Assembly (NCBI GenBank): GCA_017446225.1
Contig: JAFSRH010000011.1
Location: 1-39,984, forward strand
Direction of reading: 5' to 3'
From: Oscillibacter sp.
GTDB taxonomy: Bacteria > Bacillota > Clostridia > Oscillospirales > Oscillospiraceae
DNA length: 39,984 nt
Shown: piece by piece, positions 1 to 39,984 of the stretch
How positions within the stretch are numbered: the stretch's first letter is position 1
Layout of the letters: each line of letters opens with the position of its first letter
Made by a program: the position numbers and the translations under genes
Notes under the pieces: model-generated
Database searches by the model: none
Told to the model about the DNA's origin: nothing
Seen by the model: the letters and a program-made list of their open reading frames with translations, nothing else

Positions 1-182
1 CCATACTGGACATCGGACGCAACGCGGCCTACGAGCTGATTCGTTGCGGACAGATTCGCAGTGTCCGCGTCGGACGCCAGATTCGCGTCCCGAAAGACGC
101 GGTTACGGAGTTTCTCGCCGGACGTAAGGAAACGAACCGTTCCGGCGAAGACGCGCCGCAAACGAAACGTCTGTGGCGCTGA
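1..182 (+). CDS. Excisionase-like helix-turn-helix DNA-binding protein, C-terminal part
   Basis: The reading frame enters from the left edge (first whole codon at 3) and stops with TGA at 180-182, so only the last 59 residues are visible. They contain the recognition part of a winged-helix excisionase/MerR-type domain: the pattern IGRNAAYELIRCGQIRSV followed by RVGRQIRVPKDAV, then FLAG. Proteins of this type bind element ends and steer a tyrosine integrase towards excision. The position directly upstream of an integrase, in the same direction, fits a xis-int pair. The N-terminus lies outside the window. Family assignment is fairly secure; the role in excision is inferred from context. Confidence 0.75.
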   Translation, partial: ILDIGRNAAYELIRCGQIRSVRVGRQIRVPKDAVTEFLAGRKETNRSGEDAPQTKRLWR

Positions 183-191
183 AATAAACCT

Positions 192-220
192 TTGACTGCC
201 TGCCGCGCAAGGAGTATAAT
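192..220 (+). promoter_or_regulatory. Sigma-A type promoter of the integrase gene
   Basis: TTGACT at 192-197 and TATAAT at 215-220 are separated by 17 bp. A strong ribosome-binding site AAAGGAGG lies at 247-254, ten bases before the integrase ATG at 265. The promoter sits between the excisionase-like gene and the integrase, so the integrase can be transcribed independently. Confidence 0.8.
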
Positions 221-264
221 CAGGATATGATTCTCTCTGCGCGGCGAAAGGAGGCTCAAATATC

Positions 265-1593
265 ATGCCGCGCAAAGCAAACAAGCCCAAAACCAGCCGT
301 CGCGGAAAAAACGAGGGCAGCGTCTACAAGCGCAACGACGGCAAGTGGGTCGGACAGGTCACTGTCGGCTATCGCCCTGACAACGGCAAGCCGATTCTGA
401 AATGCTTCTACGCCAATACCCGGGAAGAAGCAGCCCGCAAGGTTGCCATGACCCTCGCCACGGAGATGAATAAGGAATCCACCGCTATCCGGGACGACCT
501 GCTCCTCAAGGATTTCCTGCGCAAGTGGCTGACTGCGTTTAAGGCGCATGAGGTGTGCAGTCGAACCATGGAGCTGTACTACTCCGCCGAACGGCTCCAT
601 ATCGTCCCCGCCCTTGGGAACCTGCCCATCAATCAGGTGACTCCCGTCAAGATTCAGGGGCTTCTGTACCAGCTTCAGGCGGAAAAAGGACTGTCCCAGC
701 GGACTATTTCTCTGGTTCGGGGCGTACTGATTCAAATGTACGACTACGCCATGGAAATGCGCCTGTCCGAGTTCAACCCCGCCCGCAACACGAAACTCCC
801 CCGTCAGCCCCGCAAGCCCGACAACGAGCGGAAAGTGATTCCCATTGCCCAGCGTGAAGCGCTTCTGAAAGCCGCCGAGGGCGACGAGATTATGTGTCCC
901 ATTCTTACCATGCTCATGCTGACGGGAATGCGGATTGGAGAACTTCTGGCTCTCCAGTGGAAACACATTGACTTCGCCGCCAAGACCGTCTCCATCCGGC
1001 AGTCTCTGACCCGGGAACTGGTTTTTGATGAGGACGGCAAAACTCAGCGTATGGCGGACGCCCTTGGAGCGACCAAGACGCAGACATCTCAGCGCGTCAT
1101 TCAGGTTCCGGACTTGGTTTTGGAACGTCTGCGTCGCTGGATGAAGTACGTTGCGGGACTGAAAGGCGGCCTCAAGGTTCTGGTTCCCGACGGTTTCGTG
1201 TTCGTCAGCACGCGAACCATGGGAATGCGCACCTATTCCGGCTTCCGCGCCACCTACCGCCACTTTCTTGACCGGAACGGCTTCGGAGATGAGGGACTGA
1301 ATCTGCACCGCTACCGCCACACCTACGCGTCCATGCTGTTGGAACAGGGCATTAACCCCAAAATCGTGCAGAAACTGCTTGGACACCGGGACGTGTCCAC
1401 AACCTTGGGCGTGTACACGCATGTAGTGCCGGAGGTATTCGCCGGAGTGACCGGCGCGATGAACGCCGCCGCCGCTCAACTGCTGGACGGAACCTACGCC
1501 CCGAAGCTGAACGAGGACATGGTTCGCAGACAAATGCAGACCTTGGACCCGCTCCTCTCGGACGACGCGGAAGTCAGTCCCCGGTATCGCTGA
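265..1593 (+). CDS. Tyrosine-type site-specific integrase
   Basis: This 442-residue protein is the usual length for integrases of Bacillota integrative elements. The N-terminus (residues about 18-50) resembles an AP2-like arm-binding domain (GSVYKRNDGKWVGQVTVGY). A SAM-like core-binding domain follows at about 80-165, then the catalytic domain. The catalytic set is visible: R223 in TGMRIGELLALQW, H348 and R351 in LHRYRH, H374 in LLGHRD and nucleophile Y384 in VYTHV. The enzyme cuts and rejoins attachment sites to insert or excise the element. The excisionase-like gene lies upstream, and non-coding DNA with phased repeats and a tRNA cluster lies downstream, so this is probably one end of an element extending left of the window. 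Confidence 0.95.
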   Translation: MPRKANKPKTSRRGKNEGSVYKRNDGKWVGQVTVGYRPDNGKPILKCFYANTREEAARKVAMTLATEMNKESTAIRDDLLLKDFLRKWLTAFKAHEVCSRTMELYYSAERLHIVPALGNLPINQVTPVKIQGLLYQLQAEKGLSQRTISLVRGVLIQMYDYAMEMRLSEFNPARNTKLPRQPRKPDNERKVIPIAQREALLKAAEGDEIMCPILTMLMLTGMRIGELLALQWKHIDFAAKTVSIRQSLTRELVFDEDGKTQRMADALGATKTQTSQRVIQVPDLVLERLRRWMKYVAGLKGGLKVLVPDGFVFVSTRTMGMRTYSGFRATYRHFLDRNGFGDEGLNLHRYRHTYASMLLEQGINPKIVQKLLGHRDVSTTLGVYTHVVPEVFAGVTGAMNAAAAQLLDGTYAPKLNEDMVRRQMQTLDPLLSDDAEVSPRYR

Positions 1594-1662
1594 CACGCGC
1601 AGGACGGAACGCCTGGATATGCGCAGTGGCTTGGACAGACGTTGACAAGGGACGCCCGGATA

Positions 1663-1831
1663 TACAGCCTGTACAGCTTTAGAACGGCTTGTCAGCTTAC
1701 TAACGCGTCGCTTACAGGGCTTGGATTTCGCAACTTTTCGGCGATATTCCGCAGAAGGCGGATTTTCCCCGAAAAGTATCTCAAAAGTTGCGGCGTCCCG
1801 TACAGTCCCGTACAGCTTAATACAGCTACAG
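1663..1831. repeat. Phased TACAG repeats and inverted repeats at the element end
   Basis: The 360 bp between the integrase stop and the tRNA cluster has no convincing gene. TACAG occurs seven times, starting at 1663, 1672, 1713, 1801, 1811, 1821 and 1827, and three of these are exactly 10 bp apart. Inside are two inverted repeats: CGCAACTTTT at 1729-1738 with AAAAGTTGCG at 1783-1792, and ACTTTTCGG at 1733-1741 with CCGAAAAGT at 1769-1777. Helically phased short repeats beside an integrase gene look like arm-type and core-type integrase sites. That role is inference. Confidence 0.55.
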
Positions 1832-1902
1832 GCCCAAAATCAGGGGGTATTGGGTAACACAGGGCAACATTTGTCCGTATCCGGCGCACGTCGTTTCAGG
1901 CG

Positions 1903-1953
1903 CAAAAATAGCCGAACCCCTACACGCCATGAGGAGTGTAAAGGGTTTCGGCT
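1903..1953 (-). terminator. Intrinsic terminator of the tRNA operon
   Basis: On the minus strand a hairpin starts directly after the CCA end of tRNA-Val. Its arms are 1936-1953 and 1910-1925 (AGCCGAA... pairing with ...TTCGGCT, with small mismatches), and it is followed by a T-rich run at 1909-1905. The layout is that of a rho-independent terminator ending the Met-Glu-Val tRNA transcript. Confidence 0.7.
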
Positions 1954-2030
1954 TGGTGGAGACTACTGGACTCGAACCAGTGACCTCCTGCGTGTGAAGC
2001 AGGCGCTCTAACCAGCTGAGCTAAGCCTCC
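1954..2030 (-). tRNA. tRNA-Val (anticodon CAC)
   Basis: The 77-nt gene includes an encoded CCA end (TGG at 1954-1956 on the plus strand). On the minus strand it begins GGAGGCT, pairs with the 3' acceptor arm AGTCTCC (one G-T pair), and has D arm TAGCTCAG, anticodon loop TTCACAC between CCTGC and GCAGG, and T arm GGTTCGAGTCC. The anticodon CAC reads GUG. It is the last gene of a three-tRNA operon. Its 3' end faces the integrase, the usual orientation for a tRNA used as an integration site. Confidence 0.95.
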
Positions 2031-2070
2031 ATACGAAACACTACCGCCAAAGACAGTAGTGTCAGGTAGG

Positions 2071-2146
2071 TGGTGACCCGTACGGGATTCGAACCCATGT
2101 TACAGCCGTGAAAGGGCCGTGTCTTAACCACTTGACCAACGGGCCA
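2071..2146 (-). tRNA. tRNA-Glu (anticodon TTC)
   Basis: The 76-nt gene includes an encoded CCA. The minus-strand 5' end TGGCCCG pairs with CGGGTCA. The anticodon loop is CTTTCAC between CGGCC and GGCTG, giving anticodon TTC, and the T arm contains GGTTCGAATCC. It is the middle gene of the operon, 40 bp from tRNA-Val and 25 bp from tRNA-Met. Confidence 0.95.
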
Positions 2147-2171
2147 CAGGGATATATCCGTAGAACGGATT

Positions 2172-2248
2172 TGGTAGCGGCACCTGGATTTGAACCGGGG
2201 ACCTTACGGGTATGAACCGTGCGCTCTAGCCAACTGAGCTATGCCGCC
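2172..2248 (-). tRNA. tRNA-Met (anticodon CAT)
   Basis: The 77-nt gene includes an encoded CCA. The minus-strand 5' end GGCGGCA pairs with TGCCGCT (one G-T pair). The anticodon loop TTCATAC gives CAT, and the T arm has GGTTCAAATCC. The base-paired first position and lack of initiator-type features suggest elongator Met. A lysidine-modified tRNA-Ile with the same CAT anticodon cannot be excluded from sequence alone. It is the first gene after the operon promoter. Confidence 0.9.
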
Positions 2249-2282
2249 GTATAGAAGGAGCGAACTCACTTCAGTAAGGGCG

Positions 2283-2311
2283 ATTATAACAGACGCCGGA
2301 GGCTTTGTCAA
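2283..2311 (-). promoter_or_regulatory. Promoter of the tRNA-Met-Glu-Val operon
   Basis: On the minus strand, a perfect TTGACA box (2311-2306) and a perfect TATAAT box (2288-2283) are separated by 17 bp, about 35 bp upstream of tRNA-Met. This is a textbook strong sigma-A promoter, as expected for stable RNA genes. Confidence 0.9.
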
Positions 2312-2348
2312 GAGGTTTTCCGCGTTTCGGCGGTACTTTTTTAAGAAA

Positions 2349-2478
2349 GGGTCTGTTGATAAATTCGCCTCTCCGAAAAAATCATCCCTGAAATATTGCT
2401 GAATAATGCTTTTTCTTTTGAAATCAGCAACAAAAAGGCGCAAGTTTCCCCTCATCAGGGTATTTTGTCAACAGACCC
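2349..2478. mobile_element. MITE-like 130-bp element with terminal inverted repeats
   Basis: The ends are inverted copies: GGGTCTGTTGATAAA at 2349-2363 and, read on the minus strand, GGGTCTGTTGACAAA at 2478-2464 (14 of 15 match). Both sides are flanked by GAAA (2345-2348 and 2479-2482), a possible 4-bp target duplication. The interior is AT-richer than the surroundings, has no gene, and holds a second inverted pair TTGCTGA/TCAGCAA near 2396-2431. The terminus type GGGTCTGTTGA resembles insertion-sequence ends, so this is probably a non-autonomous derivative. No transposase is present. Confidence 0.65.
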
Positions 2479-2606
2479 GAAACGTACAAAGTGGTATTCA
2501 CAAAAGTTTTGCGCCGGACGCTTTGCCGCTCTATTCCGACATTTTTGCGCCCTTTTCTGACGAAAAAGCGCCGCATTCCGCCTTTGCATACAGCTTCTAA
2601 CCTCCC

Positions 2607-2636
2607 GTCCGTCCCGGTCCGCGCGCCGGGACGGAC
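2607..2636 (-). terminator. Strong hairpin downstream of the symporter gene
   Basis: GTCCGTCCCGG at 2607-2617 pairs perfectly with CCGGGACGGAC at 2626-2636 across an 8-nt loop, just 10 bp past the end of the minus-strand symporter gene. The T run expected after the hairpin is missing, so it may act as a stabilising 3' hairpin rather than a classic intrinsic terminator. Confidence 0.5.
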
Positions 2637-2646
2637 AGGGGAGCGT

Positions 2647-4080
2647 TCACTTCAGATGTTCCACGTAACGTTTTTCCTCAAAGTAGGCGGCGGTTTCCTT
2701 GGCGACTACGCCGGAGAGCGCCAGCAGGGCCACAATGTTCGGCAGGGCCATGAGGCCGTTAAAGATATCGGCGATGGTCCACACCGCCTTCACGGTCAGG
2801 TACGGCCCGACAAATACCGCGGCGATGTACAGCCAGCGATAGACCTTGACCGGTCCCATGTTCCCCTTTGTCAGGTATTCCAGACAACGCTCGGAATAGT
2901 AGTCCCAGCCCAGAATCGTGGTATAGGCGAAGAACACGAGGCAGAGCATGAGCAGGAAGGAGCAGACCTGATTCGGGAACGGAAGCGCTTTCTGGAACGC
3001 GTACATGGTGACCTGCGCGCCCTCCAAGCCGAGTTCCGGACGCCACGCGCCGGTAATCACGATCGACAGGCCGGTCATGGTACAGATCACGATGGTGTCA
3101 ATAAACGTACCGGTCATGGTGACGAGGCCCTGACGGACGGAGTCTTTGGTCTGCGCGGCGGCGGCGGCAATGGGGGCCGAACCAAGGCCGGCCTCATTGG
3201 AGAAGATTCCGCGCGCCACGCCCTTCTGTATGGCCGTCCGGATACTGATACCCACAATGCCGCCGGCAATGGCCTTGGGGGCAAACGCGCCCACAAAAAT
3301 TTCGTACAGCGCGCCCGGAATGGCCGGAATGTTGAACAGGAGAATCAGGACGCCGCAAATCACGTAAATGACGGCCATAAAGGGCACGACTACCTGTGAA
3401 ACGCTCGCGATACGCCGAATGCCGCCAATAATCACCAGAGCCGCGCACACGGTGACCAGCAGTCCCACAACGACCGTAGTGACGGTAATGGTGACAGCGC
3501 TGTCCCCGGAGCCAATGGTCGTGACAATATGCCGGGCGTCAGGGTCGAAGAAATTCTGCGCGGCGGTGGTGATTCCGTTAATCTGCGTAATGGTGCCGAT
3601 CCCCATCAGGCCGGCCAGAACGCCGAAGGCCGCGAAACAGTTCGCCAGCCACTTCCAGTTCCGGCCCATGCCCTTTTCGATGTAGTAGAAGGGACCGCCG
3701 AGGGCGTGTCCGCTGCTCTTGTCGATCTCCCGGTACTTGATGGCCAGCAGGCCCTCGGCGTACTTTGTGGCCATGCCGAAGAAGGCGGCAACCTCCATCC
3801 AGAACAGCGCGCCGGGGCCGCCCGCGCAAATCGCCGAGGCCACGCCCACGATGTTACCGGTGCCGATGGTGGCGGAAAGCGCCGTACACAGCGCGCCAAA
3901 GGACGTAACCTCTCCGTGTCCGCCCTCTTCGTTCTTGAGCATCAGGCGAAGCGCCTTGCCAAGATGAAAGACCTGTAACAGCCGGATACGGTAAGTCAGC
4001 CACACGCCGCAGGAGATAATCAGGACAATTAACGGGACGCCCCATACCAAATCGTCCACTTTCAGCAGGAAATTCAACAT
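2647..4080 (-). CDS. alsT: Sodium:alanine/glycine symporter (AGCS family)
   Basis: This 477-residue polytopic membrane protein is the normal length for AGCS transporters, which bring in alanine, glycine or related amino acids with Na+. Family signatures are visible: ATIGTGNIVGVASAI near residues 70-84, GPGALFWMEVAAFFGMATKYAE soon after, and GLGSAPIAAAAAQT around 300. About ten hydrophobic segments can be traced. The start ATG is preceded by AAGGAG on the minus strand. It is a single-gene unit between the tRNA/MITE region and the ylmC-like gene, with a hairpin after its stop. The substrate (alanine, glycine or glutamine) cannot be told from the sequence. Confidence 0.93.
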   Translation of the reverse strand: MLNFLLKVDDLVWGVPLIVLIISCGVWLTYRIRLLQVFHLGKALRLMLKNEEGGHGEVTSFGALCTALSATIGTGNIVGVASAICAGGPGALFWMEVAAFFGMATKYAEGLLAIKYREIDKSSGHALGGPFYYIEKGMGRNWKWLANCFAAFGVLAGLMGIGTITQINGITTAAQNFFDPDARHIVTTIGSGDSAVTITVTTVVVGLLVTVCAALVIIGGIRRIASVSQVVVPFMAVIYVICGVLILLFNIPAIPGALYEIFVGAFAPKAIAGGIVGISIRTAIQKGVARGIFSNEAGLGSAPIAAAAAQTKDSVRQGLVTMTGTFIDTIVICTMTGLSIVITGAWRPELGLEGAQVTMYAFQKALPFPNQVCSFLLMLCLVFFAYTTILGWDYYSERCLEYLTKGNMGPVKVYRWLYIAAVFVGPYLTVKAVWTIADIFNGLMALPNIVALLALSGVVAKETAAYFEEKRYVEHLK

Positions 4081-4126
4081 ACAACCAACTCCTTACTTTT
4101 CAGGCCCGATTCCGGCCTTGTCCTAC

Positions 4127-4135
4127 ACTTTACCA
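4127..4135 (-). promoter_or_regulatory. Possible extended -10 promoter of the symporter gene
   Basis: On the minus strand TGGTAAAGT (4135-4127) matches the TGn extended -10 form with a TAAAGT box, about 45 bp upstream of the start codon. No good -35 box is seen at the right distance, so this is tentative. Confidence 0.35.
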
Positions 4136-4254
4136 CAATACCGGGGAAAAGTACAGTATTTTTTACGCGGCGCGGAAAAATTGAGCCGACCCTGACGGAG
4201 CGCTGAAAAGTCCGCGATGACCTTGAGACGCGCATACTCTCCCAGTAAAGAGGC

Positions 4255-4292
4255 AAAAACCGCCCTTTCCGCGCGATGGAAAGAGCGGTTTT
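4255..4292 (-). terminator. Intrinsic terminator after the YlmC/YmxH-like gene
   Basis: AAAACCGCCCTTTCC (4256-4270) and GGAAAGAGCGGTTTT (4278-4292) form a 15-bp stem with one mismatch and a 7-nt loop. On the minus strand the 3' arm ends in a T5 run (4259-4255). It lies 18 bp beyond the stop of the minus-strand gene at 4310-4603. Confidence 0.85.
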
Positions 4293-4309
4293 ACGCGTGT
4301 TGCCGGACA

Positions 4310-4603
4310 TCAGAACGGACGGCGGGGGCGTCCCGGTTTTCCGTGAGGCTTCCCGTCCGGCCGCGGAAACGGTTTGTCTATCAGGATAATGTCGTCTCCC
4401 ATGCGCTGGATACAGTCCCACGGGATATAATATTCCTCTCCGCGCCCGAAAAGCCCGAAAAACGGCGCGGGTCCGTACACAATGATGGCCGTTACCTGTC
4501 CTTCCGGTATTTTCACTTCCAAGTCCCCCACGTACCCCAGCCGGCGCCCGTCACAGATGTTGATAACCTCCTTGCAACGTAAATCCCTCATTCTGCACTG
4601 CAT
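4310..4603 (-). CDS. YlmC/YmxH-family PRC-barrel protein, sporulation associated
   Basis: The 97-residue protein is a short PRC-barrel protein of the YlmC/YmxH family. The core reads RDLRCKEVINICDGRRLGYVGDLEVKI, then a region ending EYYIPWDCIQRMGDDIILID, which matches the fold and spacing of the family. The C-terminus is a basic, Pro/Gly/Arg-rich tail (about residues 78-97) that is longer than the core needs. The start ATG follows GGGGAGG; an alternative ATG lies four codons later. It is divergent from sigG, a common neighbour in Clostridia. The molecular function of the family is not well defined, and the link to sporulation rests on its genomic context. Confidence 0.85.
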   Translation of the reverse strand: MQCRMRDLRCKEVINICDGRRLGYVGDLEVKIPEGQVTAIIVYGPAPFFGLFGRGEEYYIPWDCIQRMGDDIILIDKPFPRPDGKPHGKPGRPRRPF

Positions 4604-4677
4604 ATTCCATCCCTCCCCGGTATCCTATGCCCCCGGCGGGATGTCCCATGCCGTACACGATCTGACAAAATCTTCCG

Positions 4678-4707
4678 GTATAAGAGTGCCCGCCCCCGGT
4701 CATACTT
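4678..4707 (+). promoter_or_regulatory. Sigma-G-like promoter upstream of sigG
   Basis: GTATA at 4678-4682 and CATACTT at 4701-4707 are separated by exactly 18 bp. This matches the forespore sigma-G pattern (G-pyrimidine-A-A/T-A, 18 bp, CATA followed by an A/T-rich end) at nearly every position. It lies 69 bp before the sigG start, which suggests positive autoregulation as described for sigG in Bacillus subtilis. Confidence 0.65.
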
Positions 4708-4720
4708 TCCATAAGGGGAG

Positions 4721-4739
4721 CCTGTCCCCGCCGGACAGG
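4721..4739 (+). promoter_or_regulatory. Leader hairpin in the sigG mRNA
   Basis: CCTGTCC (4721-4727) pairs with GGACAGG (4733-4739) around a 5-nt loop, between the sigma-G-like promoter and the ribosome-binding site AGGAGG at 4759-4764. There is no T run, so it is not a terminator. A leader hairpin that tunes sigG translation is known in Bacillus subtilis; the same role here is inference. Confidence 0.5.
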
Positions 4740-4775
4740 TTTCCGGGAAAGATAAAACAGGAGGCAAAACCAGTG

Positions 4776-5546
4776 ATGCTGGGGAAAGTTGAAATCGCGG
4801 GGGTGAACACTTCCACGCTGAAAGTCCTGAAAAATGAGGAGAGCATGGAACTTCTGCGGCGCGCGCGGACGGGGGACCTGTCCGCGCGGAACCGGTTAAT
4901 CGAAGGGAATCTGCGTCTGGTGCTCTCCGTCATTCAGCGTTTCGCCAGCAGGGGGGAGAACGCCGATGACTTGTTTCAAGTCGGCTGTGTGGGGCTGATT
5001 AAGGCAATCGACAACTTTGACGTCACCCAGCCGGTGAAATTCTCCACGTACGGCGTACCGATGATTGTCGGCGAAATCCGCCGCTATTTGCGGGACAACA
5101 GCAGTATTCGCGTCTCGCGGAGCCTGCGTGACACCGCCTACAAGGTCCTACAGGCCCGCGAACGCCTCATGAACAGCGGCCAGCGGGAACCCACCGTTGA
5201 ACAGATTGCCAAAGAGCTGGACATTCCCAGAGAAGAAGTCGTGTTTGCGCTGGACGCCATGTCGGACCCGGTCTCCCTCTACGAGCCGGTCTACTCGGAC
5301 GCCGGAGACGCGCTGTGCGTCATGGACCAGATTCGGGACACCAAGAACACGGAAGAGGACTGGACCAACCGTATCGCCCTAAAGGACGCTCTGCGCCACC
5401 TCAACGAGCGGGAACGGCGCATTTTGTCCATGCGCTTCTACGAGGGGAAAACACAGATGGAGGTATCCGGGGAAGTGGGGATTTCACAGGCGCAGGTTTC
5501 GCGGCTGGAAAAAGGCGCCATTAACACCATCCGTAAGAATCTGTGA
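4776..5546 (+). CDS. sigG: RNA polymerase sporulation sigma factor SigG
   Basis: This 256-residue sigma-70 family protein has the SigG N-terminal motif KVEIAGVNTSTLKVLKNEE, a close match to the anti-sigma binding segment of SigG. Region 2 includes ENADDLFQVGCVGLIKAIDNFD and the -10 reading helix KFSTYGVPMIVGEIRRYLRD. Region 3 follows (REPTVEQIAKELDI), then region 4 with the helix-turn-helix GISQAQVSRLEKGAI. SigG directs late gene expression in the forespore. The start is chosen at ATG 4776, 11 bases after AGGAGG. A GTG immediately before it (4773) is also in frame and 8 bases from the Shine-Dalgarno, so either may be used. The gene stands alone rather than in a spoIIGA-sigE-sigG cluster. Confidence 0.95.
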   Translation: MLGKVEIAGVNTSTLKVLKNEESMELLRRARTGDLSARNRLIEGNLRLVLSVIQRFASRGENADDLFQVGCVGLIKAIDNFDVTQPVKFSTYGVPMIVGEIRRYLRDNSSIRVSRSLRDTAYKVLQARERLMNSGQREPTVEQIAKELDIPREEVVFALDAMSDPVSLYEPVYSDAGDALCVMDQIRDTKNTEEDWTNRIALKDALRHLNERERRILSMRFYEGKTQMEVSGEVGISQAQVSRLEKGAINTIRKNL

Positions 5547-5555
5547 GCGGCGCGC

Positions 5556-5600
5556 GGGGGAAATATCCGGAAATGGGCCGAATTTCCGGACAAATCCCCC
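5556..5600 (+). terminator. Hairpin after sigG without a T run
   Basis: TCCGGAAAT (5566-5574) pairs perfectly with ATTTCCGGA (5582-5590). The stem is extended outside an internal loop by GGGGG (5556-5560) with CCCCC (5596-5600). It begins 10 bp after the sigG stop. No T run follows, so termination is only likely, not certain. Confidence 0.45.
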
Positions 5601-5659
5601 GAAGGAGGCTTGCGGGAAAGGCCCGTACATACCGCGGGACAAAAAAACGTACTTCCCTG

Positions 5660-5688
5660 TTGCAATTTCCGCCGGTTTGCGGTAAGAT
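5660..5688 (+). promoter_or_regulatory. Sigma-A promoter of the SEDS polymerase gene
   Basis: TTGCAA at 5660-5665 and TAAGAT at 5683-5688 are 17 bp apart. AAAGGAGG at 5719-5726 precedes the ATG at 5734. Confidence 0.75.
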
Positions 5689-5733
5689 AGACCGACATCC
5701 CGGCGGGGCCGGAAAATCAAAGGAGGGCCGCCT

Positions 5734-6915
5734 ATGCTGCTGGACAGAATCAAGCACGGTCTGGACGATTTCTTTCAACAGGCGGATTTGTTGTTACTGG
5801 GCCTGTGCTGTACCGCTTCCGTGTACGGCATTTTCCTCATTTACAGCGCCACCCGCTACCGCGGCGGCAACAGAAGCGTCATCATGCAGTCCGTGGCGCT
5901 CGGGCTGGGGATTCTGGCCTACATCCTCTCGGCGCAGATTGACCTTGAAGTGCTCCTCAAGCGCTGGGTCTGGATTGCCATCCTGAACGTCACGTTGATT
6001 CTCCTTCTGCTTACACCCCTTGGAATCGGCGGGGAAGAGATGGGCAATACCGCATGGTTACGCTTCCCCGGCATTCCCGTGTCTATCGGGCCGGCGGAAA
6101 TCGTCAAAATTACGTTTATCTTACTTTTAGCCGGTCAAATGGCGTGGTTAAGGGAAGAAAAACACGACCTGAAGTCCATCCCGGCCGCGCTCATGGTCGC
6201 CGGACACACGATCTTCCTGATGGGCCTGTATGTGGCCATCTCCGGGGACATGGGCAACGGCATTGTGTTCTTTTTCATCTTCCTGTGCATGGCCTTCGCG
6301 GCGGGGTTCGCGTTGCGCTGGTTCGTACTGCTCTTCGGCCTCGTGGGTTCTCTGGCGTACGCCGCGTGGCGTCTGGACCTGATTCCGCTTTATCAGAGGG
6401 AACGCTTCATTGTCGTGTTCGACCACGACTACGACCCCCTCGGGCGCGGCTGGCAGCAGCACAGAAGTATGCTCGCGCTCGGTTCCGGCGGCTTCTTCGG
6501 TCAGGGCTACATGCGGGGCACCCAGACACAGAGCCTGTCGCAGGAGTCGCTTCCGTGGCGGCACACCGACTTTATTTTCTCCGTCTGCGGGGAGGAACTC
6601 GGCCTGATTGGCTGTATCGTGGTCATGTTACTGTTGCTGGCCATCATTATCCGGATTCTGATCGTGGCCCGGAACGCCGTCACGCCGTTTTACTGTAACG
6701 TCTGCGTGGGAATCGCGGCCATGTTGATGTTCCAGACCATCATCAATATCGGAATGTGCCTGTTCGTCATGCCGGTTATCGGCATCACACTGCCGTTTTT
6801 CAGTTACGGCGGCTCATCGCTACTGACCTTATTCGCCGCAATGGGACTGGTCGCCGGAATCAAAATGCGCTCCACAACGACCATCCGCCGCCCGCCGCCG
6901 AATATTCTGCGCTGA
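5734..6915 (+). CDS. rodA: SEDS-family peptidoglycan polymerase, RodA type
   Basis: The 393-residue protein has about ten membrane segments and belongs to the SEDS family (RodA/FtsW/SpoVE), which polymerises lipid II glycan strands with a partner class B penicillin-binding protein. Motifs include LIYSATRY in the first helix, the extracellular loop with RERFIVVFDHDYDPLGRGWQQHRSMLALGSGGFFGQGY, the DFIFSVCGEELGLIG segment containing the conserved acidic residue, and the C-terminal PVIGITLPFFSYGGSSLLT signature. The loop and the SYGGSS ending fit RodA better than FtsW, but a sporulation SpoVE-like role cannot be excluded. It is followed by ddl and murF, giving a peptidoglycan gene group. Confidence 0.9.
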   Translation: MLLDRIKHGLDDFFQQADLLLLGLCCTASVYGIFLIYSATRYRGGNRSVIMQSVALGLGILAYILSAQIDLEVLLKRWVWIAILNVTLILLLLTPLGIGGEEMGNTAWLRFPGIPVSIGPAEIVKITFILLLAGQMAWLREEKHDLKSIPAALMVAGHTIFLMGLYVAISGDMGNGIVFFFIFLCMAFAAGFALRWFVLLFGLVGSLAYAAWRLDLIPLYQRERFIVVFDHDYDPLGRGWQQHRSMLALGSGGFFGQGYMRGTQTQSLSQESLPWRHTDFIFSVCGEELGLIGCIVVMLLLLAIIIRILIVARNAVTPFYCNVCVGIAAMLMFQTIINIGMCLFVMPVIGITLPFFSYGGSSLLTLFAAMGLVAGIKMRSTTTIRRPPPNILR

Positions 6916-6945
6916 GGGACGGGCGGAACATCCCGGAAAAAGAAG

Positions 6946-6974
6946 TTGTATTCGTCACACGCCTGTGTTAGAAT
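6946..6974 (+). promoter_or_regulatory. Sigma-A promoter of the ddl-murF operon
   Basis: TTGTAT (6946-6951) and TAGAAT (6969-6974) are 17 bp apart, about 60 bp before the ddl ATG. It is the only clear promoter ahead of a run of seven tightly packed genes extending to 16369. Confidence 0.7.
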
Positions 6975-7032
6975 ACATAAAATTGACCAGAAACCCGTGG
7001 CGATAGAGCCAAAGAGAGGACTGTTTTTTGGT

Positions 7033-8088
7033 ATGAAAATCGTGGTGTTGGCGGGCGGCCTTTCTTCGGAACGGACCGTTTCACTGGTGACGTCCCGCTC
7101 CGTGTGCGCGGCGCTGAGGGAGAACGGACATCAGGCCGTGTTCGTGGACCTCTATTTCGGGCTTCCGGACGCGCCGGAGCCGCTCGGCGGCGTGTTTGAC
7201 GCGCCGGACGGCCTCTGTCCGCCCGTGGAAATCGCCGAACAGGCCCCCGACTTGGAAGCCGTGCGCAAGAGCCGCGCCGGGGACAGTCAAAGCCTGTTCG
7301 GGCCGAACGTGCTGGAACTGTGCCGCTTGTCGGACATTGTGTTTCTGGGCCTGCACGGGCGGGACGGCGAGGACGGACGCGTACAGGCAACTTTGGACCT
7401 CTTCGGCGTGCCCTATACCGGGAGCGGCTATCTGGCCTCCGCGCTGGCCATGGACAAGGCCATGTGTAAACGGATGATGGAATCGGCGGGCATTCCTACT
7501 CCAAAATGGCGTCCCCTCTCCTATACGGAAGCCGACATTGACCGCCTTGCCGAAACGTTGCCCATGCCTTGCGTGATTAAATGTACAACGGGCGGCTCCT
7601 CTTTAGGCGTGTTCCTGCCGGACGACCGCGCCGCCCTGCGGGACGCTCTGCGGAACGTCTCCGCCTACGGCGGGGGCGTCATCATGGAGGAACGCATTTT
7701 CGGACGGGAACTGACCGTGGGCGTACTCGGGGACCGCGCCCTTCCGGCCGTGGAAATCTTGCCCGACAAGGGCGAGTTCAACTACCGCGCCAAGTACCAG
7801 ACCGGCGGCGCGCGTGAACTCTGTCCCGCGCCCATCACCCCCGAACAACAGCGGGAAGCCGGACGTCTGGCCCTGCTCCTGCATCGTACGCTGGGACTGC
7901 AAGTCTATTCCCGGACCGACTTCCTGCTGGACGAACAGGGGCGTTTTTGGTGTCTGGAAGTGAACTCTCTGCCCGGCCTGACCGGCGCGAGCCTCGTTCC
8001 CAAGGAAGCCGCCGCCATTGGCATGACGTACCCGCAACTCTGTGAGGAGATTGTAAAGCAGTCCCTCCGACTGAACAGGAGAGGTTGA
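7033..8088 (+). CDS. ddl: D-alanine--D-alanine ligase
   Basis: This 351-residue ATP-grasp enzyme joins two D-alanines with ATP to make the end of the peptidoglycan stem peptide. The N-terminus MKIVVLAGGLSSERTVSL is the family signature. LGLHGRDGEDGRVQATLDLFGVPYTGSG matches the substrate-binding region, CVIKCTTGGSSLGV the ATP-binding loop, and FLLDEQGRFWCLEVNSLPGLT the metal-binding C-terminal part. The start ATG at 7033 fits the family N-terminus; the reading frame runs further upstream but without family sequence. The Shine-Dalgarno (AGAGAGGA) is about 12 bases away. murF follows after only 3 bp, and MurF uses the D-Ala-D-Ala product. Confidence 0.95.
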   Translation: MKIVVLAGGLSSERTVSLVTSRSVCAALRENGHQAVFVDLYFGLPDAPEPLGGVFDAPDGLCPPVEIAEQAPDLEAVRKSRAGDSQSLFGPNVLELCRLSDIVFLGLHGRDGEDGRVQATLDLFGVPYTGSGYLASALAMDKAMCKRMMESAGIPTPKWRPLSYTEADIDRLAETLPMPCVIKCTTGGSSLGVFLPDDRAALRDALRNVSAYGGGVIMEERIFGRELTVGVLGDRALPAVEILPDKGEFNYRAKYQTGGARELCPAPITPEQQREAGRLALLLHRTLGLQVYSRTDFLLDEQGRFWCLEVNSLPGLTGASLVPKEAAAIGMTYPQLCEEIVKQSLRLNRRG

Positions 8089-8091
8089 GCC

Positions 8092-9465
8092 ATGCGCACG
8101 ATGCAAATATCGGAAATCGCGGCGGTGGTACGGGGCGTGTGGAAGAATCACGGCTACCCGGCCCCGCTCATTAGCGCCCTGTCCACGGACAGCCGCGACA
8201 TTACCCCCGGCTGTCTGTTCATCCCCCTTGTCGGCGACCGCTTTGACGGACACGACTATATCCCGGACGCGTTCAACGCCGGGGCGGCGGGCTGTCTGTA
8301 TTCCCGGGAGCCGCAAACCCGGCGCCCCGACAAATTCTATATTCGCGTACAGGATACCGGACGCGCGCTCGGCGCGCTGGCCGCCGACCACCGGGACAGA
8401 TTTTCCATTCCCTTTATCCAGATTACCGGAAGCGTGGGCAAAACCACCACGAAAGAGATGATAGCTTCCGTCCTCCGGCAGAAGCTCCATGTCCTCAAGA
8501 CGGAAGGTAACTTAAACAATCACATCGGCGTCCCGCTGACGCTCTTCAAGCTCTCCCCCGCCGATGAGGCGGCGGTCATTGAAACCGGTATGAACCACTT
8601 CGGGGAAATTGACTACCTCGGAAGTCTGATCCGGCCCGACATCGCCGTGATTACCAACATCGGGGACGCACACATCGAGTATCTGGGAAGCCGGGAAGGC
8701 GTCCTGAAAGCCAAATGCGAAATCTTCAAGCATTTGCGGAAAGACGGCCTTGCCATCCTCAACGGAGATGATCCGCTTCTCAATCAGATCGCGCCGCCGT
8801 TCCGGACGATCCGCTGTGGCTATTCGCCGCGCTGTCAGGCGCGCATTACCGACTTCATAGACCGGAGCGTTGAGGGCATTTACTGCACGGTCCGTACGGA
8901 GCGTGACACGTATCACTTGGAAGTTCCGTCCCCGGGGGCCTACATGGCCATCCCGGCGGCCATGGGCGTGGCGGTCGGCGAGGCGCTCGGACTCAGCCGG
9001 GACGAAATCACGCGCGGCGTGGCGGCCTATACCCCCGCCGGGTCCAGAATGCGCGTACTCCGCCTCACGGGAAACCGTGTGGTGCTGGACGACTGTTACA
9101 ACGCCAATCCGCAGTCGGTGACGGCGGCTCTGGATGTCCTCTCCCGGACGGAGTGCGAAAAACGCGTTGCCGTACTCGGTGACATGGGCGAACTCGGCGG
9201 TTACGCCCAACAGGCCCATTACAATGTCGGCGCGCTCACGGCCATGCTCGGGATTGATTACGTAGTTGCCATCGGTCCGCGCGCCGTGGACATCGCGGAG
9301 GGCGCCGTGCAGAACGGCGGGGACGCCGTCCACTTCGATACCAAAGAGGACGCTATGGACGAATTGAAGCGGCAGTTGGAGCCTGACAGCGCCATGCTCG
9401 TCAAGGCTTCCCACGCCATGCGCTTCGGCTGGATTGTCAACGAACTGACAGAGGCGTACCAATAA
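8092..9465 (+). CDS. murF: UDP-N-acetylmuramoyl-tripeptide--D-alanyl-D-alanine ligase
   Basis: This 457-residue Mur ligase adds D-Ala-D-Ala to UDP-MurNAc-tripeptide in the cytoplasm. The N-terminal domain has STDSRDITPGCLFIPLVGDRFDGHDY. The P-loop ITGSVGKTTTKEM lies at about 111-123, with KTEGNLNNHIGVPLTLF, ETGMNHFGEIDYL and NIGDAHIEYLGSREGVLKAK after it, all typical of MurF. The third domain includes DDCYNANPQSVTAALDVL. The ATG at 8092 follows AGGAGAGG; another ATG lies three codons later. It overlaps the ddl/ABC-F operon layout with gaps of 3 and 6 bp. Confidence 0.96.
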   Translation: MRTMQISEIAAVVRGVWKNHGYPAPLISALSTDSRDITPGCLFIPLVGDRFDGHDYIPDAFNAGAAGCLYSREPQTRRPDKFYIRVQDTGRALGALAADHRDRFSIPFIQITGSVGKTTTKEMIASVLRQKLHVLKTEGNLNNHIGVPLTLFKLSPADEAAVIETGMNHFGEIDYLGSLIRPDIAVITNIGDAHIEYLGSREGVLKAKCEIFKHLRKDGLAILNGDDPLLNQIAPPFRTIRCGYSPRCQARITDFIDRSVEGIYCTVRTERDTYHLEVPSPGAYMAIPAAMGVAVGEALGLSRDEITRGVAAYTPAGSRMRVLRLTGNRVVLDDCYNANPQSVTAALDVLSRTECEKRVAVLGDMGELGGYAQQAHYNVGALTAMLGIDYVVAIGPRAVDIAEGAVQNGGDAVHFDTKEDAMDELKRQLEPDSAMLVKASHAMRFGWIVNELTEAYQ

Positions 9466-9471
9466 CGAGAC

Positions 9472-11364
9472 ATGATTGAAATACAGGCAAAAGACATTGT
9501 AAAGTCGTTTGAGGTCGGGAACCCCGTCCTGAAGGGACTGACGTTCCAGATCGAAAGCGGGGAACGGGTGGGCCTGCTCGGCCGGAACGGCGCCGGAAAG
9601 TCCACCCTCTTCAAAATCCTGACCGGCGAACTGGATTACGACACCGGTCAGTTGACCATCGCCCCCGGACAGCGCGCGGGCCTGATTTCACAAATCCCCG
9701 TCTACCCGGATCCGTTCACGGTAGAGGACGTGTTGCGCACCGCCTTCGGACGTCTGGAACGGCTTTCGGAGGAAATGCGCGCCCTTGAGCGCCGGATGGA
9801 GGACAGCGACATAACCCCCGCTTTGTTGCGCCGTTACGACACCCTCTCCGAACGCTTCGCGCGCTTCGGCGGCTATGACACGGACGTTGCCGTCAACAAG
9901 ATTGTCAACGGCCTTTCGATTCCGGAGGCGCAGAGGCGGCAGTTGTTCCGGAACCTCTCCGGCGGGGAGAAAACGCGCGTCAATCTGGCGCGGCTCATCT
10001 TGGAAGATACCGACATCCTGTTACTGGACGAACCGACCAACCATCTGGACCTGCACGCTACCGAATGGCTGGAAACGTATCTGGAAAGTTTCCGGGGGAC
10101 GGTCCTTGTCATCTCGCACGACCGCTATTTTCTGGATCGTACGGTACGCCGGATTCTGGAACTGGACGCCGGGAAAGTCGTGTCCTATGCGGGCAATTAC
10201 AGCGCGTACGCCGTGGAGCGCGACCGCCGCGCGCTCGAACAGGCCAGACGTTACAAAAAGGAACAGGCCGAAATAGAGCGTCTTTCCGAAACCGCCCGGA
10301 AAATGCACGAACATAATACCGAACTTCTGCATAAACGCGCCTTCTCCATAGAAAAGCGTATAGAGCGTATGCGCACAGTGTCGCGTCCGGTACAGCGGCG
10401 CAAGTTAGACGCGCGTTTCAACGCCGCCGAGTTCCACGGGGACGAGATTTTGTCGTTCCGGAACCTGTCCATGTCGTACGGGGAAAAGCGGCTCTTTTCG
10501 GAAATCAGCCTGAAGATAGAGGGCGGGGAGCGTATCGCGCTCATCGGCGACAACGGCGTTGGAAAGTCCACGCTCCTGAAAATCATCATGGGGGAGGAGT
10601 ACCCGGACGCCGGACGCGTCCGGATCGGGCCGCAGACCCGGATTTCCTATCTTCCGCAGGTCATGGCCTTCGACAACCCCGCCGCCACACTTCTGGACAC
10701 CATGCTGTCGGCAAAACGCAACCTCTCCGCGCAGTCGGCCCGGAACCGTCTGGCCGCGTACGACTTTACGGGCGAGGACGTCTTTAAACCCGTATGCGTC
10801 CTCTCCGGCGGCGAGCAGAGCCGTTTACGCCTCTGTATGCTCATGGACGATGAAACCAACCTTCTGATTTTAGACGAACCGACCAATCATCTGGACATTG
10901 CCTCCCGCGAGTGGATAGAGGACGCCGTGGAAGCCTATGACGGCGCGTTACTCTTCGTCAGCCACGACCGCTACTTTATCAACCGCTTCGCGACCCGGAT
11001 ATGGGAACTCTCAGACGGGACCATTTCCGACTACCCCATGGGGTTTACGCAGTACCGCGCCATGAAGGCGCAGGAGGACGCCCAAAAAGAGGCGGAACAG
11101 GCCGTGAAAACGCGGGAACGCAAAGCCGGAAAGCCCGTGCGCGGCGGCAAACAGCAACAGTCCGCCAAGCGTCAACTGACGATTTGCGAGCGGGATATCG
11201 CGCGGCTGGAAGAACGTCTTGCCGCGTTGGACGCCTCTATGGAGGAGGTTTCCACCGATTACGAAAAACTGACCGAACTTTCCGTACAGCGGGAAGCCGT
11301 ACAGGCGGAACTCGACACGCTTTATGAGCGTTGGGAGACGCTCAGCGAGGAGGCGGAAGCATGA
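9472..11364 (+). CDS. ABC-F family ribosome-associated ATPase
   Basis: This 630-residue protein has two ATP-binding cassettes and no membrane segments, which defines ABC-F. The first cassette has Walker A GRNGAGKST (about 37-45), signature LSGGEKTRV and Walker B LLLDEPTNHLDL. The second has GDNGVGKST, LSGGEQSRL and LILDEPTNHLDI. A charged linker (residues about 240-315, RYKKEQAEIERLSETARKM) corresponds to the P-site tRNA-interaction motif, and the C-terminal 90 residues form a predicted coiled coil. Length and coiled coil resemble YdiF/Uup-type housekeeping factors that act on stalled ribosomes; a resistance role is less likely. Its neighbour prfA also acts on the ribosome. Confidence 0.92.
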   Translation: MIEIQAKDIVKSFEVGNPVLKGLTFQIESGERVGLLGRNGAGKSTLFKILTGELDYDTGQLTIAPGQRAGLISQIPVYPDPFTVEDVLRTAFGRLERLSEEMRALERRMEDSDITPALLRRYDTLSERFARFGGYDTDVAVNKIVNGLSIPEAQRRQLFRNLSGGEKTRVNLARLILEDTDILLLDEPTNHLDLHATEWLETYLESFRGTVLVISHDRYFLDRTVRRILELDAGKVVSYAGNYSAYAVERDRRALEQARRYKKEQAEIERLSETARKMHEHNTELLHKRAFSIEKRIERMRTVSRPVQRRKLDARFNAAEFHGDEILSFRNLSMSYGEKRLFSEISLKIEGGERIALIGDNGVGKSTLLKIIMGEEYPDAGRVRIGPQTRISYLPQVMAFDNPAATLLDTMLSAKRNLSAQSARNRLAAYDFTGEDVFKPVCVLSGGEQSRLRLCMLMDDETNLLILDEPTNHLDIASREWIEDAVEAYDGALLFVSHDRYFINRFATRIWELSDGTISDYPMGFTQYRAMKAQEDAQKEAEQAVKTRERKAGKPVRGGKQQQSAKRQLTICERDIARLEERLAALDASMEEVSTDYEKLTELSVQREAVQAELDTLYERWETLSEEAEA

Positions 11365-12134
11365 GCGGAAAACATCTGACCAGACGCGAAACGTATACGC
11401 TCGGCCTTTCGATTCTCTTCACGCTCGCCGGGGTCGTGTTACAGGTCATCCCGGGTATGAAGTTTTCCGGACAGCTTTCCCTTGCGTTTGCGGTTCTCTG
11501 CGTGGCGTGGCTGTACCTCTGTAACTGGGCGGAGCGGAGCGCGTCCGGAAGGCGTGTCCGGCGCGTATTCGCGCTCCTTCTGTGCGCCGGAACGGCCCTC
11601 TTCCTTGCGCTGGAAGTCTTTCTGCTCTCTTACGGCGCCCGTGACGATGGCGCCTTACCGGCGGACGCGGTCATTGTATTGGGCGCGGGCGTCAACGGCA
11701 CAACGCCGTCTCTGTCCTTGCGGACCCGTATGGACGCGGCGGCGGCGTACCTGTCCCGTTACCCCGACACGCCCGTTGTCCTCAGCGGCGGACAGGGTCC
11801 CGGCGAGGACATCCCCGAGGCCCGGGCCATGGAAGCCGCCTTACGCCCCCGCTTTCCGGACACAACCTTTCTTTTGGAGGACCAGTCGACTTCCACGGCG
11901 GAAAATTTCCGCTACTCCAAGGCGCTTCTACGCGCGGAGGGACTCGACCCCGAAAACGCGTCCGTGCTGATTGTCACGAACGACTTTCATATGGCGCGGG
12001 CCTGTCTGATTGCCCGAAGGCAGGGCGTACGCGTCCTGACGCTCCCCGCGCCTCTGCCGTACGGCTGGCTGACGGTCAACTACTACATCCGGGAGGCGTT
12101 CGCGCTGGTCAAGACGTTCGTCTTTGACTGGTAA
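11361..12134 (+). CDS. YdcF/SanA-like membrane protein (DUF218)
   Basis: The 257-residue protein has two or three N-terminal hydrophobic segments (about 12-31, 37-52 and 67-87), then a soluble DUF218 domain. The domain begins [27 protein letters not shown] and continues with [34 protein letters not shown] and [12 protein letters not shown], which are the family's conserved blocks. DUF218 proteins are linked to envelope integrity and vancomycin sensitivity in enterobacteria, but their reaction is not established. The ATG overlaps the stop of the ABC-F gene (ATGA), preceded by GAGGAGG, so the two are translationally coupled. Confidence 0.88.
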
Positions 12135-12157
12135 TCCCACGACAGGAGGCGGCGGAC

Positions 12158-13222
12158 TTGCTCGAAAAACTCAACGCCATGGAACTGCGCTACGAGAGCA
12201 TACAGGCACAGCTTTCGGATTCCGCCATCTACGCGGACGCCGAACGTCTGCGGGACCTGAACCGGGAATTGCGCGAACTGTCCCCCATCATAGAGGCGTA
12301 CCGGAACTGGAAGCGGTCCCGCGCGGCTTGCGCGGAGGCCGAACGGATGTTTTCCGACCCCGAATTAAGGGACCTTGCCCGCGAGGAGTGGGAGGCCGAA
12401 ACCGTCCGGCAGGAACGGTTACGCGAAGAACTGCGCGGGTTACTGCTCCCCAAAGACCCGGACGACGGAAAAAACGTGATACTGGAAATCCGAAGCGGCG
12501 TTGGCGGGGACGAGGGCGCGTTGTTCGCCCGTTCCCTGTTGCGGATGTACATGATGTACGCCCAGAAACAGGGCTGGAAAACGGAACTGCTCAATTTGAA
12601 CGAAACGGAATTGGGCGGCGTCCGGGAGTGCGCGCTGTTGGTGGAAGGCGCCAACGTGTACGCGCGGCTGAAATTTGAAAGCGGCGTCCACCGGGTTCAG
12701 CGGGTGCCCGAGACGGAATCCGGCGGACGCGTCCACACCAGCGCCGCCACCGTGGCCGTACTGCCGGAGGCGGAAGAGGTGGACGTACGGATCGACCCGA
12801 AAGACTTGCAAATCGACACCTACCGCTCTTCCGGCGCGGGCGGACAGCACGTCAACAAGACGGAATCCGCCATCCGGATTACGCACCTTCCCACGGGCCT
12901 TGTCGTGGAGTGTCAGGACGAGCGGAGCCAGTACAAGAACCGCGACAAGGCCATGAAAGTGTTACGCTCCCGTCTGCTGGAACTCGAACGCGGCAAACGG
13001 GACGCCGCCACCGCCGCCGAACGGAAAAGCATGGTGGGCAGCGGGGACCGCTCCCAGCGCGTCCGGACGTACAACTTCCCACAGGGGCGCGTGACCGACC
13101 ACCGGATCGGCCTGACCCTTTACCAGATTGACGCCATCCTTGACGGCGATCTTGACGAATTGATTGACGCTCTTACCACCGCCGACCGCGCCGCGCAACT
13201 GGCACGGTCTCCGGTTTCATAA
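12158..13222 (+). CDS. prfA: Peptide chain release factor 1
   Basis: This 354-residue class I release factor recognises UAA and UAG and releases the finished peptide. The stop-codon reading tripeptide is PET (184-186) in [15 protein letters not shown], and the peptidyl-hydrolysis motif GGQ is at 228-230 in [18 protein letters not shown]. PxT rather than SPF identifies RF1 and not RF2. Translation starts at TTG 12158, 8 bases after AGGAGG; no ATG fits, and the N-terminus [14 protein letters not shown] matches the family. The usual neighbour prmC, which methylates the GGQ glutamine, is not next to it. Confidence 0.95.
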
Positions 13223-13266
13223 ACCGCGCGTATGCCGCGGCGATAGAGAAAGGATACGCAGGAGCC

Positions 13267-14967
13267 ATGGATACCTTATACTTTGACCTTCGCGACACGA
13301 GGGCCATACAGCGCGACAGGACGGAAAAAATCAGCGAGGCGGCGCGCATTCTCCGGGAGGGCGGACTGGTCGCCATCCCCACGGAAACCGTTTACGGGCT
13401 GGGCGCGAACGCGCTGGACGAGAACGCCGTAGCGCGTATTTTCGAGGTAAAAGGACGCCCGCAGGACAACCCTTTGATTCTACATCTCAGCGGACAGCAG
13501 TGGCTTCCGCGCTACTGCGCCGACATTCCGCCCATGGCCTTCGCGCTGACCCGGAAGTTCTGGCCCGGGCCTCTGACGCTGGTCCTGAAACGCCGGAACA
13601 ACGTCCCGGACCGCGTGACCGCCGGACTGGACACGGTCGCCGTACGCTGTCCGAATCACCCGGTGGCGCTCGCGCTCATCCGGGAATTAGGCCTTCCGAT
13701 CGCCGCGCCGAGCGCGAATTTGTCGGGGCGTCCGAGCTGTACCACCGCGCGGGAGGTGCTCGCCGATATGCGCGGGAAAATACACGGCATTGTGGACGGC
13801 GGCCCGTGCGCCATTGGCGTGGAATCCACCATTCTGGACCTGACGGGGCCTCAGCCGCGTTTACTCCGTCCGGGCGGCGTCCCCGTGGAAGCGATCGAGA
13901 CGCTGATCGGTCCCATCGCAATCGACAGGGCCGTGACCGCCCCGCTTCCCAAGGACGAACGCCCCAAATCCCCCGGCATGAAGTACCGCCATTACGCCCC
14001 CCGTCTGCCCCTGACCGTGTTCAGCGGCGCCCCGGACGCCACCGCCCGCGAAATCTCCCGCCGTATGTGCCCGCGTACCGGAATCATCTGCTTTGACGAG
14101 TACAAAGAGCTTTTCCCGTATCAGGAAGTGCGGACGATCGGTCCCTACAGCGTCCCCGCCGAACAGGCCCGCCGGCTTTTTTCCGCGCTCCGCGCGTTTG
14201 ACGAGAGCGCCTGTACGGAGATTTACGCGCAATGTCCGGACAGCCGCGGGTTAGGGCTTGCCGTGGGAAACCGGCTCAAGCGCGCGGCGGGCTTCCGCGT
14301 GGTGGAGTCGGACACCCAGAGAATCATTTTAGGCCTCACCGGGGGCACCGGCGCGGGGAAGTCCACCGTGCTGGAAATTATCGAGGAAATGGGCGGAAGC
14401 GTGCTGGACTGTGACCGCGTCTACCATCAACTGCTGGACGAAAACGAGGAATTACGCTTTGAACTCCGCCGCGCCTTCCGGACCGCCTTTTCCATAGACG
14501 GAACGCTGGACCGGAAAAAATTAGGCGAAGAGGTGTTCGGGAAGAAGGACCAGCGCGCCAGACTGGACCGTATCGTGTTTCGCTACCTTCTGCCGGTCCT
14601 TGAACAGAAAATCGCCGCCGTGTCCGAAGGGCTGTGCGCCGTGGACGCCGTGAACCTTCTGGAAAGCGGCTTGGACCGCCTCTGTGACGCGACCATTGCC
14701 GTGACCGCGCCCATGGAGGTACGCGTACAGCGCATTATGGCGCGCGATGGCATTTCGGAAGCGTACGCGCGGCTCCGGATTTCCGCCCAGAAGTCGGACG
14801 AATACTACCGGAGCAAGTGCGACTACGAACTCAACAACGCCGCCGATACGCGGGAGTTGTTTATAAAGGAAACCCGTGTGTTTCTGCGCCGTCTGATTGA
14901 CGGCCTACAGGAAGAAAAGCGTTACGGCGCACGGGAGAAAAAGAAAGGACGTGTCATCCGTGAGTGA
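13267..14967 (+). CDS. Fusion of threonylcarbamoyl-AMP synthase (TsaC/Sua5) and dephospho-CoA kinase (CoaE)
   Basis: This 566-residue protein joins two complete enzymes. Residues 1-210 are the YrdC/TsaC domain (GGLVAIPTETVYGLGANAL, KGRPQDNPLILHLS, APSANLSGRPSCT), which makes threonylcarbamoyl-AMP for the t6A37 modification of tRNA. Residues about 235-345 are the C-terminal Sua5/YwlC domain (KSPGMKYRHYAP). Residues 352-566 are a CoaE kinase with P-loop GGTGAGKST (359-367), LDCDRVYHQLL and YRSKCDYELNNA, which phosphorylates dephospho-CoA in the last step of CoA synthesis. The frame is open with no stop or start signal at the joint. The gene lies 44 bp after prfA and overlaps the aminopeptidase gene. 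A frameshift-free fusion or an assembly fault are the alternatives; the sequence favours a real fusion. Confidence 0.9.
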   Translation: MDTLYFDLRDTRAIQRDRTEKISEAARILREGGLVAIPTETVYGLGANALDENAVARIFEVKGRPQDNPLILHLSGQQWLPRYCADIPPMAFALTRKFWPGPLTLVLKRRNNVPDRVTAGLDTVAVRCPNHPVALALIRELGLPIAAPSANLSGRPSCTTAREVLADMRGKIHGIVDGGPCAIGVESTILDLTGPQPRLLRPGGVPVEAIETLIGPIAIDRAVTAPLPKDERPKSPGMKYRHYAPRLPLTVFSGAPDATAREISRRMCPRTGIICFDEYKELFPYQEVRTIGPYSVPAEQARRLFSALRAFDESACTEIYAQCPDSRGLGLAVGNRLKRAAGFRVVESDTQRIILGLTGGTGAGKSTVLEIIEEMGGSVLDCDRVYHQLLDENEELRFELRRAFRTAFSIDGTLDRKKLGEEVFGKKDQRARLDRIVFRYLLPVLEQKIAAVSEGLCAVDAVNLLESGLDRLCDATIAVTAPMEVRVQRIMARDGISEAYARLRISAQKSDEYYRSKCDYELNNAADTRELFIKETRVFLRRLIDGLQEEKRYGAREKKKGRVIRE

Positions 14968-16369
14968 AGGCTACAAAGAACTGAAAAAGAAACTGCTCAG
15001 CGCAAAAAAGAACGGTTACGACCGCCTGACGGACGCCGACCGCGCCGCTATGGAAGACTATTGCGCGGGCTACATTGCGTTCCTGAACCGGTGCAAGACG
15101 GAACGTCTGTGCGCGGCGGAGGCGGTCCGCATGGCGGAGGAGCGGGGCTACCGTCCCTATACGCGCGGACAGGACGTGAAACCGGGCGACAGGCTCTATG
15201 TCCGCAACCGCGGCAAGGCCGTCATGCTGGTTCATGTCGGAACGCGGCCGCTTTCGGACGGTATCCGGCTTGCCGCCGCGCATATTGACTCCCCGCGGCT
15301 GGACCTCAAGCCCACCCCGCTGTACGAGGAAAACGAGCTTGCTTTCCTCAAAACGCATTATTACGGCGGAATCCGGAAATACCAGTGGGTGACGATTCCT
15401 CTGGAACTGCGCGGCGTGATTGCCTTGAAGGACGGAACCGTTGTGCCGGTCAATATCGGCGCCGAACCCGGCGACCCGAAACTGGTCATTACGGACCTTC
15501 TGCCCCATCTGGGACAGGAACAGGGCAAGAAACCCCTCTCCACGGCCATTCCCGCCGAAACGCTCAATCTTCTGGTCGGGAGCCGTCCGATCGGGGACGA
15601 GGACGACAGCGGACGCGTAAAACTGGCCGTCATGCAACTGCTCCATGACAAGTACGGCGTCACGGAGGACGATTTCAACTCCGCCGAACTGGAAGCGGTC
15701 CCGGCGTCCCCGGCGTGTGAGATCGGCCTTGACCGCTCCATGATCGGCGCGTACGGGCACGATGACAGGGTGTGTGCCTACGGCGCGTTGAAGGCGTTGC
15801 TGGACCTGTCCGGGACGCCCGAAAAGACCGCCGTCTGTATGCTGGCCGACAAGGAGGAAATCGGCTCCGAGGGCGTCACGGGAATGCGTTCCGCCGCCTT
15901 CGATACGCTCATGGAGGACCTGTGCGCGGCGCAGGGCGTCACGCTCCGCGAATGCCGGGAGAAGTCGTTCTGCCTGAGCGCGGACGTGACCGCGGCCTTC
16001 GACCCCGATTACGCGGACGTGTACGACAAGCGCAACGCCGCGTTCCTCAACTACGGAATCGGCCTGTGCAAGTACACCGGGGCGCGGGGCAAGTCCGGCG
16101 CTTCGGACGCGGACGCCGAAACCGTGGCCTTTATCCGGCGTATCTTCGATGAAGCCGGGGTCGTCTGGCAGATTGCCGAACTGGGCAAGGTGGACGCGGG
16201 CGGCGGCGGTACCGTGGCCGCGTACATGGCACAGCGCAACATCACCACGCTGGACGCCGGCGTACCCGTCCTGAGTATGCACGCCCCCTTCGAGACGGTC
16301 GCCAAACTGGACTGTTACCAGATGTACCGCGCCGCGCTGGCGGTCTACCGCGCCGACACATCTTTCTGA
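14960..16369 (+). CDS. M18 family aminopeptidase
   Basis: This 469-residue metallopeptidase of the M18 (aspartyl aminopeptidase/aminopeptidase I) family removes N-terminal residues from peptides in the cytoplasm. Metal and catalytic motifs are visible: AAHIDSPRLDLKP (metal His and Asp), ADKEEIGSEGVTGM (catalytic Glu), HDDRVCAYGAL, and near the end GGGGTVAAYMAQRN and VPVLSMHAPFETVAKLD. The GTG at 14960 is chosen because AAAGGAC lies 9 bases upstream and the next sequence SEGYKELKKKLL fits. It overlaps the stop of the fusion gene by 8 bp, so the two are probably coupled. It ends the seven-gene operon. Confidence 0.92.
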   Translation: MSEGYKELKKKLLSAKKNGYDRLTDADRAAMEDYCAGYIAFLNRCKTERLCAAEAVRMAEERGYRPYTRGQDVKPGDRLYVRNRGKAVMLVHVGTRPLSDGIRLAAAHIDSPRLDLKPTPLYEENELAFLKTHYYGGIRKYQWVTIPLELRGVIALKDGTVVPVNIGAEPGDPKLVITDLLPHLGQEQGKKPLSTAIPAETLNLLVGSRPIGDEDDSGRVKLAVMQLLHDKYGVTEDDFNSAELEAVPASPACEIGLDRSMIGAYGHDDRVCAYGALKALLDLSGTPEKTAVCMLADKEEIGSEGVTGMRSAAFDTLMEDLCAAQGVTLRECREKSFCLSADVTAAFDPDYADVYDKRNAAFLNYGIGLCKYTGARGKSGASDADAETVAFIRRIFDEAGVVWQIAELGKVDAGGGGTVAAYMAQRNITTLDAGVPVLSMHAPFETVAKLDCYQMYRAALAVYRADTSF

Positions 16370-16389
16370 ACGCCCCACGGAAAAAGGAC

Positions 16390-16418
16390 TGGACATACGA
16401 TGTAAAAACTGGTATAAT
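16390..16418 (+). promoter_or_regulatory. Sigma-A promoter of the glycogen synthase gene
   Basis: TGGACA (16390-16395) and TATAAT (16413-16418) are 17 bp apart. In the leader a small hairpin AATTACG/CGTAATT (16448-16454 and 16459-16465, TTTC loop) sits between the promoter and AAAGGAG at 16476-16482. The hairpin has no T run, and its role is unknown. Confidence 0.8.
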
Positions 16419-16490
16419 AGGGCAAAACAGGCGGGAAGCCAAACTCCAATTACGTTTCCGTAATTAGGATGGAACAAAGGAGCAGTGAAT

Positions 16491-18236
16491 ATGTCGACAA
16501 GAAAAACGGGAAAAAAGGGCCAAGGAAGCAAGAAAACCGTCAAGGCCGTGACGGAACCGGTATCGGAGCCGATTCTTGAAGCGGTTGCCGCCCCGGCGAG
16601 CGAACCCGCCCCGGAAGCGGTGGCCGAACCGGTCATGGAAGCCGTGCCGGTCGCGGCCATGGAACCGGTCGCGGAACCCGTCCCGGAAGCGGCCGCCGAG
16701 CCGGAGCCGGTCGCGGAACCCATCCCGGAAGCAACCGCTGAGCCGGAACCGATGACCGAACCGGAGCCGGAACCCCTTCCGCAACCCCGGCGGAGTGTCG
16801 CCTTTATCGGCTCGGAGTGCTACCCGTTCGTCAAGACCGGCGGACTGGGCGATGTTATGTACGCGCTTCCCAAAGCCCTGACCAAGCAGAACTGTGATGT
16901 CAAGGTCATTCTGCCCCGTTACAAGTGCATTCCTCAGAAGTATCAGGACAAGATGGTCTACCGCGGCGACTTCATGATGAATCTTTGTTCTGACGGCCGC
17001 TCCTATTATGTGGGCATTATGGAATACGTCTGGGACGGCGTGGTCTATGACTTTATCGACAATGAAGAGTTCTTCGGCTGGGGCAACCCGTACACGAATC
17101 TGGTAGACGATATTCCGAAATTCTGCTTCTTCGCCAAGGCGGCGCTCGCGGCCCTGAACTTTATGGACTGGATTCCCGATATTATCCACTGCCACGACTG
17201 GCAAGCGGCGTTAGTGCCCATCTACCTGCGCGCGCTCTTCGGGGAAACGCCTATCACCAACGCGAAAACCATTCTGACCATCCACAATCTCCGCTTCCAA
17301 GGCATTTACGATATTAAGACCGTGCAATACTGGTCCGGCCTGCCCGATTACCTCTTTGACTACGCCGTGCTCAAACAGGGCTATCAGGACGCCAATATGC
17401 TCAAAGGCGGCCTGACGTACGCCAATATGATTACCACGGTCAGCAACACCTACGCCGGGGAGATTCAAACCCCGTTCTACGGCGAAAATCTGGACGCCCA
17501 CCTCCGTTACCACGCCGGGAAACTGCGCGGCATTGTCAACGGTATCGACTGCGAACTCTGGAACAGTAAGACCGACTCCTTGCTTGCCGCCAACTATGAC
17601 CGCGCGGACGTGCTGGAAAAGAAAAAGCTCAATAAACTGGAACTCCAGAAACAGTTAGGGCTTGAACAGGACGAGGGCAAAATGGTAATCGGCCTCATTT
17701 CCCGCCTGACCGACCAGAAGGGCCTTGACCTCATCAACGCCATTTTCCAGCAGTTGATTGACGGGAATACCCAGATTGTGGTCCTTGGTACCGGCGACAA
17801 GCAGTATGAGGACGCCTTCCGCTATTACGAGAACACGTACAAGGGCAGTGTCTGCTCCAACATCATGTATGACGAGGGCCGCGCCCACATGATTTACGCC
17901 GGATCGGACGCCCTGCTGGTCCCCAGCCAGTTCGAGCCGTGCGGCCTGACGCAGTTAATCGCCATGCGCTACGGTACCGTCCCCATCGTGCGCGAAACCG
18001 GCGGCCTGAAAGACACCGTACAGCCGTACAACGAGTACACCAACGAGGGCAACGGCTTTACCTTCGACCGTTACGAGGCTGGACTGCTTCTGGACGCTAT
18101 CAACCGCGCCAAGACCATGTACTTCACCGCGCGTCCGCGCTGGGATGAAATGGTCGTGCGCAACATGGAGAAAGATGTCTCGTGGGAGAACTCCGCGAAA
18201 CATTACCGCTCCCTCTATCTGGAACTCAAACCGTAA
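16491..18236 (+). CDS. glgA: Glycogen synthase (GT5) with a Pro/Glu-rich N-terminal arm
   Basis: This 581-residue protein is about 100 residues longer than usual for bacterial GlgA. Residues 102-581 are a complete GT5 synthase that transfers glucose from ADP-glucose to glycogen. SECYPFVKTGGLGDVMYALP holds the KTGGL sugar-nucleotide motif (115-119), followed by HCHDWQAALVPIYL, TIHNLRFQG, GIDCELWN, LISRLTDQKG and PSQFEPCGLTQLIAMRYGTVPIV with the catalytic Glu. Residues 1-17 are basic; residues 20-100 are a low-complexity run of EPV, EAV, AEP and PEP steps. The ATG at 16491 is 8 bases after AAAGGAG; a GTG six bases earlier is too close. No glgC, glgB or glgP is nearby. The arm may be a flexible tether; its role is unknown. 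Confidence 0.93.
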   Translation: MSTRKTGKKGQGSKKTVKAVTEPVSEPILEAVAAPASEPAPEAVAEPVMEAVPVAAMEPVAEPVPEAAAEPEPVAEPIPEATAEPEPMTEPEPEPLPQPRRSVAFIGSECYPFVKTGGLGDVMYALPKALTKQNCDVKVILPRYKCIPQKYQDKMVYRGDFMMNLCSDGRSYYVGIMEYVWDGVVYDFIDNEEFFGWGNPYTNLVDDIPKFCFFAKAALAALNFMDWIPDIIHCHDWQAALVPIYLRALFGETPITNAKTILTIHNLRFQGIYDIKTVQYWSGLPDYLFDYAVLKQGYQDANMLKGGLTYANMITTVSNTYAGEIQTPFYGENLDAHLRYHAGKLRGIVNGIDCELWNSKTDSLLAANYDRADVLEKKKLNKLELQKQLGLEQDEGKMVIGLISRLTDQKGLDLINAIFQQLIDGNTQIVVLGTGDKQYEDAFRYYENTYKGSVCSNIMYDEGRAHMIYAGSDALLVPSQFEPCGLTQLIAMRYGTVPIVRETGGLKDTVQPYNEYTNEGNGFTFDRYEAGLLLDAINRAKTMYFTARPRWDEMVVRNMEKDVSWENSAKHYRSLYLELKP

Positions 18237-18242
18237 AAGCGG

Positions 18243-18279
18243 AAAACAGGCGTTCCGTTCACCGGAACGCCCGTTTTTT
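18243..18279. terminator. Bidirectional intrinsic terminator between glgA and the diguanylate cyclase gene
   Basis: GGCGTTCCG (18249-18257) pairs with CGGAACGCC (18263-18271) across a 5-nt loop. A T6 run follows on the plus strand (18274-18279) and an A run precedes it (18243-18246), so it can end both the plus-strand glgA transcript and the minus-strand cyclase transcript. Confidence 0.9.
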
Positions 18280-18285
18280 ACGCCT

Positions 18286-20022
18286 TTACGCAAGCCTCAA
18301 GGCCTTACAGCGTTTCTTATCCTCGTACATCGCTTCGTCCGCGCGCTGGAACACGGATTCTACCCCGATATCTTTGCCGGGTTCATAGTCCGCCATGCCC
18401 TTCGCAATGTGCGCCTCTTCCCACGGAAACGCGGCTTCCGCGTTAATCTGTTGCGCGTAAATATCGAACCGCGTCAGAAGGTCGTTCCGGATATAGTAAT
18501 CGTCCTTTTGCAGAATCACCGCGAACTCATCGCCGCCCATCCGGAACACCGGACTGTGTACGAATACCTTGCAAATCAGTTCACAGGCCGTTTGCAAATA
18601 GAGGTCCCCTTTTTCGTGCCCGTACTTGTCATTGACTTTCTTCAGGTCGTTGCAGTCCAGCATGATCACCGCGAATTCCGGCTTTCTATCGGCGGGCGAA
18701 AGGCGGATGGCATCGTTCAGAATCTGGGCCGAGACGTTGTAGGCGCCCTTGTTCTTGACGCCCGTCAAGGCGTCCTGATAGGCGCGGCTGTTCAGGTCGT
18801 TGATATAAATCCGGAGGTGTTCCACGAGCCGTTCAAAGGCGCTGGTCAGAATGCCCACCTCATCGTTACTGTGGTACGTGAAATTTACGCGGTAGTCCCC
18901 TTCCGCCAGATGTTTGGACGCCACCGTCAGACGTTGGAGCGGTTCCGTGATGTGCTTCGTGGTTACGGCCATCAGTGCGCTGAAAAGAAACAGAAACAGG
19001 AATCCGGCAAGGGTAATCCGGTTAATCAACCGCATGGTCACGGCGTGGATCTCCTTTTCGGGAGCAACCACGAGCAGGCGCATTCCGTTCGAGAGCGTGT
19101 TAAAGTACATTTGTTTGGTCACGCCGTGATAGGTGTAACGGACCAGATTGGCGCCGCTCTGCTTTTCGGAGCGGAGACGTTCCAGCGCCCCGCTCAATGC
19201 CGGACCCGCGTCCGCCATACTTTCCCCGATCGACATTTCCGGATGATATACGATGTTGCCTTCCGCGTCCGTGAGGACGGCGTAGCCGCTTTCCAGAATC
19301 CGGAGGTCCTGAATCTGGCTGACGAGCGTTTCATAGCTGATGTCCATGCCGACAACGCCGATGAAGGTCCCGGACTTGTAAATGGGCGTGACATAGGAGA
19401 CCATCTGCACGCCCAGATTGTCGTTATAGTACGGGCCAATCCAAGAAGGCCGCCCGCGCTGGATTGGGATATAGTACCAGCCCACATGGGAAATATCGTC
19501 CGGTTCATAGTCAGCCAGCGGCGTAAGGGGGATTGCGGAAAACTGGACGCCCCCGATACGGGAAAAGAGAAAGCCTTCCACGTTCCGGCTGACTTCCGGG
19601 TTGATCCGGTAATAATAGGTAATGACGCCGCTGGTATGGTTCGCCACACTGCGGAACACGGTCCGGACCATTTCCGTGTGCGCATTGAGGTGCGCGTCAA
19701 GGCGTAACTGCTGTTCGGAAGTTTCGTCCTCACGGATGGCCTTTCCGTCTCCCCGCGCGCCAATAACTCCCCCTTCCAAAAGGTCCACGCCGCTGAGTGT
19801 CTCGCTGATGTAGCGCGTCACCATGTCCACAGACTGTTCCACGCTGTTGAAATACTGGTTCAGGATTCCGCGGTAGTTGTCACAAATCAGGCTCATGTTC
19901 TGCGCGGTCTGCCGGTTGCCCTGCGTCCTGACCGCGTAAATGCCCATACTGCCCACCGACAACAGGATGACCAGCATGGCCACAATCGTCAGGGCCGTTA
20001 GCTTTGTACGGATTGAGTGCAT
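18286..20022 (-). CDS. Membrane-bound diguanylate cyclase with Cache sensor and HAMP domain
   Basis: The 578-residue protein begins with a membrane segment (about 9-29), followed by a large extracytoplasmic region (about 35-320) with the double Cache pattern (GYAVLTDAEGNIVYHPE near the end). A second membrane segment (about 325-348), a HAMP domain (ITEPLQRLTVASKHLAEGDY) and a GGDEF domain follow. The active-site motif GGDEF is intact at about 496-500 in FRMGGDEFAVIL, so it should make cyclic di-GMP. The usual RxxD inhibitory site upstream of GGDEF is missing. The ATG at 20022 is 8 bases after AAAGGGG; a GTG three codons earlier is less likely. It lies 31 bp downstream of the binding lipoprotein gene and is probably co-transcribed with it. 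Confidence 0.92.
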   Translation of the reverse strand: MHSIRTKLTALTIVAMLVILLSVGSMGIYAVRTQGNRQTAQNMSLICDNYRGILNQYFNSVEQSVDMVTRYISETLSGVDLLEGGVIGARGDGKAIREDETSEQQLRLDAHLNAHTEMVRTVFRSVANHTSGVITYYYRINPEVSRNVEGFLFSRIGGVQFSAIPLTPLADYEPDDISHVGWYYIPIQRGRPSWIGPYYNDNLGVQMVSYVTPIYKSGTFIGVVGMDISYETLVSQIQDLRILESGYAVLTDAEGNIVYHPEMSIGESMADAGPALSGALERLRSEKQSGANLVRYTYHGVTKQMYFNTLSNGMRLLVVAPEKEIHAVTMRLINRITLAGFLFLFLFSALMAVTTKHITEPLQRLTVASKHLAEGDYRVNFTYHSNDEVGILTSAFERLVEHLRIYINDLNSRAYQDALTGVKNKGAYNVSAQILNDAIRLSPADRKPEFAVIMLDCNDLKKVNDKYGHEKGDLYLQTACELICKVFVHSPVFRMGGDEFAVILQKDDYYIRNDLLTRFDIYAQQINAEAAFPWEEAHIAKGMADYEPGKDIGVESVFQRADEAMYEDKKRCKALRLA

Positions 20023-20053
20023 AACATCCACCCCTTTCTATCCTGTCCGGCGG

Positions 20054-21703
20054 TCAGGGCGTCACTACCGCAACGTCCCGGTAACGGTTGCTCGACCAGC
20101 CGTTCCACGAAACCCGGAAGCCGTCCACACGGTCACTGACAACAAAGATATGCTGTTTTGAAAAAAGCGGAATCCACGCGGCGTCCTCCTGTACAATTTT
20201 ACGTTCCAAGTCCTGATACTCCCGAATCCGCGCCGCCTCGTTCACAATGGCGCGGGCGTTCCGAATGCGTTCCATGACCTCGTTGTCCGGGTAGCACAGA
20301 CTGCGGGAGCGCGTATGTTCGGGCGTGCCGAAGAAGGTATAGATGAAGTTGTCGGGGTCGTTGAAATCCGCGGACCACGTGTTGGAGTAACAGGCCAGCG
20401 CGCCGCTCTTGCGCTGGGCCATAAACTCCTCTTCCGGCACTTCCAGCGTCAAGGGACGTACCCCGATTTCCTGCCACATGGAAGCCACCAATGTCAACAG
20501 TTCCCGCATGGTTGTGGTAGAATTGTCGGGGTAACTGATGGGGAGAGTGAACCCATCGGCGTATCCGGCCTCCTCCAACAGACGAACCGCCTCCTCCGGG
20601 TCGTAGGGGATTTCGGGAAGGTCCGGATTGAACCCGATCAGGCCGTGCGGAAAGATTCCGTTTTCAAGCGTGCCCCGTCCGCCAAAGACCGCGTCCAACA
20701 GAAGCTGACGGTTCAGGGAGAGTTGCAGAGCGCGCCGGACGCGTACGTCTCCAAGCGGTTCCACGGACTGGTTCAGGGCAATGTAGGAAATGCCCACGCG
20801 CGGCCCTTCGCGGAGGTTGTCCTGATAGATGTCCCCGTGCACGAAGAATTCCGCCTCATTGCCCAAGTTGTCAAGGTCCAGAATGTCCAGATCGCCCCGT
20901 TCAAACAAGAGCCGCTGGGCCTCCGAGTCGGAAAGCAGTTGAATGTACAATCCCTCACAGCGCGGCGGGCCTGACCAGCAGTCCGGATTGGCCGACAGAA
21001 GCATCCGGAAACCGGGCGTCCACTCCTGAAAAATAAACGGCCCTGTGCCAATGGTCAGTTCCGGGACCTTTCCGAACGCGTTCCCGGCTTCCAGCGTGCT
21101 TTCCTCGTCCAGAATGGACGCCCCGGGCGTGGACAGACAGGCCAGAAAAGGCGCGTAAGGCTGTTCGAGCGTCAGGGAAAAGTCGTAGTCGCCTTCCGCG
21201 CGGAAGCCCGGCAGAGACCGTACGCGTCCTTCCGAGAGTTCCCGCGCGCCCCGAATCATCATAGCGATGTCCTGATTACACGCGTCCGGATAGGTCAGGA
21301 GGCGGCGTAGAGTGAATTCCACGTCCGAAGCGGTCAGCGGAGAGCCGTTACTAAACTGTACGCCTTCCCGCAAGCGGAAGGAGTACGTCAGGCCGTCCGG
21401 CGAGATTTCCCACGACTCCGCCAAAGACGGCACGATTTCACTGCTTCCGCTTTCCGGGTCCGATTGGATTTCCACCAGCCGGTCAAAGATGTTCAGCGCC
21501 ACGGTGTAATATTCCGAAGTGCATTGCGGGTCCACGGTGTTGGGGTTGTCGTCCACGAATTTTAGAAAGTTCTCCGTACTGATGTAATCCGTACGCACGG
21601 ACTGCCGTCCGGAGTTGTTAGGCGTCCGCTCCGCGCCGCAGGACGTCAGAAATAGAACGGTCACGGCCAATATGAGCGTACATTGCCATGGTTTGCGATT
21701 CAT
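20054..21703 (-). CDS. Oligopeptide-type ABC substrate-binding lipoprotein (SBP family 5)
   Basis: This 549-residue protein has a lipoprotein signal peptide with lipobox LTSC and acylated Cys22. The mature part is a family 5 (OppA/DppA-like) binding protein: VPSLAESWEISPDGLTYSFRLREGVQFSNGSPLTASDVEFTLRR is the family hallmark, and the N-terminal lobe returns at the end with WIPLFSKQHIFVVSDRVDGF. The ATG at 21703 follows AAAGGAG by 8 bases. No permease or ATPase genes are adjacent. The next gene in the operon is the Cache diguanylate cyclase, suggesting a sensory role as a ligand receptor. Import with distant Opp permeases is the alternative. Confidence 0.9.
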   Translation of the reverse strand: MNRKPWQCTLILAVTVLFLTSCGAERTPNNSGRQSVRTDYISTENFLKFVDDNPNTVDPQCTSEYYTVALNIFDRLVEIQSDPESGSSEIVPSLAESWEISPDGLTYSFRLREGVQFSNGSPLTASDVEFTLRRLLTYPDACNQDIAMMIRGARELSEGRVRSLPGFRAEGDYDFSLTLEQPYAPFLACLSTPGASILDEESTLEAGNAFGKVPELTIGTGPFIFQEWTPGFRMLLSANPDCWSGPPRCEGLYIQLLSDSEAQRLLFERGDLDILDLDNLGNEAEFFVHGDIYQDNLREGPRVGISYIALNQSVEPLGDVRVRRALQLSLNRQLLLDAVFGGRGTLENGIFPHGLIGFNPDLPEIPYDPEEAVRLLEEAGYADGFTLPISYPDNSTTTMRELLTLVASMWQEIGVRPLTLEVPEEEFMAQRKSGALACYSNTWSADFNDPDNFIYTFFGTPEHTRSRSLCYPDNEVMERIRNARAIVNEAARIREYQDLERKIVQEDAAWIPLFSKQHIFVVSDRVDGFRVSWNGWSSNRYRDVAVVTP

Positions 21704-21740
21704 CGAGAAGTCTCCTTTGATACATTTCGCTTGTTTTGCC

Positions 21741-21749
21741 ATGATAGCA
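21741..21749 (-). promoter_or_regulatory. Extended -10 promoter of the lipoprotein-cyclase operon
   Basis: On the minus strand TGCTATCAT (21749-21741) has the TGn extension and a TATCAT box about 38 bp before the start codon. No strong -35 is seen; extended -10 promoters can work without one. Confidence 0.5.
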
Positions 21750-21979
21750 TGGATTGATTCGATTTTCAGTCACAAAAAAGTAAAATTTTGGCGACAAAAT
21801 TGTTGCCATTTCTTTCATGTTCCGCTAAGGAATTCTATGATTATACAGGATAGCGGAAAAAAAGTCAACCGTATGATCGCTGAGAGTACGCGGCGAAAAG
21901 TCGCGGACAAATGGCGATTTGCCGCACGGCGGCGCGGATTTCCAGTATGTGTAAAACGCGGCGTCCGTCGATACAATGA
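21750..21979. other. Non-coding interval between divergent genes
   Basis: The 328 bp between the lipoprotein and smpB starts contains the two divergent promoters. The stretch between them is AT-richer than the neighbours, with runs such as AAAAAAGTAAAATTTTGGCGAC. No gene, RNA gene or clear inverted repeat was recognised in it. Confidence 0.5.
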
Positions 21980-22008
21980 TTGCAACCGCCACAGAATTGT
22001 GGTATACT
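21980..22008 (+). promoter_or_regulatory. Sigma-A promoter of smpB
   Basis: TTGCAA (21980-21985) and TATACT (22003-22008) are 17 bp apart. The expected transcription start near 22015 would leave a leader of under 20 nt, just enough to hold the AAAGGAGG Shine-Dalgarno at 22016-22023. Confidence 0.8.
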
Positions 22009-22031
22009 TTTCCTGAAAGGAGGGGAACGCC

Positions 22032-22496
22032 ACGGAAAAGAAAGGAATCAAACAAGTCGCGCGGAACCGGAAAGCGTATCACGATTACTTTGTTGAGGAG
22101 CGTTACGAAGCCGGCATTGCGCTGTCCGGCACGGAAGTAAAGTCCATCCGCGCGGGGACCCTGAACCTGAAAGACGCGTACTGCTCCGTACGGCAGGGGG
22201 AGTTGTTCGTCCATGGTATGCACATCTCCCCCTATGAGAAGGGCAACATCTTCAACAAGGACCCCGTACGGGACCGCCGCCTTCTGATGCACCGGCGCGA
22301 AATCCGTAATTTGCACGCGCTCGTCCGGGAGGAGGGCTACACGCTCATTCCGCTGAGCGTCTACTTCAAGAACGCGCGCGTCAAACTGGAGATCGGCCTG
22401 TGCCGGGGCAAGAAGAACTACGACAAACGCGCCGCTATTGCCAAGCGTGACGCCGAACGCGAAATGGACCGCCACAGAAAAGATTGGAACCGCTGA
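22032..22496 (+). CDS. smpB: SsrA-binding protein SmpB, apparent ACG start
   Basis: SmpB carries tmRNA to stalled ribosomes for trans-translation. Reading from 22032 gives a full-length 154-residue protein: KKGIKQVARNRKAYHDYF, VEERYEAGIALSGTEVKSIR, GTLNLKDAYCSV, HGMHISPYEKGN, RDRRLLMHRREI, and the basic tail KKNYDKRAAIAKRDAERE. The frame has a stop at 22014-22016 and no ATG, GTG or TTG before a TTG at 22203, which would delete the N-terminal third of the conserved barrel. ACG at 22032 lies 8 bases after a perfect AAAGGAGG and aligns with the family's first residue. So ACG is either a genuine rare start or an ATG changed by mutation or sequencing error. A cyclophilin gene follows 25 bp downstream. 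Confidence 0.93.
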   Translation, partial: TEKKGIKQVARNRKAYHDYFVEERYEAGIALSGTEVKSIRAGTLNLKDAYCSVRQGELFVHGMHISPYEKGNIFNKDPVRDRRLLMHRREIRNLHALVREEGYTLIPLSVYFKNARVKLEIGLCRGKKNYDKRAAIAKRDAEREMDRHRKDWNR

Positions 22497-22521
22497 CAAA
22501 GCGGGAAAGGAGCGTTTTAGA

Positions 22522-23055
22522 ATGCCTGACACGAAAAACCCCATTGCTACCATCACCATGCAGGACGGGCAGGTCATGCGCGCGGAACTCTACCCGGACA
22601 AGGCCCCGAACACCGTCCGGAACTTTATCTCCCTCGCCAACGGCGGCTTTTATGACGGCCTGATTTTTCACCGTTGCATTCCGGGCTTCATGATTCAGGG
22701 CGGGTGCCCGAACGGCACCGGCACCGGCGGCCCCGGCTACGAAATCAGGGGCGAGTTCTCCGGGAACGGCTTCCCCGACAACGACATCCGGCATACCACC
22801 GGCGTACTGTCCATGGCGCGCACCATGGACCCCGATTCCGCCGGAAGTCAGTTTTTCATCATGGTCGGCCCCGCGGAACACCTTGACGGACAGTACGCCG
22901 CCTTCGGGCAGGTCATTCAGGGCGCGGACGCCGCCGTGAGCATTTCCCGCGTGCCGCGCAACATGATGAACGACAAGCCCAAAAAGCCGCAGACGATTCG
23001 GAGTATCCGCGTGGAGACCTTCGGCGTGGAGTACCCGGAACCCGAAAAACGCTGA
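22522..23055 (+). CDS. ppiB: Peptidyl-prolyl cis-trans isomerase, cyclophilin type
   Basis: This 177-residue cytoplasmic cyclophilin (no signal peptide) speeds proline isomerisation during folding. Family motifs are intact: KAPNTVRNFISLANGGFYDGLIFHR with the catalytic Arg, FMIQGGCPNGTGTGGPGY, LSMARTMDPDSAGSQFFIM, and HLDGQYAAFGQVIQG. The ATG at 22522 follows AAAGGAG by 9 bases. It probably shares the smpB promoter. A short hairpin (CGCTGA/TCAGCG, 23050-23064) covers the ends of this gene and the convergent gene at 23059, but lacks a T run. Confidence 0.95.
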   Translation: MPDTKNPIATITMQDGQVMRAELYPDKAPNTVRNFISLANGGFYDGLIFHRCIPGFMIQGGCPNGTGTGGPGYEIRGEFSGNGFPDNDIRHTTGVLSMARTMDPDSAGSQFFIMVGPAEHLDGQYAAFGQVIQGADAAVSISRVPRNMMNDKPKKPQTIRSIRVETFGVEYPEPEKR

Positions 23056-23058
23056 CGC

Positions 23059-23487
23059 TCAGCGGTACCCGTACAGAAGCCACAGGCCCAGCAGGGGCAG
23101 AAATTCTTCGACCGGGGCCGGAAGTCCGGGCAGAGGGATTTCCTGAGGCTCAATCACGCCGCCGTCCGGGGTCGGCAACGCCCGCTGTACGCACAGAACC
23201 GGCTCCTGTAAGCTGGAAAAGGTCAGGCTGTCGCGCGGGGAAAGCCCGTAGGACGCCACCCGGCCCGCCCGCAGTCGCGGCCACTGTTCCGCCGGACAGT
23301 TGCCCGGAAGCAGCAGCAGTCCGCAGGAGAGTTCCGCGCCCGCGCGCAGTTTCCGGCACCCGTCCGGCGTCAGGGCCAGCGCCGCCCACGCCCGTTTCCC
23401 CACGCCCGCCCGGGTCCGTACGCGCCGCGCGCCCGGAGGCAGAAACGCCTTCCACCGGGCCGGACAGCCATAAATTCCGCTCTCCAT
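23059..23487 (-). CDS. Conserved-looking hypothetical protein
   Basis: I do not recognise this 142-residue protein. It reads MESGIYGCPARWKAFLPPG at the start, has a central GTL-type stretch (AELSCGLLLLPGNCPAE) and ends with EEFLPLLGLWLLYGYR, a short hydrophobic tail. Codon use matches the genome and no competing reading frame on the other strand makes sense, so it is likely real. The start at 23487 has a weak GGGGTGG ribosome-binding site; the frame stays open 22 codons upstream. It is convergent with ppiB and divergent from the DUF5662 gene. No function is proposed. Confidence 0.55.
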   Translation of the reverse strand: MESGIYGCPARWKAFLPPGARRVRTRAGVGKRAWAALALTPDGCRKLRAGAELSCGLLLLPGNCPAEQWPRLRAGRVASYGLSPRDSLTFSSLQEPVLCVQRALPTPDGGVIEPQEIPLPGLPAPVEEFLPLLGLWLLYGYR

Positions 23488-23572
23488 GCCACCACCCCGA
23501 CACAGGGTGCCCCGTTCCGCCTGTCCGTATGCGCGGGACCGTGGAGGGCGCACGGAGAGGAAGTGTCAGCGC

Positions 23573-24133
23573 TTGTTACACATTTTCGCGCACTGGAAAA
23601 CCGTCCGCCAACACCGGAAACTGGTCCGGCGCGCCTGTTTCCGGCTCGGCCTCTACTGGCAGGGCCTGACCCATGACCTTTCCAAATACGCCCCCGTGGA
23701 GTTCTTCGCGGGCGCGCGCTACTATCAGGGGGACCGCAGTCCCAACGATGCCCAGCGCCGGCAGTACGGTTACAGCGCCTCTTGGCTCCATCACAAGGGC
23801 CGCAACAAACATCATTTTGAGTATTGGACCGATTACGGCCTTGACGGGCAGGGGATTTGCGGCGTGGAAATGCCAAAAAAGTACGTTGCGGAAATGTTCT
23901 GCGACCGCGTGGCGGCCAGCAAGGTCTACCGCGGCGCGCAGTACACGGACGCCGACCCGTACGAGTTTTTCCAGCGCGGCAAGGCCAAACGCCTCCTCAT
24001 GCACCCCGCCACGTCCGCCCTGATCGAGTCCATGCTTCTGAAACTCCGTGACGAGGGAGAGGACGCCGCCTTTGACTACATCCGCCGGGAAGTGCTCGGA
24101 AAAAAGCCGAACGCCCGAACGGTAATCCGGTAA
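23573..24133 (+). CDS. DUF5662 family protein
   Basis: The 186-residue protein matches the pattern of DUF5662: an N-terminal basic helix (HWKTVRQHRKLVRRACFRLGLYWQGLTHDLSKYAPVEFF), then NDAQRRQYGYSASWLHHKGRNKHHFEYW, and AEMFCDRVAASKVYRG. The H-D-x-S-K and HHKGRNKHHFEYW histidine clusters suggest a metal-dependent hydrolase-like (HD-like) site, but no activity is known for the family to me. The start is taken at TTG 23573, 12 bases after GGAGAGG, because the family begins close to this point and no ATG or GTG fits. It is followed by a T-rich region and then pckA on the same strand. Confidence 0.75.
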   Translation: MLHIFAHWKTVRQHRKLVRRACFRLGLYWQGLTHDLSKYAPVEFFAGARYYQGDRSPNDAQRRQYGYSASWLHHKGRNKHHFEYWTDYGLDGQGICGVEMPKKYVAEMFCDRVAASKVYRGAQYTDADPYEFFQRGKAKRLLMHPATSALIESMLLKLRDEGEDAAFDYIRREVLGKKPNARTVIR

Positions 24134-24179
24134 AAACTACCATTCTTGCCCGTGACTGTGTCCGTTTTCCGGTTTTTTT
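24127..24179 (+). terminator. Weak terminator-like region before pckA
   Basis: CCGGTAAAAAC (24128-24138) can pair imperfectly with GTTTTCCGG (24164-24172), followed by a T7 run (24173-24179). The loop is long (about 25 nt), so this is a weak candidate for ending the DUF5662 transcript. Confidence 0.35.
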
Positions 24180-24184
24180 CATAA

Positions 24185-24227
24185 TTTCACAAAAAACCTT
24201 GCTATTCCCTGTGAAAGCGAGTATAAT
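24185..24227 (+). promoter_or_regulatory. pckA promoter with an inverted-repeat operator candidate
   Basis: TTGCTA (24199-24204) and TATAAT (24222-24227) are 17 bp apart. A 7-bp inverted repeat, TTTCACA (24185-24191) and TGTGAAA (24210-24216), encloses the -35 box and reaches into the spacer, a position where a bound repressor would block RNA polymerase. The regulator is unknown. Confidence 0.7.
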
Positions 24228-24293
24228 ACTCCGCGGACTGTCCCGCAGGGACTTTCCCGCCACAACTTTTTCCACGTATGGAGGAATACACCT

Positions 24294-25880
24294 ATGGAAA
24301 CTTACGGCCTTGAAAAACTCGGTATCATCAACCCCTCGGCGGTCTACCGGAACCTGAACCCCGCCCAGTTGACGGAACATGCGCTCCGCCGCGGAGAGGG
24401 TACGCTGTCCCGTACCGGCGCGCTGGTCGTCAAGACCGGACGCTACACCGGCCGTAGCGCCAAAGACAAGTTCATCGTGGACACGCCCGCCATTCATGAC
24501 GATATCGCGTGGGGCGATGTGAACGTACCCATTGAAAAGGAAAAGTATGACGCCATCTTTGCCAAGGTCAAGGCCTACTTGCAGGGACGGGAAATCTTCA
24601 TCTTTGACGGTTTCGCCGGGGCCGACCCGAAATACCGGCAGAATTTCCGTATCATCAACGAACTGGCGTCCCAGAATATGTTTATGTACCAGCTCCTCCG
24701 CCGCCCCGCCGCCGAGGACCTCAAGGACTTCAACATTGATTACACGATCATTGCCGTGCCCGGCTTCAAGTGTATCCCCGAACTGGACGGCACCCGTACG
24801 GAAGCCGTCATTCTCGTGAACTATGAGGAGCACATGGTCCTGATCTGCGGCAGTCAGTACGCCGGGGAGATCAAGAAGTCCGTGTTCTCCGTGATGAACT
24901 ACGTCCTTCCGAAAATGGGCGTGTTCCCCATGCACTGCTCGGCCAATATCGGCAAGGACGGAGACACCGCCGTGTTCTTCGGCCTCTCCGGCACCGGGAA
25001 AACCACCCTGTCCGCCGACCCCAACCGCGCCCTGATTGGCGATGACGAACACGGCTGGGCCGATGATTCCGTATTCAATTTCGAGGGCGGCTGTTACGCA
25101 AAGTGCATTAACCTGACGGAAGAGGGAGAGCCGGAAATCTACCACGCCATCAAGTTCGGCGCGCTGGTCGAGAACGTGGTCATGGACCCCGATACCCGCG
25201 AATTTGACTTCTTTGACGATTCCCTTGCCGTCAATACCCGCGTGGGCTATCCCGTGGACTATATCCCCAACGCCGAACTCTCCGGCATGAGCAGCAGCGT
25301 GCCCAAGGTCGTGGTATTCCTGACCGCCGATGCGTACGGCGTTATGCCTCCGATTTCCAAACTCAACCGGGAACAGGCCATGTATTACTTTGTCTCCGGC
25401 TTCACCTCCAAAGTGGCCGGTACCGAAATCGGCATTGAGGAACCCGTGCCGACTTTCTCCACCTGTTTCGGCGCTCCGTTCCTCCCGCTGGATCCGTCCG
25501 TGTACGCGAAAATGCTGGCCGAGAAGGTCGAGCGCTCCGGCGCGAATGTCTACCTTGTCAACACCGGCTGGAACGGCGTCCATGACGAGAACGGCAAGCA
25601 GAAGCGCATGAGCCTGAAGTACACCCGCGCCATGGTCACGGCCGCTTTGAACGGCGACATCGAAAAGGGCGAGTTTTTCACCGACAAGACCTTTGGCGTA
25701 CAGGTCCCCAAGGCCATTGCGGGCGTACCCTCCGAAATCCTTGACCCCGTCAACACGTGGGAGAACAAGGACGAGTATCACCACCGTTGCGAAATGCTGG
25801 CCAAGAGCTTCCGCGACAATTTCAAGCAGTACACGCACATGAGCGCCGAAGTCGCCGCCGCGGGTCCCCGCGCCGACTAA
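24294..25880 (+). CDS. pckA: Phosphoenolpyruvate carboxykinase (ATP)
   Basis: This 528-residue enzyme interconverts oxaloacetate plus ATP with phosphoenolpyruvate, CO2 and ADP. In anaerobes it often runs towards oxaloacetate. GLSGTGKTTLSAD is the kinase P-loop (about 230-242), and LIGDDEHGWADDSVFNFEGGCYAKCI the metal-binding kinase-2 region. TGRSAKDKFIVD and the arginine in RQNFRIINELASQNMF form the oxaloacetate site, and FTSKVAGTE is conserved downstream. The ATP-specific type is clear from length and motifs. The ATG at 24294 follows GGAGG. The gene stands alone with its own promoter and a terminator-like hairpin after it. Confidence 0.97.
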   Translation: METYGLEKLGIINPSAVYRNLNPAQLTEHALRRGEGTLSRTGALVVKTGRYTGRSAKDKFIVDTPAIHDDIAWGDVNVPIEKEKYDAIFAKVKAYLQGREIFIFDGFAGADPKYRQNFRIINELASQNMFMYQLLRRPAAEDLKDFNIDYTIIAVPGFKCIPELDGTRTEAVILVNYEEHMVLICGSQYAGEIKKSVFSVMNYVLPKMGVFPMHCSANIGKDGDTAVFFGLSGTGKTTLSADPNRALIGDDEHGWADDSVFNFEGGCYAKCINLTEEGEPEIYHAIKFGALVENVVMDPDTREFDFFDDSLAVNTRVGYPVDYIPNAELSGMSSSVPKVVVFLTADAYGVMPPISKLNREQAMYYFVSGFTSKVAGTEIGIEEPVPTFSTCFGAPFLPLDPSVYAKMLAEKVERSGANVYLVNTGWNGVHDENGKQKRMSLKYTRAMVTAALNGDIEKGEFFTDKTFGVQVPKAIAGVPSEILDPVNTWENKDEYHHRCEMLAKSFRDNFKQYTHMSAEVAAAGPRAD

Positions 25881-25903
25881 GTCCGATACGCCGTCCGGAC
25901 ACC

Positions 25904-25956
25904 TTTTCCCGGGAAAATCTTCTGGTTTCCCCGGGAATTTCTCTTCCCTTTTGCCC
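25904..25956 (+). terminator. Probable terminator after pckA
   Basis: TTCCCGGGAAA (25906-25916) pairs with TTTCCCCGGGAA (25926-25937) with one bulged C, followed by a pyrimidine- and T-rich stretch. It lies 24 bp after the pckA stop. Confidence 0.55.
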
Positions 25957-25963
25957 GGGGAGA

Positions 25964-25972
25964 TGGTATAAT
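25964..25972 (+). promoter_or_regulatory. Extended -10 promoter of the Pro/Glu-repeat protein gene
   Basis: TGGTATAAT at 25964-25972 combines a TGn extension with a perfect TATAAT. The -35 area (TTCCCT) is poor. AAAGAGG at 26020-26026 precedes the ATG at 26033. Confidence 0.6.
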
Positions 25973-26032
25973 GTCTGCCACGGTCGAGCGTACGCGCCCC
26001 GGCCGAACGCATACACAGGAAAGAGGGCTGAC

Positions 26033-27043
26033 ATGAGGAAAAAAATTATCATTGGAACGGTTGCGGTTGTAACGGTTCTGATTGTCGCGGTCGCGCTCAC
26101 GCAGTGGTCGCGCCTGAAAACGGCGGCCTCCGTGGCCAAGAGCGCCACCATGAACGAGGAACAGGTGACGGCCAAAAGTACGGAAAACGAACAGATTACA
26201 CAGGAATTACAGGACCAGTATCAGGTGCCGGACATTCAGTTGACGCCCGAAATGCAGGCGGCCATCGCGGACGGGACCATGACCTTGGAAGAGGCGGCCG
26301 CGCAGTTCCTGACCCCCGCGAACGGCGCGGCGGAGCCGTCCGAACCGGAGACCGCGCCGGAATCCAACGCTACCGCCGCCCCGGAGACGGAGACGCCCGC
26401 GCCGGAGACGCCCGCGCCCGTACCGGAACCGGAGACGCCTACACCCGCGCCGGAGACGTCCAAACCCGTACCCGAGCCGGAACCGTCCGCGCCGGTACCG
26501 GAGCCGGAGACGCCCACACCCGCGCCGGAGACGTCCAAACCCGTATCGGAGCCGGAGCCGTCCGCGCCCACGCCGGAGACGTCCAAACCCGTACCGGAGC
26601 CGGAGACGTCCAAACCGGCCCCGGAACCGGAACCCGAGGCGCAACTTTCCGGGGAACAGGACAGCGGGCGGACGGAAGCTCCGCAACCCAGTGAGGCCGA
26701 CAAGGCCAAAGCCGAAACGGAAGCGCGCGTACAAAATCTGTTTGCGCAGTTGTACGTTCTGAAAAGCTCCTTCTCCTCAAGACTGGACGGCATTATCAAT
26801 GAATGTATTGACGAATTTCTGGCGCTGGACCCCGCAAAGCAGACCAGAACCATGAAAATCCGCATTGTCTACGGCAAGATGGACACGATAGAAGCCATGG
26901 AAGCCGAATGCAACGCGCAGGTCGAAAACATCGCTTCCCAGCTTGACGAAATCGACCCCGCGTTAGGCACGAAAGCCCGTCAGTATTACCAAAACGAAAA
27001 AGAGCTGAAAAAGGCCAATCTGATCTCACAGTACGGCCAGTAA
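26033..27043 (+). CDS. Membrane-anchored protein with a Pro/Glu-repeat linker, function unknown
   Basis: I do not recognise a family for this 336-residue protein. It has a basic start, one membrane segment (about 5-22), and a charged helical part (25-95) that includes an LTPEMQAAIADGTMTLEEAA stretch. A Pro/Glu/Thr/Ala-rich linker (101-203) follows, then a charged helical C-terminal domain (220-336, with KAKAETEARVQNLFAQLYVL and NECIDEFLALDPAKQTR). The linker includes two 25-residue near-identical copies (131-155, 156-180). The layout suggests an envelope protein whose C-terminal domain is held away from the membrane. Codon use is like the neighbours. A terminator hairpin follows immediately. 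Confidence 0.8.
   Translation: MRKKIIIGTVAVVTVLIVAVALTQWSRLKTAASVAKSATMNEEQVTAKSTENEQITQELQDQYQVPDIQLTPEMQAAIADGTMTLEEAAAQFLTPANGAAEPSEPETAPESNATAAPETETPAPETPAPVPEPETPTPAPETSKPVPEPEPSAPVPEPETPTPAPETSKPVSEPEPSAPTPETSKPVPEPETSKPAPEPEPEAQLSGEQDSGRTEAPQPSEADKAKAETEARVQNLFAQLYVLKSSFSSRLDGIINECIDEFLALDPAKQTRTMKIRIVYGKMDTIEAMEAECNAQVENIASQLDEIDPALGTKARQYYQNEKELKKANLISQYGQ
26423..26572 (+). repeat. Two tandem 75-bp copies in the Pro/Glu linker
   Basis: Each copy encodes 25 residues beginning PEPETPTPAPETSKPV; the second differs by P-to-S and V-to-T changes. Shorter ETSKPV-PEPE steps continue after them. The pattern suggests expansion by slippage or unequal recombination. Confidence 0.75.
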
Positions 27044-27074
27044 AAAAACGCCCCGGAACGGTTGTTTCGGGGCG
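27041..27074. terminator. Intrinsic terminator shared by convergent genes
   Basis: CGCCCCGGAAC (27049-27059) pairs with GTTTCGGGGCG (27064-27074) across a 4-nt loop. An A7 run at 27042-27048 gives a T7 tail on the minus strand, so it is a strong terminator for the radical SAM gene. On the plus strand no T run follows, so it is weaker there. Confidence 0.85.
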
Positions 27075-27079
27075 GTCGT

Positions 27080-27967
27080 TCAGGCCACTTTGACCAGCCA
27101 GCGCAGGTCGTACGGCTCAAAGATGACCTTTTCATAGGCGGCCACATCCAGCGGGACGCCGGTCCAGTCGGAGTGAATGTCGCCGTTCTGCTTGATGAGG
27201 ATGTCGTAGAGGATATCGTACGTGACGCCGTCCGCGGGGTCACGCTCCACAATGGTGGAGTAGGGAAGCGTCTTGTGATAGGTCAGCTCCATGCCCCGGT
27301 AGTTGAAGTGGAACCCGCAGCGCATACGGCAGCCGTCAAGGCCGGTATAGACGGCGATTTTCCGCAGGTCGTGCAGGATTTTGTCGTGTTCCTCGTCATA
27401 GAGGTTTTCGGGGGTGGTGGCGGTGTAGTCGAAGCGGAACTGGATGGACGCGCCCGGGATGGCCCGGAACCGTTCCAAATACGGCACAATCCGCACCGCG
27501 GGGTAGTTCTTGTAGAGCACGCAGTTCACCCGGAACGGAACCGGCAGACGCGCCAGCAGACTGTCGTTTGATTCCACGACATACTTTTGCATATGCCGGG
27601 AAACATTGATACAGGTAATCTTTTCGCGGTTGCGCTCGGCGAACGCGAGCACATCCGCCTCGGACTGGAACTCCGAAACGGGCAGGGTCGTATTGATAAA
27701 CACGCGGTGGGTTGTGGGAATCTGGTCGAGCATGACCTGAAGGGAGTCGAGTTCGGAGAGGGGTTCCCCGCCGGTGAAAACGAAGTCACAGTACGGGGTA
27801 ATGGCGTCCATGCGGCGGATACTCCGGCAGATGTTCTCCAAGGAAAATCCGCTCATATCGGCGTATTCGCCTTTATTGATACAGAACGGGCAGTGATTTT
27901 TACAGTCATAGGGGACAAAGACTGTGACCGTAGCTCCGCCCTGACGGGTCTTGTAGGGATGTTCCAT
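27080..27967 (-). CDS. Radical SAM protein, specific function unknown
   Basis: The 295-residue protein has the radical SAM cluster motif C22-x3-C26-x2-C29 (YDCKNHCPFCINKG), which binds a 4Fe-4S cluster to generate a 5'-deoxyadenosyl radical. The SAM-binding motif FTGGEP follows at about 64-69. The N-terminus GGATVTVFVPYDCKNHCPFC and the SIRRMDAITPYCDFVFTGGEPLSELDSL region resemble MoaA/PqqE-type enzymes. No C-terminal SPASM cysteine set is obvious; only CRMRCGFHFN has a Cys pair. There is no substrate peptide gene beside it, so the reaction cannot be assigned. It has its own promoter and terminator and is divergent from the DUF368 gene. Confidence 0.88.
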   Translation of the reverse strand: MEHPYKTRQGGATVTVFVPYDCKNHCPFCINKGEYADMSGFSLENICRSIRRMDAITPYCDFVFTGGEPLSELDSLQVMLDQIPTTHRVFINTTLPVSEFQSEADVLAFAERNREKITCINVSRHMQKYVVESNDSLLARLPVPFRVNCVLYKNYPAVRIVPYLERFRAIPGASIQFRFDYTATTPENLYDEEHDKILHDLRKIAVYTGLDGCRMRCGFHFNYRGMELTYHKTLPYSTIVERDPADGVTYDILYDILIKQNGDIHSDWTGVPLDVAAYEKVIFEPYDLRWLVKVA

Positions 27968-27986
27968 GTTTCAATCTACCTTTCCG

Positions 27987-28004
27987 CGTCCGGCGCGCCG
28001 GACG
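27987..28004. repeat. 18-bp perfect palindrome in the radical SAM leader
   Basis: CGTCCGGCGCGCCGGACG is its own reverse complement. It lies between the -10 box and the start codon of the minus-strand radical SAM gene, about 20 bp upstream of the ATG, so it could be an operator or form a leader hairpin. No T run follows. Confidence 0.6.
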
Positions 28005-28026
28005 ATTCCGTAATACACAGCTTATT

Positions 28027-28055
28027 ATTTTACCCGATTTCTGACGCAAGGTCAA
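28027..28055 (-). promoter_or_regulatory. Sigma-A promoter of the radical SAM gene
   Basis: On the minus strand TTGACC (28055-28050) and TAAAAT (28032-28027) are 17 bp apart, about 60 bp before the start codon. Confidence 0.8.
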
Positions 28056-28127
28056 GAGAAAATCGGAAAAATGTACAAAAGTGGCTTGCAAAAAGCGACA
28101 AGGGAGGCGAAGAATACGGTACAATGG

Positions 28128-28943
28128 ATGGAAAACGTCCGGCACGGGGGGCGTTACGCCCTGTGCGGAATGCTGTTAGGGGCGGGGGCGATTCTGCCCG
28201 GCGTTTCCGGCGGCGTGCTGGCGGTCGTGTTCGGCGTGTACCGGCCCTTTATGGAACTGCTCACGCGTCCGAAAGAGGCCGTGTCGAAATATTGGCGTCT
28301 ATGGGTTCCGCTGGGGCTGGGATGGTGCGCGGGGTTCTTTCTGCTGGCGCGCGGGTTAAGCGCGGTGATGTCGCGGTCGGAAACCGTCTGCGTGTGGCTG
28401 TTTATCGGGCTGATTGCCGGGAGCGTACCGGCGCTGTTCCGGGAGGCCGGCAAGGATGGGCGCCCCCGTTCGGCTTGGGCCTGTTTCGCGCTTTGCGCGC
28501 TAACGCTTTGCGCGGGCTTCTACTGCGTGCGGCACGTTCTGCGCGTACAGGCCGCGCCGAACTTCTGGTGGTACGGCTTCTGCGGGACGCTCTGGGGCTT
28601 GGGCACGGTCCTGCCGGGGTTCAGCGCGTCCCCGATTATGATGGCGCTGGGACTGTACCGGCCCCTGCTGGCGGACCTGACCGGCATGGATATCGCGGCG
28701 CTCTGGGCGTGTATCCCGGGGGCGGCGGTGTCGGCGGCGCTGTTCGCGCGGCTCATGGACCGCCTTTTCAGGACGCGTCACGCCGAAGTGTCCCACGGAA
28801 TTTTGGGGGTTGTCTGCGCGTCCACGCTCTTTATGGTGCCGTTGCGCTACAGCGGCCCGGGGGAAATTCTGCTGTCGGGGGTATGCTGTGGCGGCGGCTT
28901 TCTGCTGGCGTGCGTGATGGGCCGTCAACGCTCAATGGCGTGA
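28128..28943 (+). CDS. DUF368 membrane protein, PopT-like undecaprenyl phosphate translocase candidate
   Basis: This polytopic membrane protein (271 residues from 28128) has the DUF368 signature GMLLGAGAILPGVSGGVLAVVFGVYRPFMELL, repeated in degenerate form at LWGLGTVLPGFSASPIMMALGLYRPLLADL, which reflects the inverted-repeat architecture of the family. Some members (PopT) recycle undecaprenyl phosphate across the membrane; assigning that role here is inference. The start is uncertain: ATG 28128 fits the family N-terminus but lacks a Shine-Dalgarno, and ATG 28071 also lacks one. An AGGGAGG at 28101-28107 sits 8 bases from an in-frame ACG (28116). The 3' end overlaps the convergent serine hydrolase gene by 19 bp. 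Confidence 0.88.
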   Translation: MENVRHGGRYALCGMLLGAGAILPGVSGGVLAVVFGVYRPFMELLTRPKEAVSKYWRLWVPLGLGWCAGFFLLARGLSAVMSRSETVCVWLFIGLIAGSVPALFREAGKDGRPRSAWACFALCALTLCAGFYCVRHVLRVQAAPNFWWYGFCGTLWGLGTVLPGFSASPIMMALGLYRPLLADLTGMDIAALWACIPGAAVSAALFARLMDRLFRTRHAEVSHGILGVVCASTLFMVPLRYSGPGEILLSGVCCGGGFLLACVMGRQRSMA

Positions 28944-30856
28944 TAGACGGCATCGTAAATCGCGCCGCATACGGCGTAATTGCCGTTGCTGTCCCTCGAT
29001 CCGCCGGCCCCGACCGTCAGCACAACCACGCCATCGCCGGTGGCCGGGTCGTAGGAAAGGCCGTTGAACACGCCGTAGGCGCTGCCGGTATGGTAGTAAA
29101 TGCCGCTGCGCCCGTAGGCGTTGGTACGGTAGCGGATGGGCATGGCCTGATAGAAGCCGTCCGATACTTTCTGATTTTCGTACGTCTCCATAAGGCGCAC
29201 GGACTCGGGGCTGAGCAGTTGCAAACCCTCATAGGCGCCGTCATTGGCGAGCAGGGCGGCCATTTTGCCGAGGTCGCGTACGCTGATGGTCAGGCCTCCG
29301 GCGAACACGGTGCCGTCACTGCCCGGGCTTCCGGGGTTGTGCCGCTGACGCTGGTCGGACAGGGAACGGGTCACGGAACCGCCGCTGTAAAGGGTTACCA
29401 ATTCGGAGGAGTCGTCCAAGTCTCCGGCGTAGAAACTGGCGTCAATGCCCATCCGGTCGAAGAAATAGCGGTCTAAAATCTGGTCCATCGTGCGTCCGGC
29501 CACGCGTTCAAGGGTCATGCCAAGGACGCCGAAGCCGAAATTGCTGTACTCCCAGTTATCGAGCGAACCGGGCACGGCGGACGTATAGCCCCGGCCCGTA
29601 CCCAACCGGGAACGTACGGAAGCCGAGAGCAGACTTCCATCGGCAAGGGAAGAGGTATGCGTAAGAAGCGTTCTCAGGGTAATGGGCGTATCGGGGTGGG
29701 CGGGATTCTGAAAGGTTTCGTCCCAGTAGGCGCCCAGCGGGGCGGCGTAGTCAACCAACCCGTCTTGCCGCATTCGCGCCGCCGCCATGCCAAGGATGAC
29801 TTTGGAAATGGACGCGATCCGCATTTTATGCGCGGGGGTCATGGGGTCCTCGTTTTTGGTGGCCCAGCCGTAGGCGTACGTATCGGTAAGGCGTCCGCGC
29901 TCAATGACGGCCACCTGCAAGCCGGTGGCGTTGTAACGGCGTCCGGCGCTGTCTATGGCCGCCTGTATGGCATCGTGCAAGTCGCGGCTTTTGCTGACGA
30001 AGAAGGGATTGCGCGCGGCCTGCGTGATTTGTACGGCGACCGGTTCGCCGGTGCCGTCCGCGATCAGGGCCGTGAAAATCAGCGCGGCCTGCGCCCGGGA
30101 GACCGGAAGCCCCGGACAGAGGTCATCTACAACTATGGTCCGGTACAGGTCATGCTCCATGGCCCATGAATAAGGAATTTTGGCGTAGTCGGGTACGCTT
30201 TCCCCGTCCCGACGTAAACTGAGATTGCCCGTACAGGTCAAATCGTACCCGGCGAACATCGCGAAGCGGTAGAGGAGTAGGGCGAACTGCGCGCGGGTCA
30301 ACGGCGTTTCGGGGTTCAAGGAGACGCCTTTCCCGTACAGCGCGAACACGCCAACGCGCGCGCTGTCCGGAATCGCGTGGTAGTCGATCAATTCCTGCGT
30401 TCCGTCCTCGTACTCTATGAGAACCTGCGGGTTCTGCGGGCGGAAGGTCACGCGGAAATTGTCGTCCTCCGGGGAGAGCAGTTCCACGGCGGCGGCCCAC
30501 TCGACATCGGAAGCGGTATCGGGACCGGCGTCCAGCGCGGTCCGCGCGGCGATACGGCGAAGAATCCGGACCGCCTGCGCGGCGTTCAAAAAGTTGTCGG
30601 GATAAAACGAACCGTCCTCAAAGCCGGACATCAGGCCGCAAAAGGCCGCGTAACTGACGGCATCGGCGGCTTTTTCCGGCGTGTCGGCGAACGTCACGGT
30701 CCTGACGCGCTCAAGCGTTGGCGTGTCGGACATGGTATACGCTTCCTCCGCGCTCACATTGACCGCTTCCGGGCCGCTGTCCGCCGTCCGGGCGTCCCCG
30801 GCCGGAAAAACCGCCATCCAAACGGCCATGATTCCACTGAATACGCGTTCCAGCAT
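28925..30856 (-). CDS. Serine hydrolase (beta-lactamase/class C PBP fold) with SLH domains
   Basis: This 643-residue exported protein has a hydrophobic N-terminus (about 6-20), then an S-layer homology region. VTFADTPEKAADAVSYAAFCGLMSGFEDGSFYPDN (about 54-88) is a typical SLH repeat, with further SLH-like stretches near 165-202 and 222-266. These hold proteins to cell-wall polymer. Residues about 290-643 are a serine beta-lactamase-like hydrolase with S349-x-x-K352 (SISK), Y437-S-N and H589-T-G. It probably acts on peptidoglycan peptides or small esters/amides outside the cell; true beta-lactam resistance is less likely. It has its own TTGACA promoter and overlaps the 3' end of the DUF368 gene. 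Confidence 0.9.
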   Translation of the reverse strand: MLERVFSGIMAVWMAVFPAGDARTADSGPEAVNVSAEEAYTMSDTPTLERVRTVTFADTPEKAADAVSYAAFCGLMSGFEDGSFYPDNFLNAAQAVRILRRIAARTALDAGPDTASDVEWAAAVELLSPEDDNFRVTFRPQNPQVLIEYEDGTQELIDYHAIPDSARVGVFALYGKGVSLNPETPLTRAQFALLLYRFAMFAGYDLTCTGNLSLRRDGESVPDYAKIPYSWAMEHDLYRTIVVDDLCPGLPVSRAQAALIFTALIADGTGEPVAVQITQAARNPFFVSKSRDLHDAIQAAIDSAGRRYNATGLQVAVIERGRLTDTYAYGWATKNEDPMTPAHKMRIASISKVILGMAAARMRQDGLVDYAAPLGAYWDETFQNPAHPDTPITLRTLLTHTSSLADGSLLSASVRSRLGTGRGYTSAVPGSLDNWEYSNFGFGVLGMTLERVAGRTMDQILDRYFFDRMGIDASFYAGDLDDSSELVTLYSGGSVTRSLSDQRQRHNPGSPGSDGTVFAGGLTISVRDLGKMAALLANDGAYEGLQLLSPESVRLMETYENQKVSDGFYQAMPIRYRTNAYGRSGIYYHTGSAYGVFNGLSYDPATGDGVVVLTVGAGGSRDSNGNYAVCGAIYDAVYHAIER

Positions 30857-30902
30857 TGCTTTCCCACCTGTTCTCTTTTGTGATTGTGTTCACGCTCAGA
30901 AA

Positions 30903-30931
30903 AGATTACAGGAATCGACCGGTTCTGTCAA
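30903..30931 (-). promoter_or_regulatory. Promoter of the SLH serine hydrolase gene
   Basis: On the minus strand a perfect TTGACA (30931-30926) and TAATCT (30908-30903) are 17 bp apart, about 47 bp before the start codon. No clear terminator for asnA lies between, so some read-through from asnA is possible. Confidence 0.8.
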
Positions 30932-30976
30932 GCTCTTTTTGTTCCGAATCCCAGAATTTTCTAACGGCACGGGAAA

Positions 30977-31984
30977 TCACAGCAGCGGGATTTCGGCCTC
31001 TTCACAGGCCCGTACGGTTTCCGCGTCCCAAAGCCCCGCCTGTACTTCCCCGATGTGACAGGCTTCCAAAAGGAGCATACACAGCCGGGAAGCCCCGATT
31101 CCGCCTCCAATGGACTGCGGAAGGTCGCCGTTCAACAACATCTGGTGGAAGAGAAGAAAACGCACGTTCTCACAGTCGGCGGCGGTCAGTTGACGCCGGA
31201 GCGCTTCCGCGTCCACGCGGATTCCCATGGTAGACAGTTCGCAGGCCTGTTTCAGAACCGGGTTCCACATGAACAACGTGCCGTTCAGGCTCCAGTCATC
31301 GCAGTCGGGGGCGCGTACGGCGTGGGGCGCGCCGGAATGGAGGTCCGGACCGACACAGGTCAGAAAGACGGTCCTGTGCACACGGCAAATTTCCGTCTCC
31401 CGCTCCGCCGGCGACAGGTGCGGGAAGCGGTCCTCCAACTCTTGCGCCGTGATGAAGTACACGTCCCGGTCGGGGCGGAAGGTCAGGGCCGGGAAGGCCT
31501 TCCGGAGCGTCTCCGCCGCGTCGCAGATACAGGTCACGATGTCGCGCACGGTGTCGCGTAAATACTGCGTGTCGCGGTTCTGCGGGTCGATGTGCTTCTC
31601 CCAGTCCCACTGGTCCACGTACACGGAGCGCATATTGTCCGGGCGCACGTCCGGGCGGACGGTGTGTACGGAAGCGTACAGGCCGGTGCCCAGTTTGAAC
31701 TCGTAACGTTTCAACGCCACGCGCGCCCACTTGGACAGGGAATGGATCATTTCCGCGTGGACGTTGATGTCGGGAATGTCGAACGAGACCGCCGGACCCG
31801 CCGCGCCCGGACTTTCGTTCAGGCCGCTGGCGCGGTCCACGAACAGCGGCGCGCGGACTTCCCGCAGGTTCAGGCATGAGGCCAGACGGCTGGGGAACTC
31901 CTCATGAATCAGCGCAACGGCGCGCTGAAGCTCTCTGCTGGTCAGGCGCGGACGATATCCGTCCGGAATGATAAGATGGCCCAT
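30977..31984 (-). CDS. asnA: Aspartate--ammonia ligase (asparagine synthetase A)
   Basis: This 335-residue enzyme makes asparagine from aspartate, ammonia and ATP. It is related to class II aminoacyl-tRNA synthetases. Family features include the N-terminus LIIPDGYRPRLTSRELQRAV, NLREVRAPLFVDRASGLNESPG, VHSLSKWAR-like (MIHSLSKWARVALKRYEF), RPDNMRSVYVDQWDWEKHI, LHSGAPHAVRAPDCDDW and SIGGGIGASRLCMLLLE. The ATG at 31984 is preferred over a GTG three codons earlier, since the AAAGGA is only 2 bases from the GTG. It lies about 40 bp downstream of gltX and is probably co-transcribed with it. Confidence 0.95.
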   Translation of the reverse strand: MGHLIIPDGYRPRLTSRELQRAVALIHEEFPSRLASCLNLREVRAPLFVDRASGLNESPGAAGPAVSFDIPDINVHAEMIHSLSKWARVALKRYEFKLGTGLYASVHTVRPDVRPDNMRSVYVDQWDWEKHIDPQNRDTQYLRDTVRDIVTCICDAAETLRKAFPALTFRPDRDVYFITAQELEDRFPHLSPAERETEICRVHRTVFLTCVGPDLHSGAPHAVRAPDCDDWSLNGTLFMWNPVLKQACELSTMGIRVDAEALRRQLTAADCENVRFLLFHQMLLNGDLPQSIGGGIGASRLCMLLLEACHIGEVQAGLWDAETVRACEEAEIPLL

Positions 31985-32023
31985 GACGTTCACTTTCCTT
32001 TCTTCCGAATGGAACGGACCCGT

Positions 32024-33502
32024 TCAGGATTCCGACAGCTTCGCAAGGCCGCTTCTCAGACGCCGCAGGGTTTCGGCCTTGCCCAAAATGTGGCACAGCT
32101 CCACGGCCCCGCCGGGTGTGACGGCCCGTCCTGACACCGCGATCCGGACCGGCCACAGAAGCGTGGCGTTCTTGACGCCCAACGCCCCGGCAAGGGGAAA
32201 GAGCGCGTCGCGTATGGCTTCCAAAGTCCAGTCCGGGACGGCTTCCAGCGCAGGCAACGCCGCTTCGAGCATGGCCTTGGACACCTCCGGAGTCGTTTTA
32301 GACTTCTTATTCGTGAACAGCGTAATATCGTACTCGGGAAGGGCATCGAAAAAGTCGATTTTTCCGGGAATGTCGGACAGCTTTTCACAACGGGCCTGTA
32401 AAAGTCCCGCGATTTCGGACGCGCTGACGTCCGGATTTTTCACGGCCCGTTGGATATACGGCGCGGCCGCGTCCGCGAACGCTTCCGGCGTCATGGCGCG
32501 CAGATAGGCGGCGTTGAAGTAAGTCAGCTTCTCCATGTCAAAGATGGCGGGGGACTTGGAAATGCCCGCGACGTCGAACGCCTCCACGAGTTCCGGGAGC
32601 GTAAAAAACTCTTTTTCGGCCAGTTCCCCGCGCGGGGACCATCCCAGAAGCGCCACATAGTTCAGTACCGCCGGGGTCAGGTACCCTTGCGCGATCAGGT
32701 CCTCATAGGACGGGTCGCCGTGACGCTTCGACATTTTATTATGGGCGTCCCGCATGACCGGCGAACAGTGCACGTACTCCGGAATTTCCCAGCCGAACGC
32801 CTCATAGAGCAGGTTGTACTTCGGCGCGGAAGCCAGATATTCGCTCCCCCGTACCACGTGGGTAATGCCCATCAGGTGGTCGTCCACCACGTTCGCGAAA
32901 TTGTACGTGGGCAGTCCGTCCCGCTTGAGTAAAACTTGGTCGTCCATCTCCCGGTTCTCTACGGTGATGTCGCCGAAAGAGACGTCATGAAAGGTCGTGG
33001 AGCCTTCGCGGGGGATTTTCTGACGGATTACGTACGGTTCCCCGGCGGCGGCTTTCGCGTCCGATTCCGCGCGGGTGAGCGCGCGGCACGGGTCCTCCTC
33101 CCGGGAAAACGCGCCGGTCTCCTCCTCCGCGGCGCATTTTTCGCAGAAACAGCGGTACGCCGCGCCCTTGTCCGCCAGCAGACGGGCATACATACCGTAC
33201 AGTTCCCGGCGTTCCGACTGAACGTACGGCCCGACCGGCCCGCCGATGTCGGGGCCTTCGTCATGGTCCAGCCCGCACTCCGCGAGGGTGCGGTAAATCA
33301 CTTCCGTGGCGCCTTCCACGAGGCGGTTCTGATCGGTGTCCTCAATGCGCAGAACGAACGTACCGCCGCCGTGACGGGCAATCAGCCACGTATACAGCGC
33401 GGTCCGCAGGTTTCCAACGTGCATATACCCGGTAGGCGATGGCGCGAACCGCGTACGGACTTTTCCGCGCGGGATTCGTGCCTCAAGTTCTTCCAGTGTC
33501 AT
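32024..33502 (-). CDS. gltX: Glutamyl-tRNA synthetase
   Basis: This 492-residue class I synthetase charges tRNA-Glu. The N-terminal RFAPSPTGYMHVGNLRTALY contains the HIGH-type motif as HVGN (28-31). KMSKR is at 256-260 in NKMSKRHGD. A zinc-binding cysteine group CFCEKC is at 118-123. The C-terminal helical anticodon-binding domain is complete. Length is normal for the family. A GGGAGGG ribosome-binding site precedes the ATG. Whether the enzyme is discriminating or also charges tRNA-Gln cannot be read from sequence by eye. asnA is downstream in the same operon, linking aminoacyl and amide metabolism. Confidence 0.96.
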   Translation of the reverse strand: MTLEELEARIPRGKVRTRFAPSPTGYMHVGNLRTALYTWLIARHGGGTFVLRIEDTDQNRLVEGATEVIYRTLAECGLDHDEGPDIGGPVGPYVQSERRELYGMYARLLADKGAAYRCFCEKCAAEEETGAFSREEDPCRALTRAESDAKAAAGEPYVIRQKIPREGSTTFHDVSFGDITVENREMDDQVLLKRDGLPTYNFANVVDDHLMGITHVVRGSEYLASAPKYNLLYEAFGWEIPEYVHCSPVMRDAHNKMSKRHGDPSYEDLIAQGYLTPAVLNYVALLGWSPRGELAEKEFFTLPELVEAFDVAGISKSPAIFDMEKLTYFNAAYLRAMTPEAFADAAAPYIQRAVKNPDVSASEIAGLLQARCEKLSDIPGKIDFFDALPEYDITLFTNKKSKTTPEVSKAMLEAALPALEAVPDWTLEAIRDALFPLAGALGVKNATLLWPVRIAVSGRAVTPGGAVELCHILGKAETLRRLRSGLAKLSES

Positions 33503-33533
33503 GGCGGACCCTCCCTGTAATACTCATACGTCT

Positions 33534-33561
33534 ATTATCCCTGTTTTTTCCGGATTGTCAA
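33534..33561 (-). promoter_or_regulatory. Promoter of the gltX-asnA operon
   Basis: On the minus strand a perfect TTGACA (33561-33556) and GATAAT (33539-33534) are 16 bp apart, about 32 bp upstream of the gltX ATG. Confidence 0.75.
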
Positions 33562-33617
33562 GCCGGAAATGCGCCGGAATCCCGCGCGGTTTTTTCTCGC
33601 GCCGCGGCGGCTATGTC

Positions 33618-33646
33618 TTGTAATCCGGCGCGAAATTTGCTATACT
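33618..33646 (+). promoter_or_regulatory. Promoter of the ATP-grasp/PHP/deacetylase cluster
   Basis: TTGTAA (33618-33623) and TATACT (33641-33646) are 17 bp apart, divergent from the gltX promoter. It is the only clear promoter ahead of the four tightly packed genes at 33681-38158. Confidence 0.75.
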
Positions 33647-33680
33647 GTCCGGAAAGACCATGGAAGGGCGGTGGCGGACA

Positions 33681-34793
33681 ATGCGGACAGTCATCATCAC
33701 GGACGCAAAATACCGGGCTTCCGTTGCGGCGGTGCGGACGCTGGGACGCGCGGGGTACCGGGTCGTTGTGACGCAGACGCGCGCCGACTGCCCGTGGACC
33801 CCTCCGGCGTTCGCGTCGCGCTACGTGGCCGAACGCCACTGGCTCCCCGGGGCCGCCGCGGACGGAAACTACTCCGAGTATCTGCTGGCCCTGCTGGAAC
33901 GTTACGACAAGCCGGCGCTCTTCTGCACGGGGGCCGCTACGCTGAACGTGGTATCGTGGCAGAGGGAACGCTTCCGGACGCTGTGCCGCTTTCTGATCGC
34001 CTCCCCGGGCGCGCTCAACGCCCTGAACGACAAGGAAGCCGTACACCGCCGCTGTCTGGAACTGCACATTCCCGTCCCGCTGGAATATGACGGCAAACCC
34101 GAACGCTATCCGGTCGTGGTAAAGCCGCATTGCGGCGAAAAATTCGGCCTGAAAGCGCGGGAACGCTATCAAATCGCGCGGAACGAAAAAGAGTGGCGGA
34201 CCGCCGTCTCCGCCATGAGCGCCTACGACAACGCCCCGCTGGTACAGGAATACGTACAGGGGGACGGCATGGGGGCCAGTCTGCTGATGGGCCGTGACGG
34301 CGTACTGCTGGGCGCGCTCTGTCACCGGCGGATACGGGAGTATCCGATCAGCGGCGGGCCGTCCGCGTGCTGTGAGAGCGTCTACGATGACGCCTTGGTG
34401 CAACAGGCCCATAAACTCTTACGCTCCTTCGGCTTTCAGGGCCTCGCCATGGTGGAGTTCAAGGGCGGGCGGGTACTGGAAGTCAACCCGCGAATCTGGG
34501 GCAGTTTTCCCCTGACGGAAAAGGCCCGCAGTCCGTTGCCGCTCCGCTACGTACAGGCGGCGTACGGCGCCCCGTCCCCCTATGTCCCGCACGACTACCG
34601 AAACGGCGTGCGAATGCGGTTCCTGTTGAATGACAGCGCCGCCCTGCTCAGCCTGTTGCGGCACGGACACGTACGCGCGTTTCTCCGGGGACTGCCCGAC
34701 TGTCTGTTCGCGCAGGAGGCCTTGTCGAGCTGGCGCGACCCCGCGCCCATGCTCCGGTATCTCCGTAACACGCTTTTCACGCGCCGGGGGTAG
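33681..34793 (+). CDS. ATP-grasp family ligase, substrate unknown
   Basis: This 370-residue protein is an ATP-grasp enzyme of the carbamoyl-phosphate-synthase-like/carboxylate-amine ligase group. The N-terminal MRTVIITDAKYRASVAAVRTLG resembles the preATP-grasp fold. KEAVHRRCLELHIPVPLEYD, YPVVVKPHCGEKFGLKARERY (ATP-binding lysine) and LVQEYVQGDGMGASLLM follow. GLAMVEFKGGRVLEVNPRIWGSF holds the metal-binding Glu and Asn. The family couples ATP hydrolysis to joining a carboxylate and a nucleophile, but its substrate here is unknown. The ATG at 33681 is chosen for the family N-terminus; an ATG seven codons earlier is possible. The PHP gene follows 5 bp after the stop. Confidence 0.85.
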   Translation: MRTVIITDAKYRASVAAVRTLGRAGYRVVVTQTRADCPWTPPAFASRYVAERHWLPGAAADGNYSEYLLALLERYDKPALFCTGAATLNVVSWQRERFRTLCRFLIASPGALNALNDKEAVHRRCLELHIPVPLEYDGKPERYPVVVKPHCGEKFGLKARERYQIARNEKEWRTAVSAMSAYDNAPLVQEYVQGDGMGASLLMGRDGVLLGALCHRRIREYPISGGPSACCESVYDDALVQQAHKLLRSFGFQGLAMVEFKGGRVLEVNPRIWGSFPLTEKARSPLPLRYVQAAYGAPSPYVPHDYRNGVRMRFLLNDSAALLSLLRHGHVRAFLRGLPDCLFAQEALSSWRDPAPMLRYLRNTLFTRRG

Positions 34794-34798
34794 GATTT

Positions 34799-35521
34799 AT
34801 GGAACTTCGCCTTGATTTGCATATACATTCCCATCATTCCCCGGACGGCGTCCTGACGCTGTCCGAAATCGCCTCCCGCGCGCGGGAGGCCGGACTGCAC
34901 GGCGTGGCCGTCTGTGACCATGACCGCGTCCTTCCGGAAGCGGAACGCGCCGCCGCGTTCCCGGGACTGCTGTTGATCCCGGGCGTGGAGGTCTCCACGG
35001 ACGCCGGACACCTGTTAGGGTGGTTCGTGACGGAACCGGTCCGGGCGCGTACCCTTCCGGAAGCCGTGGCGGAAATCCACGCGCAGGGCGGAATTGCGGT
35101 CCTTGCGCACCCCTTCGAGCACACGAAACGCCCGGAACGCGCCGAACAGGCGTTGCCGTACGTGGACGGAATCGAGGTCTGGAACAGCCGCGCCGACCGG
35201 AAAAACCGTCAAGCCAACGCAATGGCCCGGGCGTTCGCCGCCGCCCACGCCGTACGCGGCTTCGCCGGAAGCGATGCCCACACCCGCCACGAAATCGGCA
35301 ACGGCGTCACGGTGGCGCGCGCGGACGCCCCAACGCCGGAGGCGGTACGGGCGGCGTTGCTGTCGGGGGACGTCCGGACCGAGGGACGGCGCAGTAAGGC
35401 GGTATGGACCGCCGTAAGCCAGTACGCGCGGCGCAGAAAGCGCGGGGCCGGACCGCTTTCGTACGTCAAATGGGCGGCGTTTGCCGTAAAATGTGTTTTA
35501 GAGGACCTGTTCCGGCCGTGA
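34799..35521 (+). CDS. PHP-domain phosphoesterase
   Basis: This 240-residue protein has a PHP-fold metal-dependent phosphoesterase core: D6-x-H8-x-H10 in LDLHIHSHHSPDG, VCDHDRV (D40, H41), GVEVST (E64), VLAHPFEH (H104) and GSDAH (159-161). These are the residues that bind a trinuclear metal site. Similar proteins hydrolyse small phosphate compounds, nucleotides or phosphosugars. The C-terminal 45 residues are basic and unlike the core. The gene begins 5 bp after the ATP-grasp gene and is 34 bp ahead of the deacetylase, suggesting joint action. The substrate is unknown. Confidence 0.88.
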   Translation: MELRLDLHIHSHHSPDGVLTLSEIASRAREAGLHGVAVCDHDRVLPEAERAAAFPGLLLIPGVEVSTDAGHLLGWFVTEPVRARTLPEAVAEIHAQGGIAVLAHPFEHTKRPERAEQALPYVDGIEVWNSRADRKNRQANAMARAFAAAHAVRGFAGSDAHTRHEIGNGVTVARADAPTPEAVRAALLSGDVRTEGRRSKAVWTAVSQYARRRKRGAGPLSYVKWAAFAVKCVLEDLFRP

Positions 35522-35555
35522 CGCCGGAGATTGTCTGTAAGGAGTGAACAAAGCG

Positions 35556-37556
35556 ATGTCCCTGATTGTCAAAGCGGGAAAGGCCGCAAAACGTCTCCTG
35601 AAATCCGCGCACATACTGCCGGAGGAAGTCCCGCACATCAGCTACGCCCGGCGTATCGAGCGCGTGAACACTTCGGAACGTATCTGCGCCATGACCTTTG
35701 ACGATGGACCTATGGACCTTCCGGCCGCCCCGGACCAGTTCCACGGACGCGCCCTGACGGAGTTGCTTTTAGACGCCCTTTCCGAGTTCGGCGCAAAGGG
35801 TACCTTTGACGTAATCGGCGACACCGGCCTGAATTACCCCGACAAGGCCGGTAGAAACGGCTCCGCCGCGTGGGGCGGTATCCGCTTCGACCACTACCCC
35901 GACATCCATCAGGACGAACACGGCGGCGCGGTCCATAACGACCGTATCATCCGGCGTATGCTCGCGGAGGGACACCAGATTACCAATCACGGCTACCGGC
36001 ACATCCTCTTCGGAAAGAAGCCGTTCGTCTACGGAAGGCGCGTACATTACGGCTCCGTGCACAGCGCGGTCGGGGACCTCAAACGCCTTGACGCGTGGAT
36101 GAAAGAAAATTACGGGTACGATATCACAATGGGGCGGCCGCCGCACTACGTGGACGGACTCAACGGCGGCTTCACGAGTTACGACGTCTACGACCGCATG
36201 GGATACCAGTATCTGGCGGCGTCTTTTGACGGCGGCGGCTGGCTCCCGTCCGGGAAGCGGGCCAAGGATGCGCTGGAAGCCGAAATCGTGGCCATGACGT
36301 CCCCCATACGCGCCGCGCTTGTGGAGAACCCCGACTTTTTCTGCGGACAGATCATCTTCCAGAAAGACGGTTACAATATGTCCCGGCGCACCCCGGTGGC
36401 GTGGGGACTGCCCCTGCAATTAGAAATCCTGCACCAGTACAAGTACCGGGTGGTGACGGTGGAACAGCTCATGGAAGCGTGTCCGTTTACGGACGTGGAC
36501 CGGGAACACCCGCTCTTTGAAAAAATGGCGCGTCTGGCCAAACGCCGCGGCGTGGCCTACTCCGACAACCGCCTCCGCCTCGAAAATCACATGACCATGG
36601 GGGAACTGGCCATGTTGCTGGCCCCGAAAGAAGAGGCCATGGACCTGCGCTGGGCGTGTATGCGGCGGGTCAAACGCCGGGTACACCCGTACTACGGCGC
36701 GGTGGCGTGGTGTAAACGGGAACGCATTCTCCCCCGGGACACGGACCCGGACGCCCCCGTAACCGAACTGCCCTTCGGGATTTTTGACAAGACCAAGACC
36801 TTTACACGCCGCGCCGTTTATGAGGCGTTCCGGGAGGACTGGCTGAATCAGGGGGAGTATCAGGAAGCGGAGATACGGCGGATTGAGGAACAGTTACACG
36901 GCTGGGCGGTACCGACCTTGCCGCCGACATCCGCCGCGTTGGACGCCCCCGAAGCGGCCGCGGAATCCGTAGCGGACGAAGTGACGGTACCCGTACCGGA
37001 CGCGGCCACGGAACCCGTAGCGGACGAAGTGACGGCGCGCGTACCGGACGCGGCAACGGAACTTGTAGCGGACGACGTGACGTTGCCAGTACCGGAAACG
37101 GCCGCGGAATCCGTAGCGGACGAAGTCACGGTACCCGTACCGGACGCGGCCACGGAACCCGTAGCGGACGAAGCAACGGTACCCGTACCGGACGCGGCCG
37201 CGGAACTTGTAGCGGACGAAGTGACGGCGCGCGTACCGGACGCGGTAACGGAACCCGTAGCGGATGAAGTGACGGCGCGCGTACCGGACGCGGCAACGGA
37301 ACTTGTAGCGGACGAAGTCACGGTACCCGTACCGGACGCGGCCGCGGAACCCGTAGCGGACGCCACTTCCGCCGAAACGCAGTACGTACAGGCGCTCGCG
37401 GAAGTCTACACGGAAGATTCCGCGGACGTCCACAAAATCCGGAATCTGCCCCACGTGGACGATATCCCCCACGTGGACGGTATCCCGCACATTGAGGAAC
37501 CACCCGCCGGAATTGAGGACCTCTTCCCGGAAGCGGGTCCCGGAAAGGAACGCTAA
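35556..37556 (+). CDS. NodB-type polysaccharide deacetylase with SLH-like region and 16-residue tandem repeats
   Basis: This 666-residue protein starts at ATG 35556, 12 bases after AAGGAG; the GTG at 35544 directly abuts the Shine-Dalgarno. A NodB deacetylase domain spans about 40-310, with TFDDGP (47-52), the metal-binding NHGYRH (144-149, His145 and His149), MGRPPHY, and SFDGGGWLP. Residues about 312-400 resemble SLH repeats (FTDVDREHPLFEKMARLAKRRG, then HPYYGAVAWCKRERIL). Residues 472-599 are eight copies of VADEVTVPVPDAATEP-like units, and the tail has three PHVDDI-type steps. No signal peptide is visible, which is odd for a deacetylase of cell-wall or capsule polymer. It may be exported by another route or act inside the cell. 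Confidence 0.87.
   Translation: MSLIVKAGKAAKRLLKSAHILPEEVPHISYARRIERVNTSERICAMTFDDGPMDLPAAPDQFHGRALTELLLDALSEFGAKGTFDVIGDTGLNYPDKAGRNGSAAWGGIRFDHYPDIHQDEHGGAVHNDRIIRRMLAEGHQITNHGYRHILFGKKPFVYGRRVHYGSVHSAVGDLKRLDAWMKENYGYDITMGRPPHYVDGLNGGFTSYDVYDRMGYQYLAASFDGGGWLPSGKRAKDALEAEIVAMTSPIRAALVENPDFFCGQIIFQKDGYNMSRRTPVAWGLPLQLEILHQYKYRVVTVEQLMEACPFTDVDREHPLFEKMARLAKRRGVAYSDNRLRLENHMTMGELAMLLAPKEEAMDLRWACMRRVKRRVHPYYGAVAWCKRERILPRDTDPDAPVTELPFGIFDKTKTFTRRAVYEAFREDWLNQGEYQEAEIRRIEEQLHGWAVPTLPPTSAALDAPEAAAESVADEVTVPVPDAATEPVADEVTARVPDAATELVADDVTLPVPETAAESVADEVTVPVPDAATEPVADEATVPVPDAAAELVADEVTARVPDAVTEPVADEVTARVPDAATELVADEVTVPVPDAAAEPVADATSAETQYVQALAEVYTEDSADVHKIRNLPHVDDIPHVDGIPHIEEPPAGIEDLFPEAGPGKER
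36969..37352 (+). repeat. Eight tandem 48-bp repeats in the deacetylase gene
   Basis: Eight in-frame 48-bp units start at 36969, 37017, 37065, 37113, 37161, 37209, 37257 and 37305. A truncated copy precedes and follows them. Each unit encodes 16 residues beginning VAD and ending in P or S. Units differ at a few positions (VTVPVPD versus VTARVPD), so copies are similar but not identical. Repeat count could vary between strains without changing the frame. Confidence 0.9.
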
Positions 37557-38158
37557 TGCGGCTCGAACTGGAACATTTTACCGTTGACGGCGCGTACGGC
37601 TGGAATCAGGACTGGTTCCCCGGCTGGTTTATGCGTATCGGCGGCTGCGCGGCGGTCACGGCCTGCGATTCCCTGATCTATTTCGCGCTCCGGTTCGGCC
37701 GAACCGACCTCATCCCCTTTGACCCCGCGCGCATCACCCGGAAAAATTACCTGCTTCTCTCCGAACGCGTCAAGCCGTTTCTCCATCCGCGTATGCGGGG
37801 CATTGACCGCCTCGAAATCTATCAGGACGGCCTTGCACGTTACTTCCGTAACGCCGGCGTATCGGGTCCGCGTCCGGACGGACTGCACGGGGACGCGCCC
37901 TATCCGGACGCCGCCGCCGCCCTGCGCCGGCAAATTCGGAACCGTTACCCCGTGCCGTTCCTCCTGCTCACCCACCGCGACCGGGAATTCTCCTTCTATG
38001 AATGGCACTGGTTTCTTCTCATGGGCTTTGACGAGCGTCCCGGCGCGCTCATGGCAAAGGCCGTCACGTACGGCGCTTCCCGCTGGCTGGACTTTCAACG
38101 CCTCTGGGATACCGGACGGGCCGAAAAGGGCGGGATGATTCTGTTTTCGTTTCCCTGA
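37556..38158 (+). CDS. Papain/C39-like fold protein, possible cysteine peptidase
   Basis: The 200-residue protein has the pattern of a papain-like cysteine peptidase fold. RIGGCAAVTACDSLIYFAL (Cys31 near the N-terminus of a helix) resembles the nucleophile helix. FYEWHWFLLMGFDE (His151) resembles the catalytic His strand. A linking LLLTHRDREFS precedes it. These assignments rest on local pattern only; no signal peptide is seen. The ATG overlaps the previous stop (TAATG), so it is coupled to the deacetylase gene. It could process or bind a peptide made or modified by the neighbouring enzymes, which is speculation. Confidence 0.6.
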   Translation: MRLELEHFTVDGAYGWNQDWFPGWFMRIGGCAAVTACDSLIYFALRFGRTDLIPFDPARITRKNYLLLSERVKPFLHPRMRGIDRLEIYQDGLARYFRNAGVSGPRPDGLHGDAPYPDAAAALRRQIRNRYPVPFLLLTHRDREFSFYEWHWFLLMGFDERPGALMAKAVTYGASRWLDFQRLWDTGRAEKGGMILFSFP

Positions 38159-38255
38159 TTCCGCCCCTTTTCCACAATTCCACATTTTTCCAACGCATAA
38201 AGCCGGAAATTTTCCACAAACTTTCCCCGAATGTTAGAAACAGGGGGAACGGATT

Positions 38256-39386
38256 ATGAAACACCCGCTTGCTGTGTTGGCCGTCCTGCTGACGCTCTGC
38301 GGCACGGCGTACGCGGCCGGTATGCCCGAAGTCAACGCGCCATCGGTCGTGCTCATGGAGAAGGAGACCGGAACCGTCCTGTTCGCGCGGGACGAGCATA
38401 CCCAACGCGAACCCGCGAGCGTCACCAAAATTATGACCATCCTGCTGACCATGGAAGCCATTGACAACGGCACCCTGTCCTATGACAGCGTGGTCACCGC
38501 CTCCGCGCACGCAAGCTCCATGGGCGGCAGTCAGATTTGGTTACGCGAAAACGAACAAATGACCGTGGAGGAAATGCTGAAGGCGGTTTGCGTGGTCTCG
38601 GCGAACGACTGCGCCGTTGCGCTGGGCGAACATCTGGCCGGGAGCGAAGAGGCGTTTGTGGAGCGTATGAACCGCCGCGCCAAAGAACTCGGCATGGCCG
38701 ACACCGTCTTTCGGAACGCCACCGGCCTTCCCGCGCCCGGACACGTCACCTCCGCCTATGACATCGCCCTGATGAGCCGGGAACTGATTCTCCGGCATCC
38801 CGACATCCGCCGCTTTACGACTATCTGGATGGACAGCCTGCGCGGCGGGACTTCCGTTCTGGTCAACACAAACAAACTCCTGCGCACGTTCGACGGGGCG
38901 ACCGGCCTGAAAACCGGGTCCACCGGGACGGCGCGTTACTGCCTGTCGGCCACGGCGGAGCGGGAGGGAATGGAACTCATCGCGGTGGTACTCAAGGGCG
39001 ACACGTCCGCGCAACGCTTTCAGGACGCGAAAACGCTTCTGAGTTACGGCTTCTCGCGCTACGCCCTGCGTTCCGTGGAGCCGGAGACGCCGCTTCCGCC
39101 CGTGCCGGTGAACATGGGCACGGCGGAGAGCGTGGACGTGGAGCCGGACGGAACCTGCCTGCTGTTGCTGGACAAGGACAAGGCGGCGCTGTTGCGTCAG
39201 GAAGTGGCCTTGGAGGAGGCGTTACAGGCCCCCGTGGAGAAGGGGACGCGCGTTGGGACGCTGACGGCCTACGCCGGGGACGAACTGTTGGCGGAAATCC
39301 CGCTTGTGACGGCCGCGGAGGTGCCGCGCGTCACTTACGGGGAAATGTTTCTCCGGGTCCTGCGTATGGCCTTTCTGGACGATTGA
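38256..39386 (+). CDS. dacF: D-alanyl-D-alanine carboxypeptidase (penicillin-binding protein, S11)
   Basis: This 376-residue exported enzyme trims the terminal D-Ala from peptidoglycan stem peptides. A signal peptide (residues about 1-21, cleavage after AYA) leads into the S11 domain. The active-site motifs are S55-x-x-K58 (SVTK), S115-x-N117 (SAND) and K219-T-G (KTGSTG). Residues about 285-360 form the C-terminal beta domain of DacF/PBP5-type proteins. The ATG follows CAGGGGG by 8 bases. The last codons and stop lie in a 57-bp tandem duplication. Its role (vegetative or sporulation) cannot be decided; the presence of sigG shows that spores are likely. Confidence 0.93.
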   Translation: MKHPLAVLAVLLTLCGTAYAAGMPEVNAPSVVLMEKETGTVLFARDEHTQREPASVTKIMTILLTMEAIDNGTLSYDSVVTASAHASSMGGSQIWLRENEQMTVEEMLKAVCVVSANDCAVALGEHLAGSEEAFVERMNRRAKELGMADTVFRNATGLPAPGHVTSAYDIALMSRELILRHPDIRRFTTIWMDSLRGGTSVLVNTNKLLRTFDGATGLKTGSTGTARYCLSATAEREGMELIAVVLKGDTSAQRFQDAKTLLSYGFSRYALRSVEPETPLPPVPVNMGTAESVDVEPDGTCLLLLDKDKAALLRQEVALEEALQAPVEKGTRVGTLTAYAGDELLAEIPLVTAAEVPRVTYGEMFLRVLRMAFLDD

Positions 39387-39451
39387 GCCTAAAACGGGGA
39401 AATGTTTCTCCGGGTCCTGCGTATGGCCTTTCTGGACGATTGAGCCTAAAA
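39338..39451 (+). repeat. 57-bp perfect tandem duplication over the end of dacF
   Basis: The 57-bp unit starting CGGGGAAATG at 39338 is repeated exactly from 39395, and identity continues for 2 more bases after 39451. The first copy encodes the last 16 dacF codons, including the stop; the second is untranslated and sits between the stop and the terminator. Perfect identity suggests a very recent event or a local assembly artefact. Confidence 0.95.
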
Positions 39452-39481
39452 CGCCCGGACGGCGCGAACCGTCCGGGCGTT
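39447..39481. terminator. Bidirectional terminator between dacF and the pilin gene
   Basis: AACGCCCGGACGG (39450-39462) pairs perfectly with CCGTCCGGGCGTT (39469-39481), a 13-bp stem with a 6-nt loop. AAAA at 39448-39451 gives a T run on the minus strand for the pilin gene. On the plus strand only a short T-poor tail follows. Confidence 0.8.
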
Positions 39482-39522
39482 GCCTGTTTGGCTTGTCAGA
39501 TTGTCGGGTTAGGGATTAGCCG

Positions 39523-39984
39523 TCAGGGAGGAGTTACAGGCTCGGTAGGCGTTGTGGTTGTGGTAGTCTTGGTGAACTTCATTGTACTTGTTCCATCTCC
39601 GGTGGACTTCTCACCCGTAGCAACTGTGGGCACCTCTCCTACCAAAGAAATCGTAGGCTTTGAGCTTTCATTGTTAGCTGCCTGTTCCTTCCACGCAAAC
39701 TGGATAAACTGATCACTGGTAGTGTGGGGGCCAGAATCGCCTAATACATTATCAGGATCATTGACTAAGCTCAATAAACCGCTAACGTCCGTAGTCCAGC
39801 CTTCTTTTGTCTGCTTGAATTTAATTTGAATGGTTCCTGTGTTGTAGTCATCCCCCAGCGTACCGGCCATGAACTCCGCGTAGGCGGCGCGCATGTTGGC
39901 AAGGTCCACCGCTTCGCGCGAACGCTCCATAGCCGTGGAGAAGGCCGGAATGCCGATCGCCACCAGAATGGCGATAATCGCCAC
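39523..39984 (-). CDS. Type IV pilin-like protein, N-terminus outside the window
   Basis: The gene runs off the right edge, and 153 residues are visible. The first residues VAIIAILVAIGIPAFSTAMERSREAVDLANMRAAYAEF are the end of the prepilin N-terminal helix, normally preceded by a leader and FTLIELLVV. The rest is a Ser/Thr/Asp-rich globular domain ending in a run of threonines and PTEPVTPP. The helix is GC-rich like the genome, while the globular part (39545-39840) is clearly AT-richer, which suggests exchange of the variable domain. The product would be a pilin or pseudopilin for a type IV pilus, secretion or DNA-uptake machine; which one is not visible. Confidence 0.85.
   Translation of the reverse strand: MAIIAILVAIGIPAFSTAMERSREAVDLANMRAAYAEFMAGTLGDDYNTGTIQIKFKQTKEGWTTDVSGLLSLVNDPDNVLGDSGPHTTSDQFIQFAWKEQAANNESSKPTISLVGEVPTVATGEKSTGDGTSTMKFTKTTTTTTPTEPVTPP

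Follow-up and report, generated by a model that had tools for sequence, protein, structure and literature searches.

Architecture of the smpB locus

The window, by which we mean the whole stretch of 39,984 nucleotides analysed here, is an entire contig (C48) of a 2.18-Mb Oscillospiraceae genome in 78 contigs. Its plus strand contains smpB, which spans 22032..22496 when read from an ACG codon at 22032..22034 and comprises 154 codons followed by a TGA stop. This reading is based on the translation, on profile matches and on genus homologues that align from residue 1. The predicted protein matches the SmpB equivalog models over its whole length (NF003843, 213 bits with a cut-off of 130; TIGR00086, 196 bits with a cut-off of 119), and PF01668 matches it with 213 bits. 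A tmRNA gene is located on another contig of the same genome (G000:C18:18626-18990, 153 bits, above the RF00023 cut-off), and tmRNA above this cut-off was found in 30 of the 36 genomes searched.

The initial annotation had placed the smpB start at this ACG, and the frame is as it described. An in-frame TGA at 22014..22016 (plus strand), read from the sequence and the frame translation, rules out an upstream start, and the earliest canonical codon in the frame is a TTG at 22203..22205 on the same strand. The codons that follow the TGA are AAG GAG GGG AAC GCC, then ACG GAA AAG AAA GGA ATC. The Shine-Dalgarno (SD) sequence AAAGGAGG is also where it had been reported, at 22016..22023 on the plus strand, and 8 bases separate it from the ACG. 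A gene caller restricted to ATG, GTG and TTG would produce a truncated SmpB of 97 residues in this genome.

Upstream of the SD sequence, a sigma-70-type promoter (TTGCAA-17-TATACT, its -10 element preceded by TG) is predicted at 21980..22008 of the plus strand solely from its match to the consensus. Five promoter-like sites were found on both strands of a 901-base region, where shuffled sequences lead one to expect 0.6, and on visual inspection many relatives carry a TATACT-type motif ahead of smpB. The promoter of the initial annotation is recovered as a consensus match, and the extremely short leader that it proposed would be ~16-18 nt, a length inferred from the spacing of the -10 element. 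The predicted mRNA folding around the smpB start is neither unusually structured nor unusually unstructured (z 0.94).

The start column of smpB across the genus

We found an smpB match in 75 of 86 same-genus genomes and read the start column in all 75. The codon is ACG in 51 species, ATG in 19 and GTG in 3, and in the other 2 an ATG stands two codons earlier owing to an insertion. Four genomes assembled into 1-3 contigs are among those with ACG (G108, G106, G060 and G063), and G108 is a single contig. The restriction of the column to ACG, ATG and GTG is as expected for a start codon and not for an internal threonine codon, and the ATG and GTG species support this column as the start. They also indicate that ACG is not indispensable.

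Canonical codons near the ACG are scarce in part of these species. No ATG, GTG or TTG occurs back to the in-frame stop in 7 of the 51 ACG species, including the focal genome, and in 7 further species the only canonical codon is at least 8 codons upstream; in 5 of the latter, it lies at or beside the -10 element, as judged by eye. GTG is present at codon -3 in 35 species, and the remaining 2 (G072 and G065) have ATG 5 or 6 codons upstream. The SD sequence at the ACG column has a median contiguous match of 7 nt over the 51 species, with an aligned spacer of 8 in 43 of them; the match is just 4-5 nt in 4 species.

The tree contains 73 species, as G092 and G035, whose genes are incomplete, were excluded at this step alone. 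A supported branch splits off 53 species, of which 48 have ACG, 3 ATG and 2 GTG, and the other 20 comprise 17 with ATG, 1 with GTG and 2 with ACG (L156 and L157). The tree requires 8 changes of the start codon. In L156, which has ACG within a mostly ATG clade, a TGA lies three codons ahead of the ACG and no strong SD is apparent by eye. When 11 outgroup rows were added to root a protein tree, no branch set the outgroup apart from the rest, and just 6 of the 79 inner branches carry a star; with rooting so poorly resolved, either ACG or ATG may be ancestral in the genus.

Among the 53 species of this clade, we count no change in the third letter of the start column, compared with 1-21 changes (a median of 10) at each of 42 fourfold columns in smpB. 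The second letter changes 5 times. We note that this test was run on the clade and not on rows selected for ACG, which would be circular. Upstream of the ACG, codon -1 changes 17 times and codon -2 changes 28 times in this clade. Codon +1 invariably encodes Glu in the 51 ACG species. Codon +4 encodes Gly, and its third letter changes 18 times. The variability of codons -1 and -2, set against the invariant Glu at +1 and the synonymous changes at +4, points to a coding boundary at the ACG.

Outside the genus, we collected 102 smpB loci not tied to it, one of which is cut by a contig end, leaving 101 assessable. Elsewhere in the order, 100 of these 101 loci have a nearby ATG, GTG or TTG, where nearby is loosely defined as having an SD match of at least 3 nt and lying no more than 12 codons upstream or 7 codons downstream of the column. 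The exception, L093, has a GTG with a 2-nt SD and an ACG ACG with 5 nt. In this locus, from another Clostridia MAG, AAAGGGGTGAGG ACG ACG GCC precedes the conserved part around position ~10001, and no canonical codon has a good SD. The smpB gene of L093 is possibly a separate case of an ACG start.

Comparing the sequences establishes the start column and the fact that it is conserved, its SD sequence and, for 14 species, the lack of a nearby canonical alternative. The comparison with relatives that the initial annotation had called for gave a mixed picture, with ATG or GTG in some species and ACG in the majority, and does not refute its reading; the start at ACG is supported, and so is its warning that callers limited to ATG, GTG and TTG would mis-set the start of smpB.

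ACG in other genes and competing explanations

The scan for further ACG starts covered 980 kb from G108, 400 kb from G106 and 361 kb from G000, the last including the window. It considered positions that lie 5-9 nt downstream of an SD match of at least 7 nt and open a frame of at least 60 codons. At such positions, ATG is enriched by factors of 5.6, 5.0 and 11.7 in G108, G106 and G000, respectively. ACG is not enriched in any of the three genomes, with observed/expected ratios of 0.83, 0.94 and 0.53, which rules it out as a general start in the genus. In 121 start columns compared across genomes, 93 are canonical, 6 are ACG, 6 have another codon with an SD, 13 have another codon without one and 3 lie beyond an upstream stop; the six ACG columns are five smpB rows and one site directly preceded by TTG. 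The pattern AAAGGAG-N5-9-ACG occurs 38 times in the whole G108 genome, compared with 65 times for the reversed control, and among the 30 matches that have loci and were scanned, only an ECF sigma factor seemed by eye to be a gene lacking any canonical start that could serve. Further candidates, including an ACG at window position 23552 and one in L171, were rejected by eye as having a weak SD or being internal. An M20 hydrolase of G108 with ACG AGT (L221, complement 12337; L415) was also rejected, as its 8 relatives have ATG (6), GTG (1) or TTG (1) in this column and the ACG is therefore not conserved. The C-terminus of this M20 peptidase-like gene appears by eye to be out of frame, and the gene is possibly decaying. 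As to a dedicated tRNA for ACG, ARAGORN found none with a CGU anticodon in 49 stretches of G108 (980 kb of 3.58 Mb). In the window, the tRNA-Met at 2172-2248 is elongator-like by eye, and at 35164-35253 of the minus strand ARAGORN places a tRNA-like gene whose anticodon is incomplete.

The ECF sigma factor gene of G108 (G108:C1:118863, complement; loci L289-L310 and L312) reads AAAGGAGTTGATTGT ACG GAA CAA around its start and contains the domains Sigma70_r2 and r4_2. It has a AAAGGAGATGAT-like SD and, as judged by eye, a conserved CGTTTTAT element upstream. This sigma factor has matches in 59 of the 86 genomes, and 30 loci were read among the matches listed. Close orthologues account for 23 of them (identity 69-100% in 22 cases and 63% for L312), and all 23 have ACG with AAAGGAG-type SDs, 21 at the same column and 2 one codon earlier. 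The remaining seven loci, with 48-51% identity, are paralogues that lack ACG in this position of the alignment. Two orthologues (L297 and L303) have an in-frame ATG inside the SD, three codons before the ACG; in the remaining ones, in-frame canonical codons occur further upstream or not at all. All 19 full-length rows start with ACG, the 2 shifted ones included, and 21 fourfold sites change only 0-8 times, so the synonymous test is weaker here than for smpB. The focal genome has no match to this sigma factor at E 1e-25, and species with ATG in smpB (e.g. G001, G002 and G032) keep the ACG sigma gene.

The strongest competitor to an ACG kept by selection is drift, in which mutation replaces ATG by ACG and a strong SD suffices for the codon to be tolerated without any regulatory role. 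The interchange of ATG, GTG and ACG on the tree is compatible with drift, and the lone ACG of the M20 hydrolase indicates that such changes do arise. However, SD-spaced positions elsewhere show no excess of ACG, the 121 start columns contain it only in smpB and at the TTG-preceded site, and smpB has retained it in 48 of the 53 clade species. We therefore consider drift unlikely, while giving it more weight than any other competitor.

It is less likely still that the ACG is a threonine codon inside the gene, with the start at the GTG at -3 or at another upstream codon, which would have to be a non-canonical GCG or GGG where GTG is absent. The GTG at -3, present in most ACG species, is what automatic callers would probably pick. 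Yet this GTG is part of the SD sequence GAGGTGA, and its own SD is better than that of the ACG in none of the 35 species (median run 3 vs 7). It was gained or lost 10 times within the 53-species clade, and 14 of the 19 ATG species carry the identical GTG in front of their ATG. The focal species lacks it and has a TGA six codons before the ACG. Moreover, an internal threonine would be expected to show ACA, ACC or ACT, none of which occurs at the column, whereas ACG makes up only 117 of the 250 internal threonine codons in the smpB genes of the ACG species.

Editing of the mRNA, by which an ACG in the DNA would be converted by C-to-U change to AUG as in plant organelles, is highly improbable. 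It would fit the ATG found at the same column in some relatives and the ACG followed mostly by GA in two unrelated genes, but the sequence upstream of the ACG is variable, and we know of no C-to-U editing of start codons in bacteria. Plastid ACG codons, as presented in PMC9845219, share the ACG in the DNA at the start column and differ in that organellar RNA editing turns it into AUG. A sequencing or assembly error for ATG, for which nothing speaks beyond the oddity of the codon, can be dismissed because ACG is found at this column in 51 species with separate assemblies, including that of the single-contig G108.

A weak start as a possible limit on SmpB synthesis

The best explanation of these observations, to which we assign a probability of roughly 80%, is that SmpB is translated from ACG in the focal organism and in most of the Dysosmobacter species examined, and that selection has kept this codon as an attenuator combined with a strong SD. 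That the ACG is the real start of smpB is very probable in light of the comparison. Beyond the comparison, we infer that initiation at this codon would be weak and may be repressed by IF3, possibly to the benefit of the cell.

The CAU anticodon of fMet-tRNA would pair with A1 and G3 of ACG and form a C.A mismatch in between. A strong SD (AAAGGAGG or GAGGTGA) at a fixed distance would position the 30S subunit and thereby make this poor codon usable. ACG is said to have been a weak start in the E. coli data of Hecht et al. 2017. A strong promoter and a strong SD combined with a weak start would give low, controlled synthesis of SmpB, and we think that the ACG probably does attenuate it. One reason to limit SmpB may be that an excess might compete at the A site; alternatively, ribosome rescue may be wanted mainly when initiation is relaxed.

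The ACG may also place SmpB under the control of initiation fidelity, as the initial annotation had proposed. In 15 infC loci of the genus, the codon that follows a GGAGGTG-type SD is, by position, ATT in 10 and ATA in 5, and the classical IF3 arrangement seems to be present in the genus. Most of these loci (L362 and 14 others) have a GTG a few codons downstream, which would draw gene callers. According to PMC5472188, IF3 represses initiation at codons other than ATG, GTG and TTG. Synthesis of SmpB that depends on fidelity is plausible by analogy, because the start position of infC in the genus is ATT or ATA and IF3 represses the non-canonical start of sigR (PMC5472188). For the specific dependence of the smpB start on IF3, we see the chances as even.

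Several known systems resemble this arrangement. Streptomyces sigR (PMC5472188) is likewise a conserved gene with a non-canonical start (GTC, in 32 of 34 Streptomyces), with an extensive ribosome-binding site (AGGAGGTG) and misannotation to a nearby canonical codon, and it encodes a sigma factor, like the second ACG gene of Dysosmobacter. It differs in that GTC retains the middle U whereas the ACG of smpB breaks the middle pair, that IF3 repression has been demonstrated for sigR and is proposed for smpB, and that SmpB is a rescue factor. For Staphylococcus aureus, PMC13009471 describes ccpN (AUA), cvfC1 (AUU) and infC (AUA), which share with smpB conserved non-canonical starts and extended SDs in a Gram-positive bacterium. 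These conserved poor starts with strong SDs hold expression low, with reporter output at ~10% of AUG in poor medium, a figure that for ccpN reaches as much as 30% when the medium is rich; they differ in having third-base mismatches, and none of them is smpB. The infC genes of E. coli (ATT, PMC5472188) and of this genus likewise combine a non-canonical start with a gene for translation quality. The difference is that infC feeds back on its own product. As for SmpB, no action on start selection is known to us.

With attenuating starts of the sigR, ccpN and infC type, smpB shares a conserved non-canonical column (51 of 75 species, with the third letter fixed in 53 rows) and a strong or extended SD at proper spacing. 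A middle U, which is a trait of the named examples and not part of a formal definition, is replaced by C in ACG. The conserved non-canonical bacterial starts described in PMC5472188 and PMC13009471 (ATT, ATC, GTC, AUA and AUU) all keep the middle U. In the titles and abstract openings screened, and in passages of PMC5472188, PMC5622118, PMC11497404, PMC13009471 and PMC9845219, no bacterial gene is described as naturally starting at ACG. Conservation of a start whose mismatch lies at the middle base seems to be new.

It is conceivable, if rather doubtful, that Dysosmobacter has a small ACG regulon (smpB, the ECF sigma factor and perhaps a few more genes) set jointly by the rejection of the middle-base C.A by the 30S subunit and IF3. 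A C.A pair requires protonation to adopt the wobble shape, so ACG starts might respond to cytoplasmic pH in a fermenter. Such a regulon, if real, would provide the first example of bacterial starts that are conserved as a group and have their mismatch in the middle position.

The presence of ACG on a core rescue gene and on an unrelated sigma factor would make initiation with a middle-base mismatch testable in a genus that has cultured members from the human gut. These ACG genes would also form a class that callers using only ATG, GTG and TTG truncate or wrongly extend. The retention of ACG on smpB through evolution suggests that a weak start may be used to limit the amount of the protein.
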